NCBI RefSeq assembly: GCF_003725955.1 | Contig: NZ_QIBZ01000006.1 | Coordinates: forward strand, 62,001-126,000 | Direction: 5' to 3' | Source of the DNA: Slackia isoflavoniconvertens | GTDB lineage: Bacteria; Actinomycetota; Coriobacteriia; Coriobacteriales; Eggerthellaceae | DNA length: 64,000 bases | Shown here: piece by piece, positions 1-64,000 of the stretch | Layout of the letters: each line of letters starts with the position of its first letter | Numbering within the stretch: position 1 is the first letter of the stretch | Position numbers and translations under genes: made by a program | The notes under the pieces: model-generated | Database searches by the model: none | The model's input: only the letters and a program-made list of their open reading frames with translations | What the model was told of the DNA's origin: nothing

Positions 1-807
1 CAGGCGAAGCGTACCGCTGCAGAAAGCGGCGGCAAGTCGATCGCCCTCACTTTCGACATCGATCCCGATGAGCGTTTTCATGCTGATCGCCTGAAGAAAC
101 TCATGACCAACGAGCAGCGTGTGAAAGCACTTGCCGATACAGGAGTCGACTGTGTCGTGGTTTTACCGTTCACCCCGGCATTTTCTGCCCAGTCGCCTAT
201 GGCTTTCATGGATGCGACGTTCGGTGGATGCGCACCGTATGCGATGCATGTGGGCACCGATTTTCGTTTTGGCGCGAAAGCGGCAGGTACTGTTTCCGAG
301 TTGCATGAGTGGGGCGATTCGCGTGGAACGCGTATTTGCTCGCATGATCTGGAAAGCTTCGATGGACGTCCCATTACCGCTACGCGCATCCGCCTTCTTT
401 TGGGCGATTGCAAGGTTGCGGCGGCGATTGAGCTTTTGGGCCACCCGTATACGTTCGAAGGTGTGGTGCAGCAGGGCCGCGGCCAAGGCAACGATATGGG
501 CTTTGCTACGGCGAATTTGCAGCTGCCCGCGATGATGCAGGTGCTCGGCGAGGCCGTATACGCTGCTTATGTCACCGTCGACGGCGTGCGGTATAAATCG
601 GCGATGAGCGTGGGGGTTGCGCCTACGTTTGCCGACGCGACCGCGACGTGCGAAGCACATATCCTCGATTTCGACGGAAAAATCTACGGCGATACGATCA
701 AAGTTGAGCCAGTTGAATTCCTTCGTCCGATGATCAAGTTCGACTCGGTTGATGAGCTCATTGCAACCGTCAAGGGCAATATTGAATGGGTGAGGGAAAA
801 CCTCTAG
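1..807 (+). CDS. ribF: Riboflavin kinase / FMN adenylyltransferase, 5'-truncated by the window
   Basis: Bifunctional FAD synthetase that phosphorylates riboflavin to FMN and adenylates FMN to FAD. The frame is open from base 1, so the start lies upstream; 268 residues are visible. The visible part begins late in the nucleotidyltransferase strand (SIALTFDIDPDERF), continues through FRFGAKAAGTVSEL, and then enters the C-terminal kinase domain (TFEGVVQQGRGQGNDMGFAT). The family motif GFPTAN appears as GFATAN, a conservative change. RibF proteins usually have about 300 residues, so only a short N-terminal piece is missing. The stop is followed by about 280 bases without a gene before dnaG. The assignment is based on the two-domain order and motifs. 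Confidence 0.9.
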   Translation, partial: QAKRTAAESGGKSIALTFDIDPDERFHADRLKKLMTNEQRVKALADTGVDCVVVLPFTPAFSAQSPMAFMDATFGGCAPYAMHVGTDFRFGAKAAGTVSELHEWGDSRGTRICSHDLESFDGRPITATRIRLLLGDCKVAAAIELLGHPYTFEGVVQQGRGQGNDMGFATANLQLPAMMQVLGEAVYAAYVTVDGVRYKSAMSVGVAPTFADATATCEAHILDFDGKIYGDTIKVEPVEFLRPMIKFDSVDELIATVKGNIEWVRENL

Positions 808-864
808 GCGCATGCGCGTCATGGACGATTGCCTTTGGACCTGTTTTCGCGGCTGCTGGGCGGG

Positions 865-1014
865 AGCCTGGCGCTGGCCCGACCGAAGTGCCCGCGAGGC
901 TACCGCTCGCTTTCGGCTCGCTTTGCGCCTCGCTCCGGTTTCCCGTTTTGAAAGATTTGAGAAACCGAGCACTTCCGTCGGGCCAGCCCAGGCTGTTCGG
1001 TTTGTGCGGAATCT
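865..1014. repeat. Imperfect palindromic intergenic region before dnaG, possible degenerate element copy
   Basis: The 281 bases between ribF and dnaG hold no gene. Bases 865-891 and 969-994 form a long imperfect inverted repeat (core GCTGGCCCGAC / GTCGGGCCAGC, extended by AGCCTGG / CCAGGCT and by GAAGTGC / GCACTTC). A 7-bp hairpin, CGGTTTC/GAAACCG, sits inside it. Just after the right arm, at 1004-1013, is GTGCGGAATC, the same block found in the palindromic elements at 19761-20013 and 61883-62070. CTTCGG-like blocks are also present. It looks like a decayed relative of those elements, but the match is weaker. Confidence 0.45.
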
Positions 1015-1088
1015 ATCGGATCAAGGAATTCGCGCCGCGAACAGTGCTTCTTGTTGAAGGGCAAGCGGCGGGATGGAAAGGGAACGTT

Positions 1089-2948
1089 TTGGCAGGAATT
1101 CCGGAAGATGATATTCGCCGCGTGCGCGAGGCGAGCGATCTGGTCTCCATTGCGGGGGAGCGGGTCGTTCTGCGTCAGCGTGGCCGCGATTTCTGGGGTT
1201 GCTGCCCGTTCCATAACGAGAAATCCCCCTCGTTCAAAATCGATCCGTCGACGCAGTTGTGGCATTGCTTCGGCTGCGGCGAAGGCGGAGACGTCTTCAG
1301 CTTCGTGATGAAGCTCGACGATATCGGCTTTGTCGATGCCGTGCGCGAGCTTGCGCGCCGTGCGGGCATTCAAATTACCGAAGCGCCTGGCGCCGCTATG
1401 AACCGCGGCAAGAAAGCACGCTTAAAAGAGGTGTGCAACGCCTCTGCTGAATTCTTCCACACCCAGCTTATGCGCGGGCGCGGCCCGAAGGTCGACGAGG
1501 CCCGCTCCTATTTGGCGGGGCGTGATTTGGGCGGAGAGGTGCCGAAGAAGTGGCAGCTCGGTTTTGCTCCAGGGTCGGGCTCTCTCGTCGCATACCTCAA
1601 CTCGAAGGGCTTCAAGGCGAAGGAAATGATCGAGGCCAACGTGGCCGTCGAGGGACGAGGAGGCGGCGCTCGCGATCGCTTCTATGAACGCATCATGTTT
1701 CCCATTCGCGATGTCGATGGCGATGTGATCGCGTTCGGCGGACGTGTGGTGGGCAAGGGCGAGCCGAAGTATCTCAATTCGCAGGAAACTCCCATCTTCC
1801 ACAAATCGGAAGTGCTTTTTGGCCTCGATAAGGCTAAGGCGGCTATGGCGTCGACCGGCGTTGCTATTATCTGCGAAGGCTATACCGATGTCATCATGAT
1901 GCATGAGGCCGGCGTGACCAACGTGGTCGCTACGTTGGGTACCGCGCTTACCGTGCAGCATATTCGTGTGCTGTCGCGGCATGCCAAGCACAAGATCGTG
2001 TATTTGTTTGACGGCGACGAGGCTGGCCAGCGCGCAGCCGATCGCGCGGCGCGATTCATTGATGAAAGCATGCTCCCCGAAGCGGGCCGCAAGCAGGTTG
2101 ACTTGTGCGCCGTCACGCTTCCCGATAACCTCGACCCGGCCGATTTCGTGGTGCAACGTGGGGGCGAAGCCATTCAGGAGCTCATCGATAACGCGGTGCC
2201 GCTTCTTCGTTACGCGATCGATCGCAAGCTTCGCGGCCGTAATCTCGTTGATTTCGGCGAAAAAGGCAGGGCACTCACCGAAGTGCTCGAACTTTTGGCG
2301 CCCATCAAACATTCGGTGCTCGCGCAGGAGTACGCGGGCTATATCGCCGATTGCTTGCAGCTCGATGTGAATGCGGTGGTCGAAAAGCTTGCCGCGACGC
2401 GCGAGACCCGCCAATTCGAGCCTTCGCAGGCATCGGCTGGTGCAGCGGCGCCCGCGCCTCGCACGCCCAAAGTCGCATTGCCTCCGCGCGAGAAGGAGCG
2501 CCTGCGCATCGAGCGCGATTTTCTGTCGCTGTGCGCAAGCGAGCCTTCGATCGGTTTGGCATATGCGGGCGCGTTGGCGCAAACGGTGTGGCATCGCGAC
2601 ATTCACGGTCAAATCGCTACGCAACTGCTCGACGTGCTTGCTGAAGACGCTGCGGCGCCTGCGGCGGAAATCGTGCGTCGACTCGAGGAGTCTATTCCTG
2701 GGGCGGCATCGGTTATTTCCGGTTCAAGCACGCACGACGATCGCGAGCCGGGCGAGCTCGCGCGCTTTTTCTCCGAAGAGCTCACGATTCGCGATATGGA
2801 AGACCTCATTCGCGAGATGAACGCGCAACTCAAGCGCCCGCAAGATATGTCGGCTGACGACTACAATCTCGTGTTCGAGAGCGTGGTGGCTATGCAGAAG
2901 GAGCTTGCTGCGGCGAAGCTCGCGCATAAGCCGTTCGGAATCGAATAG
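1089..2948 (+). CDS. dnaG: DNA primase DnaG
   Basis: Synthesises RNA primers for chromosome replication together with DnaB. I chose the TTG at 1089 because GGAAAGGGA lies 6-7 bases upstream and the protein then begins with the usual GIPEDDIRRVREASDLVSI; this gives 619 residues, normal for the family. The N-terminal CHC2 zinc-binding domain has C39, H42, C60 and C63 (CPFH and CFGC). The TOPRIM core follows with IICEGYTDV and the acidic VYLFDGDEAGQ motif. The C-terminal region is poorly conserved, as usual for the DnaB-interaction domain. The next gene is rpoD, so this resembles the classic dnaG-rpoD macromolecular synthesis pair. Confidence 0.95.
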   Translation: MAGIPEDDIRRVREASDLVSIAGERVVLRQRGRDFWGCCPFHNEKSPSFKIDPSTQLWHCFGCGEGGDVFSFVMKLDDIGFVDAVRELARRAGIQITEAPGAAMNRGKKARLKEVCNASAEFFHTQLMRGRGPKVDEARSYLAGRDLGGEVPKKWQLGFAPGSGSLVAYLNSKGFKAKEMIEANVAVEGRGGGARDRFYERIMFPIRDVDGDVIAFGGRVVGKGEPKYLNSQETPIFHKSEVLFGLDKAKAAMASTGVAIICEGYTDVIMMHEAGVTNVVATLGTALTVQHIRVLSRHAKHKIVYLFDGDEAGQRAADRAARFIDESMLPEAGRKQVDLCAVTLPDNLDPADFVVQRGGEAIQELIDNAVPLLRYAIDRKLRGRNLVDFGEKGRALTEVLELLAPIKHSVLAQEYAGYIADCLQLDVNAVVEKLAATRETRQFEPSQASAGAAAPAPRTPKVALPPREKERLRIERDFLSLCASEPSIGLAYAGALAQTVWHRDIHGQIATQLLDVLAEDAAAPAAEIVRRLEESIPGAASVISGSSTHDDREPGELARFFSEELTIRDMEDLIREMNAQLKRPQDMSADDYNLVFESVVAMQKELAAAKLAHKPFGIE

Positions 2949-3076
2949 CGACCCGAAGAGTCTCATTTTGCGGAAATCATGCGGTGAATCCCGCACAAAC
3001 ATAGGGAAAAGTGATAAGCTAATGAGCTGTATCTTTAGGGCTCCTATGCCCTTTTCACGGCGAAAGGATAGCATCT

Positions 3077-4258
3077 GTGTCTGCTGCCAAAACTAATGCG
3101 ACCGTAGAGAAGAATAAAACCAAGAAACCCGTCGACGACGTCGCGCTTCCCGCTGACGATGTCATCGAAGATGAAAAAGACGAATCGCTCGAAGACGAAG
3201 ATTTGCTTGAAGGCATCCCCGAGGAAGAGCTGAAAGCCGTTGAGTCGAGCGCTGTTGCCGCTCTGCCCAAGGTGAACTCCACCCGCGCTCGTGCACGCGC
3301 TCGCCGTCGTTCCACCGATGCCTCGGTTACCATGCTCACGGGCGACCCGGTGCGTATGTACCTTAAAGAAATCGGCAAGGTTCCGCTGCTGACTGCCGCG
3401 GAAGAAATCGACCTCGCCATGAAAATCGAGGCCGGCGTTGCCGCCACTGCCGAGCTCGAGAAGGCTGAAGAAGAGGGCATTGAGCTTGAGCGTCGCGAGA
3501 AGCGCCGCCTGTCCCGCGTTGAGCAGGTAGGCCTCAATGCCAAGCAGCAGCTTATTGAAGCTAACCTGCGTCTCGTCGTTTCTATTGCGAAGCGTTACGT
3601 GGGCCGCGGCATGCTGTTCCTCGATCTTATCCAGGAAGGCAACCTGGGCCTTATTCGCGCCGTCGAGAAGTTTGACTACACGAAGGGCTTCAAGTTCTCC
3701 ACGTATGCCACGTGGTGGATTCGCCAGGCTATTACGCGCGCTATCGCCGACCAGGCGCGTACCATTCGTATTCCCGTGCACATGGTCGAAACCATCAACA
3801 AGCTCGTGCGCATTCAGCGCCAGCTGCTCCAAGAGCTCGGGCGCGACCCTTCGCCGGAAGAAATTGGCGAGAAAATGGGACTGACCGCCGAACGCGTGCG
3901 CGAAATCCAGAAAATCAGCCAGGAGCCGGTTTCTCTCGAGACGCCTATCGGCGAAGAGGAAGACTCTCAGCTGGGCGACTTCATTGAAGACGACGCGGCT
4001 ATCGTGCCTCCTGACGCTGCGAGCTTCTCGATGCTCCAAGAGCAGCTTTCCAAGGTGCTTGACGGTTTGGCCGAACGTGAGCGCAAGGTTATTAGCCTGC
4101 GCTTCGGCTTGGAAGATGGCCACCCGCATACGCTCGAGGAAGTGGGCCGCGAATTTGGCGTTACCCGTGAGCGTATTCGCCAAATCGAGAGCAAAACGCT
4201 TGCAAAGCTGCGCCATCCGAGCCGCTCTTCCAAGTTGAAGGATTATCTGGAAGATTAG
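3077..4258 (+). CDS. rpoD: Primary RNA polymerase sigma factor (sigma-70, RpoD/SigA)
   Basis: Housekeeping sigma factor of 393 residues with a GTG start preceded by GAAAGGA. The first about 85 residues are acidic and Lys-rich, followed by a basic RARARARRR stretch, as in other actinobacterial primary sigmas. Region 1.2 ([17 protein letters not shown]), region 2 ([20 protein letters not shown] then [20 protein letters not shown]), region 3 ([20 protein letters not shown]) and region 4 with its helix-turn-helix ([20 protein letters not shown]) all appear in order. It lies 128 bases downstream of dnaG, leaving room for its own promoter. No anti-sigma partner is adjacent. The full set of regions makes it the primary sigma rather than an alternative one. 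Confidence 0.96.
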
Positions 4259-4275
4259 TCGTTGCATATTGCGTC

Positions 4276-4304
4276 GCGCCCAATGCCTTTTCGTCATTGG
4301 GTGT
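4276..4304 (+). terminator. Hairpin after rpoD
   Basis: GCGCCCAATG pairs with CATTGGGTGT (two G-U pairs) around a 9-base loop, 17 bases after the rpoD stop. The downstream T content is poor (GATGCTTTC), so it is either a weak intrinsic terminator or a 3'-end stabiliser. Confidence 0.45.
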
Positions 4305-4392
4305 GATGCTTTCAATGTGCCGTTAGAATGCTACGCCGCTCAAGAGTGTTTTACGCTACAATAAGCGGGCTGCATGTGCGGCATATACAGAA

Positions 4393-4467
4393 GGGCCTGT
4401 AGCTCAACGGTGGAGCAGGGGACTCATAATCCTTTGGTTCTCGGTTCGAATCCGGGCGGGCCCACCA
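4393..4467 (+). tRNA. tRNA with CAU anticodon (Met or lysidine-modified Ile2)
   Basis: A 75-base cloverleaf with acceptor GGGCCTG/CGGGCCC, discriminator A and an encoded CCA. The anticodon loop CTCATAA carries CAT, and the T-arm has GGTTCGAATCC. The anticodon-arm context GACTCATAATC resembles tRNA-Ile2(CAU), which is read as AUA after TilS modification, but elongator Met is equally possible from the sequence alone. It is not an initiator, because the G-C stack typical of the initiator anticodon stem is not clear. A candidate -10 TACAAT lies at 4357-4362. Confidence 0.9.
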
Positions 4468-4478
4468 CAAAACATCTG

Positions 4479-4508
4479 GTCGGAAGCCATTTTGCTTCCG
4501 ACTTTTTT
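4479..4508 (+). terminator. Rho-independent terminator of the CAU tRNA
   Basis: GTCGGAAGC and GCTTCCGAC form a 9-bp stem with a CATTTT loop, followed immediately by six T. It starts 12 bases after the tRNA CCA end. Confidence 0.85.
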
Positions 4509-4563
4509 GTTTTCAGACCCAAGAATCGGGCTATGGTGTAGGGCCTAGACCCGAGGCCCCACG

Positions 4564-5136
4564 CTAGCGCATGAGCGGGGCGGCGCCATGGCAGGTGATG
4601 GCGCCGAGCAGCGCCGCCGCTTCTTGCGGGTCGACGCGTTTGCCGCGACGCACCCATTCGCGGTAAAAGTCCAGCGCCGTGGTGCGGATAAAGTTCAACA
4701 CCAGCTCCTCAGCGTCGGCGTCCATCCATGCAAAAGGGTCCTGCCCAGCGGACTTATAGCGCATCATCTGCTCACGATAGATATGGTTGCCAAAGTCGTA
4801 GGGTCCGGGCGAACAGATAAGCTTCTCAATGGTAGGAGTTTGCTCGACAAGGAACAAAAAGAAACGCTGCGCATGGCCGTCAAGGTCTTTTGGCTGGTCG
4901 GCAGTGGTTTCGTAATTATCGAAAAAGTCGTTCATGACTTCATTCATCACGCTGTCGTACAGCGTTTCGATAGATTCGAAATGCAGATAGAACGTCTTGC
5001 GGTTGATGCCGGCGCGCTCGGTTAAATCCTTCACCGTGATTCTCGCCACGCCCACTTCGCCCACCATATCCATGAACGCATCGCGTATGAGTTTGCGCGT
5101 GCGCATGACGCGCAAATCTGTTTTGCTTTCGGCCAT
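4564..5136 (-). CDS. TetR/AcrR-family transcriptional regulator
   Basis: A 190-residue regulator. The start at 5136 is set by a G-rich Shine-Dalgarno (GGGGGGG) 4 bases upstream and by the MAESKTDLRVMRTRKLIRDA opening typical of TetR DNA-binding domains. The helix-turn-helix reads ITVKDLTERAGINRKTFYLH (around residues 28-50). The C-terminal ligand-binding half belongs to the group with a FIRTTALDFYREWVRRG-type end and does not identify the effector. It is divergent from the molybdoenzyme operon across 263 bases that contain two inverted repeats, so it most likely controls that operon and itself. The ligand could be the enzyme's substrate, which would make the pair an inducible reductase; this is inference. 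Confidence 0.85.
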   Translation of the reverse strand: MAESKTDLRVMRTRKLIRDAFMDMVGEVGVARITVKDLTERAGINRKTFYLHFESIETLYDSVMNEVMNDFFDNYETTADQPKDLDGHAQRFFLFLVEQTPTIEKLICSPGPYDFGNHIYREQMMRYKSAGQDPFAWMDADAEELVLNFIRTTALDFYREWVRRGKRVDPQEAAALLGAITCHGAAPLMR

Positions 5137-5168
5137 GATCCCCCCCGTACCTTGGCTGCGCCTATGCG

Positions 5169-5200
5169 TTTCGCCACGGAAAAATGCACGTGTGGCGAAA
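5169..5200. promoter_or_regulatory. 9-bp perfect inverted repeat, candidate TetR operator
   Basis: TTTCGCCAC (5169-5177) and GTGGCGAAA (5192-5200) are perfectly complementary across a 14-base spacer. On the minus strand the repeat falls between a candidate -10 (TATAAT, 5229-5224) and the regulator start at 5136, so it would lie in the regulator's 5' leader or block elongation. It could be an operator or an RNA hairpin. Confidence 0.45.
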
Positions 5201-5223
5201 TCCCCTTCGTTCGAAATGTGTCG

Positions 5224-5229
5224 ATTATA
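5224..5229 (-). promoter_or_regulatory. Candidate -10 box of the TetR-family gene
   Basis: A perfect TATAAT reads on the minus strand, about 90 bases upstream of the regulator's start codon. No good -35 is seen at 17 bases, so the promoter call is tentative. Confidence 0.4.
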
Positions 5230-5350
5230 CCCCGATTTCTTGCGTTCGTTGCCTAAGCACCATATCGCGAAGCTGGGCAGTGAACGAGGTTTCCATACCC
5301 TCCATAATGCAGGTGCGAAACGGGTCCGGTATAAATCGGTCATCGTAATT

Positions 5351-5380
5351 ATATCCCCTTTACTTGGGAAAACGGGATAT
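5351..5380. promoter_or_regulatory. ATATCCC-N16-GGGATAT inverted repeat before the molybdoenzyme operon
   Basis: Two perfect 7-base arms (5351-5357 and 5374-5380) lie 20-50 bases upstream of the catalytic-subunit start codon and just downstream of an A/T-rich GGTATAAAT segment that could be its -10. The position suits an operator for the divergent TetR regulator. It is a second candidate besides the repeat at 5169-5200. Confidence 0.4.
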
Positions 5381-5399
5381 ACGGAACGAAGGAGAGGAT

Positions 5400-7805
5400 A
5401 TGGAAGGTAGCAAAAGGATGCGTGCGGTGCTTGATCGTCGTAGCTTCCTCAGGCTAGGTGCTGCCAGCGGCGCACTTGCTGCTGTGGGCGGTATGGCCAC
5501 CACGCAGGGCTGGCTGACACCTGCGCAGGCAACAGCGGCGCCTGAAGAGCGCACGGCGTTCACGTACCACAACGAGCATTGCCTGTGTAACTGCATGTTG
5601 CAGTGCACGGTGCGTGACGGACGCCTGGTCATGGTACAACCGCGCCCGAATAGTGACAAGCGTTTCCAAAACGTGTGTCTTAAGGGCATTTCCGAGATCG
5701 AGCACATCTATGGGGAAGCGCGCATTCAATCGCCTATGCGTCGCGTGGGAGAACGCGGCAGCGGTCAGTTCGAGGTAATCAGCTGGGACGAGGCGTTTAA
5801 AATCATCGCCGAGAAATTCCAGGCCACCATCGACAAGTACGGTTCGCAGGCGTTGTGGATTCAATACTCCACGGAGGCTTCGCAGCGTTTCAGTCCGCTA
5901 CTAGCTTCCATTTTGGGCGCGCAAGCTGGCGGTTTGAACGGCTACGACATGGGCCAGGGTAACGGTCAGGGTCAAGCGTTCGGCTGGTCGGGCATGTTCG
6001 CGCTCAACACCATATGGGAGTGGAAGCAGGCTAACGTGGTGCTTATGACCAACTGCAACATGCTGGAAACGGGCATGATGTGGTCGCGCGCTTTCCTTGA
6101 TGCTCAGGCTGCTGGCACGAAGATCATCGTACTCGACCCGCGTTTCACGGCAACGGCAAGCAAGGCAGACCAGTGGGTTGGGCTGCGCGCGGGTACCGAC
6201 CCGGCGTTTTTCCTGGGAATGGTGAAGTACCTGCTGGACAACGACTTGTGCGATCGCGAGCACATGCTGGCGCACACGTCGTTCCCCTTCCTTGTGAACG
6301 CGAACACCGGTGAGGTGCTCGGCGAGATGCACGATACAGTGGATAAGGAAACTGGCGAGCCGAAGCAGGTGAAAGCCCCGTATGTGTGGGACAGCGCAAC
6401 GGGTGCGGCTGTGCTGCATGATACGCCGGGCGCGCAGCCTGCGCTCGAAGGCACCTTCACGGTGGACGGTGTGCAATATATCACCGAGTATGACTTGCTC
6501 AAGCAGCAGATGGCCGACTACACGCTCGACTGGGCCGAGGGCGTTACCGGTGTGCCGGCCGATACTATCGCCCAGGTGGCGCGCGAGTATGCAAAGGGTC
6601 CGTCTATCATCTGCAATGGCGTGGGCGGTATCGATAAATTCTCCAACAACGACATCGCCGGCCACTGCTATGCGCTTATCGCCTCGCTAACCGGCAACTA
6701 TGGCAAGCGCGGTACCGGTTGTGGTATCTACCACTACCATACTGTCCTGTCCGGGGCCAAGTTGGGCGCCTGGAAGCTGCCTGAGAACAGCAAGCCCACG
6801 CCTAGCAAAAAAGGCTTCTACGACATTGTGAACACCGACGACGTGCACGCGGCCATGTTCTTCGGCGATATTCCCACGCAGAAGGCGGCGAACTGGGCAA
6901 ACACGCAGCGTTGGTTGGATTCGCTTGACTTCGTGTGCGTGGCAGACATTTATCACAGCTCGGTTGTTGACTACGTTGACCTGGTGCTTCCCGTGTGCAG
7001 CAAGTTCGAGTGCGCCGACAGCGTGGGCGGCGTGAAGAACGCCAACGGCTACATTCTGGAGAACCAGAAGGTGCTTGACCCGTTGTTCGATTCCAAATCC
7101 GACTTCTACATTGAGAAGGGCATTGCCGAAGCCATGGGGCTGGGCGATTTATATCCGGAGAATGGTGAAGAATATGCTCGTGCTATCTTGACCACGGACG
7201 ACCCGTCGTGTGAAGGTATCACACTTGAAGCGCTGAACAGGGAAAACGGTGCCTGTAAGCTGGTGCTGGATTGGGACGATACCGTCGGCGAGGAAGTGGG
7301 CATGACCTACGCAACGCCTTCGACCAAGCAGGAGCCGTACTACGAGAACATGCTGGCGTGGGGCCAGGCGTTCCCGCAGTGGGAGCGTCCTAACGAGGCG
7401 TACCCGGAAAACCCGCTGCGCGAAAAATACCCGCTGCAGTTCAGCCAAGCTCGTTCGCGCTTCCGCGTGCATTCTGCCTATTCGGGTGCGAAGTGGATCC
7501 AGCAGCTGTTCGAGCCGCATATCGAGCTGAACCCGTCCGATGCCGCTGCGCGTGGCCTTGTCGATGGCGACGAGGTTGAGGTGTACAACGATCGCGGTTC
7601 GTTCCGCACGAAGCTGCGCCTGAACAACGCCGTGCAGCCTGAAAGCGCGTTTATGGCCGAAAGCACGTACCGTCAGTATCTTGAGGGGACGCTGATGCAA
7701 AGCGTATCCAACGATACGATGAACCCGCGCGGTTACGACATGATGTTCGGTCCCATGATTCCGTACAACGACACGCTCATTGAGATTAAAAAGGCAGGTG
7801 AATAG
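5400..7805 (+). CDS. Tat-exported molybdopterin oxidoreductase catalytic subunit (DMSO reductase family)
   Basis: A large periplasmic-type molybdo-bis-MGD subunit of 801 residues. The start at 5400 follows GGAG at 5 bases. A Tat signal is clear: DRRSFLRLGAASGALAAVGG within the first 40 residues. A [4Fe-4S] motif follows with C61, C65, C69 and C93 (C-X3-C-X3-C-X23-C, plus an extra C63), ending in NVCLKG. Molybdopterin-binding features include IIVLDPRFTATASKADQWVG, and the C-terminal dinucleotide-binding domain has MNPRGYD near the end. By position, D183 in GYDMGQ is my guess for the Mo ligand. The next three genes encode an Fe-S subunit, an NrfD anchor and a TorD chaperone, so it is a quinol-linked respiratory reductase. 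The substrate cannot be read from the sequence; relatives act on S- or N-oxides or on catechols. Confidence 0.9.
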   Translation: MEGSKRMRAVLDRRSFLRLGAASGALAAVGGMATTQGWLTPAQATAAPEERTAFTYHNEHCLCNCMLQCTVRDGRLVMVQPRPNSDKRFQNVCLKGISEIEHIYGEARIQSPMRRVGERGSGQFEVISWDEAFKIIAEKFQATIDKYGSQALWIQYSTEASQRFSPLLASILGAQAGGLNGYDMGQGNGQGQAFGWSGMFALNTIWEWKQANVVLMTNCNMLETGMMWSRAFLDAQAAGTKIIVLDPRFTATASKADQWVGLRAGTDPAFFLGMVKYLLDNDLCDREHMLAHTSFPFLVNANTGEVLGEMHDTVDKETGEPKQVKAPYVWDSATGAAVLHDTPGAQPALEGTFTVDGVQYITEYDLLKQQMADYTLDWAEGVTGVPADTIAQVAREYAKGPSIICNGVGGIDKFSNNDIAGHCYALIASLTGNYGKRGTGCGIYHYHTVLSGAKLGAWKLPENSKPTPSKKGFYDIVNTDDVHAAMFFGDIPTQKAANWANTQRWLDSLDFVCVADIYHSSVVDYVDLVLPVCSKFECADSVGGVKNANGYILENQKVLDPLFDSKSDFYIEKGIAEAMGLGDLYPENGEEYARAILTTDDPSCEGITLEALNRENGACKLVLDWDDTVGEEVGMTYATPSTKQEPYYENMLAWGQAFPQWERPNEAYPENPLREKYPLQFSQARSRFRVHSAYSGAKWIQQLFEPHIELNPSDAAARGLVDGDEVEVYNDRGSFRTKLRLNNAVQPESAFMAESTYRQYLEGTLMQSVSNDTMNPRGYDMMFGPMIPYNDTLIEIKKAGE

Positions 7806-7808
7806 CCC

Positions 7809-8423
7809 ATGACGAAACTGGCTATCGGAATAGACCTGCACCGCTGTATCGGGTGCAACACGTGCTCGATCGCTTGCAAGATGCAGAACAACGTCCCTGA
7901 CGGCATGCTGTGGAACCGCGTGCTTACCGAGGGCGTGGAGATGTTCGACGACGCTGTTGGCGTGTACCCCAACCTTTCGCGTACGTATCTGCCGGTTGCT
8001 TGCCAGCACTGTGAGAATCCTGCATGCATGAAGGTGTGCCCGACCGGCGCCACATACAAAGATGAGCAGGGTCGCGTGGAGATTGATTACGACCGCTGCA
8101 TCGGCTGTCGTATGTGCATGGGCGCCTGTCCGTATAACGCCCGCGTGTTCAACTGGAACGAGCCTGTGCGCGCGACAGGTTTCCACTATGGCGATGCCGG
8201 CGTGCCGGTTCGCCCACGCGGCGTGGCCGAGAAATGCAGCCTGTGCAAGGAGCGTACCGATCGCGGCGACGAGCCTATGTGCGTGCATTGCTGCCCGGGT
8301 GATGCTCGCGTGTTCGGCGACCTGGATGATCCGGATTCGGCAGTGTCGAGGCTTTGGCGTCGTGGCGGTCATGTGCTGCTCGAGGAAAAGGGCACGCGTC
8401 CGCAAGTGTTTTACGTGAACTAG
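7809..8423 (+). CDS. Four-cluster ferredoxin-like electron transfer subunit (DmsB/NrfC type)
   Basis: A 204-residue Fe-S subunit that would carry electrons between the membrane anchor and the molybdoenzyme. Four cysteine groups bind [4Fe-4S] clusters: CIGCNTCSIAC, CQHCENPACMKVCPTG, CIGCRMCMGACPYNAR, and CSLCKERTDRGDEPMCVHCC. It has no signal peptide, so it is presumably co-exported with the Tat-bearing catalytic subunit. It starts 3 bases after the catalytic-subunit stop, which shows tight translational linkage. The length and cluster pattern match DmsB, NrfC and PsrB proteins. Confidence 0.93.
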   Translation: MTKLAIGIDLHRCIGCNTCSIACKMQNNVPDGMLWNRVLTEGVEMFDDAVGVYPNLSRTYLPVACQHCENPACMKVCPTGATYKDEQGRVEIDYDRCIGCRMCMGACPYNARVFNWNEPVRATGFHYGDAGVPVRPRGVAEKCSLCKERTDRGDEPMCVHCCPGDARVFGDLDDPDSAVSRLWRRGGHVLLEEKGTRPQVFYVN

Positions 8424-8434
8424 GGGGTTGATTG

Positions 8435-9616
8435 ATGGATAAGCGAAAAGCCCTGTTCAGCGGGCGAACTATGGTGGTTGTTGTCGTGTTGGCGGCGGTG
8501 GTTTTAGCCGCGGTGGGCTGCTGGGTTGCCCAGCAGATGTACGGCCTGGGTATCACGGGCATGAACAACTCCAACTCATGGGGCCTGTACATCATGGCGT
8601 TCATGTTCTTCGTCGGCCTGTCGGCTGGCGGTCTGATTGTGGCAAGCTCGGCGCACGTGTTCGGCATAGAGTCGTTTAAGCGCGTGTCGGTGCCGGCGGT
8701 CATCACGTCCATCGTATGCATCTGCTGTGCTGGCGCGTTCGTGCTCATCGACCTTGGCGGCGTGGCGCGTGTGTGGCGCATGTTCGTGGGGTTGAACTTC
8801 ATCAGTCCGCTTGCGTGGGACATGATCGTTATCACGTGCTACCTGGTCATCAACGTGCTTGACCTGGTGTGGTTGGTGCGCGGCGACGAGCGCAAGGTGG
8901 CAGTGCTCTCTCGTGTGGCGCTGCCGGTTGCTATCCTGGTGCACAGCGTGACGGCATGGATTTTCGGCCTGCAGATTGCCAAGGCGTGGTACTCGGCGAT
9001 TATGGCTCCGATTTTTGTGGCATCGGCCTGCGATTCGGGTCTGGCATTGCTGCTTATCTGCCTTTTGGCGCTTGACCGTGCGAAGTTGTTCAAGTTCGAC
9101 CGCGATTTGATGAAGTCGCTGGCGGGGCTGCTTGCGGTGTTCGTGGCGGTGGACGCGTTCTTCATCGCCTGCGAGTGTTTGACCATGGGCTACCCGGGTG
9201 CGGGCGAGGCCGAGGCGCTGGCTATCATGGCCACCGGCAAGACGGCGCCGTTCTTCTGGTTTGAGATTATCGGTGGCTTGGCTGTGCCGTTTTTGGTACT
9301 CGTGTTCGCTCGGAATCGCGAAAAACCGGCGTGTGTGGTGCTGGCGAGTGCGCTGATAGTGCTTGGTGTGTTCTGCAAGCGTGCGTGGCTGTTGCTCACC
9401 AGCTTCACCGTGCCGAACGTCTATGGCGGCAACGGCATTACGTTGGGTACGGCTGCCGCTCAGGTAGGCGATGCCGGCGACGTGTGGACTACGCTGGGCG
9501 TGTATGCGCCTACGCTGCCGGAGGTCGTAGTGTTTGCGGGCGTGGTGTGCGCGGGTGCGCTGGCGTACATGATCCTATCGAAGTGCGTGCTGCCAAAATG
9601 CGGTGGTGAACAATAG
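8435..9616 (+). CDS. nrfD: NrfD/PsrC-family polysulfide reductase-like membrane anchor
   Basis: A 393-residue integral membrane protein with about ten hydrophobic segments, beginning TMVVVVVLAAVVLAAVG. The NrfD-family segment NSNSWGLYIMAFMFFVGLSA follows the first helix. The family anchors Fe-S/molybdoenzyme complexes and oxidises menaquinol on the outer face. ATG 8435 was chosen because GGGGGTT lies 7 bases upstream; a TTG three bases earlier is also in frame. It is the third gene of the operon, 11 bases after the Fe-S subunit, and an intrinsic terminator-like hairpin follows. Confidence 0.9.
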   Translation: MDKRKALFSGRTMVVVVVLAAVVLAAVGCWVAQQMYGLGITGMNNSNSWGLYIMAFMFFVGLSAGGLIVASSAHVFGIESFKRVSVPAVITSIVCICCAGAFVLIDLGGVARVWRMFVGLNFISPLAWDMIVITCYLVINVLDLVWLVRGDERKVAVLSRVALPVAILVHSVTAWIFGLQIAKAWYSAIMAPIFVASACDSGLALLLICLLALDRAKLFKFDRDLMKSLAGLLAVFVAVDAFFIACECLTMGYPGAGEAEALAIMATGKTAPFFWFEIIGGLAVPFLVLVFARNREKPACVVLASALIVLGVFCKRAWLLLTSFTVPNVYGGNGITLGTAAAQVGDAGDVWTTLGVYAPTLPEVVVFAGVVCAGALAYMILSKCVLPKCGGEQ

Positions 9617-9628
9617 CTATGGCGTGTA

Positions 9629-9663
9629 GGAGTCGGTTGCGATCGGTGACCGGCTCCCTTTTT
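9629..9663 (+). terminator. Hairpin and T-run after the NrfD anchor
   Basis: GGAGTCGGT pairs with ACCGGCTCC (one G-U) and is followed by CTTTTT. It lies between the anchor and the chaperone gene, so it may attenuate chaperone expression relative to the three structural genes. Confidence 0.7.
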
Positions 9664-9685
9664 CGTGAGAGGTAGCGGATTGCTG

Positions 9686-10444
9686 ATGGTGGATAGGGAA
9701 ACGTTCGCGCAGGTGGCGCCCTGGCTGGCGATTGCCGGCAACGCGCTTTTAACGCCGCCCTTGCAGGCAGGTGCGCAGAGTGCGGCTATATTTGACGCTC
9801 GCCTATGGGAAGAGCTTGCGGCGTGCGAAGACGCCGAGGTGGCGAATGCGGTAGATAAGCTGGTGAAGTATCTTGACGGGCGCGAAGAGGCGCAGGCCGC
9901 ATCGCGGGAAGCGCAAACCGGTGTTTGTATTTTAGACGCCAGGGATGGCGCGAGTAATCTTGATGATCGAGTGCAACGCGCATCGGTGGAGTTCGCGCAT
10001 CTGTTCGTGGGGCCGCCGAAACCGGCTGTTGCCCCGTGGGAGACGTTTTACCGCCAGCAGGGTTGTGCCGTCGGGTTCGGCGAGGCGACTCATCAGATGC
10101 GCACGGCCTTGCGCGACAACGGTTTGGAGTTGGCGCAGGCGGGTAGGCAGTACGAGGACCATATGGGCATCGAGCTTCTGCTGGCAAGCGAATTATGCCG
10201 CCGAGCAGGTGAAGGCGAGGATTGGGGCGCAGATGCAGGGTGCGTTCCCTCTGCTGCGAGCGAAGGCGCGGATGCGAATACGCAAAACGCCCTGAGCGCG
10301 GCGCAGCATGCTGTCGACTTCGTGCGCACCCGCCCGCTTTCCTGGATGCCAGCCTTGCGCGAAGCGGTAGAACGTGAATCCCCCAACGGTTTTTACGCAC
10401 CTCTGTTGCAGCTAACCCAAGCGTTGTTGGAACTGGTCGCGTAA
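9686..10444 (+). CDS. torD: TorD/DmsD-family molybdoenzyme maturation chaperone
   Basis: An all-helical cytoplasmic chaperone of about 252 residues that protects the Tat signal and helps cofactor insertion in its partner molybdoenzyme. Family signatures are the central segment VEFAHLFVGPPKPAVAPWET followed by FYRQQGCAVGFG and the later PNGFYAPLLQLTQALLELV. The start is uncertain: GTG 9665, TTG 9680 (best spaced from AGAGG at 9668) and ATG 9686 are all in frame. A stretch around residues 178-200 (EGEDWGADAGCVPSAASEGA) is an unusual low-complexity insertion. It belongs to the operon by position but is separated from it by a hairpin. Confidence 0.87.
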   Translation: MVDRETFAQVAPWLAIAGNALLTPPLQAGAQSAAIFDARLWEELAACEDAEVANAVDKLVKYLDGREEAQAASREAQTGVCILDARDGASNLDDRVQRASVEFAHLFVGPPKPAVAPWETFYRQQGCAVGFGEATHQMRTALRDNGLELAQAGRQYEDHMGIELLLASELCRRAGEGEDWGADAGCVPSAASEGADANTQNALSAAQHAVDFVRTRPLSWMPALREAVERESPNGFYAPLLQLTQALLELVA

Positions 10445-10767
10445 GGAGGGGATATGTCGTCAGCGGTAACATAGCTGATAGTATTTGAGGTTTGCGCTCT
10501 ACTGCCCGTTCAAGACGATGCTCGCTAATTCACGGGGACATGCGGGCGGCCATAGGGGTGGCCTGCGCGAGTTGAGAGGACCTGCTAAGAAGATATCGCA
10601 CGAGGCGAGGGAAGCCGTGGTCGCGGCGCGGAACGACGCCGGCTATGCGCACCAGATGGCCGAAGGGCTGGCCGAGGTGCTCAAGGGGCTGTCGACGAAG
10701 GGGGTTGAGGTCGATTCCGCTGCGTTCATGTTTCTCGGCGTGAATCTGCTCCAGATTTGTTGACAAT
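10445..10767 (+). other. 323-bp stretch with no confidently recognised gene
   Basis: Right after the TorD stop there is a very strong Shine-Dalgarno (AAGGAGGGG) followed by ATG at 10454, but that frame stops after six codons (MSSAVT). A second frame is open from TTG 10485 to 10763. The combination of a strong ribosome site and an early stop suggests either a leader peptide or a decayed gene. The stretch ends in an intrinsic terminator, which shows that something is transcribed here on the plus strand. Confidence 0.5.
10485..10763 (+). CDS. Hypothetical 92-residue ORF, possibly a gene remnant
   Basis: Unrecognised ORF. It would start with TTG without a convincing ribosome site. The second half (KKISHEAREAVVAARNDAGY, later GLAEVLKGLSTKGVEVDSAA) looks like plausible soluble helical protein, while the first half is Arg/Gly-rich and less convincing. 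An internal ATG at 10518 would give a shorter version. It is followed within 6 bases by a good terminator. The opposite strand is also open over most of it. Protein status is doubtful; a truncated pseudogene is as likely. Confidence 0.25.
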   Translation: MRFALYCPFKTMLANSRGHAGGHRGGLRELRGPAKKISHEAREAVVAARNDAGYAHQMAEGLAEVLKGLSTKGVEVDSAAFMFLGVNLLQIC

Positions 10768-10768
10768 T

Positions 10769-10795
10769 GCCGGGAGCGTATGCCCCCGGCTTTTT
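10769..10795. terminator. Intrinsic terminator between convergent genes
   Basis: GCCGGG (10769-10774) and CCCGGC (10785-10790) form a GC-rich stem followed by TTTTT on the plus strand. The LUD-domain gene ends at 10799 on the other strand, so the hairpin may serve both directions. Confidence 0.7.
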
Positions 10796-10798
10796 CGT

Positions 10799-11437
10799 TT
10801 AGAAGCCCAAGTTTTCTGCGATGAGAATGACTTTAATGCGGCCGGCGTGGCGGTTATGGCGCGTGATGACGGTGTTGCAGCACATGCAGCCCGGCTCGTG
10901 GCACATGCCGCATATTCCCACCGTTTCGCAGGGCGTGCCTGTGTGCAGGCGGGCGGCATTGGGCGGGCACGCCATGGTGCGTACGCGTTTGAGGCCCTCA
11001 TCAACGTCTTTGACGATCTTATTCATGCCAACGAGCACAATAACGTGCTTCGGGCCAAACGAGAGGCATGCCACGCGGTTGGAGTTGCCGTCGATGTTCA
11101 CGAGCTCGCCTTTGAGCGTAAGCGCATTGGCACTCATGAAGAAGAAATCGGAATCGAAGTGCTGCAGATAGACGGCTCGCTGCTCTTCGGGCGTGGTCGC
11201 TTTCGCGCGGTCGAGCATGGTGTAGGAGCCCGCTTCGAGCATTTCCTTTACGCCGGTTTCCTTGAAAGTCTCGGTGCCGCCCCACGCGATGCTCGAGCCC
11301 TCAGGCACAAGGGACTTTACTAGTTCGCGCGCGTCGGCGGACGTTTCACAGAAGTAGCCCTCCATTCCAGCTCGCTCAAGATTTTTGATAATCGTTTTCG
11401 ACGTGGTGGCAAAGGTGTCTTTGCGAGGTTCGGCCAT
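10799..11437 (-). CDS. LUD-domain (lactate utilisation LutC-like / DUF162) protein with C-terminal Cys cluster
   Basis: A 212-residue protein of the LUD superfamily, related to LutC/YkgG. Characteristic segments are the N-terminal LERAGMEGYFCETSADAREL, the glycine-rich GSSIAWGGTETFKETGVKEM, SANALTLKGELVNIDGNSNR and VIVLVGMNKIVKDVDEGLKR. The C-terminus contains CPPNAARLHTGTPC and then CGMCHEPGCMCC, enough cysteines for an Fe-S or metal site, which short LUD proteins of the DUF162 type often have. Its role is unknown here: LutA and LutB partners are absent nearby. The ATG at 11437 has AAGGGGGAA 4 bases upstream. It is a single gene with a terminator shared with the converging plus-strand unit. 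Confidence 0.82.
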   Translation of the reverse strand: MAEPRKDTFATTSKTIIKNLERAGMEGYFCETSADARELVKSLVPEGSSIAWGGTETFKETGVKEMLEAGSYTMLDRAKATTPEEQRAVYLQHFDSDFFFMSANALTLKGELVNIDGNSNRVACLSFGPKHVIVLVGMNKIVKDVDEGLKRVRTMACPPNAARLHTGTPCETVGICGMCHEPGCMCCNTVITRHNRHAGRIKVILIAENLGF

Positions 11438-11565
11438 GATTCCCCCTTGGCTTCGGTAACGAATGCATCACATGCATTGTCGCACGTTTTTCTGGTACAA
11501 AATATCTCTCTCCCGTTTTTCCAGGTCATAGGGAAAAGAAGGCGCATTTGCCATGCATCATCGAA

Positions 11566-11612
11566 AAAAGTTGAAAATAACGCTTGCGCCGAAGGGGGAA
11601 AGTGCGTAATAT
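11566..11612 (+). promoter_or_regulatory. tRNA operon promoter (A/T-rich box, -35 TTGCGC, -10 TAATAT)
   Basis: TTGCGC (11584-11589) and TAATAT (11607-11612) are 17 bases apart, 31 bases before tRNA-Val. The upstream block AAAGTTGAAAATAACGCTTG is identical to the one before tRNA-Pro at 32404-32423, which supports both as promoter elements. Confidence 0.75.
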
Positions 11613-11643
11613 ACATTCTCGCGCTGCGGCGCACGAAAGAAAT

Positions 11644-11718
11644 GGGCGTTTGGCTCAGGGGGAGAGCGCTTCCTTCACACGGAAGAGGTCATAAGTTCAA
11701 ATCTTATAACGCCCACCA
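11644..11718 (+). tRNA. tRNA-Val (CAC)
   Basis: A 75-base cloverleaf: acceptor GGGCGTT/AACGCCC, D-arm GGCTCAGGGGGAGAGC, anticodon loop TTCACAC with CAC, T-arm AAGTTCAAATCTT, encoded CCA. It is the first gene of a Val-Asn-Asn cluster. Confidence 0.95.
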
Positions 11719-11724
11719 TTTCAT

Positions 11725-11799
11725 TCCTCGGTAGCTCAACGGCAGAGCACTCGGCTGTTAACCGATAGGTTGTAGGTTCGAATCCTACCCGGGGAGCCA
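11725..11799 (+). tRNA. tRNA-Asn (GUU), copy 1
   Basis: A 75-base cloverleaf with acceptor TCCTCGG/CCGGGGA, discriminator G, encoded CCA, anticodon GTT in CTGTTAA, and T-arm GGTTCGAATCC. It starts 6 bases after tRNA-Val, so the two are cotranscribed. It is identical to the second copy 120 bases downstream. Confidence 0.95.
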
Positions 11800-11811
11800 T
11801 TCAAAATTTAG

Positions 11812-11832
11812 AGCCGCCTTAGGGCGGCTTTT
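11812..11832 (+). terminator. Hairpin and T-run between the two tRNA-Asn genes
   Basis: AGCCGCC/GGCGGCT with a TTAG loop, followed by TTTT after 11829. It would end the Val-Asn transcript before the second Asn copy or allow partial read-through. Confidence 0.65.
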
Positions 11833-11844
11833 GATTTCACATAT

Positions 11845-11919
11845 TCCTCGGTAGCTCAACGGCAGAGCACTCGGCTGTTAACCGATAGGTTGTAGGTTCG
11901 AATCCTACCCGGGGAGCCA
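11845..11919 (+). tRNA. tRNA-Asn (GUU), copy 2
   Basis: Base-for-base the same as the copy at 11725-11799. The duplicated part is confined to the tRNA and its first flanking bases, because the sequences after each copy differ. No separate promoter is obvious, so it probably depends on read-through. Confidence 0.95.
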
Positions 11920-11930
11920 TCCAGAACTTC

Positions 11931-11955
11931 GGGCTCGCACATGCGAGCTCTTTTT
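11931..11955 (+). terminator. Terminator of the tRNA cluster
   Basis: GGGCTCGC and GCGAGCTC pair (one G-U) around ACAT, followed by TTTTT. Confidence 0.8.
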
Positions 11956-12124
11956 ATATCTTACTCAGTTTTGCAACATTTTCGCCTAGTCTATCGTGTG
12001 CAACATATGGCGCATTCGTCGAAGCCTCCCGCAAAGAATCGCTTGGAACATTTTCGCTGCTATACTTTTGATTCACGACTTCATAACAGTCGTACTGTGT
12101 TCGATTCAAAGAAGGGTGACTGCC

Positions 12125-13816
12125 GTGGAAGGCAAGCACGCATCTCAAAATAAGCAACAAAAACCGCATCGCTCGGAAGCATTCCCTCAGCTTGATAAGG
12201 CAGAAACCGTCGCGCATGCGACGAAGCCTTCTATGCCGTCCGATTTCGATTTGGGCTCAACGGGGGGCAGCGTTAATCCGGTTCAGATGAACGGCCGCGG
12301 TCCTCATCGTTTTAGCGCGGCTCCCAATGCGGCTTATCCGGGCGGCAAGGTTCCGGGTGGAACTGCTGGTTCCCGGAAGTTCGCTGATGGGCGCAGGCGC
12401 AACCCTGTTGCAATTGCTGCGCTGGTCTTTGTGACGCTTCTACTTGTCGTATATGTCGCGGGCGCCGTTATATTCATGGGCCGCTTCTACCCGAATACCA
12501 CGCTGGGCAATTTCGATTTGTCCATGAAGCCGTTCGATCAAGCTGTCGACGAACTCGAATCGGCCGAGAAATCCTATGCGCTTTCGATTTCGGGCGAGGG
12601 CTTTTCCATGAACATCACCGCAAAGGAGGGTGGCATTCAGCTCGATTCCGACAAGGTGATTGCCGCTGCGAAGGGCGGCATGAATCCCGCGCTGTGGTTC
12701 GTGAACATGTGGGATGCGCATGATGCCACCGAGAATCTAACCGCCTCGGCCGATTCGACGGCGCTCCGCAATTTGCTTACCGAGGAAATCGAAGAATTCA
12801 ACGCGGGTCAAACCGCTTCCGAAGATGCCGCAATCGTCTACGATGCTGAATCGCACAGCTACAAGATCAAGCCCGAGGTCAACGGCACTCAGCTCGATGC
12901 GGAAGAAGTCGTGCAGCAGGCGATTACCGCCATGCTCAGCATGCAAGATACGCTCAAGCTCGACGATGATGTGGTTATCGAACCCCAGGTGCTCTCGACC
13001 GATTCTCGTCTGATTCAGGGAACCGAAGCCGCGAACAAGCTTGTCGCATGCGACGTAACGCTCGTGGCCCAGCTTGCCAATACGACGGAAGACATCACGC
13101 AGATTAATGGCGACGTGATTTCCCAATGGGTGACCTTCGACGAAAATTACGCTCCTACCTTCAACGAGGCCGTTATGAGCGAGTGGGCGAGCGCCCTTGT
13201 TGCCTCGCTGAATACGGTGGGTTCCACGCGTACCTACACGCGTGGCGATGGCAAGCAGGTGAGCGTGAGCGGCGGCGATTACGGTTGGGCCGTCGATACT
13301 TCGTCGCTCGTGTCGACCATTGAAGACGCCGTTACCAATGCAAGCCAAGGCGAAATCTCTGTACCGTGTTCGCAAACGGGCAACGGGTTTACGGCGCCAG
13401 GCATGGATTGGGGCGCCTATTGTGATGTTGACCTTACTGAGCAGTACGCGCGCTATTACGACGCGAAGGGTAACCTGCTTTGGGAGTCGGGCATTGTTTC
13501 AGGCAAACCTGGCGGCGAGGATGCGACCCCTACGGGCACCTATTATCTCAAAACCCACCAGAGTCCCTCGATGCTGCGCGGTCCGAAGAAAGAGGACGGC
13601 AAGTACGAATGGGAATCCGAGGTGCAATACTGGATGCCGTTTGTAGGCAATCTGGTCGGCCTTCACGATGCCAGCTGGCAGCCTTCTTCGGTATTCAGCA
13701 ATCCCGATGCTTACAAGACGTACGGCAGCCATGGCTGCGTGAACCTGCCCACCGATAAGGCGGCCGAGATTTACGGCATCATTCAAAACGGCGATCCGGT
13801 TATCGTGCACTGGTAA
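12125..13816 (+). CDS. Membrane-anchored L,D-transpeptidase (YkuD) with peptidoglycan-binding-like domain
   Basis: A cell-wall cross-linking enzyme of 563 residues that forms 3-3 peptide bridges. GTG 12125 follows AAGGGTG by 6 bases; GTG 12116 is an alternative. Residues 1-92 form a polar cytoplasmic tail, residues about 93-119 a transmembrane helix (NPVAIAALVFVTLLLVVYVA), then a long extracytoplasmic part resembling the PG_binding_4 domain seen in such proteins (TLGNFDLSMKPFDQAVDELE). The YkuD catalytic domain occupies about 435-563, with the active-site motif YGSHGCVNLP and nucleophile C538. The protein ends IVHW, as many YkuD proteins do. It is monocistronic, after the tRNA cluster and before the ABC-F gene. 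Confidence 0.92.
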   Translation: MEGKHASQNKQQKPHRSEAFPQLDKAETVAHATKPSMPSDFDLGSTGGSVNPVQMNGRGPHRFSAAPNAAYPGGKVPGGTAGSRKFADGRRRNPVAIAALVFVTLLLVVYVAGAVIFMGRFYPNTTLGNFDLSMKPFDQAVDELESAEKSYALSISGEGFSMNITAKEGGIQLDSDKVIAAAKGGMNPALWFVNMWDAHDATENLTASADSTALRNLLTEEIEEFNAGQTASEDAAIVYDAESHSYKIKPEVNGTQLDAEEVVQQAITAMLSMQDTLKLDDDVVIEPQVLSTDSRLIQGTEAANKLVACDVTLVAQLANTTEDITQINGDVISQWVTFDENYAPTFNEAVMSEWASALVASLNTVGSTRTYTRGDGKQVSVSGGDYGWAVDTSSLVSTIEDAVTNASQGEISVPCSQTGNGFTAPGMDWGAYCDVDLTEQYARYYDAKGNLLWESGIVSGKPGGEDATPTGTYYLKTHQSPSMLRGPKKEDGKYEWESEVQYWMPFVGNLVGLHDASWQPSSVFSNPDAYKTYGSHGCVNLPTDKAAEIYGIIQNGDPVIVHW

Positions 13817-13844
13817 GCGCCACTATGTAATGCAATTATCGCAG

Positions 13845-13866
13845 GCCGCCTTTCGGGGCGGCTTGC
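13845..13866 (+). terminator. Weak hairpin after the L,D-transpeptidase
   Basis: GCCGCC (13845-13850) pairs with GGCGGC (13857-13862). The following TTGCTT is a poor T-run, so termination is probably partial. Confidence 0.45.
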
Positions 13867-13909
13867 TTGCGCCAAGACGCAAGGCGCGATAGAGGAAGAG
13901 GCAACGCAC

Positions 13910-15997
13910 ATGATTATGCAGGTAGAGCATCTCACGAAAAGCTTTGGCGGCAGAACGCTGTTCTCCGACGCGTGCTTTCGCCTTGAGGCCCATGATCGAT
14001 TGGCGCTGGTAGGTCCGAATGGCGCGGGCAAAACTACCATGTTGAAGGTCATTACTGGGCATGAAGACGCCGATTCGGGCAATGTGGTGTTCGCCAAGGG
14101 TGCCGTTGTGGGCTATTTGGAGCAGGAAGCCATCGAGATGGAAGACCGCTCCATTTTCGATGAGGTTATCTCGAGCCAGCAAGAAATTCTCGAGGCCGAA
14201 CAGCGCCTCCATGAGCTCGAGGCAAGCTTGAACGAAAATTCCACTCCCGAGAAGCTTGCCGCGTGCGGCCGTGCGCGCGAGCGCTATGAGGCGCTCGGCG
14301 GGTACCGCCTTGAATCACAGGTGCGCAGCGTGTTGTTCGGCTTGGGCTTCAAGGAAGATGACATGGCCCGCCATACCGGCGATTTCTCGGGAGGCTGGCA
14401 AATGCGCATCGCGCTCGCCAAGCTGCTTATTCGTAAACCCGACTTGCTCCTGCTCGACGAGCCCACCAACCACCTCGACCTTGAAAGCGTGAAGTGGCTC
14501 GAGGGCTTTTTGCGCGGCTACGACGGCGCGGTTGTCGTGGTAAGCCACGACCGTGCTTTTATGGACAACATGGTCGATCGCGTCGCCGAGATTGATGCCG
14601 GCCGCCTTGAGCTGTACAAGGGCAACTATTCCGCATACCTGAAGCAGCGCGATGAGCGTATCGAACGCCTTCGCCAGCAGGCCGAACGCCAGGCTGAAGA
14701 AATCGCGCATATGGAAGCGTTCATCGAGAAGTTCCGCTACAAGCCCACGAAGGCCAAGCAGGTGCAAGATCGCGTGAAGAAGCTCGAGAAAATCGAGCGC
14801 ATCGTGGTACCGCAGGAAAAGAAGACTGTGCATTTCAACTTCGTGCAGCCGCCGCGCACGGGCGATATGGTGGTGCGCTGCAGCGGTGTGGTCAAGCACT
14901 TCGGCGAGAAACATGTCTACGATGGCCTCGATTTGTCGCTGTATCGCGGCGAGAAGGTTGCGCTCGTCGGCCCGAACGGCGCCGGCAAATCGACGCTTCT
15001 GAAAATGATCGCGGGCGTGCTCGCGCCCGATGCGGGCACTATCGAATATGGCGTGCACGTGTCGAAGACCTACTTTGCCCAACACCAGCTCGAAGAGCTC
15101 TACCCGGGCAACACCGTATTCGAGGAGCTTGATCGTGCTGCTCCTGGTTGGACTATGAGCCAGGTTCGGAGCCTTCTCGGTGCGTTCTTGTTTACCGATG
15201 ACGCCGTCGACAAGCGCGTAAGCGTGCTTTCCGGTGGCGAGAAGTGTCGTTTGGCGCTTGCGAAAATGCTCGTGGCGCCCGCTCCGCTTCTGTGTCTCGA
15301 CGAGCCCACGAACCATCTCGATATCGCGAGTGCCGACATTCTCGAGCAGGCGCTCAATCGTTTCGAGGGCACCGTGCTGCTCATTACGCACGATCGCCAC
15401 CTCATTCGCAACGTCGCGAACCGCATTATTGAGGTCGTGCCGGGCAAGGTGACCGTGTATGACGGCGATTACGACTATTACCTGTTCAAATCGGGCCAGC
15501 TCGAAGGCGGAAGCGACCTTTCGGCAAGCTCGCTCGACGATTTCTTGAATCAGCCCGAAGGCGAGGTGCACGATTCCGCGTCGCGCTCCAAGGCGAAATC
15601 GAAAAAGGCGAAAACCACCGTTTCGGTGAACAATCGCCGGAAGGGCGCGACCGCAAAGCCTGGTGAGCCGCTTACGGCTCCGCGTGCGAGCGCCCCGAAA
15701 ACGAAAGAACAGAAGCGTCGCGAGGCCGAAGCCCGCAATCGCGCATATGCGGCGCTCAAGAATCATCGCAAGCGCATCGCCGAGCTCGACCGCCAGCTCG
15801 AGCGCGACAACGCACGCATGAAAGAGCTGCTTGAGCTTATGGCCGACCCCGATTTCTATATCAATGAAGCCGAAAGCTCCGATGCCATCGCCGAGCACGG
15901 CAAACTCAAGGCGCGTATCGCCGCCGCGGAAGAGGAGTGGTTCTTGCTCAACGAAGAGCTCGAGGAAGAAATGCGCAAGCAGCAGGAGCAGGCGTAA
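13910..15997 (+). CDS. ABC-F family ATPase (ribosome-associated, two nucleotide-binding domains)
   Basis: A soluble 695-residue protein with two ABC domains and no membrane segments. First domain: Walker [10 protein letters not shown] (near residue 36), signature [13 protein letters not shown], Walker [14 protein letters not shown]. Second domain: Walker [10 protein letters not shown] (near 355), signature [13 protein letters not shown], Walker [14 protein letters not shown]. The helical interdomain linker ([20 protein letters not shown]) is the P-site tRNA interaction motif of this family. The C-terminal about 150 residues are a Lys/Ala-rich linker followed by a coiled coil ([20 protein letters not shown]), as in Uup/YdiF types. 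It probably resolves stalled ribosomes; antibiotic resistance cannot be claimed. The start has GAGGAAGAGG upstream. Confidence 0.92.
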
Positions 15998-15999
15998 CT

Positions 16000-16461
16000 A
16001 TGCTGAATATCGTTCTCGTTGAACCCGAAATTCCCCAAAATACGGGTAATATCGCGCGCACGTGCGCATGCATCGGGGCGCGGTTGCATGTGGTGGAGCC
16101 GGCGGGCTTTCGCATCACCGAGCGCAACCTGCGCCGTGCGGGCTGCGATTACTGGAACGACGTCGAGATCGTGCGCTGGGCTTGCGCCGAGGAATTCTTC
16201 GAGGCACACGCCGCCGACGAGCTGCATCTTTTCACGGGCCATGTGAACACGACGTTTGGCGAAGTGGCGTATTCCGACGATTGCTATTTGGTGTTCGGTC
16301 GTGAGAGTCGTGGGCTCGACGAACGCTGGATGGAGCGTTTCGCGTCGGCCTGTGTGCGCATTCCCATGCGCGATGGCATGCGCAGCTTGAATTTGAGCAA
16401 CGCTGTGGCCATCGCGGCGTTCGAGGCTTTGCGGCAAAACGGTTACCCTTATTTACAATAG
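16000..16461 (+). CDS. trmL: tRNA (cytidine/uridine-34-2'-O)-methyltransferase TrmL
   Basis: A 153-residue SPOUT methyltransferase that modifies the wobble base of tRNA-Leu. The start ATG 16000 fits the canonical opening MLNIVLVEPEIPQNTGNIAR. The trefoil-knot SAM-binding motifs are visible: LVFGRESRGLDE and IPMRDGMRSLNLSNAVAIAA. The length is exactly that of the family. It follows the ABC-F gene by 2 bases, so the two are cotranscribed, which pairs two translation-related functions. Confidence 0.93.
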   Translation: MLNIVLVEPEIPQNTGNIARTCACIGARLHVVEPAGFRITERNLRRAGCDYWNDVEIVRWACAEEFFEAHAADELHLFTGHVNTTFGEVAYSDDCYLVFGRESRGLDERWMERFASACVRIPMRDGMRSLNLSNAVAIAAFEALRQNGYPYLQ

Positions 16462-16511
16462 TGTGGCAGTCTGGCTAAAGCGAGAGTTCTGATATACACT
16501 ATCAAATTACT

Positions 16512-17198
16512 ATGTTTAGCCAGTCATACATCATCTACATCATCATTAGCGTTCTGTGCTTCGTGCCCGCCATTGTGTTGCATGAAGTCGCGCACGGTTT
16601 TGCCGCGCACAAACTCGGCGACCCAACTGCGAAAAGCCAGGGCCGTTTAAGCTTGAACCCGCTCAAGCACGTCGACCCGTTCGGCACGGTGCTCATGCCG
16701 CTGCTGCTCATGGCCATGGGCGGTCCGGTGTTCGGCTACGCGAAGCCCGTGCCTTACAATCCCATGTATTTCAAGAACCTGCGCAAAGGCGAAGCCATTG
16801 TCGGCTTGGCCGGCCCTGCGGCGAATCTGCTTATGGCGCTTGCCTCGGCGTTTATCGCCTGGATTCTTTACCCGTATGCGCCGGGCCTCGTGGGTTCAAA
16901 TGAGGTGTTTCAGTACTTCTATCTCATGTTTTTGCCCATGTTCACGCTCATCAACCTGTATTTGATGTTCTTCAACCTCATTCCGATTCCGCCGCTCGAT
17001 GGTTCGAGCATCATTGCGCTGTTCCTTAACGATAAGCAACTGCATTCGTATTACCGCATTCAGCAGTACGCGTTGCCCGTGTTCATGATCGTGATTATTT
17101 TGGTGCCATACCTTTTCAACGTGAATCCCATTGGCATGTATCTCGATGCCACGGCGGGCAATTTGGCGAATTTCTGCTTCCCGTTCAAAATCTACTAG
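16512..17198 (+). CDS. Site-2 protease-like M50 family membrane metalloprotease
   Basis: A 228-residue intramembrane protease with about five to six hydrophobic segments. The zinc motif HEVAH is at residues 24-28 in the first membrane segment (FVPAIVLHEVAHGFAAHKLG), and the third ligand is likely D in NLIPIPPLDGS (around residue 163). This short form without a PDZ domain is common next to scpA-scpB in many bacteria. The substrate is unknown. It starts 50 bases after trmL, with a TATACACTATCAAATTACT stretch just upstream, and runs into scpA after 9 bases. Confidence 0.9.
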   Translation: MFSQSYIIYIIISVLCFVPAIVLHEVAHGFAAHKLGDPTAKSQGRLSLNPLKHVDPFGTVLMPLLLMAMGGPVFGYAKPVPYNPMYFKNLRKGEAIVGLAGPAANLLMALASAFIAWILYPYAPGLVGSNEVFQYFYLMFLPMFTLINLYLMFFNLIPIPPLDGSSIIALFLNDKQLHSYYRIQQYALPVFMIVIILVPYLFNVNPIGMYLDATAGNLANFCFPFKIY

Positions 17199-17207
17199 CG
17201 GTGCAGC

Positions 17208-17990
17208 GTGTCGTATCGCGTACGCATAGAGAGCTTCGAAGGACCTTTTGACCTGCTGCTTTACTTGGTGAGCCGTCAAAAGGTCGATATCGGGTCCATC
17301 TCAATCACCGAAATCGTCGACCAATACGTGGCCTATATCGACCGCATGCAAAAGCTCGATTTGGAAGTCGCGAGCGACTTTCTGCTTGTGGCATCGACAT
17401 TGCTTGACATTAAAGCCGCATCGCTTATTCCCAGCGAGAAAACTGAGGTCGAAGATGAGCTTGAGGAACTTTCTCCGAACGAGGCGCGAGAAATTCTCAT
17501 CGAAAAGCTCATCGCCTATAAGCAATACAAGAATGCGGCTTGGGCCCTGAAAAAACGCTTCGAGCTCGAAGGGCGCATGCATCCGCGTCTTTGTGGCCCC
17601 GACCAGGAATTTTTGGGAATTATGCCCGATTACCTGGAGTCGACCACGCTCGATTCGCTTGCGTTTTTGTGCGCCGAGGCCATGGCTCGGCGCGAGGTAT
17701 TCCTGCTTGAAAGCGAGCATATCGCAGCGAAACCCATTCCCGTGGAAACGCATGTGCGTGCGATTCATAGGCGTATCAGAACGCGCAAGCGCATGATGTT
17801 CAGCGAGCTTTTGGAAGCGGCGCCCACCTTGCAGCTGCGCGTGGTCAATTTCCTGGCGATACTCGAGCTGTACAAGCGCGGTATGGTTTCGCTTGAGCAA
17901 TCGGGCTCGTTCGCCGACATTCGCATCGACTATATCGAAGGCAGCGGCGAGCTTGTCTTCACAGAATCTGATGAGGAGCAGTGGACGTAA
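17208..17990 (+). CDS. scpA: Segregation and condensation protein A
   Basis: The kleisin subunit of the SMC-ScpAB condensin. It has 260 residues, GTG start. The N-terminal SMC-binding part reads YRVRIESFEGPFDLLLYLVS, followed by DFLLVASTLLDIKAASLIPS. The C-terminal winged helix includes FLAILELYKRGMVSLEQSGS. The 9-base gap from the protease and 1-base overlap with scpB indicate one operon. Confidence 0.95.
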   Translation: MSYRVRIESFEGPFDLLLYLVSRQKVDIGSISITEIVDQYVAYIDRMQKLDLEVASDFLLVASTLLDIKAASLIPSEKTEVEDELEELSPNEAREILIEKLIAYKQYKNAAWALKKRFELEGRMHPRLCGPDQEFLGIMPDYLESTTLDSLAFLCAEAMARREVFLLESEHIAAKPIPVETHVRAIHRRIRTRKRMMFSELLEAAPTLQLRVVNFLAILELYKRGMVSLEQSGSFADIRIDYIEGSGELVFTESDEEQWT

Positions 17991-18946
17991 TGGAAGAGCA
18001 CGGGGAAATGCAATCGCCCGATATCTCTGGGGCTATTGAGGCGTTGCTGTTCGTGAGTGATGAGCCTGTGGGCGCGCTTACGATAGCCGAGATGCTAGAA
18101 GTCGATTTGAAGTCCGTCGAAGCGGCTCTCGATGCGATTCGCGCGCGCCTTGAGGCGGAAGATCGCGGCATCCAGCTGCGCGAGGTTGCGGGCGGTTGGC
18201 GTTTTTATACGCACCCGCGCCACCATGGGCTTATTGAGAAATACGTGCTGTCGTGGGACACGCGCAAGCTTACGCAGGCGGCCCTAGAAACGCTTGCCGT
18301 CATCGCCTACAACCAGCCTATTACGCGCGCGGGCGTGACATCGGTGCGCGGCGTGAATTCCGACAGCCCGATTAATTCCCTTGTCGAAAAGGGCCTCGTG
18401 CGCGAGGCGGGACGCGATAAAAATGCGCCTGGCCAGCCGATTCTCTATGCCACATCGCGTACGTTCTTGGAGAAATTCGGCCTTGCGTCAACGCGCGACT
18501 TGCCGAATTTGGAAGATTTCGCGCCCGATGAGCAGAGCCGCGAGCTGGTTCGCGAGCGTTTGGGCGCGACGCGCAAAGCTCACGAAGAGCAGGTGGCGAC
18601 GCTTTTCGATGACGACTTGACGCTCGATTTGGGCCTTGACGAAAGTGAGCGCATCGTAGGCGATTTCGCGCCCGCGATTGAAGGCGGAGAAGGCGACGAG
18701 CTCGCCGCGACATCGGGCATGGGCGATGCAATCGCTCAGGCTTTCGGCATGCCCGAAACGGTGTGGTCGGTCGATGAAGACGGCGAAGAAGACACGCGAG
18801 GTGTTGAAAGCGATGCTCGCGGCGCGGAAGCCGACGCTCGCGACGTCGAGGGCGACGCGCGTCGCCGCGAAAGCAATTTGATTGGTACTGAGGATGACGC
18901 TTATAGCGCCGAAGGCGCCGCAACCAACGACGAAAGTGAGGCCTAG
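17990..18946 (+). CDS. scpB: Segregation and condensation protein B with an acidic C-terminal extension
   Basis: ScpB dimer partner of ScpA in condensin. The start ATG 17990 overlaps the scpA stop (TAATG); GTG 17981 is an alternative. The two winged-helix domains occupy about residues 1-190, with IEALLFVSDEPVGALTIAEM and TLAVIAYNQPITRAGVTSVR visible. Usual ScpB proteins have about 190-200 residues, but this one has 318. The extra about 120 residues are acidic and repetitive, including RGVESDARGAEADARDVEGD near residues 267-290. The tail is probably disordered. No frameshift is seen. Confidence 0.93.
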   Translation: MEEHGEMQSPDISGAIEALLFVSDEPVGALTIAEMLEVDLKSVEAALDAIRARLEAEDRGIQLREVAGGWRFYTHPRHHGLIEKYVLSWDTRKLTQAALETLAVIAYNQPITRAGVTSVRGVNSDSPINSLVEKGLVREAGRDKNAPGQPILYATSRTFLEKFGLASTRDLPNLEDFAPDEQSRELVRERLGATRKAHEEQVATLFDDDLTLDLGLDESERIVGDFAPAIEGGEGDELAATSGMGDAIAQAFGMPETVWSVDEDGEEDTRGVESDARGAEADARDVEGDARRRESNLIGTEDDAYSAEGAATNDESEA

Positions 18947-18949
18947 CCG

Positions 18950-19723
18950 ATGAGCGATCCTAAGCCCACCCAGTTTGGCCCGAATGGCGAGGCCATTGTT
19001 CCCATGCGCCTGCAGAAGTTTCTCGCGCGAGCGGGTGCTGCGAGCCGTCGTGGAAGCGAAAACCTCATGACCGCGGGTCGCGTGCGCGTGAACGGGGAAG
19101 TGGTAACCGAGCTCGGCAGCAAAGTGGACCCGCTGCGCGATGTGGTCGAGGTCGACGGCGTAGTCGTGCGCCTGTTCGATTCGTCGGTCACCATCATGCT
19201 CAATAAGCCTGCTGGATATTTGACCACCATGTCCGACCCCCACGGGCGTCCTTGCGTGGCAAGCCTTGTGCCTACCGATCGCTTCCCTGGGCTTTTCCCT
19301 GTAGGGCGCCTCGATATGGACACCACCGGCCTTCTGCTCTTCTCGACCGATGGCGAACTTGGCAACAGCTTGCTGCACCCGCGCCACCATGTCGATAAAA
19401 CGTACCATGCGCGCGTCGCGGGCATTATGTCGCAAGAGCAGGCGCAAGTCCTCGAGCGCGGAATCGAGCTCGAGGACGGTCCCACGTTGCCTGCTCAGGT
19501 GTGCATCGAACGCATAGCCAAAGGTAAAACCGATGTGGAAATCACCATTCATGAAGGCAGGAAACGCCAGGTGAAACGTATGTGTTCGGCAGTCGGCCAC
19601 GAGGTGCTGCAACTGCACCGCTCCAACTTCGGACCGCTTGCCTTGGATGGCTTGACGGAAGGGCAATGGCGCGAGCTCAGCGATGCCGAGGTGAAAGCCC
19701 TTCGCCAAGCCGCTGGCATGTAG
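18950..19723 (+). CDS. rluB: RsuA/RluB-family pseudouridine synthase
   Basis: A 257-residue rRNA modification enzyme. An N-terminal S4 RNA-binding domain (MRLQKFLARAGAASRRGSEN, about residues 19-75) is followed by the pseudouridine synthase fold with the catalytic Asp in PVGRLDMDTTGLLLFS and the KTYHARVAG and EGRKRQVKRM segments. RluB, which modifies 23S rRNA U2605, is more likely than RsuA from length and the co-location with scpAB seen in many bacteria, but the two cannot be separated by eye. It starts 3 bases after the scpB stop. Confidence 0.9.
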   Translation: MSDPKPTQFGPNGEAIVPMRLQKFLARAGAASRRGSENLMTAGRVRVNGEVVTELGSKVDPLRDVVEVDGVVVRLFDSSVTIMLNKPAGYLTTMSDPHGRPCVASLVPTDRFPGLFPVGRLDMDTTGLLLFSTDGELGNSLLHPRHHVDKTYHARVAGIMSQEQAQVLERGIELEDGPTLPAQVCIERIAKGKTDVEITIHEGRKRQVKRMCSAVGHEVLQLHRSNFGPLALDGLTEGQWRELSDAEVKALRQAAGM

Positions 19724-19741
19724 TACAAGGCGTGCTAGAAT
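19713..19741 (+). promoter_or_regulatory. Candidate extended -10 promoter before the aroA leader
   Basis: TGCTAGAAT (19733-19741) is an extended -10 with CTGGCA 17 bases upstream. The same TGCTAGAAT occurs before the M23 peptidase gene. Transcription from here would start near 19748 and carry both palindromic elements in the aroA leader. Confidence 0.45.
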
Positions 19742-19760
19742 TTCGATAGGCAACCAGCCG

Positions 19761-19883
19761 TTGCCGTTCGCCTCGGACCTCACGCTCTGCTTCGGGCAGG
19801 TCCTGGCTCGCTCGAAAGCCACATTACGTGGCTTCCGGCTCGTGCGGAATCTTGCGTATCGCGAGGTTCGAGGCTAACGGCAA
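19761..19883 (+). repeat. Palindromic intergenic element, copy B1 (forward)
   Basis: A 123-bp element. Outer arms 19761-19781 and 19863-19883 pair at about 19 of 21 positions (TTGCCGTT...GACCTC with GAGGTT...AACGGCAA). Inside are conserved block 1 CTTCGGGCAGGTCCTGGCTC (19790 onward), a variable hairpin AAGCCAC-ATTAC-GTGGCTT (19816-19834), and conserved block 2 GCTCGTGCGGAATCTTGCG (19838-19856). The same two blocks recur at 19899-20013 in reverse and at 61883-62070. Arms differ between copies but pair within each copy. Confidence 0.75.
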
Positions 19884-19898
19884 GGCGCAGAATCACTT

Positions 19899-20013
19899 GT
19901 TTGCGTTCGCTTCCCTTGGGCCGATAGATTCCGCACGAGCAGAACAGCACCTCATGTGCTGTTCGTCGCGAGCAGGACTTGACCGAAGCGGATCAAGGGG
20001 AGCGAGCGCAAAC
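19899..20013 (-). repeat. Palindromic intergenic element, copy B2 (reverse)
   Basis: The same architecture as B1 on the minus strand, 15 bases away and head-to-head. Outer arms 19899-19918 and 19994-20013 pair at 18 of 20 positions. Block 2 is GATTCCGCACGAGC (19927-19940), the variable hairpin is GAACAGCAC-CTCAT-GTGCTGTTC (19942-19964), and block 1 reads CGCGAGCAGGACTTGACCG onward (19967-19990). Arm and hairpin sequences are unlike B1, while blocks 1 and 2 are clearly related. Confidence 0.75.
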
Positions 20014-20052
20014 GACAGGATTGGTGGATTCGCAAGAATGAGGAGGGGCGAT

Positions 20053-21387
20053 ATGACTGCCCAGGAAAACCTTACGACTATCGAGCCGGTTAACGGCCCG
20101 CTTGTCGGCAGCATCTCGGTGCCGGGCGACAAATCCATTTCGCATCGCGCGGTGCTTTTCGCGGCGATGGCCGAAGGCACCTCGCGCCTTTCGGGCGTGC
20201 TTGATTCCGAAGATGTGCGCAGCTCTCTTGGCGCGGTAAGCAAGCTCGGCGCCAAGGTGAACCTGGAAAAAGCTCCTGATGGAAGCCTGTATGGCGGCAT
20301 TACGGGTTGGGGCGTGAAGGGTCCCAGCGCGCCGAGCGAGCCAATCGATTGCGGCAATTCCGGCACCACGACGCGCTTGCTCATGGGAATTTTGGCCCCG
20401 TGGGATATTGAGGTGGAGCTCACCGGCGACGATTCGCTCCGCCGCCGCCCCATGCGCCGCGTTTCGGGCCCGCTTTCGAGGATGGGCGCGAAGTTTTTGC
20501 CCGAAGACCAAGACACGCTGCCGCTTACGATTCATGGCACGCGCAACCTCAAAGCGCTCGATTACGATGCGCCTGTTGCATCGGCTCAGGTGAAAACCGC
20601 AATCCTGCTCGCTGGCCTTTCCGCTGATGGCACTACGCGCGTCACGGAGCCCTCTCCGAGCCGCAACCATACCGAGCTCATGTTGCCTGAATTTGGCGCC
20701 CACACCACGGCTGCATCGGGTGTCGCCGAAGTTGTCGGCCCCACGACGCTTAAGGCGTCCGAGGTCGTGGTTCCTGGCGACCCGTCTTCGGCGGCATTCA
20801 TCGCGTGCGCTGCCGCTCTTATTCCGGGCAGCGCCATTCAAATCGAAGGCGTGTCGCTCAATCCTGCTCGCATCGGCTTTTTGCGCACGCTCGAACAAAT
20901 GGGCGTCGATGCATCGCGCCGCAGCGTGTCGTCTTCGGGTAAAGAACTCTCGGGCATCATTTCGGTGCAATACTGCGACAAGCTCCATGGTTGCGAGGTT
21001 CCCGCCGATAAAATTCCGTCACTCGTCGACGAAGTTCCCGTGCTCGCGCTCGTCGCGGCTCATGCGAAGGGCATCACGGTATTCCGTGGCGTCGATGAAC
21101 TGCGCGTGAAGGAAACCGACCGTGTGGCCGCCGTTATCGACGGCCTTGCGAAGATCGGCGTCGACGCCTGGGCCGATGGCAGCGACCTGTTCATTGAGGG
21201 CAATCCCGATTTGGTGATTCCTGAAGGCGTGAAGTTCGAAACCGGCAAAGACCATCGTCTCGCCATGACATGGGCACTTGCGGGTCTTTCGGGCAATTGT
21301 CCCGTTCAGGTTGCTGATTTCGAGTCGTGTGCGGTAAGCTACCCCGCGTTTCTTTCCGATATTCGCTCGCTTGTTCGTGAGCGCTAG
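20053..21387 (+). CDS. aroA: 3-phosphoshikimate 1-carboxyvinyltransferase (EPSP synthase)
   Basis: The shikimate pathway enzyme that joins PEP to shikimate-3-phosphate; 444 residues. ATG 20053 follows AGGAGGGG by 4 bases. Substrate-binding motifs are PGDKSISHRAVLFAAMAEGT, DCGNSGTTTRLLMG, and later SLVDEVPVLALVAAHAKG and RVKETDRVAAV. The gene begins an aroA-cmk-plsC-ispH run. The 329-base leader carries two palindromic elements, so expression may be influenced by RNA structure. Class I versus class II could not be decided by eye. Confidence 0.95.
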   Translation: MTAQENLTTIEPVNGPLVGSISVPGDKSISHRAVLFAAMAEGTSRLSGVLDSEDVRSSLGAVSKLGAKVNLEKAPDGSLYGGITGWGVKGPSAPSEPIDCGNSGTTTRLLMGILAPWDIEVELTGDDSLRRRPMRRVSGPLSRMGAKFLPEDQDTLPLTIHGTRNLKALDYDAPVASAQVKTAILLAGLSADGTTRVTEPSPSRNHTELMLPEFGAHTTAASGVAEVVGPTTLKASEVVVPGDPSSAAFIACAAALIPGSAIQIEGVSLNPARIGFLRTLEQMGVDASRRSVSSSGKELSGIISVQYCDKLHGCEVPADKIPSLVDEVPVLALVAAHAKGITVFRGVDELRVKETDRVAAVIDGLAKIGVDAWADGSDLFIEGNPDLVIPEGVKFETGKDHRLAMTWALAGLSGNCPVQVADFESCAVSYPAFLSDIRSLVRER

Positions 21388-21402
21388 AAAGGCAAACTAT
21401 TC

Positions 21403-22083
21403 ATGATTATTGCTATTGACGGCCCTTCTGGAGCTGGCAAGTCGACCGTGTCCAAATCGGTCGCGAAGGCGCTTGGCTTCAACTGCCTCGACACGGGCGC
21501 GATGTACCGAAGCATTGCGTGGTATGCGCTCGAGCATGGTGTCTCGCTCGAGGATTCTGCCGCTTTGGGCGAAATCGCGCGCGAGCGTGCGATTTCGTTT
21601 TCTCATGAGCCGGGCAATCCGGCGCCTAAGCAGGTATTCATCGACGGCGTTGATGTGACGGGCGACATTCGCACGGCGCGCATCGACAGGTCGGTGAGTT
21701 CCGCCTCCAAGCACCCCGAGGTGCGCGAGGCGCTCGTCGAACAGCAGCGCCGCATTGGCTCGCAGGGCGATTACGTGGTCGAGGGTCGCGATATTGGCAC
21801 GGTCGTATTCCCTCAGGCCGAAGTGAAGGTGTTCCTCACCGCAAGCAACGAAGAACGCGCGCGCCGTCGTGTGGCGCAAAACGAAACCCGTGGCGTTGGG
21901 TCCGTTGATTTCGATGAGGTGCTCGCCGACATCGTGAGGCGCGATGAGCTCGATTCCGCCCGCGAGACCTCTCCGCTCGTTGCCGCCGTCGATGCGAAAT
22001 GCATCGATTCCACCGGTTTTACGATTGACGAAATCATCGAACAAATCTGCGCTATGGCGCGCGCCGCCGGCGCGAACGCATAG
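21403..22083 (+). CDS. cmk: Cytidylate kinase
   Basis: Phosphorylates CMP and dCMP. It has 226 residues, with the P-loop GPSGAGKSTVSKSVAKALGF at the N-terminus, the DTGAMYRSIAWYAL nucleotide-binding segment, and VEGRDIGTVVFPQAEVKVFL. The length matches the family. It starts 15 bases after aroA, in the common aroA-cmk order. Confidence 0.95.
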   Translation: MIIAIDGPSGAGKSTVSKSVAKALGFNCLDTGAMYRSIAWYALEHGVSLEDSAALGEIARERAISFSHEPGNPAPKQVFIDGVDVTGDIRTARIDRSVSSASKHPEVREALVEQQRRIGSQGDYVVEGRDIGTVVFPQAEVKVFLTASNEERARRRVAQNETRGVGSVDFDEVLADIVRRDELDSARETSPLVAAVDAKCIDSTGFTIDEIIEQICAMARAAGANA

Positions 22084-22092
22084 GAGGAACGC

Positions 22093-22917
22093 GTGTTTCT
22101 CGCATACAAAGACATGTGGGATATGCCCATTGACCCTGTTGATGGCCTCGAAAAGGTAAAAGAAGGCGAGAGCGCTCCGAAGCGCGTTGGGCACTTCGTT
22201 GGCAATATCGTGTACGCGATCATTTTCATCGCGTTCAAAATCGCCTTCCGCTACAAGGTCGAGGGCATCGAAAACCTGCGCCAGTTCGATGGCAAGCGTG
22301 GCGCGGTGGTTATTGGCAATCATGCTTCCTACCTCGATCCGGCTTTCCTGTGGATCGCCGCGCGTCCGAAGCAGTGGGTTCGGTTCATGGCGCGCGACAA
22401 CATGTTCGCCAACGCCGGCGGCCTTGCGGGCCAGGTGATTTCGCGCGTCGGGGCGTTTCCCATTAAACGCGGATCAGCTGATCGCACGGCAATCAAGCGC
22501 GCATCTGCCATGTTGAAGCGCGGTGAAAGCGTGGGCATTTTTCCCGAAGGCACGCGTCGCGACCGTGGCACGGCCGCGCCGGAATTGCACGGTGGCGCGG
22601 CGTTTATCGCCCGCATGGGCAAAGCGCCCATCGTTCCGTCGTCTATTCGCAACGTGGATGCCATTAAGCGTAAGGGCGAGCGCATGCATTTCCCGAAGGT
22701 CACGGTAGTGTTTGGTGCCCCCATTTATCTGGAAGACTTCGACTTCCTTCCCAAGGAAGACCGTCTCGATGCTGTTTCGTGGTACGCCATGCGCGAGTGC
22801 TATGCGCTTCGTGACAATGTGAACCGCGAAGAGGTGGACATGAAATCCCTGTTCCCTGAGGCGCGCGATTTTTCCACCGAGCTTGCGGGGAAAATGCTCT
22901 CGCGCCCGATTGCTTAG
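22093..22917 (+). CDS. plsC: 1-acyl-sn-glycerol-3-phosphate acyltransferase
   Basis: The second acylation step in phosphatidic acid synthesis. 274 residues from GTG 22093, which has TAGGAGGAA 4 bases upstream. The acyltransferase catalytic motif is NHASYLDP (H-X4-D) near residue 77, and the glycerol-phosphate site is FPEGTRRDRG near 152. One hydrophobic segment (VYAIIFIAFKIAFRY) anchors the N-terminal part. The C-terminus after residue 220 is longer than in minimal PlsC proteins. plsY and gpsA lie about 5 kb downstream, so much of phospholipid precursor synthesis is local. Confidence 0.92.
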   Translation: MFLAYKDMWDMPIDPVDGLEKVKEGESAPKRVGHFVGNIVYAIIFIAFKIAFRYKVEGIENLRQFDGKRGAVVIGNHASYLDPAFLWIAARPKQWVRFMARDNMFANAGGLAGQVISRVGAFPIKRGSADRTAIKRASAMLKRGESVGIFPEGTRRDRGTAAPELHGGAAFIARMGKAPIVPSSIRNVDAIKRKGERMHFPKVTVVFGAPIYLEDFDFLPKEDRLDAVSWYAMRECYALRDNVNREEVDMKSLFPEARDFSTELAGKMLSRPIA

Positions 22918-23051
22918 CATTCGTTCGCCTGGACGATAATGCGCTGAATTGCGAACATGGCATGCTGCCAAACGGAGAGCTGCCTGTTTCGCTCTATGGC
23001 CCAATGACAATGCTGGGGCATTTTGCCCTGCCAACCAAGGAGGATGTGCCC

Positions 23052-23879
23052 GTGGAAGTGATTCGCGCCAAACATGCTGGCGTTTGCTATGGAGTCGAGC
23101 GTGCACTCGATATGGCAAACGCCGCCATGCTCGACGATGAAGACACCTATACGCTTGGACCTTTGATTCACAACCCCAAGGTCGTCGAAGAGCTCGACGC
23201 CAACGGCGTGCATGTTGCCGCATCGCCCGACGACGTGCAGGAAGGCATCGTGATTATTCGCAGCCATGGCGTGGAGCCTGACGTGCTCGCGACGTTGCGT
23301 GAACGAGGGCTTACCGTCATTGACGCGACGTGCCCCCACGTGGCCAAGGCCCAGCGCTCCGCTGCGCAGCTTCGTGATATGGGCGGTACCGTGGTGGTTG
23401 TGGGCCGCGCCGACCATCCCGAGGTGCTCGGGTTGTGCGGCCATGCGGGCGAGCGTGCCGTCGTGGTTGCCAATGCCAACGAGTTGCCTGACGAGCTTAT
23501 TGAGCCCGTAGGTGTTGTGGTGCAAACGACCCAAAGCACCGAAAAGCTCGAATCGGTGGTCGAGGCGATTCGCGCGCGCGGCATTGAGCCTACTGTGAAA
23601 AACACCATCTGCTTTGCGACGCGTCAGCGTCAGGAATCGGCCGCGCGCCTTGCCGGGGAAGTCGACGCAATCGTTATCGTGGGCGGCAAGAATTCGTCGA
23701 ACACCACGCATCTCTACGAGATTTGCAAGGCGCATTGCCCGAAGTCCCATTTCGTGGAAGGTTCCGATGAACTGCAAGCTTCGTGGTTCGAGGGCTGCAA
23801 AACTGTGGGTGTGACCGCTGGCGCTTCGACCCCTGCCGATCAAATCCAAGAAGTGGTGGAATGTTTGGAAGCGATGTAA
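23052..23879 (+). CDS. ispH: 4-hydroxy-3-methylbut-2-enyl diphosphate reductase
   Basis: The last enzyme of the MEP isoprenoid pathway, a [4Fe-4S] protein making IPP and DMAPP. GTG 23052 was chosen because AAGGAGGA lies 6 bases upstream and the protein then starts with the canonical VIRAKHAGVCYGVERAL; it gives 275 residues. Three cluster cysteines are in GVCYGV, DATCPHVAKAQ and NTICFATRQRQ. The catalytic region IRSHGVEPDV is present. There are 134 gene-free bases between plsC and this gene, so it may have its own promoter. Confidence 0.95.
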   Translation: MEVIRAKHAGVCYGVERALDMANAAMLDDEDTYTLGPLIHNPKVVEELDANGVHVAASPDDVQEGIVIIRSHGVEPDVLATLRERGLTVIDATCPHVAKAQRSAAQLRDMGGTVVVVGRADHPEVLGLCGHAGERAVVVANANELPDELIEPVGVVVQTTQSTEKLESVVEAIRARGIEPTVKNTICFATRQRQESAARLAGEVDAIVIVGGKNSSNTTHLYEICKAHCPKSHFVEGSDELQASWFEGCKTVGVTAGASTPADQIQEVVECLEAM

Positions 23880-23882
23880 TGC

Positions 23883-23911
23883 TTCTCGTCGCGTGTATTT
23901 CCTGCTAGAAT
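23883..23911 (+). promoter_or_regulatory. Candidate extended -10 promoter of the M23 peptidase gene
   Basis: TGCTAGAAT (23903-23911) matches the box before aroA. A weak -35 (TTCTCG) sits 17 bases upstream. The start codon is 68 bases downstream. Confidence 0.4.
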
Positions 23912-23978
23912 TAGTCTGTTGGTCTGCGCATTCTCGCATTGCGGGGTGCGCAACGACAGATTAAGGAGCAACCACGCT

Positions 23979-25181
23979 ATGAACGAAACTGGCTCTGAAC
24001 TTCGCGGCTGGACGCGCCGCAATTTCTTGAAAGCTGCCGGCATCGCGGGATGCGCGATGCTTTTCCCCTGGCTGGCATACGCCGCCGAATCTGATGAGTT
24101 GAACGCGAAAGCCGACGAACTCGCCGCCTCTGCCGCCTCGAAGCAGGCCGAAGCCGACGAAATGAAGGCCAAGCTCGATTCTCTTCAAACGCAATACAAC
24201 GAAGCGCTCGAGCGCTATAACACCGCAAACGATGCCCATGAGGCTGCCGTTGCCGCCATGGATGCTGCGCAGCAGCGCATCGACGAGGCCCAATCGCTCA
24301 TCGAAAGCACGCGCAATCAGCTGGCCAAACGTGCGAATTCGATTTATCGCGAAGGCAGCATGAGCATGATCGACGTCATCTTCGGCTCCCAGTCGTTCGA
24401 CGACTTCGTTACCAACTGGGATTCTGTTGAGCGCATCAGCCAGCAAGATGCCGCATTGGTTCAGCAGAACAAAGACGCCAAGGCTGAAGCCGAGGCGGCC
24501 CATGCCGAATACTCCAAGCAGGAGAAGGTCGCGGCGGAAGAGCTCGCCAACGCCAAGGCCGCCAAAGAAGAGCTGGAAACCGCTCAGGCTGCCCTGCAGA
24601 AGCAGTATGACGACATGAACAGCGACATTTCCGCCATTCTTGCCGAGGCCGAGCAAACGCGCATGAGCGCCGAGGAGGCCAAAAAGAAGGAAGAGGAAGC
24701 TGCGGCGGCCGCCCAAAGGGCCATTCAGCAGAGCTCGTCAAGCTCCAGCTCGTTGAACGGCTCTTCCGCGAGCTATTCCGGCAGCGTTTCGGGCTGGGTG
24801 AACCCGGCTCCTGGCAAATACGTCACGAGTGGTTTTGGCTGGCGACCCTCCATTGGCGATTTCCACCAAGGTGTCGACCTCTCGAATTCTTACGAGCCCG
24901 TCTACTGCATGGCCGACGGTACCGTTACCACGGCTGGCTGGTTTGGCACGGGCGGCATCGCTGTTACGGTCGACCATGGCGGCGGTTTGGTAACGTGGTA
25001 CCTGCATAACTCCCAGGTGCTCGTATCGGTTGGTCAGCACGTTTCCGCTGGCCAGCAAATCTCGGTTTCCGGCAGTACGGGCTTTTCGACGGGTCCCCAC
25101 CTGCACTTCCAAATCAATACGGGGTGCAGCAATGGTGTAACGGGCACGGCCGTGAACCCGGCGGCCTATTTCGGCTGGTAG
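23979..25181 (+). CDS. Tat-exported coiled-coil M23 (LytM) endopeptidase-like protein
   Basis: A 400-residue secreted cell-wall protein. ATG 23979 follows AAGGAG. The N-terminus has a twin-arginine signal, GWTRRNFLKAAGIAGCAMLF, followed by PWLAYAAE. Residues about 40-270 are a heptad-rich coiled coil resembling EnvC and PcsB-like divisome regulators, then a serine-rich linker (SSSSSSLNGSSASYSGS). The C-terminal M23 domain holds HQGVDLSNSYEPVYCMADGT and HLHFQIN; the H-X3-D and H-X-H zinc motifs are intact, so it may be an active endopeptidase. Its likely role is cleaving peptidoglycan during division or activating an amidase. Confidence 0.9.
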   Translation: MNETGSELRGWTRRNFLKAAGIAGCAMLFPWLAYAAESDELNAKADELAASAASKQAEADEMKAKLDSLQTQYNEALERYNTANDAHEAAVAAMDAAQQRIDEAQSLIESTRNQLAKRANSIYREGSMSMIDVIFGSQSFDDFVTNWDSVERISQQDAALVQQNKDAKAEAEAAHAEYSKQEKVAAEELANAKAAKEELETAQAALQKQYDDMNSDISAILAEAEQTRMSAEEAKKKEEEAAAAAQRAIQQSSSSSSSLNGSSASYSGSVSGWVNPAPGKYVTSGFGWRPSIGDFHQGVDLSNSYEPVYCMADGTVTTAGWFGTGGIAVTVDHGGGLVTWYLHNSQVLVSVGQHVSAGQQISVSGSTGFSTGPHLHFQINTGCSNGVTGTAVNPAAYFGW

Positions 25182-25203
25182 AAACTCTCGAATGTGTCAT
25201 TTT

Positions 25204-25230
25204 GCGGGCGGCGTGCGGCCGCCCGCTTTC
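25204..25230 (+). terminator. GC-rich hairpin after the M23 gene
   Basis: GCGGGCGG (25204-25211) pairs with CCGCCCGC (25219-25226), followed by TTTC. The DUF512 gene starts 22 bases downstream. Confidence 0.6.
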
Positions 25231-25251
25231 GTATTGAGGAAAGGAGTGTGC

Positions 25252-26622
25252 ATGGCAGAGAGTCGCTATGTGCACGAATATCCGGGCGCTCCCGAAGGCG
25301 GCGGTGAAATCATCAGCGTTGCCGAAGGCTCGCCGTTCGACGACGCGGGCTTCACGCCGGGCTGTCGTATTCTTTCCGTCGACGGAAACTCCCTGCGTGA
25401 TGTGCTTGATTGGCGGTGGTATGCCGATGGCGAGGAAATCACCGTTGCGTATGTCGACACCGAAGGCGAGGCGGGCGAGGTCGACCTCTTCCGCGATGAG
25501 GGCGAAGATTGGGGCATCGAATTCGACGGCGCCGTATTCGATAAAATCAAAACGTGCCGCAATGCCTGCGTGTTCTGCTTCATGCGCCAGCTCCCCGAAG
25601 ACGCGCGCGCTTCGCTCGTGCTGCGCGATGACGATTGGCGCTTGAGCTTTCTGCAGGGCAATTTTGTCACGCTCACGAATTTGACCGAAGGCGATTTTGA
25701 GGAAATCGTCGAGCGCCATATCTCGCCTTTGCGCCTTTCGCTGCACTGCATCACGCCCGAGGTGCGCCGCAAAATGATCGGAAAGCATGCGCCGCATGGC
25801 ATTGAGATGCTCGAGAGGCTGCTCGATGCAGGCATCGAATTCGATGCTCAAATCGTGCTTACTCCGGGTTATAACGATGGCCTCGAACTGCAGAAAACGC
25901 TCACTTGGGCTTATATGCATCCTGGGATTCTGAATATCGGTATTGTGCCGCTTGGGTATACCAAGCACCAGCGCTCGTTCGAGAAGAGCTACAACGACGT
26001 CGATGCCGCACTTGATGTGATCGATACCGTGGAGCCTATGCAAAAGCATGCCTTGGCCGAGCGCGGCTTTCCGTGGGTGTATTTGGCTGATGAGTTTTAC
26101 TGCAATGCATATCCCGACAGCCTGCTTGAGCATCTTCCGCCCACCGAGCATTATGGCAACTTTGAGATGTTTGAAGACGGCATTGGCATTGTACGTACGT
26201 CGGTTGATGAATGGGAATCGTGCGCCGAACAACTCGAACATTTGGCCGAAGTGCTCGAAGAGGAAGACGCTCGCGTGTACTACATCTTCGGCGAGGCGCA
26301 GCGACCCTGCATGGCTCGTTTGATGGAAGAGGCTCCTACGAAGGGTCGCCTGGTACCGCTCGTAGTGAAGAATAACCACTTCGGCGGCAACGTCGACGTC
26401 ACCGGCCTTCTGTGCGGCTTTGACGTGGCCATGGCGATTCGCGGCATTTCCGCCCACGACTACGTGGTGCTTCCGAAAATCATGTTCAACTCCAACGGCT
26501 ATACGCTTGATGATATGACCGTGGACGATATTCGCGACACGTCGGGCGTGCCTGTGACCGTGGTATCATGCAGCGTGCCTGAATACCTTGCCGAAATCGA
26601 AGAACTGGTCGTTGGCTATTAG
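25252..26622 (+). CDS. DUF512 family protein with PDZ-like N-terminus and radical-SAM-like cysteines
   Basis: A 456-residue conserved protein of unknown function that is usually encoded just before der (EngA), as here. ATG 25252 follows AAAGGAG by 5 bases. The N-terminal about 80 residues form a PDZ-like fold (SVAEGSPFDDAGFTPGCRIL). Next is a cysteine motif KTCRNACVFCFMRQLPEDAR, with C-X3-C-X2-C spacing typical of radical SAM proteins. The central TIM-barrel-like part includes RLSLHCITPEVRRKMIGKHA. The C-terminal DUF512 part ends near VVSCSVPEYLAEIEELVVGY. The reaction is unknown. Confidence 0.88.
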   Translation: MAESRYVHEYPGAPEGGGEIISVAEGSPFDDAGFTPGCRILSVDGNSLRDVLDWRWYADGEEITVAYVDTEGEAGEVDLFRDEGEDWGIEFDGAVFDKIKTCRNACVFCFMRQLPEDARASLVLRDDDWRLSFLQGNFVTLTNLTEGDFEEIVERHISPLRLSLHCITPEVRRKMIGKHAPHGIEMLERLLDAGIEFDAQIVLTPGYNDGLELQKTLTWAYMHPGILNIGIVPLGYTKHQRSFEKSYNDVDAALDVIDTVEPMQKHALAERGFPWVYLADEFYCNAYPDSLLEHLPPTEHYGNFEMFEDGIGIVRTSVDEWESCAEQLEHLAEVLEEEDARVYYIFGEAQRPCMARLMEEAPTKGRLVPLVVKNNHFGGNVDVTGLLCGFDVAMAIRGISAHDYVVLPKIMFNSNGYTLDDMTVDDIRDTSGVPVTVVSCSVPEYLAEIEELVVGY

Positions 26623-26745
26623 GCGAAATTGCAAGTGTGTTGCGCTGGGCGCGATGCGGCCATGCCGCGAAGCGCCATGCGCCAGTCCGTGCCCGGCGCT
26701 CGGTTGGCGCTTATGTCGCAACCAACTATAGATTGAGGATCAACC

Positions 26746-28071
26746 ATGGCTTTACCTGTTGTTGCTATTGTGGGTCGCCCCAACGTGGGCAAGTCCACGC
26801 TTGTCAACCGCATTGCCCGTAAGAACGAGGCTATCGTTCACGAGATGCGCGGCGTCACGCGCGACCGCTCTTATCATGAGGCCGATTGGAATGGCGTGCA
26901 CTTCATGCTCATCGACACCGGCGGTATCGAGATGGGTGACGAGGACGCGTTCCAGAAATCCATTCGCGAACAGGCGTTTGCCGGCGCGAACGAGGCTGAC
27001 GTCGTGATTTTCCTCGTCGACGGTCGTACGGGCGCCACGCCCGACGACATTGAAGTGGCTCGCGTGCTGCGCAAAAGCGGTAAACCCGTGCTGCTCACGG
27101 TGAACAAGCTCGACAACCCCGATAAGGAAGACGAGGCCCTGTGGGAATTCTATAGCCTGGGCCTGGGCGACCCGCGTCCTATTTCGGCTTCGCATGGCCA
27201 CGGCACGGGCGACTTGCTCGACGAGGTCGTCGAAGAGCTCGCCAAACTTCCCGCGCATGAGGAAGTTGAGGAAGAAGAAATCATCAACGTCGCTATTATC
27301 GGCCGTCCGAATGCGGGCAAAAGCTCTCTTACGAACCGCCTTATCGGCGTTGACCGTTCTATCGTGAGCGATGTCGCTGGCACGACGCGTGACGCGATTG
27401 ATACCATGGTTGAGCACGACGGCAAGAAGTACAAGATTGTCGACACGGCAGGCTTGCGCGCCAAAAGCAAGATCGACCAAGATGTCGAATACTACAGCTT
27501 CGTTCGTGCGATGCGCGCCATCGACCGCGCTGACGTGTGCCTGCTCGTGATCGATGCCACGCTCGGACTGACCGACCAGGACCAAAAAGTTGCCGGCTAC
27601 GCGCAGGAACGCGGCTGCGCCATGGTGATTCTGCTCAATAAGCGCGACATCGTTGAGTCGGGCGAACAGCTCGAAGATCTGCGTGACCGCATTCATGACC
27701 GCATGATGTACGTGGGATATGCTCCTGTTATCAGCATTTCTGCGCTTACCGGCAAAGGCGTGCTGCGCATTTGGGATGCCATTGACAAGGCATACGATGC
27801 CTTCAGCCGTCAGGTATCCACAAGCAAACTCAATGCGTGGCTCGAGGGCGTGCGCGAATTCGGCCATACCGTGCGCAAGGGCAAGGCCGTTCTGAAGCTG
27901 AAGTACATGACGCAAACGCATATTTGCCCGCCCGAGTTCACGCTGTTCTGCAACCAGCCCGACCTGGTGCGCGAAAATGATAACTACCAGCGCTTCCTCG
28001 AGAACCGCTTCCGCGATACGTTCGATTTCGAGGGAACGCCCATTCGTTGGAAGTTCAAGAAGAAGGACTAG
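26746..28071 (+). CDS. der: Ribosome biogenesis GTPase Der (EngA)
   Basis: A double-GTPase needed for 50S assembly; 441 residues. The first G domain has GRPNVGKSTLVNRIARKN, DTGGIE and NKLD; the second has GRPNAGKSSLTNRLIGVDRS, DTAGLR and NKRD. The C-terminal KH-like domain (LKYMTQTHICPPEFTLFCNQ) completes the protein. It is separated from DUF512 by 123 bases with several short palindromes and no gene. plsY follows after 6 bases. Confidence 0.96.
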   Translation: MALPVVAIVGRPNVGKSTLVNRIARKNEAIVHEMRGVTRDRSYHEADWNGVHFMLIDTGGIEMGDEDAFQKSIREQAFAGANEADVVIFLVDGRTGATPDDIEVARVLRKSGKPVLLTVNKLDNPDKEDEALWEFYSLGLGDPRPISASHGHGTGDLLDEVVEELAKLPAHEEVEEEEIINVAIIGRPNAGKSSLTNRLIGVDRSIVSDVAGTTRDAIDTMVEHDGKKYKIVDTAGLRAKSKIDQDVEYYSFVRAMRAIDRADVCLLVIDATLGLTDQDQKVAGYAQERGCAMVILLNKRDIVESGEQLEDLRDRIHDRMMYVGYAPVISISALTGKGVLRIWDAIDKAYDAFSRQVSTSKLNAWLEGVREFGHTVRKGKAVLKLKYMTQTHICPPEFTLFCNQPDLVRENDNYQRFLENRFRDTFDFEGTPIRWKFKKKD

Positions 28072-28077
28072 CGGAAC

Positions 28078-28713
28078 ATGATAGATGCATTGGTCGCGCT
28101 TGGCGTGTTTGTCGCGGCGTTTTTGCTCGGCTCAATTCCTTGGGGTCTCATTATTTCCAAGGTGTTTTACCACACCGATATTCGCGAGCATGGCAGCGGC
28201 AACATTGGCACCACGAACGCCATGCGCACGATGGGCAAAAAGGGAGGCGCCGCGGTATTCTTGCTCGATTTCGGCAAGGGCATCGCGTCGGGCTTCATTG
28301 GCATGGGTGCGACGTCGTTTTTGACGGGCAGCTTCGTGAGTTATGAAACCCTGCTTGGCATAGCGACGATGGGTTGCACCTTGGGCCATATTTTCAGCCC
28401 ATGGCTGGGCTTTCACGGCGGCAAGGGCATCGCTGTGGCCATTGGCGCATTGTTCGTGTGCTGGGGGCCTGCGGCGGCATGCATCGAGCTGTTCGGCATT
28501 TTTGCCGTGCTCGTCGCGCTTACGCGCTATGTTTCGGTGGGTTCCATCGCATCCGCGGCGCTGTGTCCGGTTATCGCATGCTTTCTGTTCTGGGGCGATT
28601 GGGGCGCTATTGCGTGCTATTTCGTCACGGGCATGACTGTTGTGTGGGCCCATCGTGGCAACATTGAGCGTTTGCGCGCGGGCAATGAGCGTCGCGTGGG
28701 TTCGAAAAAATAA
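28078..28713 (+). CDS. plsY: Glycerol-3-phosphate acyltransferase PlsY
   Basis: A membrane enzyme transferring acyl from acyl-phosphate to glycerol-3-phosphate; 211 residues with five or more hydrophobic segments. The family motifs are GSIPWGLIISKVFYHTDIRE (motif 1), HGSGNIGTTNAMRTMGKKGG (motif 2) and the LGHIFSPWLGFHGGKGIAVA stretch (motif 3). The next gene downstream, gpsA, makes its substrate, so the two form a phospholipid unit with a terminator-like hairpin between them. Confidence 0.95.
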   Translation: MIDALVALGVFVAAFLLGSIPWGLIISKVFYHTDIREHGSGNIGTTNAMRTMGKKGGAAVFLLDFGKGIASGFIGMGATSFLTGSFVSYETLLGIATMGCTLGHIFSPWLGFHGGKGIAVAIGALFVCWGPAAACIELFGIFAVLVALTRYVSVGSIASAALCPVIACFLFWGDWGAIACYFVTGMTVVWAHRGNIERLRAGNERRVGSKK

Positions 28714-28716
28714 TGG

Positions 28717-28744
28717 TTCGCCGTTCTAACGAACGGCGAATTTT
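28717..28744 (+). terminator. Terminator after plsY
   Basis: TTCGCCGTTC and GAACGGCGAA form a perfect 10-bp stem with a TAAC loop, followed by TTTTG. Confidence 0.75.
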
Positions 28745-28905
28745 GCCGACGCTGCAAGCGGGCGATGCACTGCGTCTTGGCCTTTCGATCTTCGTCTCGC
28801 GTAGCGCTGCTATGCGGCTTCTCGATTTCAGGCCATTCTGCAGCAGCTCGTTCACTATCACCGACTTTTGGTCGGCTGTGCAGTTTTCTTTTGTTGGGAG
28901 TCGAT

Positions 28906-29901
28906 ATGAAGGTTTCAGTTATTGGCGCTGGTTCGTGGGGCACGGCGCTTGCGCATGTTCTGGGGCTTGGCGGCAACGACGTTGCGCTGTGGGCGCGCAA
29001 GCAGGAAGTGTGTGACGGCGTAAACGAACGTCACGAAAATCCGCGTTATCTCATTGGCTGTAAGATTGATTCCCGCGTGAAGGCATCGACGAGTTTCGAG
29101 GAAGTGCTTTCCGGCGCATCCGCCGTGGTTATTGTGACCCCTTCGGCTGTGATTCGCCAAACGTGCGCGAACATTGCGCCGTTCGTCGACGGTGACACCC
29201 CTATCGTGGTGTGCTGCAAGGGCGTGGAAGAGGGGAGCGGCCTCGTTCCGGTCGAGGTACTCGAAGCCGAGTTGGGCAATGCGAGCCGCCTGGCGGCGCT
29301 CGCTGGCCCCAACCATGCCGAAGAAGTGATTCTGGGCATTCCTGCCGGCACGGTGATTGCCTCACAAAGTGAGCAGACTGCCCGCTTTTTCCAAGGGCTT
29401 TTCGCCACTGAAGCATTTCGCACCTACATCAGCGAAGACGTGATTGGCGTTGAGGTGTGCGCGGCGGCAAAAAATGTGATCGCCATTGCATGCGGCCTGT
29501 CGTATGGCATGGGATATGGCGACAATACAGCGTCGCTTTTGATGACGCGTGGTCTGGCGGAAATGAGCCGCTTGGTCGCCGCGTGCGGCGGTATGCCCAT
29601 GACGTGCTTGGGCCTGGCGGGTGTGGGCGACCTCATTGCTACGTGCACGAGCGAGCATTCACGTAATCGCACGTTCGGCTATCGTCTGGCCCAGGGCACA
29701 ACGCTTGAGCGGTATAAAGCCGAAACCCATATGGTGGTCGAAGGCGCACTTGCGTGTCGCACGCTCATGTCGCTCGCCGAATCGGTGGGGGTTGAGCTGC
29801 CTATTGCCGAAACCGTGCGTCGTGTGGTGTGGGAAGGCTCTAATTTGGAGCTGGCTGCTGCGCAGTTGTTCGGTCGCGAATTGAAGCCAGAGTTCTATTA
29901 A
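28906..29901 (+). CDS. gpsA: NAD(P)-dependent glycerol-3-phosphate dehydrogenase
   Basis: Reduces DHAP to sn-glycerol-3-phosphate for phospholipids; 331 residues. ATG 28906, with GGGAG upstream, gives the expected Rossmann opening KVSVIGAGSWGTALAHVLGL. Later signatures are ALAGPNHAEEVILGIPAGTV, then EVCAAAKNVIAIACGLSYGM around the catalytic Lys, and AGVGDLIATCTSEHSRNRTF. Between plsY and gpsA are 192 bases with a terminator and a short CCGAC-TTTT-GTCGG hairpin. Confidence 0.96.
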   Translation: MKVSVIGAGSWGTALAHVLGLGGNDVALWARKQEVCDGVNERHENPRYLIGCKIDSRVKASTSFEEVLSGASAVVIVTPSAVIRQTCANIAPFVDGDTPIVVCCKGVEEGSGLVPVEVLEAELGNASRLAALAGPNHAEEVILGIPAGTVIASQSEQTARFFQGLFATEAFRTYISEDVIGVEVCAAAKNVIAIACGLSYGMGYGDNTASLLMTRGLAEMSRLVAACGGMPMTCLGLAGVGDLIATCTSEHSRNRTFGYRLAQGTTLERYKAETHMVVEGALACRTLMSLAESVGVELPIAETVRRVVWEGSNLELAAAQLFGRELKPEFY

Positions 29902-30104
29902 GCCGGTTTAAGGCAAGACGGCGAAAGAGGGGCGGTTCCAAAAGATGCAAGAATGAGCCCCTCGGTACATTCAGCGTGCGTATGGCGGAATGAATGAGAC
30001 GGATGATTCCTAGGGCAAATTTAGATCGCCTCGGGCGCTGCCCGCATCGTTTTATCGGGACGAGTTGAAGCATAATCGTGCCGCCCGATTGAATTGAAGC
30101 AAAA

Positions 30105-30137
30105 GAAAAGGCGCAGCCAAAGCTGCGCCTTTGTGTT
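30105..30137. terminator. Bidirectional terminator between gpsA and pyrE
   Basis: GGCGCAGC (30110-30117) and GCTGCGCC (30122-30129) form an 8-bp stem with a CAAA loop, with AAAAG on the left and TTTGTGTTTTT on the right, so it can act in both directions. It lies 13 bases beyond the pyrE stop. The preceding 200 bases after gpsA show no gene. Confidence 0.85.
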
Positions 30138-30150
30138 TTTGCGCCGAGTG

Positions 30151-30834
30151 CTATTCTTTTGCGCCGTACTGCTCGTAGTACTTGTCGATGGCGGCCTTGA
30201 TATCGTCGTTGATGACGACCTTGCCGTCGATTTCGTGGTTGTACAGAGTTTCGGTCACTTCCGCCATGCTCACGATGCTGGCTACGGGGAAGCCGTACTT
30301 CGTCTGGATTTCCTTCTGCGCGGTGGTTACGCCGCCCTTGCCGACTTCCATGCGATTAAGAGACACGATAAGGCCTTTGACCTCGACGTTTGCAGCGCCC
30401 GTCACAATGGGGTAGGTCTCGTCGATCGACTTGCCCGACGTGGTCACGTCTTCGACCATGATCACGCGGTCGCCGTCGTTGAGGGTCGCGCCCAACAGGT
30501 TGCCCGCGTCAGCGCCGTGGTCTTTGGCCTCTTTGCGGTTGCAGCAGTAGCGCACCTCTTTGCCATAGAGTTCTTGCAGCGCGATGGCGGTCACGACGGC
30601 CAGCGGAATGCCCTTGTAGGCAGGGCCGAACACGACGTCGAAATCGAGGCCGAAGTTGTCATGAATGGCCTTGGCGTAGTACTCGCCCAGGCGCTTGAGC
30701 TGCTCGCCCGTTACGTAGGCGCCCGCATTCATGAAGAACGGTGACTTGCGGCCGCTTTTTAGAGTGAACTCGCCGAATTTGAGCACATCGCTTTCAACCA
30801 TGAACTCGATGAATTCGCGTTTGTAATCTTCCAT
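30151..30834 (-). CDS. pyrE: Orotate phosphoribosyltransferase
   Basis: Makes OMP from orotate and PRPP in pyrimidine synthesis; 227 residues. ATG at 30834. The substrate segment TLKSGRKSPFFMNAGAYVTG is characteristic, as is VVFGPAYKGIPLAV, and the PRPP-binding motif is RVIMVEDVTTSGKSIDE. The other pyr genes are not in this window. It is divergent from the aminotransferase gene, sharing a 169-base intergenic region. Confidence 0.95.
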   Translation of the reverse strand: MEDYKREFIEFMVESDVLKFGEFTLKSGRKSPFFMNAGAYVTGEQLKRLGEYYAKAIHDNFGLDFDVVFGPAYKGIPLAVVTAIALQELYGKEVRYCCNRKEAKDHGADAGNLLGATLNDGDRVIMVEDVTTSGKSIDETYPIVTGAANVEVKGLIVSLNRMEVGKGGVTTAQKEIQTKYGFPVASIVSMAEVTETLYNHEIDGKVVINDDIKAAIDKYYEQYGAKE

Positions 30835-31003
30835 TCCGCTGAACTCCTTCGATTCGCGCCCGGCCCCAACGGCTGGGCTATAAACTATTCGCCATGATAC
30901 CCGATTTGGTTCTATAATCGGCAGCGTTTAGCGTAAGGGCCGCAAAAGGCCATCGTCTGCGCGGTTTTTTGCTGCGGGGCGGTTTGTGACGGAAGGCGAT
31001 AGT

Positions 31004-32362
31004 ATGGGCGATTTCATCAAACAAGACGTGTGTAAGCAATGGGTTGAGCGTGACAAGAAGGTGATTGCACCATGCCAGCACCTGTCATATTTTCCACTGG
31101 CGGTTGACCGTGCGAAAGATTCCACAGTAGTCGACACCGACGGCAACGAGTTCATCGACTTTCTCACGAGCGCTTCCTCGCTGAACTTGGGTAGCTGCAA
31201 CGAGCACATTACCGCGGGCATTCAGGAGCAGCTGGCGAAGTGTACGCAGTACACCGCGGCATACACGTACAGCCCTGCGACGATTGAGTATGCCGAGCGC
31301 CTGTGCTCGGTGTTTCCCGGTCGCCCCGCCGAAGACGTGCGCATCGCGTTTGGCAACTGCGGTTCCGACTGCAACGACGCTGCGGTGAAATTTGCTCGCG
31401 CCTATACCGGCCGCCGGAAGATTATCACGTTCATCAACGCGTATCATGGCTCTACGTACGGCTCCATTGCGCTTTCGTGCGTTACCACTCGCATGGCGTC
31501 GAAAATGGGCCCGTTCATGGGCGATATCTACCATTTCCCGTTCTACGGCTCCGAAGCGCCCGACATGCCCGCCGAGTGGTATGTGAAAGAAATTCAAGAG
31601 GCGTTCGACACGTATTTGCCCGCCGAAGAGGTGGCTGCGGTCATCATTGAGCCCGTGCAGGGCGACGGCGGCTTGAATTTGGCGAACGACAAGTTCATGC
31701 ATGCGCTCTATGCTCTATGCAAAAAGCACGGTATTCTGTTTATTTCCGAAGAAGTACAGCAGGCGTTTTGGCGTGACGGCCATTGGTTTGGCATCGAATA
31801 CTTCGATGGCATCGTGCCCGATGGCGTCATCATGGGCAAATCGGTGGGCGCGAGCCTTACTTTGGGCGCGTTTATGGCCCGCAAAGACATTATGGAGAGC
31901 CTGCCTGCGCCGGCGCACCTGTTCACGCTTGGCGGCAACGCCATCGCGTGTGCGGCCGGTTGTGCGGCGTTCGACTATTACCAAACCGATGAATTCCAGG
32001 GTATTTTGAAGCGAAACGAACGCGTGATGCTCGAGCTGCTCGAGCAGACGATGGCCGACCATCCCAACACGATCGGCTTCATTCGCGGCGTGGGCATGTC
32101 TCGCGGCTTGGCTGTGGTGAAGAAGAGCGAAGACGGCTCCATGGAGGCCGACACCACGGGCACGTTTAAAATCGTGTATCGCTCTTACGAGTTGGGTTTG
32201 CTCATGATTTCGGTCGCCGACAATATTTTGCGCATTCAGCCGCCGCTTAATATCACCGAGGAAGAATTGCGCCGCGGCTTCGCGATTGCCAATCAGGCGA
32301 TTTCGGAATATGAAGCGGGCGAGATTTCGGATGACGTGCTCGTAAACCAAGCGGGTTGGTAA
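31004..32362 (+). CDS. Class III (omega-type) PLP-dependent aminotransferase
   Basis: A 452-residue fold-type I aminotransferase. ATG 31004 was chosen because GGAAGG lies 7 bases upstream; GTG 30986 is also in frame. Fold markers are GNCGSDCNDAAVKFARAYTG (phosphate region), INAYHGSTYGSIALS, and AVIIEPVQGDGGLNLANDKF. The probable Schiff-base Lys is in VIMGKSVGASLTLGAF. In the usual motif DEVQ, the Asp that contacts the pyridine nitrogen is replaced: the gene reads SEEVQQAF. The substrate is not identifiable; relatives act on 4-aminobutyrate, ornithine, diaminobutyrate or beta-alanine. A TATAAT at 30913-30918 may be its -10. The neighbours (pyrE, tRNA, deaminases) do not indicate a pathway. Confidence 0.85.
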   Translation: MGDFIKQDVCKQWVERDKKVIAPCQHLSYFPLAVDRAKDSTVVDTDGNEFIDFLTSASSLNLGSCNEHITAGIQEQLAKCTQYTAAYTYSPATIEYAERLCSVFPGRPAEDVRIAFGNCGSDCNDAAVKFARAYTGRRKIITFINAYHGSTYGSIALSCVTTRMASKMGPFMGDIYHFPFYGSEAPDMPAEWYVKEIQEAFDTYLPAEEVAAVIIEPVQGDGGLNLANDKFMHALYALCKKHGILFISEEVQQAFWRDGHWFGIEYFDGIVPDGVIMGKSVGASLTLGAFMARKDIMESLPAPAHLFTLGGNAIACAAGCAAFDYYQTDEFQGILKRNERVMLELLEQTMADHPNTIGFIRGVGMSRGLAVVKKSEDGSMEADTTGTFKIVYRSYELGLLMISVADNILRIQPPLNITEEELRRGFAIANQAISEYEAGEISDDVLVNQAGW

Positions 32363-32402
32363 TCGTTGGCGTGCCTTTTTGGTTCAAGCGAAAGTTTTTC
32401 AG

Positions 32403-32449
32403 AAAAGTTGAAAATAACGCTTGCACGGCATGGAAGAGATGCGTATACT
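32403..32449 (+). promoter_or_regulatory. tRNA-Pro promoter
   Basis: TTGCAC (32421-32426) and TATACT (32444-32449) lie 17 bases apart, about 38 bases before tRNA-Pro. The preceding A/T-rich block is identical to the one before tRNA-Val at 11566-11587. Confidence 0.8.
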
Positions 32450-32486
32450 AACGTCTTGCGTTTGAGCGAAGAGCTCGAAATCGCAA

Positions 32487-32563
<77 letters not shown>

Positions 32564-32573
32564 GCTAATTAGA

Positions 32574-32609
32574 GCAGGTCAGAAGGTAAAACTTCTGGCC
32601 TGCTTTTTT
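32574..32609 (+). terminator. Terminator of tRNA-Pro
   Basis: GCAGGTCAGAAG pairs with CTTCTGGCCTGC (one G-U) around GTAAAA, followed by six T. Confidence 0.9.
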
Positions 32610-32809
32610 GTTTCGTTTTTATTCATCATCGTTGTCTCGCCCTTTTCTCCGGGGCGTTTTCCTCTCGGCATTGTATATGCTCGAAACAATCTGTAAAAAA
32701 CAAGGCTTCAAGTGGGAAAGCATTTCTTTCTTTTGAACAAAAAACTCGCTCGCTGGGTGTTACATTGCTCAATGCAGTTGCAAGAGCGGTTTTTTGAAAG
32801 GAATGGCAC

Positions 32810-34579
32810 ATGGACAAGGAACTTCTTGCGGTAGCAGGCGGCAGCAAGCCAGCGGACGTCGTGATTTCGAACGGTCGCATTGTGAACGTGTATACGGGCG
32901 AAATCTATGATGGCGGCGTGGCTATAAGCGGTCAAACGATTGCCGCAGTAGGCGATGTGGACTACTGCGTCGGCGAGGGCACGAAAATCATCGATGCCGA
33001 GGGCGCCTTCATTACGCCGGGCTTCATCGATGGCCATATTCATCCCGAAAGCTCCGACTTGGCAATTCGGCCTTTCGCGGAAGCGGTGCTCAAACATGGC
33101 ACGACATCGATTATGACCGACCTCCACGAGGTGGGCGTGGTAAGCGGCCTTGAGGGCATCGAGGCCGTAATCGAAGAAAACCAGGCGACCGATTTGAACT
33201 TGTATTTCGTCGTGCCTTCCCATGTTCCTTTCTCACCCGCGCTTGAAACGAGCGGCGGCTCCTTCAATCCCTCGATTATTCGCGAAGCGCTCAAACGCCC
33301 CGACGCTGTGGGCATTTCTGAATGCGTTGGCCCTTACGTCTTGGCTGATTTGCCCGATCTTCTGGAATCGCTTGACGACGTTGCGGGCATGAAGGGCATG
33401 ACCGCCCAAGGCCATTTGGTTGACATGAAGGGTGCCGATTTGAACAAGTGCGCGGCTGCGGGCATCTCAACGTGCCACGAAGCGCTTTCCGCCGACGAAA
33501 TCATGGATCGCGCTCGCGTGGGAGTCCATGCGATGCTGCGCGAATCGTCGGCTGCGCGCACACTCGCGCAGCAGCTCGAATGTATCGTGGGCAAAGACAT
33601 CGACACTTCTATGATGAGCATCGTGACCGACGACTTGCACTGTTGCGATTTGAATGAGACGGGACACCTTGATCATCATTTGAAGCTCGCTCTTAGCTGT
33701 GGCCTGCCGTTCGTGAAGGCCATCCAAATGGTGACCATCAATGCGGCGCGCGCGTTCGAGCTGACCGATATCGGCGCGCTGGCGCCGGGCAAGCGCGCCG
33801 ACATCAATATCGTGTCGGGCGATACGGCAGACGATTTCGGCGTGGTGAGCGTATGGTCGCGTGGCAAGCAGATTGTCGACCATGGCAAAATGCTCGTGCA
33901 TTACGAAACCGCCCAGCATGACCCGTGCCTGTTGAACACGATGACACTTTTGAATCCCATCACGCCCGATAGCTTCAAGATCGCGGCTCCCGAAGGCGCC
34001 ACGCGTGTGAAGGCCACCTGTATGGACACGCTGCCGTGGATTCCCATCACCCAGCCGCGCGAGGTGGAGCTAGCCTGCGTCGACGGCTACGTGGCATGCG
34101 ATGTCGATCAGGACGTGCTCTATATCGCGCAGGTCGAGCGCTATGGCAAGAACGGTAACGTGGGCAAGGCGTTCATGGGCGGTTTCCATATGACGAGCGG
34201 CGCCATTGCTTCGTCGGTGGGGCACGACAACCACAACATCATTGTTATGGGCACGAACTTCGAGGACATGTCGATTGCCGTGAACCATCTTGTCGAAATT
34301 GGCGGCGGACAGTGCCTCGTCGACGGCGGCGAGATCATTCAATGCGTCGAATATCCCTTGTGCGGCTTGCTTTCCGACCTTTCGTGCGAGGAGCTTGCGG
34401 CGAAGAAGGGCGCGTTGAATGCGGCATGCGCCGAGCGCGGTTGCATCATTTCCATCCCGTTTATGTTCCTGTCGTTCATTTGCCTGGCGGCGTTGCCCGC
34501 GTGCGCCATTACCGACCACGGGTTCATCAACGTGCTGACGCTGCAAATCGAAGACCCCATCAAGGGCGTCGTGGAATAA
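32810..34579 (+). CDS. ade: Adenine deaminase
   Basis: Converts adenine to hypoxanthine in purine salvage or degradation; 589 residues, within the family's usual 550-600. Metal-binding motifs of the amidohydrolase fold are GFIDGHIHPESS, TDLHEVGVV, TAQGHLVDMKGADLNKCAAA and SIVTDDLHCCDL. The C-terminal adenine deaminase domain includes GFHMTSGAIASSVGHDNHNI. The ATG has GAAAGGA upstream. The guanine deaminase gene follows after 14 bases, so the pair handles both purine bases. Confidence 0.93.
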   Translation: MDKELLAVAGGSKPADVVISNGRIVNVYTGEIYDGGVAISGQTIAAVGDVDYCVGEGTKIIDAEGAFITPGFIDGHIHPESSDLAIRPFAEAVLKHGTTSIMTDLHEVGVVSGLEGIEAVIEENQATDLNLYFVVPSHVPFSPALETSGGSFNPSIIREALKRPDAVGISECVGPYVLADLPDLLESLDDVAGMKGMTAQGHLVDMKGADLNKCAAAGISTCHEALSADEIMDRARVGVHAMLRESSAARTLAQQLECIVGKDIDTSMMSIVTDDLHCCDLNETGHLDHHLKLALSCGLPFVKAIQMVTINAARAFELTDIGALAPGKRADINIVSGDTADDFGVVSVWSRGKQIVDHGKMLVHYETAQHDPCLLNTMTLLNPITPDSFKIAAPEGATRVKATCMDTLPWIPITQPREVELACVDGYVACDVDQDVLYIAQVERYGKNGNVGKAFMGGFHMTSGAIASSVGHDNHNIIVMGTNFEDMSIAVNHLVEIGGGQCLVDGGEIIQCVEYPLCGLLSDLSCEELAAKKGALNAACAERGCIISIPFMFLSFICLAALPACAITDHGFINVLTLQIEDPIKGVVE

Positions 34580-34593
34580 CGCGAGGGGGTTTC

Positions 34594-35976
34594 ATGTCGA
34601 AGGAAGTGAAAAGCGCGTACTACGGCTCGTTTTTCCATGCTCCCGTGTATGGCGAATTCGAGTATTTGGAAGACGCGCTTATCGAAGTTGACGGCGATGG
34701 CGTCATCGTGCGCGTTGTGACGGGCGACGACCCGTGCAAGTCTGACCTTCTTGAAGCGTATCGCAATCGCGGCATGCTCGTAGAGCTGGGGGAGGGGCGT
34801 TTTGGCCTGCCCGGCTTCGTGGATATCCATGTGCACGCGCCGCAATGGCCCCAGGCCGCGCTTGCGCTCGATGAGCCTTTATATTTGTGGCTCGAGCAGC
34901 GCACGTTCCCCTTGGAATCGAAGTTCTCTGATATGGAATTCGCGCGCCGCGTGTACGGCGACCTTGTGGATGCTTTGCTCGCGCGCGGCTCGACGACCAC
35001 GGTGTATTTGGGAAGCGCGCATTTGGAATCAAGCATCGAGCTTGCGGCGATTTGCGCCGAAAAGGGCCAGCGCGCACTTGTCGGCAAAACGGTCATGGAC
35101 GACCCCGCCGCGAACCCTGAATATTATCGCGACGCCTCGCCTGCGCAGGCTGTGGGTGACACGGCGACGCTTATTAAGGAAGTCGAAGCCATTGGCCGCG
35201 CGAGCAAGCAGGGCATTTGGCCAGTTATCACGCCGCGCTTCATTCCAAGTTGCACCGATGAAGTGTTGCGCGGCCTTGGCGACCTTGCGGCTTCGACGGG
35301 CGCCTACGTGCAAACCCACTGCAACGAGGGCCAATGGGAGCACGATGTGGTGCTGGAGCGTTTTGGAAAAACCGACCCATATGCGCTTCGCGATTTCGGT
35401 TTGGTGAACGAGCGCACGATTATGGCGCATTGCCCTTACGTCACGGAGAAAGAGGGCGAGATGTTCGCCGAGCTGGGTGTGGCGATTGCCCATTGCCCTA
35501 TGGCGAATTCGTATTTCTCGAGCGCGGTGGCGCCGGTCCAACGCTTCCGTAAGCAGGGTATTCATGTGGGTCTTGGTACCGATATCTCGGGCGGCTATAG
35601 CCCGAGCATGTATGAGAATATTCGCCAGGCGGTACTCGTTTCGCGCCTTCTTGAAACGGGCGTGAATGCGATGCTGCCGCCTGATGAACGCGGTGGATTG
35701 GGCGAGGGCACGCGCGTGTCGATTGTTGAGTCGTTCTGGCTTGCCACGACGGGTGGCGCCGAGGCGCTCGGTTTGCCAACGGGCACGTTCGAGCCGGGTC
35801 GCGCGTTCGATATGCAGGTGGTCGATACCAAGCGGCCCGATTGCGATCTTACGGGCTTTGGCGTGTTCGACGCCCCCATTGACCGTTTGGCGCGCATCCT
35901 GTATTTGTCGACGCCCGATAACGTGCGCAAGGTCTATGCGCAGGGACGTCTCGTGTGTGACAAGGATGCTCGATAG
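34594..35976 (+). CDS. guaD: Guanine deaminase (amidohydrolase family)
   Basis: Converts guanine to xanthine; 460 residues. ATG 34594 follows GAGGGGG. The first metal motif is GFVDIHVHAPQWPQA, diagnostic of guanine deaminases, followed by LYLWLEQRTFPLESKF. Other ligands are in YVQTHCNEGQWEH, IMAHCPYVTEKE and HVGLGTDISGGYSPSM. The C-terminal LGLPTGTFEPGRAFDMQVVD fits the family. It is the second gene of a purine-base deamination pair. Confidence 0.92.
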   Translation: MSKEVKSAYYGSFFHAPVYGEFEYLEDALIEVDGDGVIVRVVTGDDPCKSDLLEAYRNRGMLVELGEGRFGLPGFVDIHVHAPQWPQAALALDEPLYLWLEQRTFPLESKFSDMEFARRVYGDLVDALLARGSTTTVYLGSAHLESSIELAAICAEKGQRALVGKTVMDDPAANPEYYRDASPAQAVGDTATLIKEVEAIGRASKQGIWPVITPRFIPSCTDEVLRGLGDLAASTGAYVQTHCNEGQWEHDVVLERFGKTDPYALRDFGLVNERTIMAHCPYVTEKEGEMFAELGVAIAHCPMANSYFSSAVAPVQRFRKQGIHVGLGTDISGGYSPSMYENIRQAVLVSRLLETGVNAMLPPDERGGLGEGTRVSIVESFWLATTGGAEALGLPTGTFEPGRAFDMQVVDTKRPDCDLTGFGVFDAPIDRLARILYLSTPDNVRKVYAQGRLVCDKDAR

Positions 35977-36347
35977 CACGAGGAGGGTGCGAGGTAGCGC
36001 GCATGGGCGCTCGAGTGCGCGACATTGATGCGTGGTGGCGAGGTGGCACGGCACGAGTGTCCGATTGCGCGGCAAAGATGCCGAGGGGTGCATAAGAATG
36101 CTCGATAACGCAGTGAGGATTGTCGGATAGCTGTGTTCGAACGCTCTGATGCGAGGTAAGCTCAGGAAGCCCAGAAAGTCTAAAGGCGCAGGAGGTTCAG
36201 GAGCTACTGAACCTCCTGCAGAAGGACTAGGCGGCCCAGGAGGCACGGGGGACATGTGGCAGTCTCCCGTGCCTCTCTGTTCCGGGATGATTGTTCGATG
36301 CGCTGAACGCTTTGGCTCTAGCGCATCGTCGGTTTCATAATGCTTAT
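35977..36347. other. 371-bp gene-free stretch with two strong hairpins between converging genes
   Basis: No coding frame is convincing. At 36188-36219 GCAGGAGGTTCAG and CTGAACCTCCTGC form a perfect 13-bp stem with a 6-base loop. At 36240-36275 GAGGCACGGG and CCCGTGCCTC form a perfect 10-bp stem with a 16-base loop. Neither has a T-run on the plus strand. They probably end or stabilise transcripts of guaD and the facing minus-strand gene. The first half is a G-rich stretch with an imperfect copy of the 3' end of guaD (35962-35986 versus 36094-36118, sharing ATGCTCGATA). Confidence 0.6.
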
Positions 36348-37004
36348 TTACAGCACGAAGCACACGATGGCCGCGGCGATGGCGCCTGCGACAAAGCCTG
36401 CCACGGCACCCGCGATAACGGCCTGTTTGGTTGCGGGGCTTTCGAAAAGCGCTGCGACCTCGCTGCCAGATGCTTCATCGGCCGAAGCTTCGGTTGGATC
36501 GCCAGCTTCTTCGAACGCTTCGTTGTCACTTTCGCCTTCGCCATACGCTTCGGACGTTTCGGTTTCGAAATGCGGCTGCGGCTCGGCATGTTCGTCGTGT
36601 TTCGAGAAAACGTCGCGTTCGTGATCGCTTTGCGCATCTTCCGCCGCAACGTCGATTGGTTCGTCGAATGCCGCAGATTCATCGAAAGAGGCGGCTTCGC
36701 CGAACAAAGCGGATTTGTCGTCTCGATTTCTAGCGAAGCTGGGATTGGTGAGCGAACGGCCGGCCGGCGTGATGTCCTCGAAGAAGAACTCGCCGCCTTC
36801 TTGCACGCCTTCGATAAAGCCCAAATCGGCGAGCGCGGCATACGCTGCCACGACTGATTCGTCGAACGCTCCTTCTTGACCGGTGGGGCACAGTCTCATA
36901 AAGGCTGTGAGCATAACATCTTCGCCGTTGTCGGCGGCTTCTGCGAGCGTAAGCAGTTCTTCGTATTCAACGTCGCTCAGTTGTACGCCGCTGTGCATTT
37001 TCAT
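36348..37004 (-). CDS. Acidic tail-anchored hypothetical protein
   Basis: A 218-residue protein of unknown function. ATG at 37004 is preceded by AGAGGTT; an ATG two codons later is an alternative. Residues 1-85 look like a compact folded domain (SDVEYEELLTLAEAADNGED, then YAALADLGFIEGVQEGGEFF), possibly winged-helix-like. Residues about 90-185 are highly acidic, low-complexity and probably disordered. A single C-terminal hydrophobic helix (AVIAGAVAGFVAGAIAAAIV) would anchor it in the membrane with the N-terminal part in the cytoplasm. No neighbour suggests a role, and I do not recognise a family. Confidence 0.65.
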   Translation of the reverse strand: MKMHSGVQLSDVEYEELLTLAEAADNGEDVMLTAFMRLCPTGQEGAFDESVVAAYAALADLGFIEGVQEGGEFFFEDITPAGRSLTNPSFARNRDDKSALFGEAASFDESAAFDEPIDVAAEDAQSDHERDVFSKHDEHAEPQPHFETETSEAYGEGESDNEAFEEAGDPTEASADEASGSEVAALFESPATKQAVIAGAVAGFVAGAIAAAIVCFVL

Positions 37005-37488
37005 GGGTGAACCTCTTCTTCTGGAAACAGCGTCTGATTCTAACACCTCGGCAGCAAGGGAAAGCGTGCTTTCGAAAAAGGCACAAATGTTCGATTAATC
37101 GAGTATGTGCAATGGGTGCGTCCAATTATGAGGCGATGAAGCTCTCCCAATTACCAAGTAAATAAGTGAGCCCATTTCATAGGCGCATCCACATCCAAGC
37201 TGGCAATTGCACGCGTAGGCAAAAGGGAACTAGCCTCCTAGATTCGTGCCAGTGACAACTCCGTAACAAATCGGAAATCTTCATTTGATATAAAAGCTAC
37301 TTAACTTGGGACGGATGATATCGGTTTGTCCTAAGAATGCGTGCAAGGGCGATAGCGCGAAGCACTCTGCACGTGAAGAATGCCAGGAGGCATTCGCGGG
37401 CGTTTCGTTTGGGATGCGCGAGCGAATGTCAAAGGTCGCCACACTGCCTGGTGAAGGGACTTCGCGCTCGAGTCAAGGAGGTTTGGCC
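37005..37488 (+). promoter_or_regulatory. 484-bp gene-free region with a structured leader before the YkvI-like permease
   Basis: No convincing gene. A candidate -10 TATAAA is at 37289-37294. Downstream, the about 190-base leader holds CGTGCA (37340-37345) pairing with TGCACG (37368-37373) and a perfect hairpin GAATGCC-AGGA-GGCATTC (37378-37395), then more GC-rich complementary segments. A good Shine-Dalgarno AAGGAGG is at 37475-37481. The frame is open upstream of the start codon but has no plausible alternative start or protein character. A cis-regulatory RNA is possible but unproven. Confidence 0.45.
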
Positions 37489-38643
37489 ATGGCTGAAGAA
37501 GTCAAAGAGTCAACCAAAGAAAAGTCCAGCGTTGGACGCGTGCTGCAAATCGGCGGCGCCGTCGTTGGCACGCTTGTCGGTTCTGGCTTTGCATCGGGCC
37601 AGGAGGTCATGCAGTACTTTACGGCATACGGCATTCCGGGCGTGTGGGGCGCTGTGCTTACCATGGTGCTGTTCGCACTTATGTGCGCCGCCGTTACGTA
37701 TTACGGCTGGAAGTTCGCGAAATCGGAGCACTTCTCCGCATTCCGCCATTACTGCGGCAAGTATTTCGGCGCGTTCATGGATATTTTCTCGGTGCTGTTC
37801 TGCTTCCTTGTCGGCATTGTTATGACCTCTGGCTCGGGTGCGATGTTCGAGCAGTACTTCGGTATTCCTGCGGTTGCCGGTTCTACGGTTATGGCGCTTA
37901 TTGCCTTGGGTAGCGCATGGCTTGGCCTGGAAAAGCTGACCAAGGTTCTGGGCTCCACGGCTCCTATCTGCATCGTGTTCCTTGTTGGCGTGTCTCTTGT
38001 GACTGCCGCAATGAACTGGGGCAACCTCGCTAATGCCGACGCGATGGTCGCTGCTGCCGACGCTTCGGGCAATGTGCTGCGCGCTGTTGATTTCGCGGCT
38101 CCCCTGTGGATCGTCATTATCGTGACTGCCTTGAACTATGTTGCCCACAACATCGTCGCTGGCGTTCCATTCATTTCCAAGGTTGGCACGCAGGCCAAAA
38201 ACGGCAAGGAGGCCCTGTGGGGTGGCCTGCTCGGCGGCATTCTGCTGGGCCTGTGCGCGCTTGCGCTGAACTTCGGCATGCTTACCACCTACGATCAGGT
38301 TTACATGCTTGAGGTTCCTGGCCTTGAGTTCGCCAAGATGCTCAACCCTGTCATGGGTGCAATTTACGCGGCTATTCTCATCATCATGATTTACAACACC
38401 ATTGTCCCTATGATGATTTCGGTTGCGAACCTGTTTGTAAAAGACGAGAAGGATCCCGTGAAGTACCGCGCGATGCTCATTGCGCTTGCTGTGATCTTCC
38501 TCATTGGTGGCCAGTTCAAGTTCTCGGTGCTCATTAACATCATCTACCCATTCGTGGGTTATGTTGGCATCGTCTTCATGGTCGTGGTGTTTGTTCAGTT
38601 CCTTCGCTGGAAGTGCTTCGGCAAGAAGGAGCCCCAGGAATAA
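37489..38643 (+). CDS. YkvI-like membrane permease (APC superfamily)
   Basis: A 384-residue integral membrane protein with ten to eleven hydrophobic segments. ATG 37489 has AAGGAGG at 7 bases. The first segment, QIGGAVVGTLVGSGFASGQE, is the signature of the YkvI/COG3949 group, uncharacterised relatives of amino-acid transporters. Other segments include VIMTSGSGAMFEQYF-like glycine-rich turns and ALNYVAHNIVAGVPFISKVG. A small-solute, possibly amino-acid, transport role is inferred from the superfamily. It is monocistronic, with a good terminator, and its long leader suggests regulated expression. Confidence 0.82.
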   Translation: MAEEVKESTKEKSSVGRVLQIGGAVVGTLVGSGFASGQEVMQYFTAYGIPGVWGAVLTMVLFALMCAAVTYYGWKFAKSEHFSAFRHYCGKYFGAFMDIFSVLFCFLVGIVMTSGSGAMFEQYFGIPAVAGSTVMALIALGSAWLGLEKLTKVLGSTAPICIVFLVGVSLVTAAMNWGNLANADAMVAAADASGNVLRAVDFAAPLWIVIIVTALNYVAHNIVAGVPFISKVGTQAKNGKEALWGGLLGGILLGLCALALNFGMLTTYDQVYMLEVPGLEFAKMLNPVMGAIYAAILIIMIYNTIVPMMISVANLFVKDEKDPVKYRAMLIALAVIFLIGGQFKFSVLINIIYPFVGYVGIVFMVVVFVQFLRWKCFGKKEPQE

Positions 38644-38667
38644 GGCTCGTTTCAGAGCATGAAATCA

Positions 38668-38695
38668 GGCGCTGGCTTCGGCCGGCGCCTTTTTT
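38668..38695 (+). terminator. Terminator of the YkvI-like permease
   Basis: GGCGCTGGC and GCCGGCGCC pair around a stable TTCG loop and are followed by six T. Confidence 0.92.
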
Positions 38696-38728
38696 GGTTG
38701 TCTGGGGTTCGGGCGGGCGTGTCGGCAT

Positions 38729-38831
38729 GCCGGCGAGCGGACGCGGCTGTGGGTCGAAGAACGGCGCGGCGGCAGCCGGCGAGCGGACGCGGCTGTGGGT
38801 CGAAGAACGGCGCGGCGGCAGCCGGCGAGCG
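38729..38831. repeat. 46-bp direct tandem repeat, about 2.2 copies
   Basis: The unit starts GCCGGCGAGCGGACGCGGCT at 38729 and again at 38775, identical over 46 bases, with a third partial copy (GCCGGCGAGCG) at 38821. The period is not a multiple of three and no gene covers it. It lies between the permease terminator and the AEC carrier start. Confidence 0.9.
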
Positions 38832-38896
38832 CGCACGACCTCATCCGCTTTGTCTTGGAAACCGATTCATTCCTTTTGTATTGAGGAGGCGACGCC

Positions 38897-39826
38897 GTGG
38901 AAGGCGTTCTCATAAAGGTTGCGGCGTTTGTGGCGATAATCTTCGCTGGATACTTCGCTGGGCGATCGGGTTCGTTCGGAAAGCGCCCCGGCGAGGTTGT
39001 ATCGAAAATCGTGTTCATGTTCACGCTGCCGTGCTCGGTGGTGCATGCGTTCGGAAGTGCCCAGTTCACGCCGCAGCTTCTTGTGCTCGTGCCCGTTGGG
39101 CTTGCGTGCGCGTTCGTTCCGTACGTCGTAGCCGCGATTGTGAGCAGGCGCTGCGAGCGAGACGACCGAGTCTTCTACATGCTTAACATATGCGGTTTCA
39201 ACATTGGATGTTTTGCGCTGCCGTATGTTCAAGCGCTTTTTTCACCGGAAATGGCCGTCGCGGTATGCATGTTCGATGCGGGAAATGCCATGATGATGAC
39301 AGGTGGCGCCTATGCGTTGACCGGCCTTGTTGCGGGAACGGGCAAGGGGCCAATCGAACAACCCCTGAAATTCGTCATGAAACGGCTGTTTAGCTCATTG
39401 CCATTCGATGCGTACCTCATTTTGATCGTACTTGCAGTTTTCGATATCCAAATTCCGCAGCAGGTTGTCGCGTTTACCGAGCCCATTGCGAATGCGAATG
39501 CGTTTTGTGCCATGCTTATGCTCGGTCTTATGATTGGCTTTACGTCGGCGGGCGCGAAGCTTAAGAAGGTTGCAATTATTCTTGGGGCGCGTGCGCTGTT
39601 TTCAATCGCATTCTGCATGTTGACCTTCGCGTTCTTGCCGTTTGATTTCATGACAAAGCTGGTCGTGTGCATTCTTTTGTGGGCGCCGGCAAGTGCTATG
39701 GGGCCTACCTTCACGTTATGGTGCGGCGGCGACGAAAAGCTTGCCGGACTTTCAAACGGCATCACGATTGTGGAGGCTATCGTAGTCGCAACGGCAATCG
39801 TGCTCGCGACGGGCGTTGCGGCGTAG
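38897..39826 (+). CDS. AEC-family (auxin efflux carrier-like) transporter
   Basis: A 309-residue membrane protein with about ten hydrophobic segments. GTG 38897 follows GAGGAGGCG. The N-terminal half has AGYFAGRSGSFGKRPGEVVS and KIVFMFTLPCSVVHAFGSAQ, matching the AEC pattern of a kinked helix after a conserved Leu-Pro. The C-terminal half has WAPASAMGPTFTLWCGGDEK then LAGLSNGITIVEAIV. Bacterial members export or import organic acids such as malate and malonate; the substrate is not readable here. Confidence 0.85.
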   Translation: MEGVLIKVAAFVAIIFAGYFAGRSGSFGKRPGEVVSKIVFMFTLPCSVVHAFGSAQFTPQLLVLVPVGLACAFVPYVVAAIVSRRCERDDRVFYMLNICGFNIGCFALPYVQALFSPEMAVAVCMFDAGNAMMMTGGAYALTGLVAGTGKGPIEQPLKFVMKRLFSSLPFDAYLILIVLAVFDIQIPQQVVAFTEPIANANAFCAMLMLGLMIGFTSAGAKLKKVAIILGARALFSIAFCMLTFAFLPFDFMTKLVVCILLWAPASAMGPTFTLWCGGDEKLAGLSNGITIVEAIVVATAIVLATGVAA

Positions 39827-39881
39827 ACAGGGTAGAAGGCGAGGTATAGCTTGAATTGATGTTCGAAAAGATAAAAACCAA

Positions 39882-39947
39882 GAGGAGGCCTAATTCTCAT
39901 TCCTGAACGCCTGGAACGTTGTGAAGGAACGGGAATTAGACCTCCTC
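39882..39947. terminator. Long hairpin between converging AEC carrier and suf operon
   Basis: Arms 39882-39904 and 39925-39947 pair over 23 positions with 2 mismatches and 1 G-U, loop of 20 bases. The stem carries GAGGAGG and CCTCCTC. No T-run follows on either side, so it is probably a bidirectional transcript end or 3' stabiliser for the two converging units. Confidence 0.6.
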
Positions 39948-39977
39948 GGTAGGTCGAACGAACTTCGAAAAAAGCAG

Positions 39978-40433
39978 CTATTCGGTGGTCGCAGGAGCTG
40001 CGTCGGCATTTTCGCGCAGCATGCCGTCGAGGGTGCGCCAAGCGAGTTCGGCGCACTTCACGCGTGCAGGCATGTGGGAAATGTCTTGCAGCTGGGCAGC
40101 TTCATCGAGGTCGATTTTGTCTTGCTCGGTGAGTTCCTTGCCCTTAATCATGTCAATGAACAATTGCGAGAGACGCAGTGCCTCTTCGACGGTCTCGCCG
40201 GTAATCACGTCGGCCATCATGTCGGCAGAAGCCTGGCTCACAGCGCAACCGTGACCGGTGAAGGCCGCTTCCTCAATCACTCCGTCCTCGACGCGCAACG
40301 ACAGCGTGAGTTCGTCGCCGCAGCTCGGGTTGATGCCTTCGTGCGTATGCGTGGCGCCATCCATCTCGTATTTGTAATCGGGGTGTGCGTTGTGGTCCAT
40401 CAACGCCGTGGTGTAAATTCCGCTATTCGCCAT
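39978..40433 (-). CDS. sufU: SufU-type Fe-S assembly protein (IscU-like, zinc-dependent sulfur acceptor)
   Basis: A 151-residue IscU/NifU-N family protein that accepts sulfur from SufS. The three conserved cysteines are in NPSCGDEL, GHGCAVSQAS and PARVKCAELAW, and an insertion between the second and third cysteines, with LSQLFIDMIKGKELTEQDKI, is the SufU type. It replaces SufE in Gram-positive SUF systems. It is the last gene of the operon and its start overlaps the sufS end by 11 bases. Confidence 0.93.
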   Translation of the reverse strand: MANSGIYTTALMDHNAHPDYKYEMDGATHTHEGINPSCGDELTLSLRVEDGVIEEAAFTGHGCAVSQASADMMADVITGETVEEALRLSQLFIDMIKGKELTEQDKIDLDEAAQLQDISHMPARVKCAELAWRTLDGMLRENADAAPATTE

Positions 40434-41751
40434 GGAACATGCTCCAAACTCGATTCAGGCCAGCCACCAGCTTGTCGACGTCGCCCTTGTCGTTGTAGAA
40501 GGCGAGCGACGCGCGGCAGCAGGCGAGGTTTTCAACGCCAAGCCAGGTGAGAAGCGGCTGGGCGCAATGATGGCCAGCGCGAATGGCGACCTGGTCCATG
40601 TCGAGGATACTCGCCACGTCGTGCGGGTGAATGCCGTTCACATTAAAGCTCACGACGCCATGATGCATGTTTGCATCGGGGTGGCCGATGATAGTGACGA
40701 AATCGAGCTTGCCGAGCTCTTCCATGCAATAGGCTACAAGGGCTTTCTCGCGGGCTTCGATAACATCGATGCCCACCGATTCGACGTAGGCGACGGCTGC
40801 GGCGGTGGCGTAGATGCCTGCCGCGTCTTGCGTGCCCGCCTCGAACTTCTCGGGGACAGGCGCCCAGGTGGCGTCTTGCTCGGTCACGTTGTCGATCATT
40901 TCGCCGCCGGTAAGGAAGGGCGGCATGGCGTTGAGCAGTTCGTCTTTGCCCCACAGCACGCCCATGCCGAAGGGGCCAAAGAGCTTGTGCGCCGAGAACG
41001 CCAGGAAGTCGCAGCCGATTTCGGTTACGTCGACCTTCACGTGCGGCACCGACTGGGCGCCGTCGACCACGAAGTAGCCGCCCTGCTCATGCACGCGGCG
41101 ACCGAGTTCCTTGACGGGGTTTTCGATACCCAAAACATTGGACACGTGCACGCACGAGAGAATCTTCGTCTTCGGGCCGATTTTCGCATCCATTTCTTCG
41201 GGCGTGATAATGCCGTTCTCGTCGGGGTAGAGGTACACGAGCTTCGCGCCCGCCGCGCGACAGGCTTGCTGCCACGGGATGAGGTTCGAGTGGTGCTCCA
41301 TGATGGTGATGCACACTTCATCGCCCGGCTCGAGAACCGTCGGAGCGAACGCTTTGGCGACGATGTTGAGCGCCTCGCTCGCGTTGCGGCACATTACGAC
41401 ATCTTGGGCCTTGGGAGCGCCGATGAACCTCGCAACGCGGTTGCGTGCCACATCGATTGCCTCGGTTGCTTCGACGGATAGGCGGTAAAGGCCGCGCAGT
41501 GCGTTCGCGTTCATTTCCTCGTAGAAGCGGCGCTGAGCGTCGAGCACGGTTTTCGGGCGCTGCGCGGTTGCGGCGCTGTCGAGGAACGCGAGGTCGGGAT
41601 GGTTGGCGAGCAGCGGGAAGTCGCGCTTGTAGGGGTTTTCGGCGATGTTGGCCGCGCACACGATATCGGGAGCGGTGGCCGAAGTCGCCGCGGCATGGGC
41701 GGCATCGGCGATGGCGCAGGCGCTCGCGGCGGTGTTGGTGGTTTCAGTCAT
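40423..41751 (-). CDS. sufS: Cysteine desulfurase SufS
   Basis: A group II cysteine desulfurase of 442 residues that mobilises sulfur for cluster assembly. The PLP Lys is in FSAHKLFGPFGMGVL, and the active-site Cys is in IRAGHHCAQPLLTW. Other markers are EHHSNLIPWQQACRAAGAKL and VDGAQSVPHVKVDV. An N-terminal Ala-rich extension of about 40 residues (CAIADAAHAAATSATAPDIV) precedes the usual start of the fold and looks disordered; a shorter start cannot be excluded. It lies 17 bases after sufD. Confidence 0.94.
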   Translation of the reverse strand: MTETTNTAASACAIADAAHAAATSATAPDIVCAANIAENPYKRDFPLLANHPDLAFLDSAATAQRPKTVLDAQRRFYEEMNANALRGLYRLSVEATEAIDVARNRVARFIGAPKAQDVVMCRNASEALNIVAKAFAPTVLEPGDEVCITIMEHHSNLIPWQQACRAAGAKLVYLYPDENGIITPEEMDAKIGPKTKILSCVHVSNVLGIENPVKELGRRVHEQGGYFVVDGAQSVPHVKVDVTEIGCDFLAFSAHKLFGPFGMGVLWGKDELLNAMPPFLTGGEMIDNVTEQDATWAPVPEKFEAGTQDAAGIYATAAAVAYVESVGIDVIEAREKALVAYCMEELGKLDFVTIIGHPDANMHHGVVSFNVNGIHPHDVASILDMDQVAIRAGHHCAQPLLTWLGVENLACCRASLAFYNDKGDVDKLVAGLNRVWSMFHGE

Positions 41752-41768
41752 AAGCGTGAGCCTCGAAT

Positions 41769-43001
41769 CTATTCGGCTTCGTCGAATTGGGCGGGAACGC
41801 CAATTTCGGCTGCGAGTTTCGCAATTGCCTGGCGCGTGTAGGCGTCGGGCGTGGTAATCGCGGCATCTTCAAACGTTGCGGTGGCGAACAGGCGCTCGGC
41901 GGCTTCTTGCGAAATGCCGCGGCTCATGAGGTAGTTGAGTTGTTCGGGGCGCATGTGGCCAATAGTAGCGCCGTGGTTGCCCGCGACGTCGTCTTCGCTG
42001 CACAGGATAATGGGAATCGAATTGTTCTTCACGCGCTCGTCGGCGAGGATGACCGATTCGGTTTCGGTGCCTTCCGCGCCTGCGCAACCGCATGCCAAAT
42101 CAATGGTGCCGCGAAGAATTTTCGTGCACTCGTCGGTGAGCACGCCTTGCGCGTCCATGAGGCACGTGGTTTTCTCACCGCGGTGGCGCAGCAGGTAGTT
42201 GAAGTCGAGCGCTTCTTCGCCATGGCCCACATAGCGCGTGGTCACGTGCACGTCGGAGCGCTTGCCCGACAGGTTGCCGGCCAGGCCCACAAACGATTTG
42301 CCTGCGCCGAGTACGGTGTGGCGCACGGTGATGCGTGCGTCGTCGTCGAGGAACAGCGCAGTGTCGTCCATGGTGGTAAAGCCGTCGCTGGCGGCATGCA
42401 CGGTTTGAATGTCTACGTGCGCGTCGGCATCGGCAAATACGCCGAGCGTGGAGCCGATGACGCCTTCGCCCGCCTCGGGGGCGTCGAAGCACACGAGCAC
42501 CTGGGCGCTCGCGCCTTCTTCGACGACAACGTCGAGGGAAGCGACGCTTGCGGCGGCGTTTTTGCCATGCGCATGCACGACGATGGGCTCGGCAAGTGCG
42601 GTACCAGCGGGAACACGCACGGCACGCGTTTTGGCTGCGTGCGCGGCGAGCCACTCGCCTGCGGTGCGGCCCATGCCGTGCTCGAAGGCCTGAGGCATGT
42701 CGCGCGTGACGGGCGACGTTGCGGCCAAATCGAGGTTCACTTCGCTGCCGTTGAGAATCTCGTCGTCGGGCTGGGTGTTATTCTGGGTTTTCGCCTGATC
42801 GGGGCGCGTAGCCCATGCGGCAAGCGCAGCGGTGGCAAATGCGCCGAACTCGGCTTCTTGCGCGCCTTCGGGCACGTGAATCTCGATACCGTCGGCAATG
42901 GAGTCGACAACGTCGACTTCCGCTTCGTTCATATCTAAGCGATGCCAGGTGGGGGAGATGAGCGCGTTGGCGCGCAGGGTCGTCGTGGTGGTTTCGACCA
43001 T
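41769..43001 (-). CDS. sufD: Fe-S scaffold complex subunit SufD
   Basis: A 410-residue SufB/SufD-family protein of the SufBC2D scaffold. The beta-helix core includes LVCFDAPEAGEGVIGSTLGV, and the C-terminal family end reads GATIGHMRPEQLNYLMSRGI then SQEAAERLF. It lacks the SufB cysteine arrangement. An N-terminal part with Ala-rich sequence is unlike typical SufD and may be species-specific. Its start overlaps the sufB stop by one base (TAATG). Confidence 0.92.
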   Translation of the reverse strand: MVETTTTTLRANALISPTWHRLDMNEAEVDVVDSIADGIEIHVPEGAQEAEFGAFATAALAAWATRPDQAKTQNNTQPDDEILNGSEVNLDLAATSPVTRDMPQAFEHGMGRTAGEWLAAHAAKTRAVRVPAGTALAEPIVVHAHGKNAAASVASLDVVVEEGASAQVLVCFDAPEAGEGVIGSTLGVFADADAHVDIQTVHAASDGFTTMDDTALFLDDDARITVRHTVLGAGKSFVGLAGNLSGKRSDVHVTTRYVGHGEEALDFNYLLRHRGEKTTCLMDAQGVLTDECTKILRGTIDLACGCAGAEGTETESVILADERVKNNSIPIILCSEDDVAGNHGATIGHMRPEQLNYLMSRGISQEAAERLFATATFEDAAITTPDAYTRQAIAKLAAEIGVPAQFDEAE

Positions 43002-44413
43002 TATCCAATCGCCCCTTCCATTTCGAGTTTGATGAGGTTGTTCATTTCGACTGCGTATTCGAGCGGCAGTTCTTTGCTCACGGGGTCGGCAAAGCCGTTG
43101 ACGACCATGGTGCGCGCTTCTTCTTCGGAAATACCGCGGCTCATAAGATAGAACACGGTGTCGTCGGAGATGCGGCCGATGGTGGCCTCGTGGCCCACGT
43201 CGACGTTCTTGCAGCGAATGTCCATTGCAGGAATGGTGTCGGAGCGGCTGTCGGCGTCGAGCATGAGCGATTGGCAGCTTACCGATGCGGCGGAGTTCTC
43301 GGCCTTCTCGGTTGCCACGACGCTCGAGCGGAACGTGGACACGCCGCCGCCCTTCGAAATCGACTTTGTTTCAATCGCAGCGCTCGTGTCGGGTGCAGCG
43401 AGCACGACTTTGCAGCCGGTATCGAGGTTTTGGCCCTGGCCGGCGAACGTAATGCCCGTGAAAGTGCAGGTCGACTTGCGTCCGGAAAGAATAGACATGG
43501 GATAGAGGTAGCCTACATGGCTGCCGAAGCTGCCCGAAACCCATTCGATCGATCCGCCCTCGTCGCATACCGAGCGTTTCGTGTTCAGGTTGTACATGTT
43601 CTTCGACCAGTTCTCGATGGTCGAATAGCGCAGGTGCGCGTTTTTGCCAACGAACAGCTCAACGGCGCCTGCGTGCAGGTTCGCCACGTTGTATTTCGGG
43701 GCCGAGCAGCCTTCGATGAAGTGCAGATCGGCACCATCTTCTACAATGATGAGCGTGTGCTCGAACTGGCCTGCGCCCTTCGCATTCAGGCGGAAGTAAC
43801 TCTGCAGCGGGAAGTCGAGTTTGGTGTCTTTCGGCACGTACACGAAGCTGCCGCCCGACCACACGGCGCCGTGGAGCGCTGCGAATTTATGGTCGGTGGG
43901 CGGAATGAGCGTCATGAATTTCTCGCGAATGAGCGGCTCCCACTTGGGGTCGTGCAGCGCTTCTTCGATGCCCGAATACACGATGCCCATCTTCGAGGCG
44001 GTGTCTTGCATGTTGTGATACACGAGCTCGGAGTCGTACTGGGCGCCGACGCCTGCGAGATACGCGCGCTCGGCTTGCGGAATGCCCAGACGGTCGAACG
44101 TGTTCTTCACGTCGTCGGGCAGGCTTTCCCAGTCGCTTTTCTGGTCGGTATTGGGCTTGACGTAAGTGACGATGTTGTCCATGTCCAAGCCCGCGATAGA
44201 CGGACCCCAATCGGGGGCAGACATGCTCTTGTAAATTTCGAGCGACTTCAGGCGAAACTCGAGCATCCATTCGGGCTCGTCTTTCTTCGCGGAAATCTCG
44301 CGTACGATTTCGGGCGTGAGACCTGCATCGAGGCGCTCGAAGCCCTCTTCGCCGTAGCGGAAGTCGTAGAGGCTGCGGTCGATGTCCGCAACTTCGGAAT
44401 GTTGCTTTGCCAT
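43001..44413 (-). CDS. sufB: Fe-S scaffold complex subunit SufB
   Basis: A 470-residue scaffold protein on which clusters are built. Diagnostic segments are GLTPEIVREISAKKDEPEWM near the N-terminus, GAVWSGGSFVYVPKDTKLDF, and the C-terminal VGHEATIGRISDDTVFYLMS then RGISEEEARTMVVNGF. A conserved cysteine-containing segment, HFIEGCSAPKYNVANLHAGA, is present. The length matches SufB. It is the second gene of the operon, 15 bases after sufC. Confidence 0.96.
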   Translation of the reverse strand: MAKQHSEVADIDRSLYDFRYGEEGFERLDAGLTPEIVREISAKKDEPEWMLEFRLKSLEIYKSMSAPDWGPSIAGLDMDNIVTYVKPNTDQKSDWESLPDDVKNTFDRLGIPQAERAYLAGVGAQYDSELVYHNMQDTASKMGIVYSGIEEALHDPKWEPLIREKFMTLIPPTDHKFAALHGAVWSGGSFVYVPKDTKLDFPLQSYFRLNAKGAGQFEHTLIIVEDGADLHFIEGCSAPKYNVANLHAGAVELFVGKNAHLRYSTIENWSKNMYNLNTKRSVCDEGGSIEWVSGSFGSHVGYLYPMSILSGRKSTCTFTGITFAGQGQNLDTGCKVVLAAPDTSAAIETKSISKGGGVSTFRSSVVATEKAENSAASVSCQSLMLDADSRSDTIPAMDIRCKNVDVGHEATIGRISDDTVFYLMSRGISEEEARTMVVNGFADPVSKELPLEYAVEMNNLIKLEMEGAIG

Positions 44414-44428
44414 AGTGAGCCTCCGCCT

Positions 44429-45208
44429 TTACGCTTGCGCGGCCTGGGCGGCTTGCTCGAACTGCTCGAAGCCTTCCGTGTCGATTTTCTCTATGAGCGA
44501 GGCCGGGCCTTCGTGCACCATGCGGCCCTTCACCATGACATGCACGCGGTCGACATCGACGCGCTCAAGAATGCGCGTGTTGTGCGTGATGATGATGAGC
44601 GTGCCGTCACAGGTATGGCGGTATGCATCGATGCCGCGCGAAACGACGGAAAGGGCGTCGACGTCGAGGCCCGAGTCGGTTTCGTCGAGAATGGCCAGCT
44701 TCGGCTTGAGCAGCAGCAGCTGCAGCATTTCGAGCTTCTTCTTTTCGCCGCCCGAGAAGCCAACGCCCAGCTCGCGGTCGAGGTAGGCGGGGTCGAAGTC
44801 GAGTTCTTCGCACAGTTCTTGGGTGTGCTTGCGGAACTGCTTGCCCTTAAGGTTCAGGCCCTCGCGGCCAGCGGCCGCTGCGCGCAGGAAGCTCGACAGC
44901 GGAACGCCGGGAATTTCGACGGGCGCCTGGAAGCTCAAGAACATGCCTGCATGGCTGCGCTTGTCGGGCGAAAGCGTAGTAACGTCCTGGCCGTTGAACA
45001 CGATGGAGCCAGCGGTCACGTTGTACGTGGGATCGCCCATTACGACATGGCCAAGGGTGGATTTGCCGGCGCCGTTAGGGCCCATGAGCACGTGGGTTTC
45101 GCCTTGAGCGACGCTCAGGTCGATGCCGTGCAGAATCTCCTTTTCGTCGACCGACGCGGTGAGGCCGCTGACGCGCAGCAGCTCTCCCGTTGAGGTTTCT
45201 AATGCCAT
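44429..45208 (-). CDS. sufC: Fe-S assembly ATPase SufC
   Basis: A soluble ABC ATPase driving the SufBCD scaffold; 259 residues. ATG 45208 with AAAGG upstream is preferred to the longer frame that reaches 45313. It has Walker [11 protein letters not shown], the SufC-specific signature FSGGEKKKLEMLQLLLLKPK and Walker B LAILDETDSGLD. It is the first gene of the sufCBDSU operon. No SufR or IscR gene is adjacent, so the regulator lies elsewhere. Confidence 0.95.
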   Translation of the reverse strand: MALETSTGELLRVSGLTASVDEKEILHGIDLSVAQGETHVLMGPNGAGKSTLGHVVMGDPTYNVTAGSIVFNGQDVTTLSPDKRSHAGMFLSFQAPVEIPGVPLSSFLRAAAAGREGLNLKGKQFRKHTQELCEELDFDPAYLDRELGVGFSGGEKKKLEMLQLLLLKPKLAILDETDSGLDVDALSVVSRGIDAYRHTCDGTLIIITHNTRILERVDVDRVHVMVKGRMVHEGPASLIEKIDTEGFEQFEQAAQAAQA

Positions 45209-45319
45209 GGCAATTGCCTTTCTCTTATATATACCCCTTTTGAATACAAGAGTTGTTGGCAGGCGACGCTGCATGGTGCCTTCGTCTTTTGATTGAGGCG
45301 CCCACGCGTGCAAGCCTAT

Positions 45320-45357
45320 TAAACCAACCTATGTAACGGGATTAAGATAAACCAACC
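45320..45357. promoter_or_regulatory. Two direct repeats TAAACCAACC upstream of the suf operon
   Basis: Two identical 10-base blocks (45320-45329 and 45348-45357) lie 28 bases apart, 112-149 bases upstream of the sufC start. On the coding strand they read GGTTGGTTTA. The position fits an activator or repressor site, but the protein is unknown. A TATATA stretch (45227-45233 region) near the gene could be the -10. Confidence 0.45.
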
Positions 45358-45389
45358 AGGCACCTCATTCAAGGCGAATTATCCTTCCA

Positions 45390-45821
45390 TGGGACGAATT
45401 GGCACGAAGAGTCCTTACACGGTTGTTGAATGGTGCGATGCCTCGAGCGCTATGCGGGCATATTGCTGGGTGACGTTGCCTTTGCCGCGCGGTGTTTCAT
45501 TTGAGGATCGATGGCTACTGCGATTGCTTCATGGGGGAGCGTCTTTGGACAAAGTTGCTCATACGACTCGGTCGTGCCTAGTCGGGCGAGGCCGTGTTGC
45601 CGCGATGGTGAGTTGGGACGACCTGCTTGGTGCGATCTGCGTGCCAAGTGGGAGGGTTGACGCGATTTCGCCTTCTTCGTCCTTACGCTTGGTTTACGTT
45701 CGCGCAACGGTTTTCTGCTTATTGACGGCACGGTCGATGCTTCTTCTTTCTAAAAGGCTATACTCTGGCAGTTACGAAAAACGGCTACGCTTCTGCTTGG
45801 CCGCTTCGAGTCGATATTGAA
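45390..45821. other. 432-bp stretch without a supported gene
   Basis: Between the divergent suf operon and the glycosyltransferase gene. A 143-codon frame is open on the plus strand but has an atypical composition (many Ser, Arg, Cys, Leu), no domain I recognise, and an equally open frame opposite. A candidate -10 TATACT is at 45759-45764, likely for the glycosyltransferase gene. Confidence 0.5.
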
Positions 45822-46859
45822 ATGATTGGTATGCCGAATTCGAAACTGCTGACAATTGCCGTTCCCGCATATAATGCTGCGTCTTATTTGCACACGTGCC
45901 TTGATTCGCTCGTTCGGTCGGGCGACGAGGTTGAAGTGCTCGTTGTCAACGACGGTTCGAAGGATGGCACGCTTCAGGTGGCACGCGATTACGCCGAGCG
46001 GTATCCGGGCATTGTTGTGGCTGTTGACCAGGAGAATCGCAACTGGGGCGGTGCGGTGAACCATGCTCTCGAACTGGCGTCGGGGACGTTTTTCTATATC
46101 GTCGACTCCGATGATTGGCTCGATTCCGCGAAGCTCACCGAGGTCGTTTCTCGCCTTCGCATGTTGGAGGAACAACAGGCGGGCGTTGATTTGTACATGG
46201 TGAATTACGTGTACAACCGCGTAGAAAACGGCGACCGACATACTATTTCGTACGAGAAGCTCCTTCCGAGCGATAAGGTCGTTGGCTGGGACGCGATGAG
46301 CAATCCGAGCCTCGATCAGTACATCATGATCCACAGCGCGATTTATCGCACGAGCGTGGTGCGCGAGAGCGGCTTGGTGTTGCCCGAAGGCATGTCGTAT
46401 ATGGACAGCCTGCTCATGCTCAAGCCCCTGCGTTTCGTGAAGAAGCTCTATTACCACGATTGCGACTTGTATTGGTACACCATTGGCCGCGAGGGCCAGT
46501 CAATTGACCCTTCGGTGCTCAAGCGCCACATCGCCGACCAGATTCATGCGACGCATCTGGCGATTGACGGTTTTGATTATGAAAAGCTGCAGGCGATTAG
46601 CCCTCGTTTGGCGAGTTGCTCGATGCGGTATCTTTCCGCGATGCTCACCGTTTCGTCTATCCATCTGTTCCAGATCAATACGCCCGAATCCATCGAGGAT
46701 AATAAGAAGCTCTGGCGCTACCTTCGCCAGAGTGATCCTGTGTTGTGCCGCAAGCTTCGCTTCACGTTGGCGGGTCTGGTTAATCGTAAAACGGCACTCG
46801 GTCGCTGGGCTGCGAAATGCGGCTACGGTATAGCGGCGAACCTGTTCAAATTCGCATAG
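45822..46859 (+). CDS. Family 2 glycosyltransferase
   Basis: A 345-residue GT-A fold transferase. The start is either ATG 45822 or ATG 45831 (MPNSK), neither with a strong ribosome site. The family motifs are TIAVPAYNAASYLHTCLDSL, VLVVNDGSKDGTLQVARDYA and the metal-binding IVDSDDWLD (DXD region). The acceptor region includes MSYMDSLLMLKPLRFVKKLY. There is no membrane segment. It is followed after 19 bases by a flippase-like membrane protein, so the two may build or move a lipid-linked sugar; the sugar and acceptor are unknown. Confidence 0.88.
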   Translation: MIGMPNSKLLTIAVPAYNAASYLHTCLDSLVRSGDEVEVLVVNDGSKDGTLQVARDYAERYPGIVVAVDQENRNWGGAVNHALELASGTFFYIVDSDDWLDSAKLTEVVSRLRMLEEQQAGVDLYMVNYVYNRVENGDRHTISYEKLLPSDKVVGWDAMSNPSLDQYIMIHSAIYRTSVVRESGLVLPEGMSYMDSLLMLKPLRFVKKLYYHDCDLYWYTIGREGQSIDPSVLKRHIADQIHATHLAIDGFDYEKLQAISPRLASCSMRYLSAMLTVSSIHLFQINTPESIEDNKKLWRYLRQSDPVLCRKLRFTLAGLVNRKTALGRWAAKCGYGIAANLFKFA

Positions 46860-46878
46860 CGCAACGTGAGAAGAGGCC

Positions 46879-48018
46879 ATGGCAAACGACAATCAGAAAA
46901 AAGAGCCATTTGAAGAGGCGATTCTCGAGCCGAATTTGCTCAACGAAATCGCCCCCGAAACAGCTATGGAGCGACCCCATATCAAGGGGCGTTTGCTCAA
47001 TGTCGTGCTGTGCATTTTCGCGTTCGGTATGCTCGTTGGTTACCTGTTTTTTGCGGGCGAGGGCGAAGACATGGCCAATGCCCTTTCGAGCATGCGCTGG
47101 CCGTGGCTCGTGCTTGCGGTGCTCATGGTTGTGGGCTACTGGTTTTTCGAATCGGTTTGCATGCAAATTTTTTCGCGTGACATGTTTCCGAAATTCCGTT
47201 TCCGCGATACGTTTTTGTGCACGATTATCGGCCAGTATTTCAATTGCATCACACCGCTATCGAGCGGAGGTCAGCCGTTTCAGGCGTATTACTACAACCG
47301 TTTCGGCATGCCGCTTTCCAAGAGCATGCCGATGCTCGTGAGCCGCTTTGTGACCTATCAAGTTGCGACGAGCGCTTTTTGTGCATTGGTGCTGTTGTTC
47401 CGCCTGCATTATTTCGTCGAAGAGAACTCTGCGCTCACCACGCTTGTCGTTATCGGCTTTATTGGCGGCTTGGGACTGCTTTTGATGCTGCTAGCCATCG
47501 CATTTTGGCGTAATGGCATCGTGAAACTCATGACCTGGGCGTTTAAGCTTGCGGGTAAGATGCATATCGTGAAAGACCCCGAAAAGCGGATTGTCGATAC
47601 CACCAAGACTATCGACGACGCGTACAACGAGATGCGCTACATGATGAAAAAGCCGCGTCTGTTTGCGAGAAGCATCGCGGTTACGTTCGTCCAGCTGCTT
47701 GAGTTCTTTGCCATTAGCTACGTGATTATGCGCGGTTTGGGCTGCGACGGCGATTTCCTTACCGTGATTTCGTGCCAGGCGTTCGTGTACATGATTTCGT
47801 CGTTCGTTCCCACCCCAGGTGCCATGGGTGCTGCCGAAACGAGCTACGCGCTTTTCTTCAGCACGATTTACCCAAGCGCGTCGTTTGTCGCGCTCTCAAC
47901 GTTCATTTGGCGTTTCCTTACATTCTATTTTCCCATTGTGACAGGTATGTTCGTTACGCTCGCCATGAATCGTGGCGATGCTGTGCGCGCCCAAGAGGCC
48001 AATAAGAATCTCGAATAA
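46879..48018 (+). CDS. Flippase-like membrane protein (LPG synthase transmembrane / UPF0104 family)
   Basis: A 379-residue protein with about eight hydrophobic segments, preceded by a 40-residue acidic cytoplasmic tail. Family features are the segment CTIIGQYFNCITPLSSGGQP followed by FQAYYYNRFGMPL and, near the end, YMISSFVPTPGAMGAAETSY. The family is the membrane half of MprF-like proteins and AglD/YbhN homologues, thought to move lipids or lipid-linked sugars. It lacks the aminoacyl-transferase domain of MprF. It is cotranscribed with the preceding glycosyltransferase. Confidence 0.87.
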   Translation: MANDNQKKEPFEEAILEPNLLNEIAPETAMERPHIKGRLLNVVLCIFAFGMLVGYLFFAGEGEDMANALSSMRWPWLVLAVLMVVGYWFFESVCMQIFSRDMFPKFRFRDTFLCTIIGQYFNCITPLSSGGQPFQAYYYNRFGMPLSKSMPMLVSRFVTYQVATSAFCALVLLFRLHYFVEENSALTTLVVIGFIGGLGLLLMLLAIAFWRNGIVKLMTWAFKLAGKMHIVKDPEKRIVDTTKTIDDAYNEMRYMMKKPRLFARSIAVTFVQLLEFFAISYVIMRGLGCDGDFLTVISCQAFVYMISSFVPTPGAMGAAETSYALFFSTIYPSASFVALSTFIWRFLTFYFPIVTGMFVTLAMNRGDAVRAQEANKNLE

Positions 48019-48297
48019 GAATAACGAGCGTTCGGGAATTGCCACGATGCCGCGCGGGGTTGCGGTTTGGGCTTTGAAGCTCGGCTGTATTGTGGCCCGG
48101 TCGTATCGCCAATGCACCCTTGACCGTCGATGACGATTTTCTTCGTTGATTTGCTCAATTCGCAAAGCGAGCGAATGCGGGCGAGGTCGGCGAAGGGCGT
48201 ATCTGGTCGGAAACGACGAGTTGTGGGGCGCACCTTGTTTGCTGCTGCGGTAGTATGACGGCATTGCGATTCGTTTGTTGCCTGAAAGGGGCGCTTC

Positions 48298-48675
48298 ATG
48301 AGCTTGGCCGATATTCTGCATATTGAAATCGTCGAAGATACCCCTGAGCGGTACGTCATGCATACACCTGTGACGGCAGATATGCTGCAGCGCCATGGCG
48401 TGATTCACGGCGGCATCAGCGCCTATTTGGCCGAGCACGCTGCAAGTGAATGCATTTCGGCGCATACTGACCCTGCGGTTTCGCATGCATTGGGCCTGGA
48501 GCTCACTACCACGCATCTGTTGCCCGTATATGAAGGCGACACCGTCGAAACTGTGGCCACGCCGGTGCGCGACGGCGGTCGCGTGCGCGTATGGAAGGTC
48601 GAGCAATTCCGCATGTCGGACGGCCAAATGTTCAACACGTCTCAAATGACGATGTATATGAAGAAGGTTAAGTAA
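48298..48675 (+). CDS. PaaI-like hotdog-fold thioesterase
   Basis: A 125-residue hotdog domain protein. The core motif HGVIHGGISAYLAEHAASEC matches the PaaI/YbgC-like thioesterase segment (HGG followed by an acidic residue), and the C-terminal strand region reads VWKVEQFRMSDGQMFNTSQM. These enzymes hydrolyse acyl- or aryl-CoA esters. In this window, aryl-CoA made by IorAB and PaaK could be a substrate, but the gene is 7 kb away, so this is speculative. The ATG has GAAAGGGG upstream. Confidence 0.83.
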   Translation: MSLADILHIEIVEDTPERYVMHTPVTADMLQRHGVIHGGISAYLAEHAASECISAHTDPAVSHALGLELTTTHLLPVYEGDTVETVATPVRDGGRVRVWKVEQFRMSDGQMFNTSQMTMYMKKVK

Positions 48676-48990
48676 CTTTCGGCATGGTGCTGACGAGTCG
48701 GCGGGGCATATCGCGTGCGATTGGACTCGTTCATGCATGTGCTTATGGCTCGCGTTGGTGTTTCTGAGCGATTTCATCTCGAAGCGTATCGAACCTGTTA
48801 AACGCTACGAGCATTTAGCAGGTTCGGACGCCGCGTCGCGTCGAGGCCTCAAGTCGGCTCTTGCCCCAACCGCTCGCCGTGTAGCTTATGCACAAATAGA
48901 ACCCCACTAGTTACATTTCGCTCCATTTCACTATAGTGATATGCGGCGGGTAGCAATTCCCGCTTGTTTTATCGCTAGGCAGGAGTGCTT
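48676..48990 (+). promoter_or_regulatory. 315-bp region before the hydrogenase operon with a hairpin and a palindrome
   Basis: No gene is visible. CGAACCTGTTAAA (48790-48802) and TTTAGCAGGTTCG (48814-48826) form a 13-bp stem with one G-U, a likely transcript end for the thioesterase gene. At 48928-48939 TCACTATAGTGA is a perfect 12-base palindrome that overlaps a candidate -10 TATAGT, 50 bases before the first hydrogenase start codon; it is a candidate operator. Confidence 0.5.
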
Positions 48991-51873
48991 ATGGAACTGA
49001 TAGTCTCGTTGATCATGGTGCCGTGCGTGGCGGCGCTGCTCATGCTCGTCGTGCGTGTCGATAAAGCTCGCGACGTGCTGTGCGTGGCGTCCGCTGCCGT
49101 TATCGCGCTGCTCTCCATCGCGTTCGCCGTCCAAAATTTGGGCGCGGGTTCGCTGTATTTCGACCTCCCCATGGAGTACAGCCACTTCCTTGCCGTAGTC
49201 AATATCGTCATCGATATCACGGTTGGCCTGTACATCGTGTGCTACTCGGTGAAGTATCGCCGCGTGCTGCCGCTCGTGCTGGCAATTGGTCAAATTCTTA
49301 CCACGCTGTGGTTTGAATACAATATTCAGCGCGAGGTGCAGTTCGAAAGCCAAATGCATGTCGATTCGCTCGGCATCATTATGGTGCTCATCCTGGGCAT
49401 CGTTGGCACGGGCATTTGCGTGTACGCGCTTGGCTACATGAAAGATTTCCAGGCGCATCACCCCGAGCAGAAAGACCGTCGTCCGTGGTTCTTCGCGCTC
49501 ATGTTCGCGTTCCTTTCCGCCATGTACAACGTAGTGCTTTCCGACAACCTGTGTTGGATTTACACGGCTTGGGAAGTCACCACGTTGTGCTCGTTCTTGC
49601 TCATCGGCTTCACGAAGACCGAAGAAGCCATCAACAACGCATTCCGTCAGATCGTCATGAACATGTTGGGCGGCCTCGCGTTCCAAGCGGCGATTCTCTG
49701 GCTTGGTCTTCAGGGCGAGTCGCGCCTGTTCAGCGAGTTTTTGAAAACTGCTGCGAACGTGGCCGTCGCCGACCCCGCTGCGGCCGGCGTGTTCGTTTTG
49801 CCCGTGGCCCTGCTCGCGTTCGCCGGCATGACGAAGGCGGCGCAGATGCCGTTCCACACGTGGCTTCTGGGCGCTATGGTCGCGCCTACGCCCACCAGCG
49901 CGCTTCTGCATTCTTCCACCATGGTGAAAGCTGGCTGCTTCCTGCTTATCAAGCTCTCGCCGCTGTTCCTGGTTTTCCCCGTGGCGTCGGCCATGGTCGT
50001 GCTCATTGGCGGCCTCACGTTCTGCTTGGCTTCCTTCATGGCCATCTCGCAGAGCAACGCTAAGCGCGTGCTCGCGTACTCGACCATCGCTAACTTGGGC
50101 CTGATTGTCGCCTGCGCTGGTGTCGGCACGCCTGAAGCGGTGTGGGCGGCCATTTTCCTGGTCATTTTCCACGCTGTGGCGAAGTCGCTGCTGTTCCTTT
50201 GCGTCGGCACCGCCGAACATCATATCGGCAGCCGCGACATCGAAGATATGGACGGCTTGTTCGAGCGCATGCCGCGTCTGGCTCGCTTCATGATGCTCGG
50301 CATTATGGCTATGTTCGTGGCTCCGTTCGGTATGCTCGTTTCGAAGTGGGCGACGCTCGCGAGCTTCGCGTCTTCGGGCGAAGTGCTACTGCTCGTGCTG
50401 CTTGCATTCGGCAGTGCCGCGACGTTCATGTTCTGGGGCAAATGGTTCGGCAAGCTCGCAGGCATCGCTGCCCACGAGCAGAACGTTGAGCTTTCGGTCC
50501 ATAAGAGCGAATGGTTCGCCCTCGCGCTTATGGCAGTGCTCACGGCGGGCGCCTGCATCTGCATGCCCACGCTGTCCAACCTGTTTGTCCAGCCGTACCT
50601 CGTCGTGACCTACGGTGCGCTCGGCGCGAACATCAGCGTCGACAACATGTACATCATGTCCATCATCGCGCTCGCGGTCGTGGTTATGCTCTTCGGCACG
50701 CTTGATATGTCGAAGTCGAAGAAGAAGACCGTGCCCGTGTACATGGCCGGTATTACCGTTGATTCCGACGAACGCCTCTTCCGCGGTTCGTTGGGCGGCG
50801 AAGTGAAGGCCACCTCGCGCAACTGGTACATGAATGAGCTCTTCGGCGAGAAGGTGCTCGATAAGCCTGCCACTATCGTGACTGCCGTGATCATGGTCGT
50901 GGGCCTGGTTGCAAGCCTTGCGGGTTCGCAGGTGGGCGCCGAGAACTTCGTTGGCACGTCGCTTGCCATGTACATGCCGCTTGCCACGATGAACGAGGGC
51001 TTGCTGCAAACGCTGCTCGGCATTGTGCTGTTCGCCATCGCCGGCCCCGTGGTTGGCTGCCTGCTCGCGGGCCTCGACCGCAAAATCACCGCTCGCATGC
51101 AGGGCCGTGTTGGACCTCCGTTGCTGCAGCCCTATTACGACGTGCGCAAGCTCATCGAGAAAGACGACGTGAGCGTGAACACTGTCGAAGGCACCTACAT
51201 CACCTTCGCGCTCGTGCTCACGGTTATCGGTGGCGGCGTGTTCGTCGCGGGCGGCAACTTCTTGATGTGCGTCTTCCTCATCACGCTTTCGGCGCTGTTC
51301 TTCATCGTGGCTGCGTATTCTTCGCGCTCCCCGTATTCCGAGGTTGGCGCCGACCGCGAAACGCTGCAGGTCATGGCGTATGAACCCACGGTGCTCTTCG
51401 TTGCCGTGTGCATGTTCTTGGCTCTGGGCACCTTCGATGTGGCGGGCGTCGCGAACATCGGCCTTCCGATGATTGTCGTGTGCATTCCCGCATTCCTGGC
51501 GCTCATGTTCGTGCTTACCATTAAGCTGCGTAAGTCGCCGTTCGACCTGTCATACAGCCACCACGCGCACCAAGAGCTTGTGAAGGGCGTCACGACCGAA
51601 ATGAGCGGTCGCACGTTGGCGAAAGTCGAGGTCATGCACTGGTGCGAGACCACGTTGTTCCTGGGTTGGGTCGCGATGTTCTTCATCTGGGACAACCCGG
51701 TATCTATCGTGCTCGCTGTCGCCGTGGCTGCGCTCGCGTTCTTCCTCGAGATCTTCATCGACAACAATTTCGCGCGTGTGAAGTGGCAGAAGTGCCTGAA
51801 GTGGGCATGGATCGTGGCGCTGGTGTGCGGTCTTGCCAACACTGCCTGGCTCGTGTTCGCCCTTATCGCGTAA
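48991..51873 (+). CDS. Fused EchA-EchB-like membrane subunit of a group 4 [NiFe] hydrogenase
   Basis: A single 960-residue membrane protein. ATG 48991 follows AGGAG at 5 bases. Residues about 1-580 are NuoL/MrpA-like (EchA): TAWEVTTLCSFLLIGFTKTE, then MPFHTWLLGAMVAPTPTSAL and LLHSSTMVKAGCFLLIK, and KRVLAYSTIANLGLIVA. Residues about 645-960 are NuoH-like (EchB): LDRKITARMQGRVGPPLLQP then YYDVRKLIEKDDVSV, and later RSPYSEVGADRETLQVMAYE. The joining region (about 560-640) contains a basic loop KSKKKTVPVYMAGITVDSDE. No stop or frameshift is seen between halves, so it is a true translational fusion. It would form the ion-pumping module. Confidence 0.9.
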   Translation: MELIVSLIMVPCVAALLMLVVRVDKARDVLCVASAAVIALLSIAFAVQNLGAGSLYFDLPMEYSHFLAVVNIVIDITVGLYIVCYSVKYRRVLPLVLAIGQILTTLWFEYNIQREVQFESQMHVDSLGIIMVLILGIVGTGICVYALGYMKDFQAHHPEQKDRRPWFFALMFAFLSAMYNVVLSDNLCWIYTAWEVTTLCSFLLIGFTKTEEAINNAFRQIVMNMLGGLAFQAAILWLGLQGESRLFSEFLKTAANVAVADPAAAGVFVLPVALLAFAGMTKAAQMPFHTWLLGAMVAPTPTSALLHSSTMVKAGCFLLIKLSPLFLVFPVASAMVVLIGGLTFCLASFMAISQSNAKRVLAYSTIANLGLIVACAGVGTPEAVWAAIFLVIFHAVAKSLLFLCVGTAEHHIGSRDIEDMDGLFERMPRLARFMMLGIMAMFVAPFGMLVSKWATLASFASSGEVLLLVLLAFGSAATFMFWGKWFGKLAGIAAHEQNVELSVHKSEWFALALMAVLTAGACICMPTLSNLFVQPYLVVTYGALGANISVDNMYIMSIIALAVVVMLFGTLDMSKSKKKTVPVYMAGITVDSDERLFRGSLGGEVKATSRNWYMNELFGEKVLDKPATIVTAVIMVVGLVASLAGSQVGAENFVGTSLAMYMPLATMNEGLLQTLLGIVLFAIAGPVVGCLLAGLDRKITARMQGRVGPPLLQPYYDVRKLIEKDDVSVNTVEGTYITFALVLTVIGGGVFVAGGNFLMCVFLITLSALFFIVAAYSSRSPYSEVGADRETLQVMAYEPTVLFVAVCMFLALGTFDVAGVANIGLPMIVVCIPAFLALMFVLTIKLRKSPFDLSYSHHAHQELVKGVTTEMSGRTLAKVEVMHWCETTLFLGWVAMFFIWDNPVSIVLAVAVAALAFFLEIFIDNNFARVKWQKCLKWAWIVALVCGLANTAWLVFALIA

Positions 51874-51885
51874 AGGAGGCTCGCT

Positions 51886-52329
51886 TTGAGTAACGTTTCG
51901 AAATCTCCCTGGGTCATCCATTACGACGGCTCAAGCTGCAACGGCTGCGACATTGAGGTGCTTGCCGCGCTCTCGCCGCTCTACGACGCCGAACGTTTTG
52001 GCGTTGTGAACACCGGCAACCCGAAGCACGCCGACATTCTTTTGGTCACGGGTGCTGTGAATGCGCAGAATACTGAAGTGCTGCGCGAGATTTACGACCA
52101 GATGATTGAGCCGAAAGTCGTTGTGGCATGTGGCATTTGCGCCTGCTCGGGCGGCATTTTCCGCGATTGCTACAACGTCATTGGCGGCGTGGACCAGGCG
52201 ATTCCCGTCGATGTGTACGCTCCCGGGTGCGCGATTCGCCCCGAGACCATCATCGACGCGGTGGTAGAGGGCATTGGCGTGCTGGAAGAGAAGCGCGCGA
52301 AGCTTGCGGAAGCTCGAAAGGGGGCTTAA
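51886..52329 (+). CDS. echC: Hydrogenase small subunit, EchC/NuoB-like
   Basis: A 147-residue subunit binding the proximal [4Fe-4S] cluster. It starts with TTG 51886, which has AAAGGAGG 6 bases upstream. Cluster ligands are in SSCNGCDIEVLAALS, ACGICACSGGIFRD and APGCAIRPETIIDAV. It follows the fused membrane subunit by 12 bases and is short, as expected for EchC rather than for the small subunits of uptake hydrogenases. Confidence 0.93.
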   Translation: MSNVSKSPWVIHYDGSSCNGCDIEVLAALSPLYDAERFGVVNTGNPKHADILLVTGAVNAQNTEVLREIYDQMIEPKVVVACGICACSGGIFRDCYNVIGGVDQAIPVDVYAPGCAIRPETIIDAVVEGIGVLEEKRAKLAEARKGA

Positions 52330-52340
52330 GGGCAATGCAA

Positions 52341-52970
52341 ATGGCTCAGCATTTCGAAGATATTTCGATTGACGATATCCTCAGCGTCGCAGAGCGCGAG
52401 CATGAAGCGCATTCTCGTTTCGTGCAGGTGCTTTGCATTAATGGCGAAGAAGGCATCGATCTGGTGTATTCCTATCAAAAAACGGCCGATCAGGGCTATG
52501 CGATGCATAACTATCGCGTGCATGGCGTGAAGCCCGAAACGCATATTCCCTCGGTTACGAAGTTCTACCTTGTCGCGTTTCCCTTTGAAAATGAGGCGCA
52601 CGACCTGTTCGGCGTGCAGGTGGACGATATCGCCATCGACTTCAAGGGCGGCTTCTACAAGGTCGCCATGGATAAGCCCATGACGGTAATTTCTCCCGCT
52701 CAGAAGGCGGCGCGTGAAAAGGCTGCGAAATTGGCCGCTGCAAAGGCCGCCAAGGCTGCAAAGGCCGCTCAAGAGGCCGCCTCAAAAGCCAAAGCTGCGG
52801 CGGGCGAGGGCGTCCAGGCCGCACCTGCTATTGATTGGGAGGCCGAGCGCGCGAAGGTCGAGGCCAAGTGCGCGAATCTGACCGAAGACAAAGCTGCGAA
52901 AGTGATGGCAGCATTTGAAGCGAAGGTGTGCGCCGCTCAAGGCGACGCGTCTGCGAAAGGCGGTGAGTAG
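52341..52970 (+). CDS. echD: Hydrogenase subunit EchD/NuoC-like with Ala/Lys-rich C-terminal extension
   Basis: A NuoC-type subunit of 209 residues. ATG 52341 is 8 bases from AAGGG; ATG 52335 is also in frame but too close. The NuoC-like part occupies about residues 1-115 (VTKFYLVAFPFENEAHDLFG, containing the conserved EAHDLFG). From about residue 118 there is a long helical Ala/Lys repeat (KLAAAKAAKAAKAAQEAASK), then a second helical segment to the end. EchD proteins are normally about 120-140 residues, so the tail is an addition. A 38-base stretch of its DNA is nearly identical to one in the last gene of the operon. Confidence 0.87.
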   Translation: MAQHFEDISIDDILSVAEREHEAHSRFVQVLCINGEEGIDLVYSYQKTADQGYAMHNYRVHGVKPETHIPSVTKFYLVAFPFENEAHDLFGVQVDDIAIDFKGGFYKVAMDKPMTVISPAQKAAREKAAKLAAAKAAKAAKAAQEAASKAKAAAGEGVQAAPAIDWEAERAKVEAKCANLTEDKAAKVMAAFEAKVCAAQGDASAKGGE

Positions 52971-52971
52971 C

Positions 52972-54060
52972 ATGGGCAAGGCGACCGTGATTCCTTTCGG
53001 CCCGCAGCACCCTGTGTTGCCCGAGCCTTTGCATTTGGATCTCGTGGTTGAAGACGAGCACGTTATTGAGGCTATTCCGCAGATCGGCTTCGTGCATCGC
53101 GGATTGGAGAAGCTCGTCGAGACGCGCGACATCCACCAGTTCATCTATGTTGCAGAACGCATTTGCGGCATTTGCAGCTTCGGCCACTCGCTCGGTTATG
53201 CCGAGACCGTCGAATCGCTCATGGGCGTGGAAGTTCCCAGGCGCGCGCAGTACCTGCGCGCGATTCTGCATGAGCTGTCCCGTGTGCATTCGCACCTGTT
53301 GTGGCTGGGCCTCGCCGCCGACGCCTTCGGTTTCGAGAGCCTATTCATGCATTGTTGGCGTTTGCGCGAGCGTGTGCTCGACATTTTCGAGGCCACCACG
53401 GGCGGCCGCGTGATTCTGTCGTACGTGCAAATCGGCGGCGTTGTGCGCGATATCGATGCCGACACGCTTCGTTGGATTTGCGACAAGCTCGATTCCATCG
53501 AGGGCGAATATAAGGAAATTTGCGCGACCTTCCTGAAGGATTCCTCGGTGCGCAGCCGTTTGGACGGGGTTGGCTACCTGAGCCAGCAGCAGGCTTCCGA
53601 GCTGTGCATGGTCGGTCCGTTCGCCCGTGCGAGCAATGTGCCGTACGATTGCCGCGTTTTGGGCCATGGCGCCTATGGCGAGCTGAGCGATTTCACGCCC
53701 ATCACGTCTACCGGCGGCGACTGCCTCGCCCGCGTCGAGGTGCGTTGTGCGGAAGTGAACCAATCTATCGCCATCGTCAAAGAACTCGCCGCCAAGATTC
53801 CCAACGACGGCATCGGCGAGAAGAGCAAGCTCAAGCCTGCGGCCGGCGCTCAGGCGTGCAACGTGCTCGAGCAGCCTCGCGGCGAATGCTACTACTACGC
53901 GCTGGGCAACGGCACAGCGAACTTGGAACGCATGCGCATGCGCACGCCCACCACGCAGAATCTTGCCGGCATGGTGAAAGCGCTCGAAGGGTGCGATTTG
54001 GCAGATGTTCCTAATATCATTTTGACGATCGACCCATGTATCAGCTGTTCGGAAAGGTAG
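52972..54060 (+). CDS. echE: Hydrogenase large subunit, EchE/NuoD-like, with complete NiFe-site cysteines
   Basis: A 362-residue catalytic subunit. It carries both cysteine pairs required for the Ni-Fe centre: L1 AERICGICSFGHSLGY near residue 64 and L2 TIDPCISCSER at the extreme C-terminus. NuoD proteins of complex I lack these pairs, so this is a hydrogenase. The GPQHPVLPEPLHLDLVVEDE opening is typical of group 4 enzymes. The protein ends right after L2 (CSER), so no C-terminal maturation extension is present, as in some Ech enzymes. It starts 1 base after the EchD stop. Confidence 0.95.
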   Translation: MGKATVIPFGPQHPVLPEPLHLDLVVEDEHVIEAIPQIGFVHRGLEKLVETRDIHQFIYVAERICGICSFGHSLGYAETVESLMGVEVPRRAQYLRAILHELSRVHSHLLWLGLAADAFGFESLFMHCWRLRERVLDIFEATTGGRVILSYVQIGGVVRDIDADTLRWICDKLDSIEGEYKEICATFLKDSSVRSRLDGVGYLSQQQASELCMVGPFARASNVPYDCRVLGHGAYGELSDFTPITSTGGDCLARVEVRCAEVNQSIAIVKELAAKIPNDGIGEKSKLKPAAGAQACNVLEQPRGECYYYALGNGTANLERMRMRTPTTQNLAGMVKALEGCDLADVPNIILTIDPCISCSER

Positions 54061-54064
54061 GGCA

Positions 54065-54535
54065 ATGGGAAGCTTCAAACTGGGGAAGATGACCCTGCGC
54101 TCGCTGTTCGGCAAACCTGAAACGGTCATGTACCCGCTCGAAAAACGCGACATTCCCGCAGGCCATCGTGGCGTGGTGGAAATCGACATGGCAAAGTGCA
54201 TTCTGTGCGGTATTTGCGTGAAACGTTGCCCGTGCTCGGCCATCGAAGTCGATAAGGCCGCCGGAACGTGGTCCATCAACCATTTCGGCTGCATTCAGTG
54301 CGACACGTGCGTGCGTGAATGCCCGAAGGGCGCGCTTTCCATGAGCATGGAATTTCCGCACGTTGCGCCCGTGAAAACGCGCCAGGTCGAAAGCAAGCCT
54401 GAGCCTACGCCCGAAGAGCTTGCCGCTGAAGCTGCCAAGAAGGCCGAACGCGAGGCGCGCATCGCCGCCGCGAAGGCTGCAAAGGCCGCGAAGGCTGCAA
54501 AGGCCGCTCAAGAAGTCGAAAGCGCGAAGGAATAA
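54065..54535 (+). CDS. echF: Hydrogenase ferredoxin subunit, EchF/NuoI-like, with Ala/Lys-rich tail
   Basis: A 156-residue polyferredoxin that passes electrons from soluble ferredoxin to the small subunit. Two [4Fe-4S] motifs are CILCGICVKRCPCSAI and CIQCDTCVRECPKGAL. Residues about 118-156 form an Ala/Lys helix (EREARIAAAKAAKAAKAAKA) like that in EchD. It is the last gene of the operon, 4 bases after echE, and is followed by a terminator. No maturation (hyp) genes are in the window. Confidence 0.92.
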   Translation: MGSFKLGKMTLRSLFGKPETVMYPLEKRDIPAGHRGVVEIDMAKCILCGICVKRCPCSAIEVDKAAGTWSINHFGCIQCDTCVRECPKGALSMSMEFPHVAPVKTRQVESKPEPTPEELAAEAAKKAEREARIAAAKAAKAAKAAKAAQEVESAKE

Positions 54536-54542
54536 CTCAAAC

Positions 54543-54585
54543 GCCGCCCCCGATGATTCTTGAATCTCCGGGGCGGCTTGCGTTT
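54543..54585 (+). terminator. Terminator after the hydrogenase operon
   Basis: GCCGCCCC (54543-54550) and GGGGCGGC (54570-54577) form a strong stem followed by a weak T-run (TTGCGTTTGTT). Confidence 0.7.
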
Positions 54586-54825
54586 GTTAAGACCGGAAGC
54601 GGCGCTTTCGGCAGATCCCGCTTTTCTTGAAGGCGTGGCTATGTAAGATTGGCGTCCCTCTCTTTCGCAATTCAGTTCAGAAGTTTTCCTGCACTAATTT
54701 CAACAGCTGTGTGCCAGATGTTTGAAAACGCGGTATAGTGCGTTTTTATTTGAAATCGCTTGTGTAGAATGATTTTCGCTCGCCACGGCGAGCTTATTTT
54801 GGTTTTCAGCAGTGGAAGTTGGACT

Positions 54826-55512
54826 ATGAGCGACGAAAAAGAGAAACGACCTTCGTGGGATACGCCTGAAAGCGAAGTGACCAATCGCATTTTCACGGCG
54901 GCGAACGTGGTGTCGTTCATTCGTCTGTGCATGGTGCCCGTGTATTTGGTGCTGCTGCTTGATGGTCACGATATTCTGGCAACGTTCATTTTCGCGCTTG
55001 CCGCTTCCACCGACTTCATTGACGGCCAGCTCGCTCGTCGCACGCATACCGTCTCGAGGCTTGGCCGTCTGCTTGACCCCGCTGTCGATCGTGCGCTCAT
55101 GGTGTTTGGCGTAGTTGGCCTGTTGCTTGTGGGGCGCCTGCCGGTATGGATCGTGGCGCTTGTGATCGCTCGCGACCTGCTGCTGATTGTTGGCGGCGCA
55201 TACTTGGGCGCTCGCTACAAGGCGCGCGTTGCCGTTATTTTCCTCGGTAAAGTTGCTACCACGCTGCTGTTCGTGGGCTTTGCGGGCCTGCTTTTGAACT
55301 GGCCGCTCGTTGCGGGCCTTGCCGTGTGCGACTTCTCATGGCTTCCTGGCTTTAACGCCGAGCCGTGCTCGTGGGGCATTTGGTTCGTGTATGCCGGCCT
55401 CATTTTATGTATCTACACGACCACGGTGTATGTGCTTCGCGGCATTGCTGCCATGAATCAGGTTAAGGCCGAGCGCGCTGCCGAGAAGGCTCAGGCGGCC
55501 AAGGCGGAATAG
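54826..55512 (+). CDS. pgsA: CDP-alcohol phosphatidyltransferase (probable phosphatidylglycerophosphate synthase)
   Basis: A 228-residue membrane enzyme of phospholipid synthesis. It starts at ATG 54826. The hallmark motif D-G-X2-A-R-X8-G-X3-D-X3-D is exact: FIDGQLARRTHTVSRLGRLL then DPAVDRA. Five or six hydrophobic segments follow. The position of the motif after VSFIRLCMVPVYLVLLLDGH resembles PgsA more than other family members, but the head group is not proven. The C-terminus is Ala/Lys-rich (KAERAAEKAQAAKAE). Confidence 0.87.
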   Translation: MSDEKEKRPSWDTPESEVTNRIFTAANVVSFIRLCMVPVYLVLLLDGHDILATFIFALAASTDFIDGQLARRTHTVSRLGRLLDPAVDRALMVFGVVGLLLVGRLPVWIVALVIARDLLLIVGGAYLGARYKARVAVIFLGKVATTLLFVGFAGLLLNWPLVAGLAVCDFSWLPGFNAEPCSWGIWFVYAGLILCIYTTTVYVLRGIAAMNQVKAERAAEKAQAAKAE

Positions 55513-55579
55513 GGGCCATCTGCGACGCGCGCAGGCGCTCTGGCGTGCTCTCCATTTCCTTAAAACAAAATCGTTCTTT

Positions 55580-55609
55580 ATGCCGCGCCCCGAAGAGCGT
55601 GGCATTTTA
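55580..55609 (+). terminator. Terminator after pgsA
   Basis: ATGCCGCGC pairs with GCGTGGCAT (one G-U), followed by TTTT. Confidence 0.75.
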
Positions 55610-55743
55610 CTTTGATATTCAAAATTTCTCTTCATATGCATGCTTTAGTGCGCTAAAGTAATCGTCACGACTTTTTGGGTCGGGCGTCCCATGCGCTCGC
55701 CTGCTGTGAAGTCGCGAGGCTCTCCATAAGGAAGGACTTCCCG

Positions 55744-57060
55744 ATGTCGAAGTACTATCAAGAAGAAATCGAGTGCATGGAGCACTCGAAGCTCGAGGAA
55801 CTTCAGCTCGAGCGTTTGCGCGACGTTGCCGTTCGCTGCTACGAGAACATCCCTCTCTACAAGCAGCGCTTTGATGAGGCTGGCGTCGATCCGTACCATA
55901 TCGAATCTCTCGAAGACATCAAGAAGTTTCCCTTTACCGTGAAGCAGGACATGCGCGACGCCTATCCGTTCGGTCTGTTCGCTGTGCCCCGCTCCGAATG
56001 CGTGCGCGTGCATGCGTCTTCGGGCACCACGGGCCAGGCGACCGTTGTGGGCTACACGAAAGATGACCTGCAGGTGTGGGGCGATTGCTTCGCGCGCGGC
56101 ATTTACATGCTCGGCGGCGGAGAAGATTCCGTCGTGCAGGTTTCTTATGGCTACGGCTTGTTCACGGGCGGTTTGGGCGCGCATTTCGGCGCCGAAGCCG
56201 CGGGCGCCATGGTTGTTCCCATGTCCACGGGCAACACCAAGCGCCAAATTCAGATCATGAAAGATTTCGGCGTCACCATTCTGTGCGCGACGCCTTCGTA
56301 TGCGCTGCTCATCGCCGATACCATTGCGGAAATGGGCATGAGCATGGACGAATTCAAACTCACCGGCGTCATCCTTGGCGCTGAGCCCTGCAGCGAAGCG
56401 ACGCGCGACGAGATTCGCCGCAAGCTTGGCGTGCAGTACTGCGACGTGTATGGCCTTTCCGAAATCATGGGCCCGGGCGTTGCCATGGAGTGCTCCGAGG
56501 CGAACGGTTTGCACCTGTGCGAAGACCAGTTCCTAGCAGAAATCGTGAACCCCGACACCTTCGAGCCTGTGCCCGACGGCGAATTCGGCGAGCTCGTCAT
56601 TACCACGCTCACGCGTCAGTGCACCCCGCTCATTCGCTATCGCACGCGCGACCTTACGCGCTTCATTCCGGGTGAGTGCGCCTGCGGCCGTACGCATAAG
56701 AAAATCGATCGCATCGTGGGCCGCACCGACGACATGCTCATTATTCGCGGCGTGAATGTGTTCCCGTCGCAAATCGAGCAGGTCGTGAACAGCTTCGACG
56801 AAATTACCCCGCATTACCAAATCGTGCTCACCACGAAGGGCACGCTCGACCAAATCGAGCTGCGCGTGGAAACCGCGCCCGACTTCCCGTTCGACGAGAT
56901 TCGTGCGCTCGAAGATTTGAGGAAGCGTTTGGCGGCTGCCTTGAAGTCGAATTTGCAGATTGCTGTTAAGATTAAATTCTGCGAGCCGAAGACTATCGAG
57001 CGCAGTGAGGGCAAATCGAAGCGCGTTATCGATTTGCGCGAAGTGAAGCAGCAGAACTAA
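55744..57060 (+). CDS. paaK: Phenylacetate-CoA ligase-like enzyme, copy 1
   Basis: An adenylate-forming ligase of 438 residues that would link aryl-acetates to CoA. Motifs: the P-loop-like VHASSGTTGQATVVGYTKDD, YGYGLFTGGLGAHFGAEAAG, DVYGLSEIMGPGVAMEC and YRTRDLTRFIPGECACGRTH. The C-terminal hinge region has RTDDMLIIRGVNVFPSQIEQ, and the terminal catalytic Lys is likely in ERSEGKSKRVIDLR. ATG 55744 has AAGGAAGG upstream. It is followed after 16 bases by an ACT-domain gene. A second similar ligase is at 62568-63932. In amino-acid fermenters the enzyme may run in the direction of AMP-dependent thioester formation or serve energy recovery. Confidence 0.9.
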   Translation: MSKYYQEEIECMEHSKLEELQLERLRDVAVRCYENIPLYKQRFDEAGVDPYHIESLEDIKKFPFTVKQDMRDAYPFGLFAVPRSECVRVHASSGTTGQATVVGYTKDDLQVWGDCFARGIYMLGGGEDSVVQVSYGYGLFTGGLGAHFGAEAAGAMVVPMSTGNTKRQIQIMKDFGVTILCATPSYALLIADTIAEMGMSMDEFKLTGVILGAEPCSEATRDEIRRKLGVQYCDVYGLSEIMGPGVAMECSEANGLHLCEDQFLAEIVNPDTFEPVPDGEFGELVITTLTRQCTPLIRYRTRDLTRFIPGECACGRTHKKIDRIVGRTDDMLIIRGVNVFPSQIEQVVNSFDEITPHYQIVLTTKGTLDQIELRVETAPDFPFDEIRALEDLRKRLAAALKSNLQIAVKIKFCEPKTIERSEGKSKRVIDLREVKQQN

Positions 57061-57076
57061 CGAGGGGAGCACAATC

Positions 57077-57502
57077 ATGATCGAACAGCTCACCGTTTTC
57101 ATCCAAAACGAGAAGGGCCGCCTGTCTGGCCTGTGCCGCACGCTTGCCGATGCGAATATCAACATGCATGACCTTTTCATCGCCGACACGAGCGACTTCG
57201 GCGTCGTGCGCGTTTTCTGCGATACGCCCCAGGCCGCCGCGAAGGTGCTCGACGAAGCGGGCTTCCGTGCGAGCGTTACCAAGGTGCTCGCCGTGCGCGT
57301 TCCTAATGAGCCGGGCGGTTTGGCCCACTTGCTCGAGACCATCGAATCGATGGGCGCCAATATCGAATATGGCTATTGCTTTTCGCGTGGAGAGGCCACG
57401 GCCATTGACGTTTTGAAGGTTGTAGACGATACCGTTGAAGGCAAGCTTTCCGAAGCTGGCTTTGATGTCGTTTCTGCTGAGGAGGTCTATAAGCTTGATT
57501 AG
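57077..57502 (+). CDS. Tandem ACT-domain protein, copy 1
   Basis: A 141-residue soluble protein with two ACT-like repeats: EQLTVFIQNEKGRLSGLCRT starts the first, and VTKVLAVRVPNEPGGLAHLL the second. ACT domains bind amino acids or related small molecules. Pairing with a phenylacetate-CoA ligase is a known gene association and suggests that the protein senses or modulates aromatic amino acid breakdown. GTG/ATG choice is clear: ATG 57077 with GAGGGGAG upstream. Its stop lies 7 bases inside the carboxypeptidase start. Confidence 0.87.
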   Translation: MIEQLTVFIQNEKGRLSGLCRTLADANINMHDLFIADTSDFGVVRVFCDTPQAAAKVLDEAGFRASVTKVLAVRVPNEPGGLAHLLETIESMGANIEYGYCFSRGEATAIDVLKVVDDTVEGKLSEAGFDVVSAEEVYKLD

Positions 57503-58904
57503 GGCTTTAGCTCATCAACGCAATAGATTCGAAGCGCTCGCACCTGCGGGCGCTTCCGTTGTTTCGCGCGCGGGTCGCATTCTTGCGGCGTTCGTGCTCG
57601 CTGGCACGTTTGCGCTTTCTGCGCCCGCGGCCGCTTTCGCCGAGGTGCTCGAGAGCGATGAAATCGGCAACAAAACCGTTGCCGCGCGCGGCCTTTCTGC
57701 TGATGCGTGTCCCGATATCGAGGCGACGCACGCCATGCTCGTGGGCTCCGATGGCACCGTGTATTTTTCGCGCGATGTGAATGCGGAAGTAAAAATCGCG
57801 TCGCTCACGAAAATCATGACGGCAGTTGTGGCCCTTGAGAACGCGCCCCTCGACCTTACCGTGACGGTCGACAACGAAGCAGCCACGGTGGGCGAGTCGA
57901 GCGCGGGGCTTTTGGAAGGCGACACCATGTCGCTTGAGACGGCCCTGTATGCACTCATGGTTCCCTCGGGCAACGATGCGGGCATCGCCATTGCGAAGTC
58001 GGTCGGCGCCCATATGTCGGGCGACGCCGCGACGGGCTACGATACGTTCGTCGCCGCGATGAACGCGAAGGCCGCCGATCTGGGCATGTCCCATTCGGTG
58101 TACACGAACCCCCATGGCCTCGATTTCGATGCGTTCGGCGATGAAGATCTGCATTCGAGTGCACGCGACGTTGCGACGCTCGTGTCGTACGCCATGCAGA
58201 ACGATACGTTCCGCGGCATCGTTGAAGCGGGCTCGACGACGATAACGGTCACGTCTGCCGACGGCACGGCGCGCAATGTTGCGCTACAAACCACCGATGA
58301 GCTCATGGGCGTGTACGACGGCATTTGCGGCGTGAAAACCGGAACGACCGACGATGCGGGCTACTGCTTCGCGGGCGCCGTTTCGCGCGATGCGGGCGAG
58401 CTCTACAGCGTGGTGCTCGATTCGCCGTCGAGCGACGAGCGCTTCAGCGATACCGTGGCGCTTATGGATTGGGCATATGCCAATATCGCACAACGCTCGC
58501 TGGTCAATAGCGACCAGTATGTGGAATATCTTGGCGCCCACGTGCCGCTCGTGGCCAAAGTGGCTCATAATGATTGGGTGGATGTCACCGTCGATGCCAC
58601 CGTCGCCGATCCTGATTTGGCCTCGAACGTCTTTGCCGCGTTCGGCCCTGTTCAAGCGAAGGCGACGTTCAACGAGCTTTCCGGCGATGTGCATGCGGGC
58701 GATGTGATTGGCAGCCTTGTTTTCATGCAGGACGACAACCAAATCGCGCAAACGGGCATCATCGCTGCCGAAGACGTTGCCGCGCCGAATTTCTTCCAAG
58801 GTATCGGCGTTGGCTTCGATCGTTGGATTCGCTCGATTCAGCATCAGCCCACGGTGGCAGAAACGCAGGAATGCTATTACACGCAGGCTTTAAGCGATCG
58901 CTAG
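57495..58904 (+). CDS. dacA: D-alanyl-D-alanine carboxypeptidase (penicillin-binding protein 5/6 type)
   Basis: A secreted peptidoglycan carboxypeptidase of 469 residues. TTG 57495 has GAGGAGG at 9 bases and overlaps the end of the ACT gene. A signal peptide covers about residues 16-50 (GRILAAFVLAGTFALSAPAA). Active-site motifs of the S11 family are SLTKIM (S-X2-K), VPSGNDAG (S-X-N) and VKTGTT (K-T-G), all intact. The C-terminal part after residue 340 is an extra extracytoplasmic region without a clear membrane anchor helix. The genes on both sides are metabolic, so the cell-wall gene looks embedded rather than functionally linked. Confidence 0.93.
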   Translation: MIRALAHQRNRFEALAPAGASVVSRAGRILAAFVLAGTFALSAPAAAFAEVLESDEIGNKTVAARGLSADACPDIEATHAMLVGSDGTVYFSRDVNAEVKIASLTKIMTAVVALENAPLDLTVTVDNEAATVGESSAGLLEGDTMSLETALYALMVPSGNDAGIAIAKSVGAHMSGDAATGYDTFVAAMNAKAADLGMSHSVYTNPHGLDFDAFGDEDLHSSARDVATLVSYAMQNDTFRGIVEAGSTTITVTSADGTARNVALQTTDELMGVYDGICGVKTGTTDDAGYCFAGAVSRDAGELYSVVLDSPSSDERFSDTVALMDWAYANIAQRSLVNSDQYVEYLGAHVPLVAKVAHNDWVDVTVDATVADPDLASNVFAAFGPVQAKATFNELSGDVHAGDVIGSLVFMQDDNQIAQTGIIAAEDVAAPNFFQGIGVGFDRWIRSIQHQPTVAETQECYYTQALSDR

Positions 58905-58973
58905 CGTGCGTTTGAGGAAACTATGCGCCGCCGCAGCGCCCGATGCGGTGTGAGAGATAACGAGGTGAACGCC

Positions 58974-59456
58974 ATGACCGATGAGACCATGGGTACCGTT
59001 TTGCAGAACTGCCCGGTGTGCGGTGCGCCTGTCGCTGCCGACGCTACCGCGTGCGAGGCGTGCGGGTTCAAGCTGCTTGGCCGCACCCAGGCTTTCAAGC
59101 CGCTGAACATGCAGGCTCAGGCAAGCCCCGCGATGGCAAACCCTGCGCTGCTTTCGGAAGCAACTCTGAAAATCGTGAAGGGCCCGCAAATCGGCAGCTC
59201 ATTCCGCCTGGCGGCCGATCGTCTTACCGTGGGCCGCAGTCCGCAGTGCGACATCTTCCTAAACGACATGACGGTTTCGCGCATGCATGCGACTATCGAG
59301 CGCACGCCGGCCGGCTTCCGCATTAGCGACGCCGACTCGTTCAATGGCCTGTGGGTAAACAACCTCAATGTGAAAGACGCTGACTTGCGCGATGGCGACA
59401 TCGTTCAGATTGGCACGTTCTGCCTGATGTATTTGGCTACGCCAACCATGCGCTAG
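58974..59456 (+). CDS. Zinc-ribbon and FHA-domain protein
   Basis: A 160-residue protein with a four-cysteine zinc ribbon (CPVCGAPVAADATACEACG, residues about 12-30), a short linker, and a C-terminal FHA domain (residues about 60-158). The FHA signature is complete: LTVGRSPQCDIFLNDMTVSR with RMHATI and later DSFNGLWVNN. FHA domains bind phosphothreonine, which points to Ser/Thr kinase signalling, but no kinase gene is in the window. ATG 58974 has GAGGTGAAC upstream. A terminator follows. Confidence 0.88.
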   Translation: MTDETMGTVLQNCPVCGAPVAADATACEACGFKLLGRTQAFKPLNMQAQASPAMANPALLSEATLKIVKGPQIGSSFRLAADRLTVGRSPQCDIFLNDMTVSRMHATIERTPAGFRISDADSFNGLWVNNLNVKDADLRDGDIVQIGTFCLMYLATPTMR

Positions 59457-59464
59457 GCGTCCAT

Positions 59465-59487
59465 GGGCCCGCCTAGCGGGCCTTTTT
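59465..59487 (+). terminator. Terminator after the FHA gene
   Basis: GGCCCG (59466-59471) and CGGGCC (59477-59482) form a short GC stem followed by TTTTT. Confidence 0.75.
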
Positions 59488-59534
59488 CTTATCGCGAAAG
59501 CGAGTTTTTGTACGACCCAAGGGGGATTGGATTT

Positions 59535-61265
59535 ATGGAGCTTATTTCCGGCAACGAGGCGATTGCGCGCGGCGCGTGGGAGGCTGGCGCCACTATTGGC
59601 GTGGCATACCCCGGCACGCCTTCGACCGAAACCATGGAAACGTTCGCGAAGCAGCCCGGCGTATATGCCGAATGGTGCCCGAATGAGAAAGTCGCCGTGG
59701 AAGTTGGCTTGGGCGCATGCGCCGCTGGCCGCCGCGTGCTCTCGAGCATGAAGCACGTGGGCGTCAACGTGGCCGCCGACCCCTTGTTCACCGCTGCCTA
59801 CACGGGCGTCAACGGCGGTTTCGTGATTCTCGCGGCCGATGACCCGGGCATGCATTCCTCTCAAAATGAGCAGGATTCGCGCTTTTATGCCCGCGCCGCG
59901 CATATTCCCATGTTTGATCCCGCCGATTCTTCCGAAGCGCTTGCCTTCACCAAAAACGCCTTCGAGGTGTCCGAGCGCTTCGATATGCCGTGCATGATTC
60001 GCTCCACGGTGCGCGTGTCTCATACGAAATGCCCCGTTGAGCTGGGCGAGCGTGTGGAGGTTGAGCCGAAGCCCTATGCGAAAGATGCTGAGAAGTGGGT
60101 CATGATGCCCGCATACGCCAAGCCGCGTCGCGTGTCGCTCGATGCGCGTGTGGCTGCTGTGACCGAGTATGCCGAAACGTGCGAATTCAACCGCATTGAG
60201 CGCAACGAGGGCGCAATCGGCGTTATTTGCTGCGGTGCAACCTACCAGCACGTGCGCGAGGCGCTGCCGCAGGCCGACATCCTGAAGCTTGGTATGTCAT
60301 GGCCGCTTCCTCCGAAGAAGATTTGTGAATTTGCCGCTTCCGTCGAAAACGTGTACGTTATCGAAGAGGGCAGCGATTATTTGAGCGAAGGCGTGCGCGC
60401 CCTGGGCGTGCAGCTTTCCGAGCCTGAAGGTACGCTGTGCCCCGATGGCGAGCTTACCCCTGGCGCCATTGCAGTCGCCTTCGGCGCTCAGGCCCCCGAG
60501 CATGCCGAGATGCGCGACGACTTGCCAGGCCGTCCGCCGGCGCTGTGTCCTGGCTGCCCGCATCGCCTTGTGTTCCGCGAGCTTTCCCGTATGAAGGCCA
60601 TCGTCACGGGCGACATTGGATGCTATACGCTCGGTGCGCTCGCCCCGCTTTCCGCGATGGACACTTGCGTCGACATGGGTGCGTCTATTTCAATGAGCCA
60701 CGGCTTTGAGCTGGGCTTACAGGGCCGCGAGCATAAGCCCGTGGTTGCGGTTATCGGCGATTCCACGTTCGCGCATTCGGGCATCACGTCGCTTTTGAAC
60801 ACGGTGTATAACCGCGGTGCGGGCATCGTGTGCATTCTCGACAACCGCACCACGGCCATGACCGGCCACCAGGGCAATCCGGTGAACGGCATTACATTGC
60901 AGCATCGAGAAAGCCGCGAACTTGATTTGCCTGGTTTGGTGCGCGCGCTCGGCGTGGAAGACGTTGCCGTGGTGAACCCGATGGATTTGAAGGCCACTCG
61001 CGCGGCGTTGAAGGCCGCGGCTCAAAACGCCGACGAGCTTTCGGTGATTATCTTCTGCTCGCCGTGCGTGCTGCTTTCGAAAACCCATGAAGCCGCGCTT
61101 GTTGTGTCTTCCGATTGCCGTGCGTGCGGTGCATGCACGCTTATCGGTTGCCCTGCTATTTCTCGCGACGAAGACGGCAAAGCCCATATCGATGCCAACC
61201 TGTGCGTCGGCTGTGAGCAGTGCTCTCAGACGTGCGCGTTCGGTTGCATTGGCAAAGCGGAATAG
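59535..61265 (+). CDS. iorA: Indolepyruvate:ferredoxin oxidoreductase, alpha subunit
   Basis: Oxidatively decarboxylates aryl-pyruvates to aryl-acetyl-CoA, reducing ferredoxin. It has 576 residues from ATG 59535 (GGGGGATT upstream). The N-terminal pyrimidine-binding part reads SGNEAIARGAWEAGATIGVA followed by YPGTPSTE. The TPP-binding part has ALCPGCPHRLVFRELSRMKA and VIGDSTFAHSGITSLLNTVY. Two C-terminal [4Fe-4S] motifs, CRACGACTLIGCPAI and CVGCEQCSQTCAFGC, match the usual ferredoxin-like end. It is the first gene of iorAB, and both subunits are intact. The organism may use it for aromatic amino acid fermentation. Confidence 0.94.
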   Translation: MELISGNEAIARGAWEAGATIGVAYPGTPSTETMETFAKQPGVYAEWCPNEKVAVEVGLGACAAGRRVLSSMKHVGVNVAADPLFTAAYTGVNGGFVILAADDPGMHSSQNEQDSRFYARAAHIPMFDPADSSEALAFTKNAFEVSERFDMPCMIRSTVRVSHTKCPVELGERVEVEPKPYAKDAEKWVMMPAYAKPRRVSLDARVAAVTEYAETCEFNRIERNEGAIGVICCGATYQHVREALPQADILKLGMSWPLPPKKICEFAASVENVYVIEEGSDYLSEGVRALGVQLSEPEGTLCPDGELTPGAIAVAFGAQAPEHAEMRDDLPGRPPALCPGCPHRLVFRELSRMKAIVTGDIGCYTLGALAPLSAMDTCVDMGASISMSHGFELGLQGREHKPVVAVIGDSTFAHSGITSLLNTVYNRGAGIVCILDNRTTAMTGHQGNPVNGITLQHRESRELDLPGLVRALGVEDVAVVNPMDLKATRAALKAAAQNADELSVIIFCSPCVLLSKTHEAALVVSSDCRACGACTLIGCPAISRDEDGKAHIDANLCVGCEQCSQTCAFGCIGKAE

Positions 61266-61277
61266 GAAGGGCCGAAA

Positions 61278-61868
61278 ATGAGCAACGATACGAAAACTGT
61301 GCTTCTGTCGGGCGTTGGCGGCCAGGGTGCTATTCTCGCTGCCGACATTTTGAGCCGTGTCGCCATGGCGTGCGGCCAGGACGTGAAGCTTTCCGAGATC
61401 CACGGCATGGCCCAGCGTGGCGGCGCCGTGACCACCGTGGTTCGTCTGGGCGATTCGGTGGCTTCGATGGTTGCCGACAAAGGCAGCGTCGATTACTTGG
61501 TTTCTTTCGAGAAGGTTGAGGCGCTGCGCAATATCGAGTTTCTCAAAGATGGCGGCGCGCTGCTCGTAAACGATGAGTTCATCAAGCCGCTGCCTGTCGC
61601 TACGGGTGCCGTGCAGGCTCCGAGCGGCGTTGTTGAATCGCTTGAGCAGGCGGGCGCCGTGCTGGTGCCGGCTGAGGCTTTGGCGAAAGAGGCGGGCAGC
61701 GTGAAGGCTGTGAACGTCGTGCTTTTGGGCGCGCTTTCCACGAAGCTCAGCTATGACGAGGCCACCTGGCTTTCTGTTATCGAATCTCGCGTTCCCGCTA
61801 AGTTCAAGGACGTGAATATCGCAGCCTTCAAACTTGGACGAAAGTTCGTGGAGGAATGCTCCGCATAA
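61278..61868 (+). CDS. iorB: Indolepyruvate:ferredoxin oxidoreductase, beta subunit
   Basis: The 196-residue gamma-type 2-oxoacid:acceptor subunit. Its opening VLLSGVGGQGAILAADILSR is diagnostic, followed by KLSEIHGMAQRGGAVTTVVR. It starts 12 bases after iorA, so the two are cotranslated. It lacks Fe-S motifs, consistent with IorB. Confidence 0.94.
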   Translation: MSNDTKTVLLSGVGGQGAILAADILSRVAMACGQDVKLSEIHGMAQRGGAVTTVVRLGDSVASMVADKGSVDYLVSFEKVEALRNIEFLKDGGALLVNDEFIKPLPVATGAVQAPSGVVESLEQAGAVLVPAEALAKEAGSVKAVNVVLLGALSTKLSYDEATWLSVIESRVPAKFKDVNIAAFKLGRKFVEECSA

Positions 61869-61882
61869 GGGTTTCCTCTTCA

Positions 61883-62070
61883 GGATTGGAGCGGCTGACA
61901 TGCGTTTCCACTTCGGGCAGGTCCTGCTCGCTCGGACAGCCTACTATTGCCGCTCAGCTGCACGGAGCAGCAATGCGCCCGCTCGGGCGCAATTGAAGTG
62001 GGGTTTAAATGCCCACAGGACATTTAAACGTGCGGAATCTTGCGGATACGCACACCAGCCGCTCCAATCC
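61883..62070 (+). repeat. Palindromic intergenic element, copy C (large form)
   Basis: Outer arms GGATTGGAGCGGCTG (61883-61897) and its exact complement (62056-62070) enclose block 1 CTTCGGGCAGGTCCTGCTCG (61911 onward) and block 2 GTGCGGAATCTTGCG (62030-62044), as in the elements before aroA. Between the blocks this copy carries extra hairpins: TTGCCGCTC/GAGCAGCAA-type, TGCGCC/GGGCGCA-type, and GTTTAAATG-N9-CATTTAAAC (62003-62029). CCACTTC (61908-61914) also pairs with GAAGTGG (61995-62001). It starts 14 bases after iorB and ends 40 bases before the ACT gene. Confidence 0.78.
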
Positions 62071-62110
62071 CTGTTTAAACCAAAAAAGGATTGCTTGAAA
62101 GGGGAACTGT

Positions 62111-62563
62111 ATGAGCATTTCTCAGATTGGCGTGTTCGTTGAGAACCATCCGGGACACGTGGCTCGCGTGCTCGACGCGTTTGTCGAGGCCGAAGTGCAG
62201 GTTCGCGGCTATTGCATGAGCGATACGGGCGACTATGGCATTGTGCGCTTCGTGGTTGATAACCCCGAAAAGGCGAAGCAGGTGCTGGCCGATATGGGCT
62301 GCGCCGTGGTCGCGAAAGAGGTTTTGTGCCTGCGCCTTCCCGACAGGCCGGGCGAGCTTGCCCGCATCATGGGCGTGTTCGCGAAGCTGAACATCAACGT
62401 TGAATACAGCTATTCGCTCGTTTCCACCTATATCGCCATTTCGGTGAAAGATTTGGCGGCGGCCGAAGAGGCTTTGAAGAAAGAAACGGTTGAGCTTATC
62501 GACCAGGCGCAACTTACTGCGCTCGTCGACCTCGATCGTAGCAATGCCCAGGAAGGCAGGTAG
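62111..62563 (+). CDS. Tandem ACT-domain protein, copy 2
   Basis: A 150-residue protein with two ACT-like repeats: SQIGVFVENHPGHVARVLDA opens the first and AKEVLCLRLPDRPGELARIM the second. It resembles the ACT protein at 57077-57502 in size and layout but not closely in sequence. The start ATG 62111 follows GAAAGGGG. It precedes the second ligase gene by 4 bases, in the reverse order of copy 1. Confidence 0.88.
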   Translation: MSISQIGVFVENHPGHVARVLDAFVEAEVQVRGYCMSDTGDYGIVRFVVDNPEKAKQVLADMGCAVVAKEVLCLRLPDRPGELARIMGVFAKLNINVEYSYSLVSTYIAISVKDLAAAEEALKKETVELIDQAQLTALVDLDRSNAQEGR

Positions 62564-62567
62564 TTCC

Positions 62568-63932
62568 GTGGCAGACATGACCGTGAAGGGCGCCGCGCTG
62601 AAAGCGGCGGCCGAGGGGCGCTTCGATGAGTTGCCCATCCACAACCCGTCCATTGAGTGCGCGAGCCGTGAGCGCATCGAGGCTATTCAGCTCGCTCGTC
62701 TTATCGACCAGGTTGAATGGACGTATAACCGCGTTGCGTGGTATCGCGACAAAATGGACGCGATGGGCGTGAAGCCTTCCGATATCAAAACGTTGGCCGA
62801 TGTGCGCAAGCTTCCCTTCACCGATAAGAACGCCCTGCGCGAGACGTTCCCGTATGGCCTGTTCGCCGAATCGCTCGACGATATCGTCGAATTGCATGCC
62901 TCTTCGGGCACCACGGGCAAGCCGATCGTCGTTGGTTACGACCGCGGCGACATGGATTTGTGGGCCGATTGCATTATGCGCTTGGTTCAAATGGCGGGCG
63001 TCGTGCCGAGCGACCGCGTGCAAATGGCATTCGGCTATGGCATGTTTACCGGCGGTTTTGGCCTTCATTATGGCCTGCAGCGCCTTGGATGCATGATGAT
63101 TCCTGCGGGTTCGGGCAATACCGAGCGTCAGATTCAGATGATTCAAGACTACGGTTCTACGGTTCTCGTTGCCACGCCGAGCTACGCCATGCATGTGTGC
63201 GAAGTGGGCGAGAAGATGGGCGTCGACTGGGAGAAGAGCACTCTGCGCATCGGCCTGTTCGGTGGCGAGCCTTGCACGCCTGCCCTGAAGGCTGAAATCG
63301 AGAGCCGCATGCATATCGTGTGCACCGACAACTATGGCCTGACCGAGGTCATGGGCCCAGGCGTTTCGGGCGAGTGCCTCGCGAGCCGCGACATGCAGCA
63401 TATCGCCGAAGACCACTTCCTGTGGGAGGTCGTCGACCCGAAGACTGGCGAGCCGGTGCCCGACGGCGAAGAGGGCGAGCTCGTGCTCACGCCGCTTGGC
63501 AAGCATGCCATTCCGGTGCTTCGCTATCGCACGCACGACCTTACGCGCGTCGTCAAGGAAAAGTGCGCGTGCGGCCGTACCACGGCGCGCATGCAGAAGG
63601 TGCGTAGCCGTTGCGACGACATGCTCATCATTCGTGGCACCAATGTGTTCCCGAGCCAGGTGGAAGACGTGCTTTCCACCATCGAGGGCGTTACGCCGCA
63701 TTATCGCATCGTGGTCGATAACGAAACCGGCCTCGATCGCATGGTGGTGCATGTAGAGCTTAAGCCTGAAGCCTTCAGCGACTCCTTCGAGGAAATGGAC
63801 GCATTCCGTCGCATGATCGAAGAGAAGCTCAAGAGCGTCATGCTTGTGGCTTCAAAGGTGAAACTCGTCGAGCCTGGCGGCATCGAGCGCTCCATAGGCA
63901 AGACGAAGCATGTGCAAGACTTGCGTATATAA
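62568..63932 (+). CDS. paaK: Phenylacetate-CoA ligase-like enzyme, copy 2
   Basis: A 454-residue adenylate-forming ligase. GTG 62568 follows GGAAGGCAGG; ATG 62577 is an alternative. It shares with copy 1 the motifs ELHASSGTTGKPIVVGYDRG, FGYGMFTGGFGLHYGLQRLG, DNYGLTEVMGPGVSGECLAS and YRTHDLTRVVKEKCACGRTT, plus SRCDDMLIIRGTNVFPSQVE. An about 25-residue N-terminal extension (KGAALKAAAEGRFDELPIHN) is absent from copy 1. The C-terminal catalytic Lys region is ERSIGKTKHVQDLR. It could have a different aryl-acid specificity (for example indole- versus phenyl-acetate), which is not readable here. Confidence 0.9.
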   Translation: MADMTVKGAALKAAAEGRFDELPIHNPSIECASRERIEAIQLARLIDQVEWTYNRVAWYRDKMDAMGVKPSDIKTLADVRKLPFTDKNALRETFPYGLFAESLDDIVELHASSGTTGKPIVVGYDRGDMDLWADCIMRLVQMAGVVPSDRVQMAFGYGMFTGGFGLHYGLQRLGCMMIPAGSGNTERQIQMIQDYGSTVLVATPSYAMHVCEVGEKMGVDWEKSTLRIGLFGGEPCTPALKAEIESRMHIVCTDNYGLTEVMGPGVSGECLASRDMQHIAEDHFLWEVVDPKTGEPVPDGEEGELVLTPLGKHAIPVLRYRTHDLTRVVKEKCACGRTTARMQKVRSRCDDMLIIRGTNVFPSQVEDVLSTIEGVTPHYRIVVDNETGLDRMVVHVELKPEAFSDSFEEMDAFRRMIEEKLKSVMLVASKVKLVEPGGIERSIGKTKHVQDLRI

Positions 63933-63948
63933 CCAATATTGATACATT

Positions 63949-63988
63949 CAAAGCGGGCCTGGAAAAGTATTTCTTAAGGCCCGCTTTC
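63949..63988 (+). terminator. Terminator after the second ligase
   Basis: AAAGCGGGCCT (63950-63960) and AGGCCCGCTTT (63977-63987) form a perfect 11-bp stem around a 16-base loop. A Shine-Dalgarno-like GGAGGGG at the window's edge hints that the next gene starts just beyond 64000. Confidence 0.8.
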
Positions 63989-64000
63989 TATGGAGGGGCA

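Follow-up and report, generated by a model that had tools for sequence, protein, structure and literature searches.

A dispersed palindromic element of Coriobacteriia with a conserved hairpin core and arms private to each locus

Results

Two head-to-head palindromic copies lie upstream of aroA

The DNA analysed here (the window) is a 64,000-nt stretch of the Slackia isoflavoniconvertens genome. Between a gene for an RluB-type pseudouridine synthase and aroA, both assigned by Pfam, it carries two palindromic copies in opposite, head-to-head orientation, with the inner blocks CTTCGG..GTCCTG and GTGCGGAATC common to both (Table 1). A first-pass annotation, made from the letters alone, had described this pair and placed it before aroA. 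Both points hold: the copies are evident in the sequence and in a repeat search, the core model matches each of them at E ~1e-20, and they are intergenic. Its further claim, that the outer arms differ between the copies yet pair within each copy, is confirmed by complementarities of 88% and 84%. The left outer arm of copy 1 borders the upstream gene at its 3′ end. Folding z-scores were −6.6 for copy 1 and −5.5 for copy 2. The promoter-like sequence TGCTAGAAT that had been noted upstream of the copies does exist, as a candidate that agrees with the consensus at 9/12 positions (CTGGCA-17-TAGAAT). We looked for an intrinsic terminator (a GC-rich stem followed by a T run) or a terminator-like tail at the aroA locus and found none. 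The third copy, which had been placed at 61883, is also real; it follows the same plan of arms plus conserved blocks as the other two, but with a longer core.

Table 1 Positions of the palindromic copies and flanking genes in the window
Feature	Position	Strand	Basis or remark
Probable decayed partial copy (TTCGGTTTGTGCGGAATCTATCGGAT), right-hand core block	963..1019	+	Core model 19.7 bits, E 7e-4
Pseudouridine synthase gene, RluB-type (S4 + PseudoU_synth_2), flanking	18950..19723	+	Pfam
Copy 1, left outer arm, locus-private	19761..19784	+	24 nt, 88% complementary to 19860-19883
Copy 1, conserved core (CTTCGGGCAGGTCCTG ... GTGCGGAATC), inner hairpin 19813-19837	19790..19857	+	Family-core model 78.1 bits, E 1.3e-20
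Copy 1, right outer arm	19860..19883	+	Repeat search
Copy 2, right outer arm	19899..19923	-	84% complementary to 19989-20013
Copy 2, conserved core, inner hairpin 19942-19964	19921..19988	-	Family-core model 79.1 bits, E 6.9e-21
Copy 2, left outer arm	19989..20013	-	aroA start ~40 nt further on
aroA (EPSP synthase), flanking	20053..21387	+	Pfam PF00275, E 1e-93
Third copy, long three-hairpin core containing GCGCCCGCTCGGGCGC, own arm pair	61884..62070	+	Core model match weak, as expected for a long core

A conserved core with private arms is dispersed in Coriobacteriia

The conserved part of the element, a core of ~70 nt with one inner hairpin, forms the tip of a palindrome; the outer arms of this palindrome (median ~25 pairs) are private to the locus. 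Arms pair within copies and not between them: the median pairing score of an outer arm was 21.9 with its own partner vs 7.5 with the partner of another copy. Cores are of a short type (CAGTCCT-CGCTGCGC-TGCGGAACTC), a medium type or a long type with an invariant GCGCCCGCTCGGGCGC, or the core is absent. We rejected the idea that the arms are copies of other genomic sequence, because arm sequences gave no long match elsewhere in ~1.1 Mb of sampled Gordonibacter blocks, except for the ACCTGCGGGG motif, and one arm sequence tested in 45 whole Collinsella genomes was found exactly only at its own locus, with two one-mismatch matches besides. No gene was seen between core halves, as in a larger element, in the 1.1 Mb, a weak negative since the search pattern was faulty for the GGAATC type.

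A DNA search of the window's genome gave 37 matches at ~25 places. The core model matched 71 of the 138 genomes of the family, spread over 24 of 48 genera, and the most matches in any one genome was 33. Such numbers greatly exceed what chance would give. Further copies in related genomes, which the first-pass annotation had thought worth seeking, are therefore many, and their arms covary. Among the matches listed in a pattern scan of named genomes, nearly all were in Coriobacteriia (Collinsella, Gordonibacter, Slackia, Adlercreutzia, Ellagibacter and relatives); the five listed outside this class (L185, L239, L253, L255 and L257) are without paired arms and were set aside as chance. Searches of Rfam at gathering and loose thresholds (E up to 10) gave no match, which agrees with the earlier remark that no described family fits. 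The core pattern had no exact match in viral contigs, the arms and the element were absent in three viral scans, and a search of the literature turned up nothing relevant on a repeat of this kind in the group. We conclude that the copies are a dispersed palindromic element of gut Coriobacteriia, found in Eggerthellaceae and Collinsella.

Arms change together at orthologous sites

We compared a close pair of genomes, Gordonibacter sp. Marseille-P2775 (G113) and Gordonibacter sp. 28C (G115), which are collinear at ~92%. Across 14 orthologous pairs of copies, the arms diverged by 14.2% and the flanks by 13.7%. Doubly compensated positions numbered 40, vs ~3.4 expected if the two arms changed independently (~twelvefold). 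Arm changes between the two genomes were often clustered and multi-base, and included one compensated single-base insertion. At five loci the arms are similar and medium and long cores have been exchanged; three loci have a short core in one genome and a medium core in the other.

Sites that lack the element in a related genome were also compared. The trmD gene of G115 carries an in-frame copy, and trmD is uninterrupted in three related Gordonibacter genomes, G113, G116 and G112. The left arm of this copy consists of native codons (GGGACCGGGGACGGAGGG; GGGGCCGGAGGCGGAGGG in G113), and the right arm, present only in G115, is an inverted copy of the left (CCCTCCGTCCCCGGTCCC). None of the three uninterrupted genes contains a palindrome, and the closest genome has the left arm alone. 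We found no target-site duplication at the trmD insertion. Elsewhere, the genome without the element at L298 keeps only the left arm and no core, G115:C7:86052 resembles this empty site over part of the arm, and two Collinsella genomes keep the outer left arm at an empty site; trmD excepted, these could be deletions instead. At several lineage-specific Gordonibacter sites neither arm is present in the other genome. In one nested case (G113:3461590) older outer arms enclose the element, with GCGATC on either side.

In Collinsella, we traced four loci in up to 45 genomes. Each of them has different paired arms at one site between conserved flanks, with up to five alleles, and whole arms are replaced on both sides. 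Single chimeric copies, whose left and right arms come from different alleles (L326, L374, L430; L326/L200), suggest homologous recombination inside the core. One locus has a further allele, a core-less palindrome with the same arms in seven genomes, and the core could either insert into existing palindromes or be lost from them. A stepwise series at an arm position runs from G-C (L311) through A·C (L317) to A-T (L320).

Copies lie next to genes and in frame within them

Of 43 intergenic copies in Gordonibacter, 41 follow closely after a stop codon and are in sense orientation. Orientation is mixed in the window's genome and in others, where the left arm usually adjoins a gene. On our reading of GC-skew blocks, 19 of 24 copies in G113 are co-directional with replication, a bias that adjoining genes may share. 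Genes interrupted in frame, as supported by Pfam, are trmD, rnr, tsaB, a DUF1385 gene, hisH and recQ; the protein sequence suggests a UvrA-like protein as a further host, for which Pfam gave no UvrA match. Both hisH (L249 and the Gordonibacter gene) and recQ (L201, L242) carry in-frame copies in two genera, in opposite orientation. When compared with the solved structure 4gud, HisH aligns on both sides of the insertion with nothing missing between. It was the same linker of RecQ, and likewise of HisH, that took the element in two genera. The element is thus dispersed, polymorphic in presence and in core type at orthologous sites, and inserted in frame into genes. From the insertion polymorphism we infer that it is mobile.

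Paired positions show no preference for G·T over A·C

G·U pairs are tolerated in RNA helices but are not favoured in a DNA palindrome. In the outer arms of 108 distinct copies, we counted 83 G·T and 84 A·C mismatches with a strict trim, and 86 G·T and 103 A·C with a looser one. Of the 9 pairs of the core hairpin, 8 covary; 99.2% of its positions are paired, and the mismatches include 3 G·T and 9 A·C. As a control, 30 tRNAs of the same loci had G·T in 57 of 638 pairs (9%); only the G·T fraction of this control was used, since no A·C pair was bracketed. These counts make it less likely that an RNA helix is under selection on the core strand, an argument that applies to one strand and not to both at once.

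Discussion

A proposed mobile core with template switching

Taken together, the mismatch counts, the orthologous copies, the empty sites and the Collinsella alleles make a mobile core plus template switching the simplest account. We think it probable that the copies belong to a non-autonomous mobile palindromic element, in which template switching during replication, around the hairpin core, both writes the arms and keeps them alike. The core would enter a site, and a replicating strand would turn round at the core hairpin and copy the adjoining left sequence back, which would create the right arm. Later template switching would copy mutations from arm to arm, so that the sequence of the palindrome could drift without loss of pairing. 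The inverted-copying step is proposed because the left arm in trmD is native and the right arm is its inverted copy; maintenance of the arms by template switching is proposed because doubly compensated changes exceed the independent expectation while the arms diverge like their flanks. Covariation would then need no RNA function to explain it. Simple left-to-right copying does not explain the replacement of whole arms at fixed Collinsella sites, and the empty sites that keep a left arm are few, which is a weakness for the copying step. The sites with neither arm, the core-less palindrome and the extra sequence next to the right arm in trmD also count against this account. We looked for a transposase and for a general target-site duplication and found neither.

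A more far-reaching version, which we offer tentatively and consider possible rather than probable, is that this is a new kind of mobile element that carries nothing but the hairpin core. At every site it would generate arms for itself as inverted copies of host sequence, so that the target duplication left behind is inverted and not direct. Such an element would go on rewriting its arms, and strains of a single species complex would come to have different perfect palindromes at one site. If this is true, the element makes palindromes out of host DNA.

Alternatively, an enzyme acting in trans could move a MITE-like core into the tips of pre-existing palindromes, in which case the arms would be old genomic hairpins. 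The core-less palindrome with the same arms in seven Collinsella genomes, the copy nested in older outer arms with GCGATC on both sides, and the exchange of core types between arms that stay are all consistent with this mechanism. However, the uninterrupted trmD genes contain no palindrome, only the left arm in the closest genome; the arms have no relatives elsewhere; and no terminator-like tail was found at the aroA locus. We therefore regard this explanation as unlikely.

The first-pass annotation favoured a structured RNA, either regulatory or small, whose helices are kept by selection, with the copies being paralogous RNA genes or leaders. Strong covariation, stable folds, the promoter-like site upstream and the sense orientation after stop codons of nearly all intergenic Gordonibacter copies would all fit such an RNA. 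However, the RNA reading is not supported, because neither the arms nor the core hairpin shows a G·T preference, vs 9% in tRNAs: G·T is no more frequent than A·C in the arms, and the covarying core hairpin has hardly any G·T. It is also opposed by the lack of an Rfam match, by variation in presence, core type and arms at orthologous sites, by the right arm in trmD, which is inverted coding sequence, by in-frame copies inside enzymes in either orientation, and by the mixed gene orientation in the window's genome and in other genera. We consider a structured RNA improbable. The palindromic mobile repeat that had been named as the alternative to an RNA was right in kind, although two textbook marks of such repeats were not found: the arms vary, and we saw no target-site duplication as a general feature.

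Mobilisation as REP/BIME repeats by a RAYT (Y1) transposase, to which the palindromic, intergenic and sometimes head-to-head copies and the Y1 genes in many of these genomes might point, is very improbable given that arms are not conserved between copies, and it is refuted as a present-day association by G113, which has ~24 copies and no Y1 gene, and by 16 Y1 loci, none of which has a copy nearby.

Comparison with known systems

By lifestyle, the nearest known elements are the Rickettsia palindromic elements, which are palindromic and dispersed, and lie both between genes and in frame inside unrelated genes (PMC10969869). The Coriobacteriia element is similarly short (~100-150 bp), palindromic and dispersed, and occurs in intergenic regions and in frame in unrelated housekeeping genes. 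It differs in lineage and, as far as a comparison by description goes, in that Rickettsia families are described as sharing family sequence, whereas here the core alone is conserved and the arms are locus-private and vary between strains at one site. With MITEs the element has in common that it is short, non-autonomous and multi-copy, with inverted arms and presence/absence polymorphism, but it is without fixed terminal inverted repeats, and we found no consistent target-site duplication or related insertion sequence. It resembles REP/BIME repeats in being palindromic and intergenic with paired copies, but differs in size, in lacking a RAYT association and in its arms, which are not conserved. 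Template switching, or quasipalindrome correction, accounts for perfect inverted copies, for compensatory changes that come in multi-base clusters and for the lack of G·U intermediates. It has been described as making and maintaining stems and is a documented mutation process (Monttinen and Loytynoja 2022, PMC8794818); there it is a general process in RNA genes, whereas here it would be linked to a conserved core that is dispersed.

A covariation signal usually counts as proof that an RNA is functional. The element gives a large and statistically strong signal of this type without a G·U bias, which is better explained by DNA copying, and covariation searches in Coriobacteriia and elsewhere could therefore report false RNAs. 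The ratio of G·T to A·C is a simple control for such searches. In addition, gut bacteria such as Collinsella and Gordonibacter now have an equivalent of the Rickettsia elements, which interrupt genes for housekeeping enzymes in frame.

Core variants and associated sequences

An alternate core occurs in Collinsella (L382, L329, L432-L445). It retains the blocks GTCCTG and GTGCGGAA, but in place of the internal loop GCTCGCAC..GGCTC it has CGCAAGAC..TTTGCG, which pairs. In Gordonibacter, the copy in trmD is accompanied by ~160 nt of additional sequence on the far side of its right arm. The motif YTTCRACCTGCGGGG lies just after stop codons in Gordonibacter blocks (L090-L109, L138-L177) and recurs 60-200 nt downstream of many copies, often preceded by GTGAGAGGGG; the inserted unit in this genus may be larger than the core plus arms. 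Other dispersed palindromes in Gordonibacter (L097 433-675, L308, L299) consist of CGTAGGGGCGATCTCCAGATCGCC and its mirror, GTCCCGAAAGGGGAC, and TGTCATCCYGAGCGGAGCG..GTCGAAGGATCC; the first of these stands in place of the element at one site.

Follow-up and report, generated by a model that had tools for sequence, protein, structure and literature searches.

The window, that is, the whole 64,000-nucleotide stretch of Slackia isoflavoniconvertens DNA analysed here, carries towards its right end genes resembling iorA and iorB, followed by a gene for an ACT_8 protein and one for a PaaK-like ligase. The ACT_8 neighbour exceeds the Pfam cut-off, and the NCBIfam scores of the iorA, iorB and PaaK assignments lie under the curated cut-offs. 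Two paaK/ACT modules flank iorAB, one in the order paaK-ACT (55675-57502) and the other in the order ACT-paaK (62111-63932). Between the iorB-like and ACT_8 genes lies a 188-nt palindromic structure (61883-62070), and a search of 61700-62300 gave neither promoter-like nor terminator-like sites, the count of GC stems followed by a T run being 0.

The structure is described on the + strand. Its left outer arm GGATTGGAGCGGCTG (61883-61897) is the exact reverse complement of the right outer arm CAGCCGCTCCAATCC (62056-62070), with 15 of 15 positions complementary, and the pairing runs on as an imperfect 12-bp stretch between the left inner arm ACATGCGTTTCC (61898-61909) and the right inner arm (62044-62055), giving a total of 27 nt with 85% complementarity. 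This inner CATGCG/CGCAC stretch is semi-conserved among the copies of this genome. Enclosed by these arms are two conserved blocks known from alignments of other copies, block 1 ACTTCGGGCAGGTCCTGCTCGC (61910-61931) and block 2 GTGCGGAATCTTGC (62030-62043). What follows block 1 (61932-61945) is probably left over from the 5′ half of the apical hairpin that copies normally carry, judging from comparison with the L002 copy and with simple copies. Thereafter come three hairpins where simple copies have one: hairpin a (61946-61974), delimited by the fold and with a counterpart preceding hairpin b in L013-L017 and L022; hairpin b GCGCCCGCTCGGGCGCA (61975-61991), the fixed sequence of a second repeat family, recognised by a 16-17-nt match at other loci; and hairpin c GTTTAAATGCCC/GGACATTTAAAC (62003-62029), containing the GTTTAAATG/CATTTAAAC pair.

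The predicted fold of this copy was more stable than 200 of 200 shuffles, both as RNA of the + strand (z −7.15) and as DNA of the − strand (z −8.15). The 64-kb window contains two perfect 15-mers that recur in inverted form no more than 220 nt away, against a mean of 0.06 and a maximum of 4 in 200 Markov windows; one belongs to the copy at 61883-62070 and the other to block 2 of an inverted pair at 19.8-20.0 kb. When 13 further copies were used to build a covariance model, it matched 61890-62067 with an E value of 2.9e-8. The first-pass annotation of this DNA had taken the structure for a third copy of one element, with both conserved blocks, perfect 15-bp outer arms unrelated to those of the other copies and extra hairpins between the blocks, and all of this held. 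The same model identified a simple-form copy at 19769-19879 (+, 91.7 bits) and its inverted partner at 19899-20009 (−, 102.5 bits). A weak match at 912-1043 (E 0.034) looks like a remnant that keeps block 2 only.

Within this genome, 45 matches to the sequence of the window copy were found, many of them partial. Common to the copies are the AGTCCTG-CTCGC and GCTCGTGCGGAA blocks around a variable apical stem, and the outer arms are complementary within each copy and unrelated between copies. A family member can thus be described as a hairpin of ~110-190 nt with a locus-specific outer stem, an asymmetric conserved core (AGTCCT..GCTCGC / GCTCGTGCGGAA) and a variable apical stem. Most copies are single, the head-to-head inverted pair at 19769-20009 of the window being of the other kind.

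The enlarged window copy is composite. Hairpins a-b-c occur without the blocks of the first family at six other loci of this genome (L013, L014, L015, L016, L017 and L022), with two tandem copies at L017, and three copies of the first family (the window copy, L002 and L003) contain the same three-hairpin module; in the window copy it stands in place of half the usual apical hairpin. The five of the six independent loci that were aligned place the module in a longer multi-hairpin repeat, the L014 one being partial. Since the module also stands alone outside the blocks of the first family, the enlarged copy is a hybrid of two repeat families, and the direction of exchange between them is our inference. 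The suggestion of a modular insertion of stems was thereby strengthened, the inserted hairpins being a unit found outside the element. The plan of block, hairpins and block is repeated at C1:68136 and C24:800 of this genome, which speaks against the inserted hairpins being an assembly artefact. As a separate observation, L013, L014, L015, L016 and L022 belong to a second, longer multi-hairpin repeat family placed directly after genes, with fixed linkers and variable stems, for which an Rfam scan gave nothing over the cut-off.

The element is also present in other genomes, contrary to the complete absence elsewhere that would have spoken against the first-pass annotation. Covariance-model matches were obtained in 9 of the 12 genomes of the genus and in all five of genus g27, in which G077 and G079 are taken as Gordonibacter; these counts are lower bounds, 150 candidates having been scored per genome. 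A pattern scan of named species returned at least 119 stretches, and among the 80 listed, eight are titled outside the class and their matches lack good arms (arm score of at most 12.5). A ninth, a metagenome-assembled genome titled Corynebacterium (L247), bears a full element with arms and is probably a mislabelled Coriobacteriales genome. A looser pattern, exact and therefore missing variants, was found in 135 of 396 Coriobacteriia genomes, mainly of families f1 and f3 and rarely of f2. Outside the order, 5 of 83 genomes contained it, fewer than the 11 of 83 that matched the reversed control, and none of the sequences listed for those five was an element. The 21 C. aerofaciens-like genomes had 13-30 pattern matches each, a few of them by chance (e.g., G224:C2:58803). 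The family is thus patchy in Coriobacteriales (Slackia-like genomes, Gordonibacter, Adlercreutzia and Collinsella) and at control level in the 83 outside-order genomes. In Rfam scans of 23 loci, tRNAs alone passed the gathering cut-off, and the matches below it that touched some copies were to microRNA-precursor families (MIR918, E 0.018; MIR1437, 47.4 bits vs 168). Among the papers listed, mostly outside subscription journals, none described such an element in Coriobacteriales; PMC3733652 does not mention Collinsella, Eggerthella, Slackia or Coriobacter.

The interval between iorB and ACT was compared with that of relatives, seven of which had both genes in one locus, three had iorB found only and one had no match. 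The gap between aligned ends was 14-86 nt in all seven, against 245 nt in the window. The relatives share 67-75% identity with the window and are too diverged to reveal a clean empty site or to date the insertion. Closer comparisons were available at other loci. Downstream of a manA-like gene for mannose-6-phosphate isomerase (Pfam PMI_typeI_cat) in the C. aerofaciens complex, the element was present in 9 and absent in 11 of the 20 genomes that could be read at this site (all of the 21 but L315), and two of the nine filled copies are cut by contig ends. Five genomes of the family at a greater distance (four g62, one g52) also lack the element; these were the readable ones of nine loci (L324, L325 and L327 lack the anchor and L326 is a spurious match). 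The filled state is therefore probably the derived one. The empty manA sites carry neither arm, and by eye no target duplication was evident. In some strains only, a ~1.9-kb segment with two ORFs lies beside the manA-site element (L205:2166-3949; L298-L302); it looked to us like a toxin-antitoxin pair, and Pfam gave no match.

Similar differences were observed in Gordonibacter, in which four of five G077 sites tried (all but L122) could be read in G079. G077 has the element at L128 and L134, where G079 and G078 do not; the empty L128 site again holds neither arm, and at L134 a fourth genome (G080) carries an element with other arms. At L139, G079 has a different short hairpin and no element, and at L135 the element is kept in G079. 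In addition, the right flank of L200 matched one genome only, among the matches listed. Empty sites with neither arm imply that copies arrive together with their arms or that deletions remove the whole element. For the family, these filled and empty sites support the view that the element is a tolerated or mobile insertion. Nested copies (L126; L125 vs L140) and chimeras (L316 and L226) were also seen, and from these it would seem that elements come together and recombine at the core. In G077 and G079, a ~50-nt hairpin-rich motif (query positions ~203-253) gave dozens of matches in each genome.

The arms of a given locus change in a concerted way. When 61 of the 95 listed copies were aligned, two-sided changes that preserve pairing were seen at 15 of the 18 consensus pairs. 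Between two Gordonibacter species, which are ~86-95% identical in aligned blocks, ten of 12 orthologous pairs were analysed, L125/L140 (nested) and L131/L155 (the same site with unrelated arms in the two species) being excluded. In these ten, 20 arm pairs had changed on both sides and were still Watson-Crick, against 0-4 such pairs when the pairing was slid by 1-5 positions as a control. A further 24 arm pairs had changed on one side; one-sided changes included 9 G.T vs 10 A.C. Substitutions amounted to 66 of 672 positions in arms, 238 of 2854 in flanks and 15 of 493 in the core; in this one species pair, with flanks that are in part coding, arms change approximately as fast as flanks, and the core changes more slowly. 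One paired indel was also found, a matching insertion in both arms of L132/L150. In Collinsella, three alternative inner loops swap on both sides together (by eye), and at site S2 a few discrete arm alleles lie between near-identical flanks, one copy (L361) combining left and right arms that belong to different alleles. The core was kept at three Collinsella sites, in 18 of 18 (S2), 19 of 20 (S3) and 20 of 20 (S4) copies, which were fetched only where flanks had matched, and the single S3 miss (L390) is cut by a contig end; turnover can therefore be slow. In L229, from one draft genome, the apical hairpin and block 2 are gone and are replaced by the reverse complement, exact throughout, of the left inner arm and block 1 of its orthologue L202. 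From its sequence, this looks like what a fold-back template switch would leave.

Arm mismatches were counted in 109 elements, after dropping orthologues, duplicates and arm scores below 10. At 16 nt or more from block 2, 88 A.C mismatches stood against 54 G.T (p 0.005), and beyond 20 nt the numbers were 43 G.T vs 47 A.C (summed bins, with the limit picked after the bins were seen). We attribute the A.C excess to a mismatch fixed in a subtype at 12-19 nt; G.U pairing in an opposite-strand transcript could explain it as well. Relative to tandem genes from our own gene caller, 33 elements lay sense and 36 antisense overall, with ratios of 6:14 in Slackia-like genomes, 24:10 in Eggerthellaceae and 3:12 in Collinsella. 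This count used the 98 elements that remained once orthologues, 11 elements lying inside called ORFs and any not flanked by called genes on both sides had been dropped. Among 75 matches listed, 12 with arm scores below 13 (the eight outside the class plus L184, L208, L216 and L226) were omitted from the mismatch, orientation and attC counts.

As to possible vehicles and partners, all 11 close pairs (less than ~700 nt apart) in the covariance list of the genus are head to head (+ then −), as read from that list after removal of 10 opposite-strand shadows of G000. Same-orientation neighbours were seen as two copies in L192 and as the composite at C24:800 (+) beside C24:649 (+). Y1_Tnp genes occur in 9 of 14 genomes, being absent from the element-bearing G077, G001 and G010, and reverse transcriptase genes occur in 3 of 14. 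Around these genes, 19 loci (~1.5 kb on either side), 15 of them Y1_Tnp loci, held no block-2 match; a reverse transcriptase or Y1 transposase as linked partner was thus rejected for the 14 genomes, and among these two candidate types no mobilising enzyme was found. Carriage by phages was likewise dismissed, one simple copy and the window copy having no phage match, and two viral-contig matches being the same stretch without arms. Plasmid carriage fared no better: the one plasmid record matched by a Collinsella copy is a C. aerofaciens contig of 899,693 bp that is probably chromosomal.

Taken together, we consider that the family is probably a DNA-level hairpin repeat that inserts occasionally and in which template switching largely maintains the match between the arms. 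The element would work, if at all, as DNA, its core being sequence-specific and its stems needing only to pair. New copies, arms included, would appear from time to time in intergenic DNA through some mobilising agent, and established arms would drift approximately at the rate of the flanks, but in concert. In the simplest reading, replication through the hairpin would switch template and rewrite one arm from the other, and elements would recombine with or insert within one another to give nested, chimeric and enlarged forms. The window copy is such an enlarged form, in which three hairpins of the second family replace half its apical stem. A more specific version is possible, on which we place tentative weight: these would be lineage-specific mobile DNA hairpins with arms as free-running text continually rewritten by template switching, so that template-switch events of replication would be recorded at dozens of loci per genome, and a Coriobacteriales factor would recognise the single-stranded core hairpin and copy it with its arms.

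The main rival, which we regard as rather unlikely, is a structured RNA element (an attenuator, a processing site or a site for an RNA-binding protein) in which selection on the helix makes the arms covary. The strong covariation, the conserved internal loops, a core slower than the flanks and the position of copies often near stop or start codons (by eye) would all be expected of it; selection for pairing would yield two-sided changes too, and the 24 one-sided pairs that stand besides the 20 count against rewriting. Yet arms are not slower than flanks, and neither the mismatches beyond 20 nt nor the one-sided changes show an excess of G.U, and we therefore favour mutational rewriting over selection for a helix in RNA of the element's own orientation. 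The near-even orientation overall and the Rfam scans point the same way, whereas two observations would suit an RNA copied from the opposite strand, namely the orientation skews within groups and the surplus of A.C mismatches from 16 nt onwards; the opposite skews may indicate a group-specific role. The internal processing or regulatory site proposed in the first-pass annotation is consequently not upheld as a general role of the family, given the mismatches, the orientations and the interval free of promoter-like and terminator-like sites. In the window, the copy separating iorB from ACT has probably just been tolerated as an insertion, and any influence on the transcript would be incidental; iorB-ACT-paaK expression may be affected locally.

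Movement as a single-stranded hairpin by a Y1 transposase of RAYT type acting in trans, as for REP/REPIN elements, seems improbable to us. The palindromic, intergenic and multi-copy character and the uniformly head-to-head close pairs recall REPIN inverted pairs, but the same-orientation neighbours, the element-bearing genomes free of Y1_Tnp, the 19 loci without block 2 and the scarcity of GTAG at the arm end (10 of 127 copies) argue against it. Still less credit is given to the idea that the core entered the loop of a hairpin already present (a terminator, for instance), so that the arms would be the former target: A/T-tract outer stems surround some copies (L186 and L237), some copies are nested in other hairpins, and the L139 site without element holds a hairpin of its own, but a bare core entering a ready-made hairpin is contradicted by the armless empty sites of Collinsella manA and Gordonibacter L128. 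That the hairpins arise by chance or misassembly is hardly credible. Repeats near contig ends can misassemble, and two filled manA copies do end there; against this stand the shuffled folds, the Markov windows, the pattern control, the covariation and the presence of elements in the single-contig genomes G077 and G260.

If the occasionally inserting, template-switched DNA hairpin is the right reading, gut bacteria (Collinsella, Gordonibacter, Adlercreutzia and relatives of Slackia) carry a repeat family for which the searches made here returned no name and whose paired arms evolve together, approximately as fast as their surroundings. Its loci would let quasi-palindrome template switching be studied in naturally replicated form, might serve for strain typing and could lead to a DNA-hairpin factor. 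For annotators, strong covarying intergenic hairpins need not be regulatory RNAs.

Several known systems resemble the element in part. Integron attC sites carry RYYYAAC ... GTTRRRY boxes in their arms, and these were present in none of 63 elements, so this identity was rejected. REP, BIME and REPIN sequences are likewise short intergenic palindromes in many copies, single or in inverted pairs; REP/REPIN elements are palindromes of 20-40 nt tagged at one end with GTAG (or CGTC) and have a linked Y1 (RAYT) gene, whereas the element described here measures at least ~110 nt, has locus-specific arms and showed neither a linked Y1 gene nor a consistent GTAG tag (in the tag sense near the arm end, GTAG in 10 and CGTC in 7 of 127 copies, as raw counts). 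The BOX elements of Streptococcus (boxA-boxB-boxC) offer a likeness of organisation in their fixed outer modules, variable middle and enlargement by added modules (PMC3049150). BOX varies in the number of tandem boxB units, whereas the present element has its variable arms outside the fixed blocks and gained its extra module from a different repeat family. MITEs are similar in being small, highly base-paired and present or absent at orthologous sites, with no gene in the copies read here; the element differs from them in its outer arms, which are unrelated between loci and form no shared terminal inverted repeat, and in that no partner transposase was identified; a target duplication was not evident by eye at the manA site. 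Finally, quasi-palindrome template-switch mutation, described in E. coli and yeast, differs in being a mutation process and not a family of elements, but it matches arms by copying one from the other, and L229 looks like one of its products.
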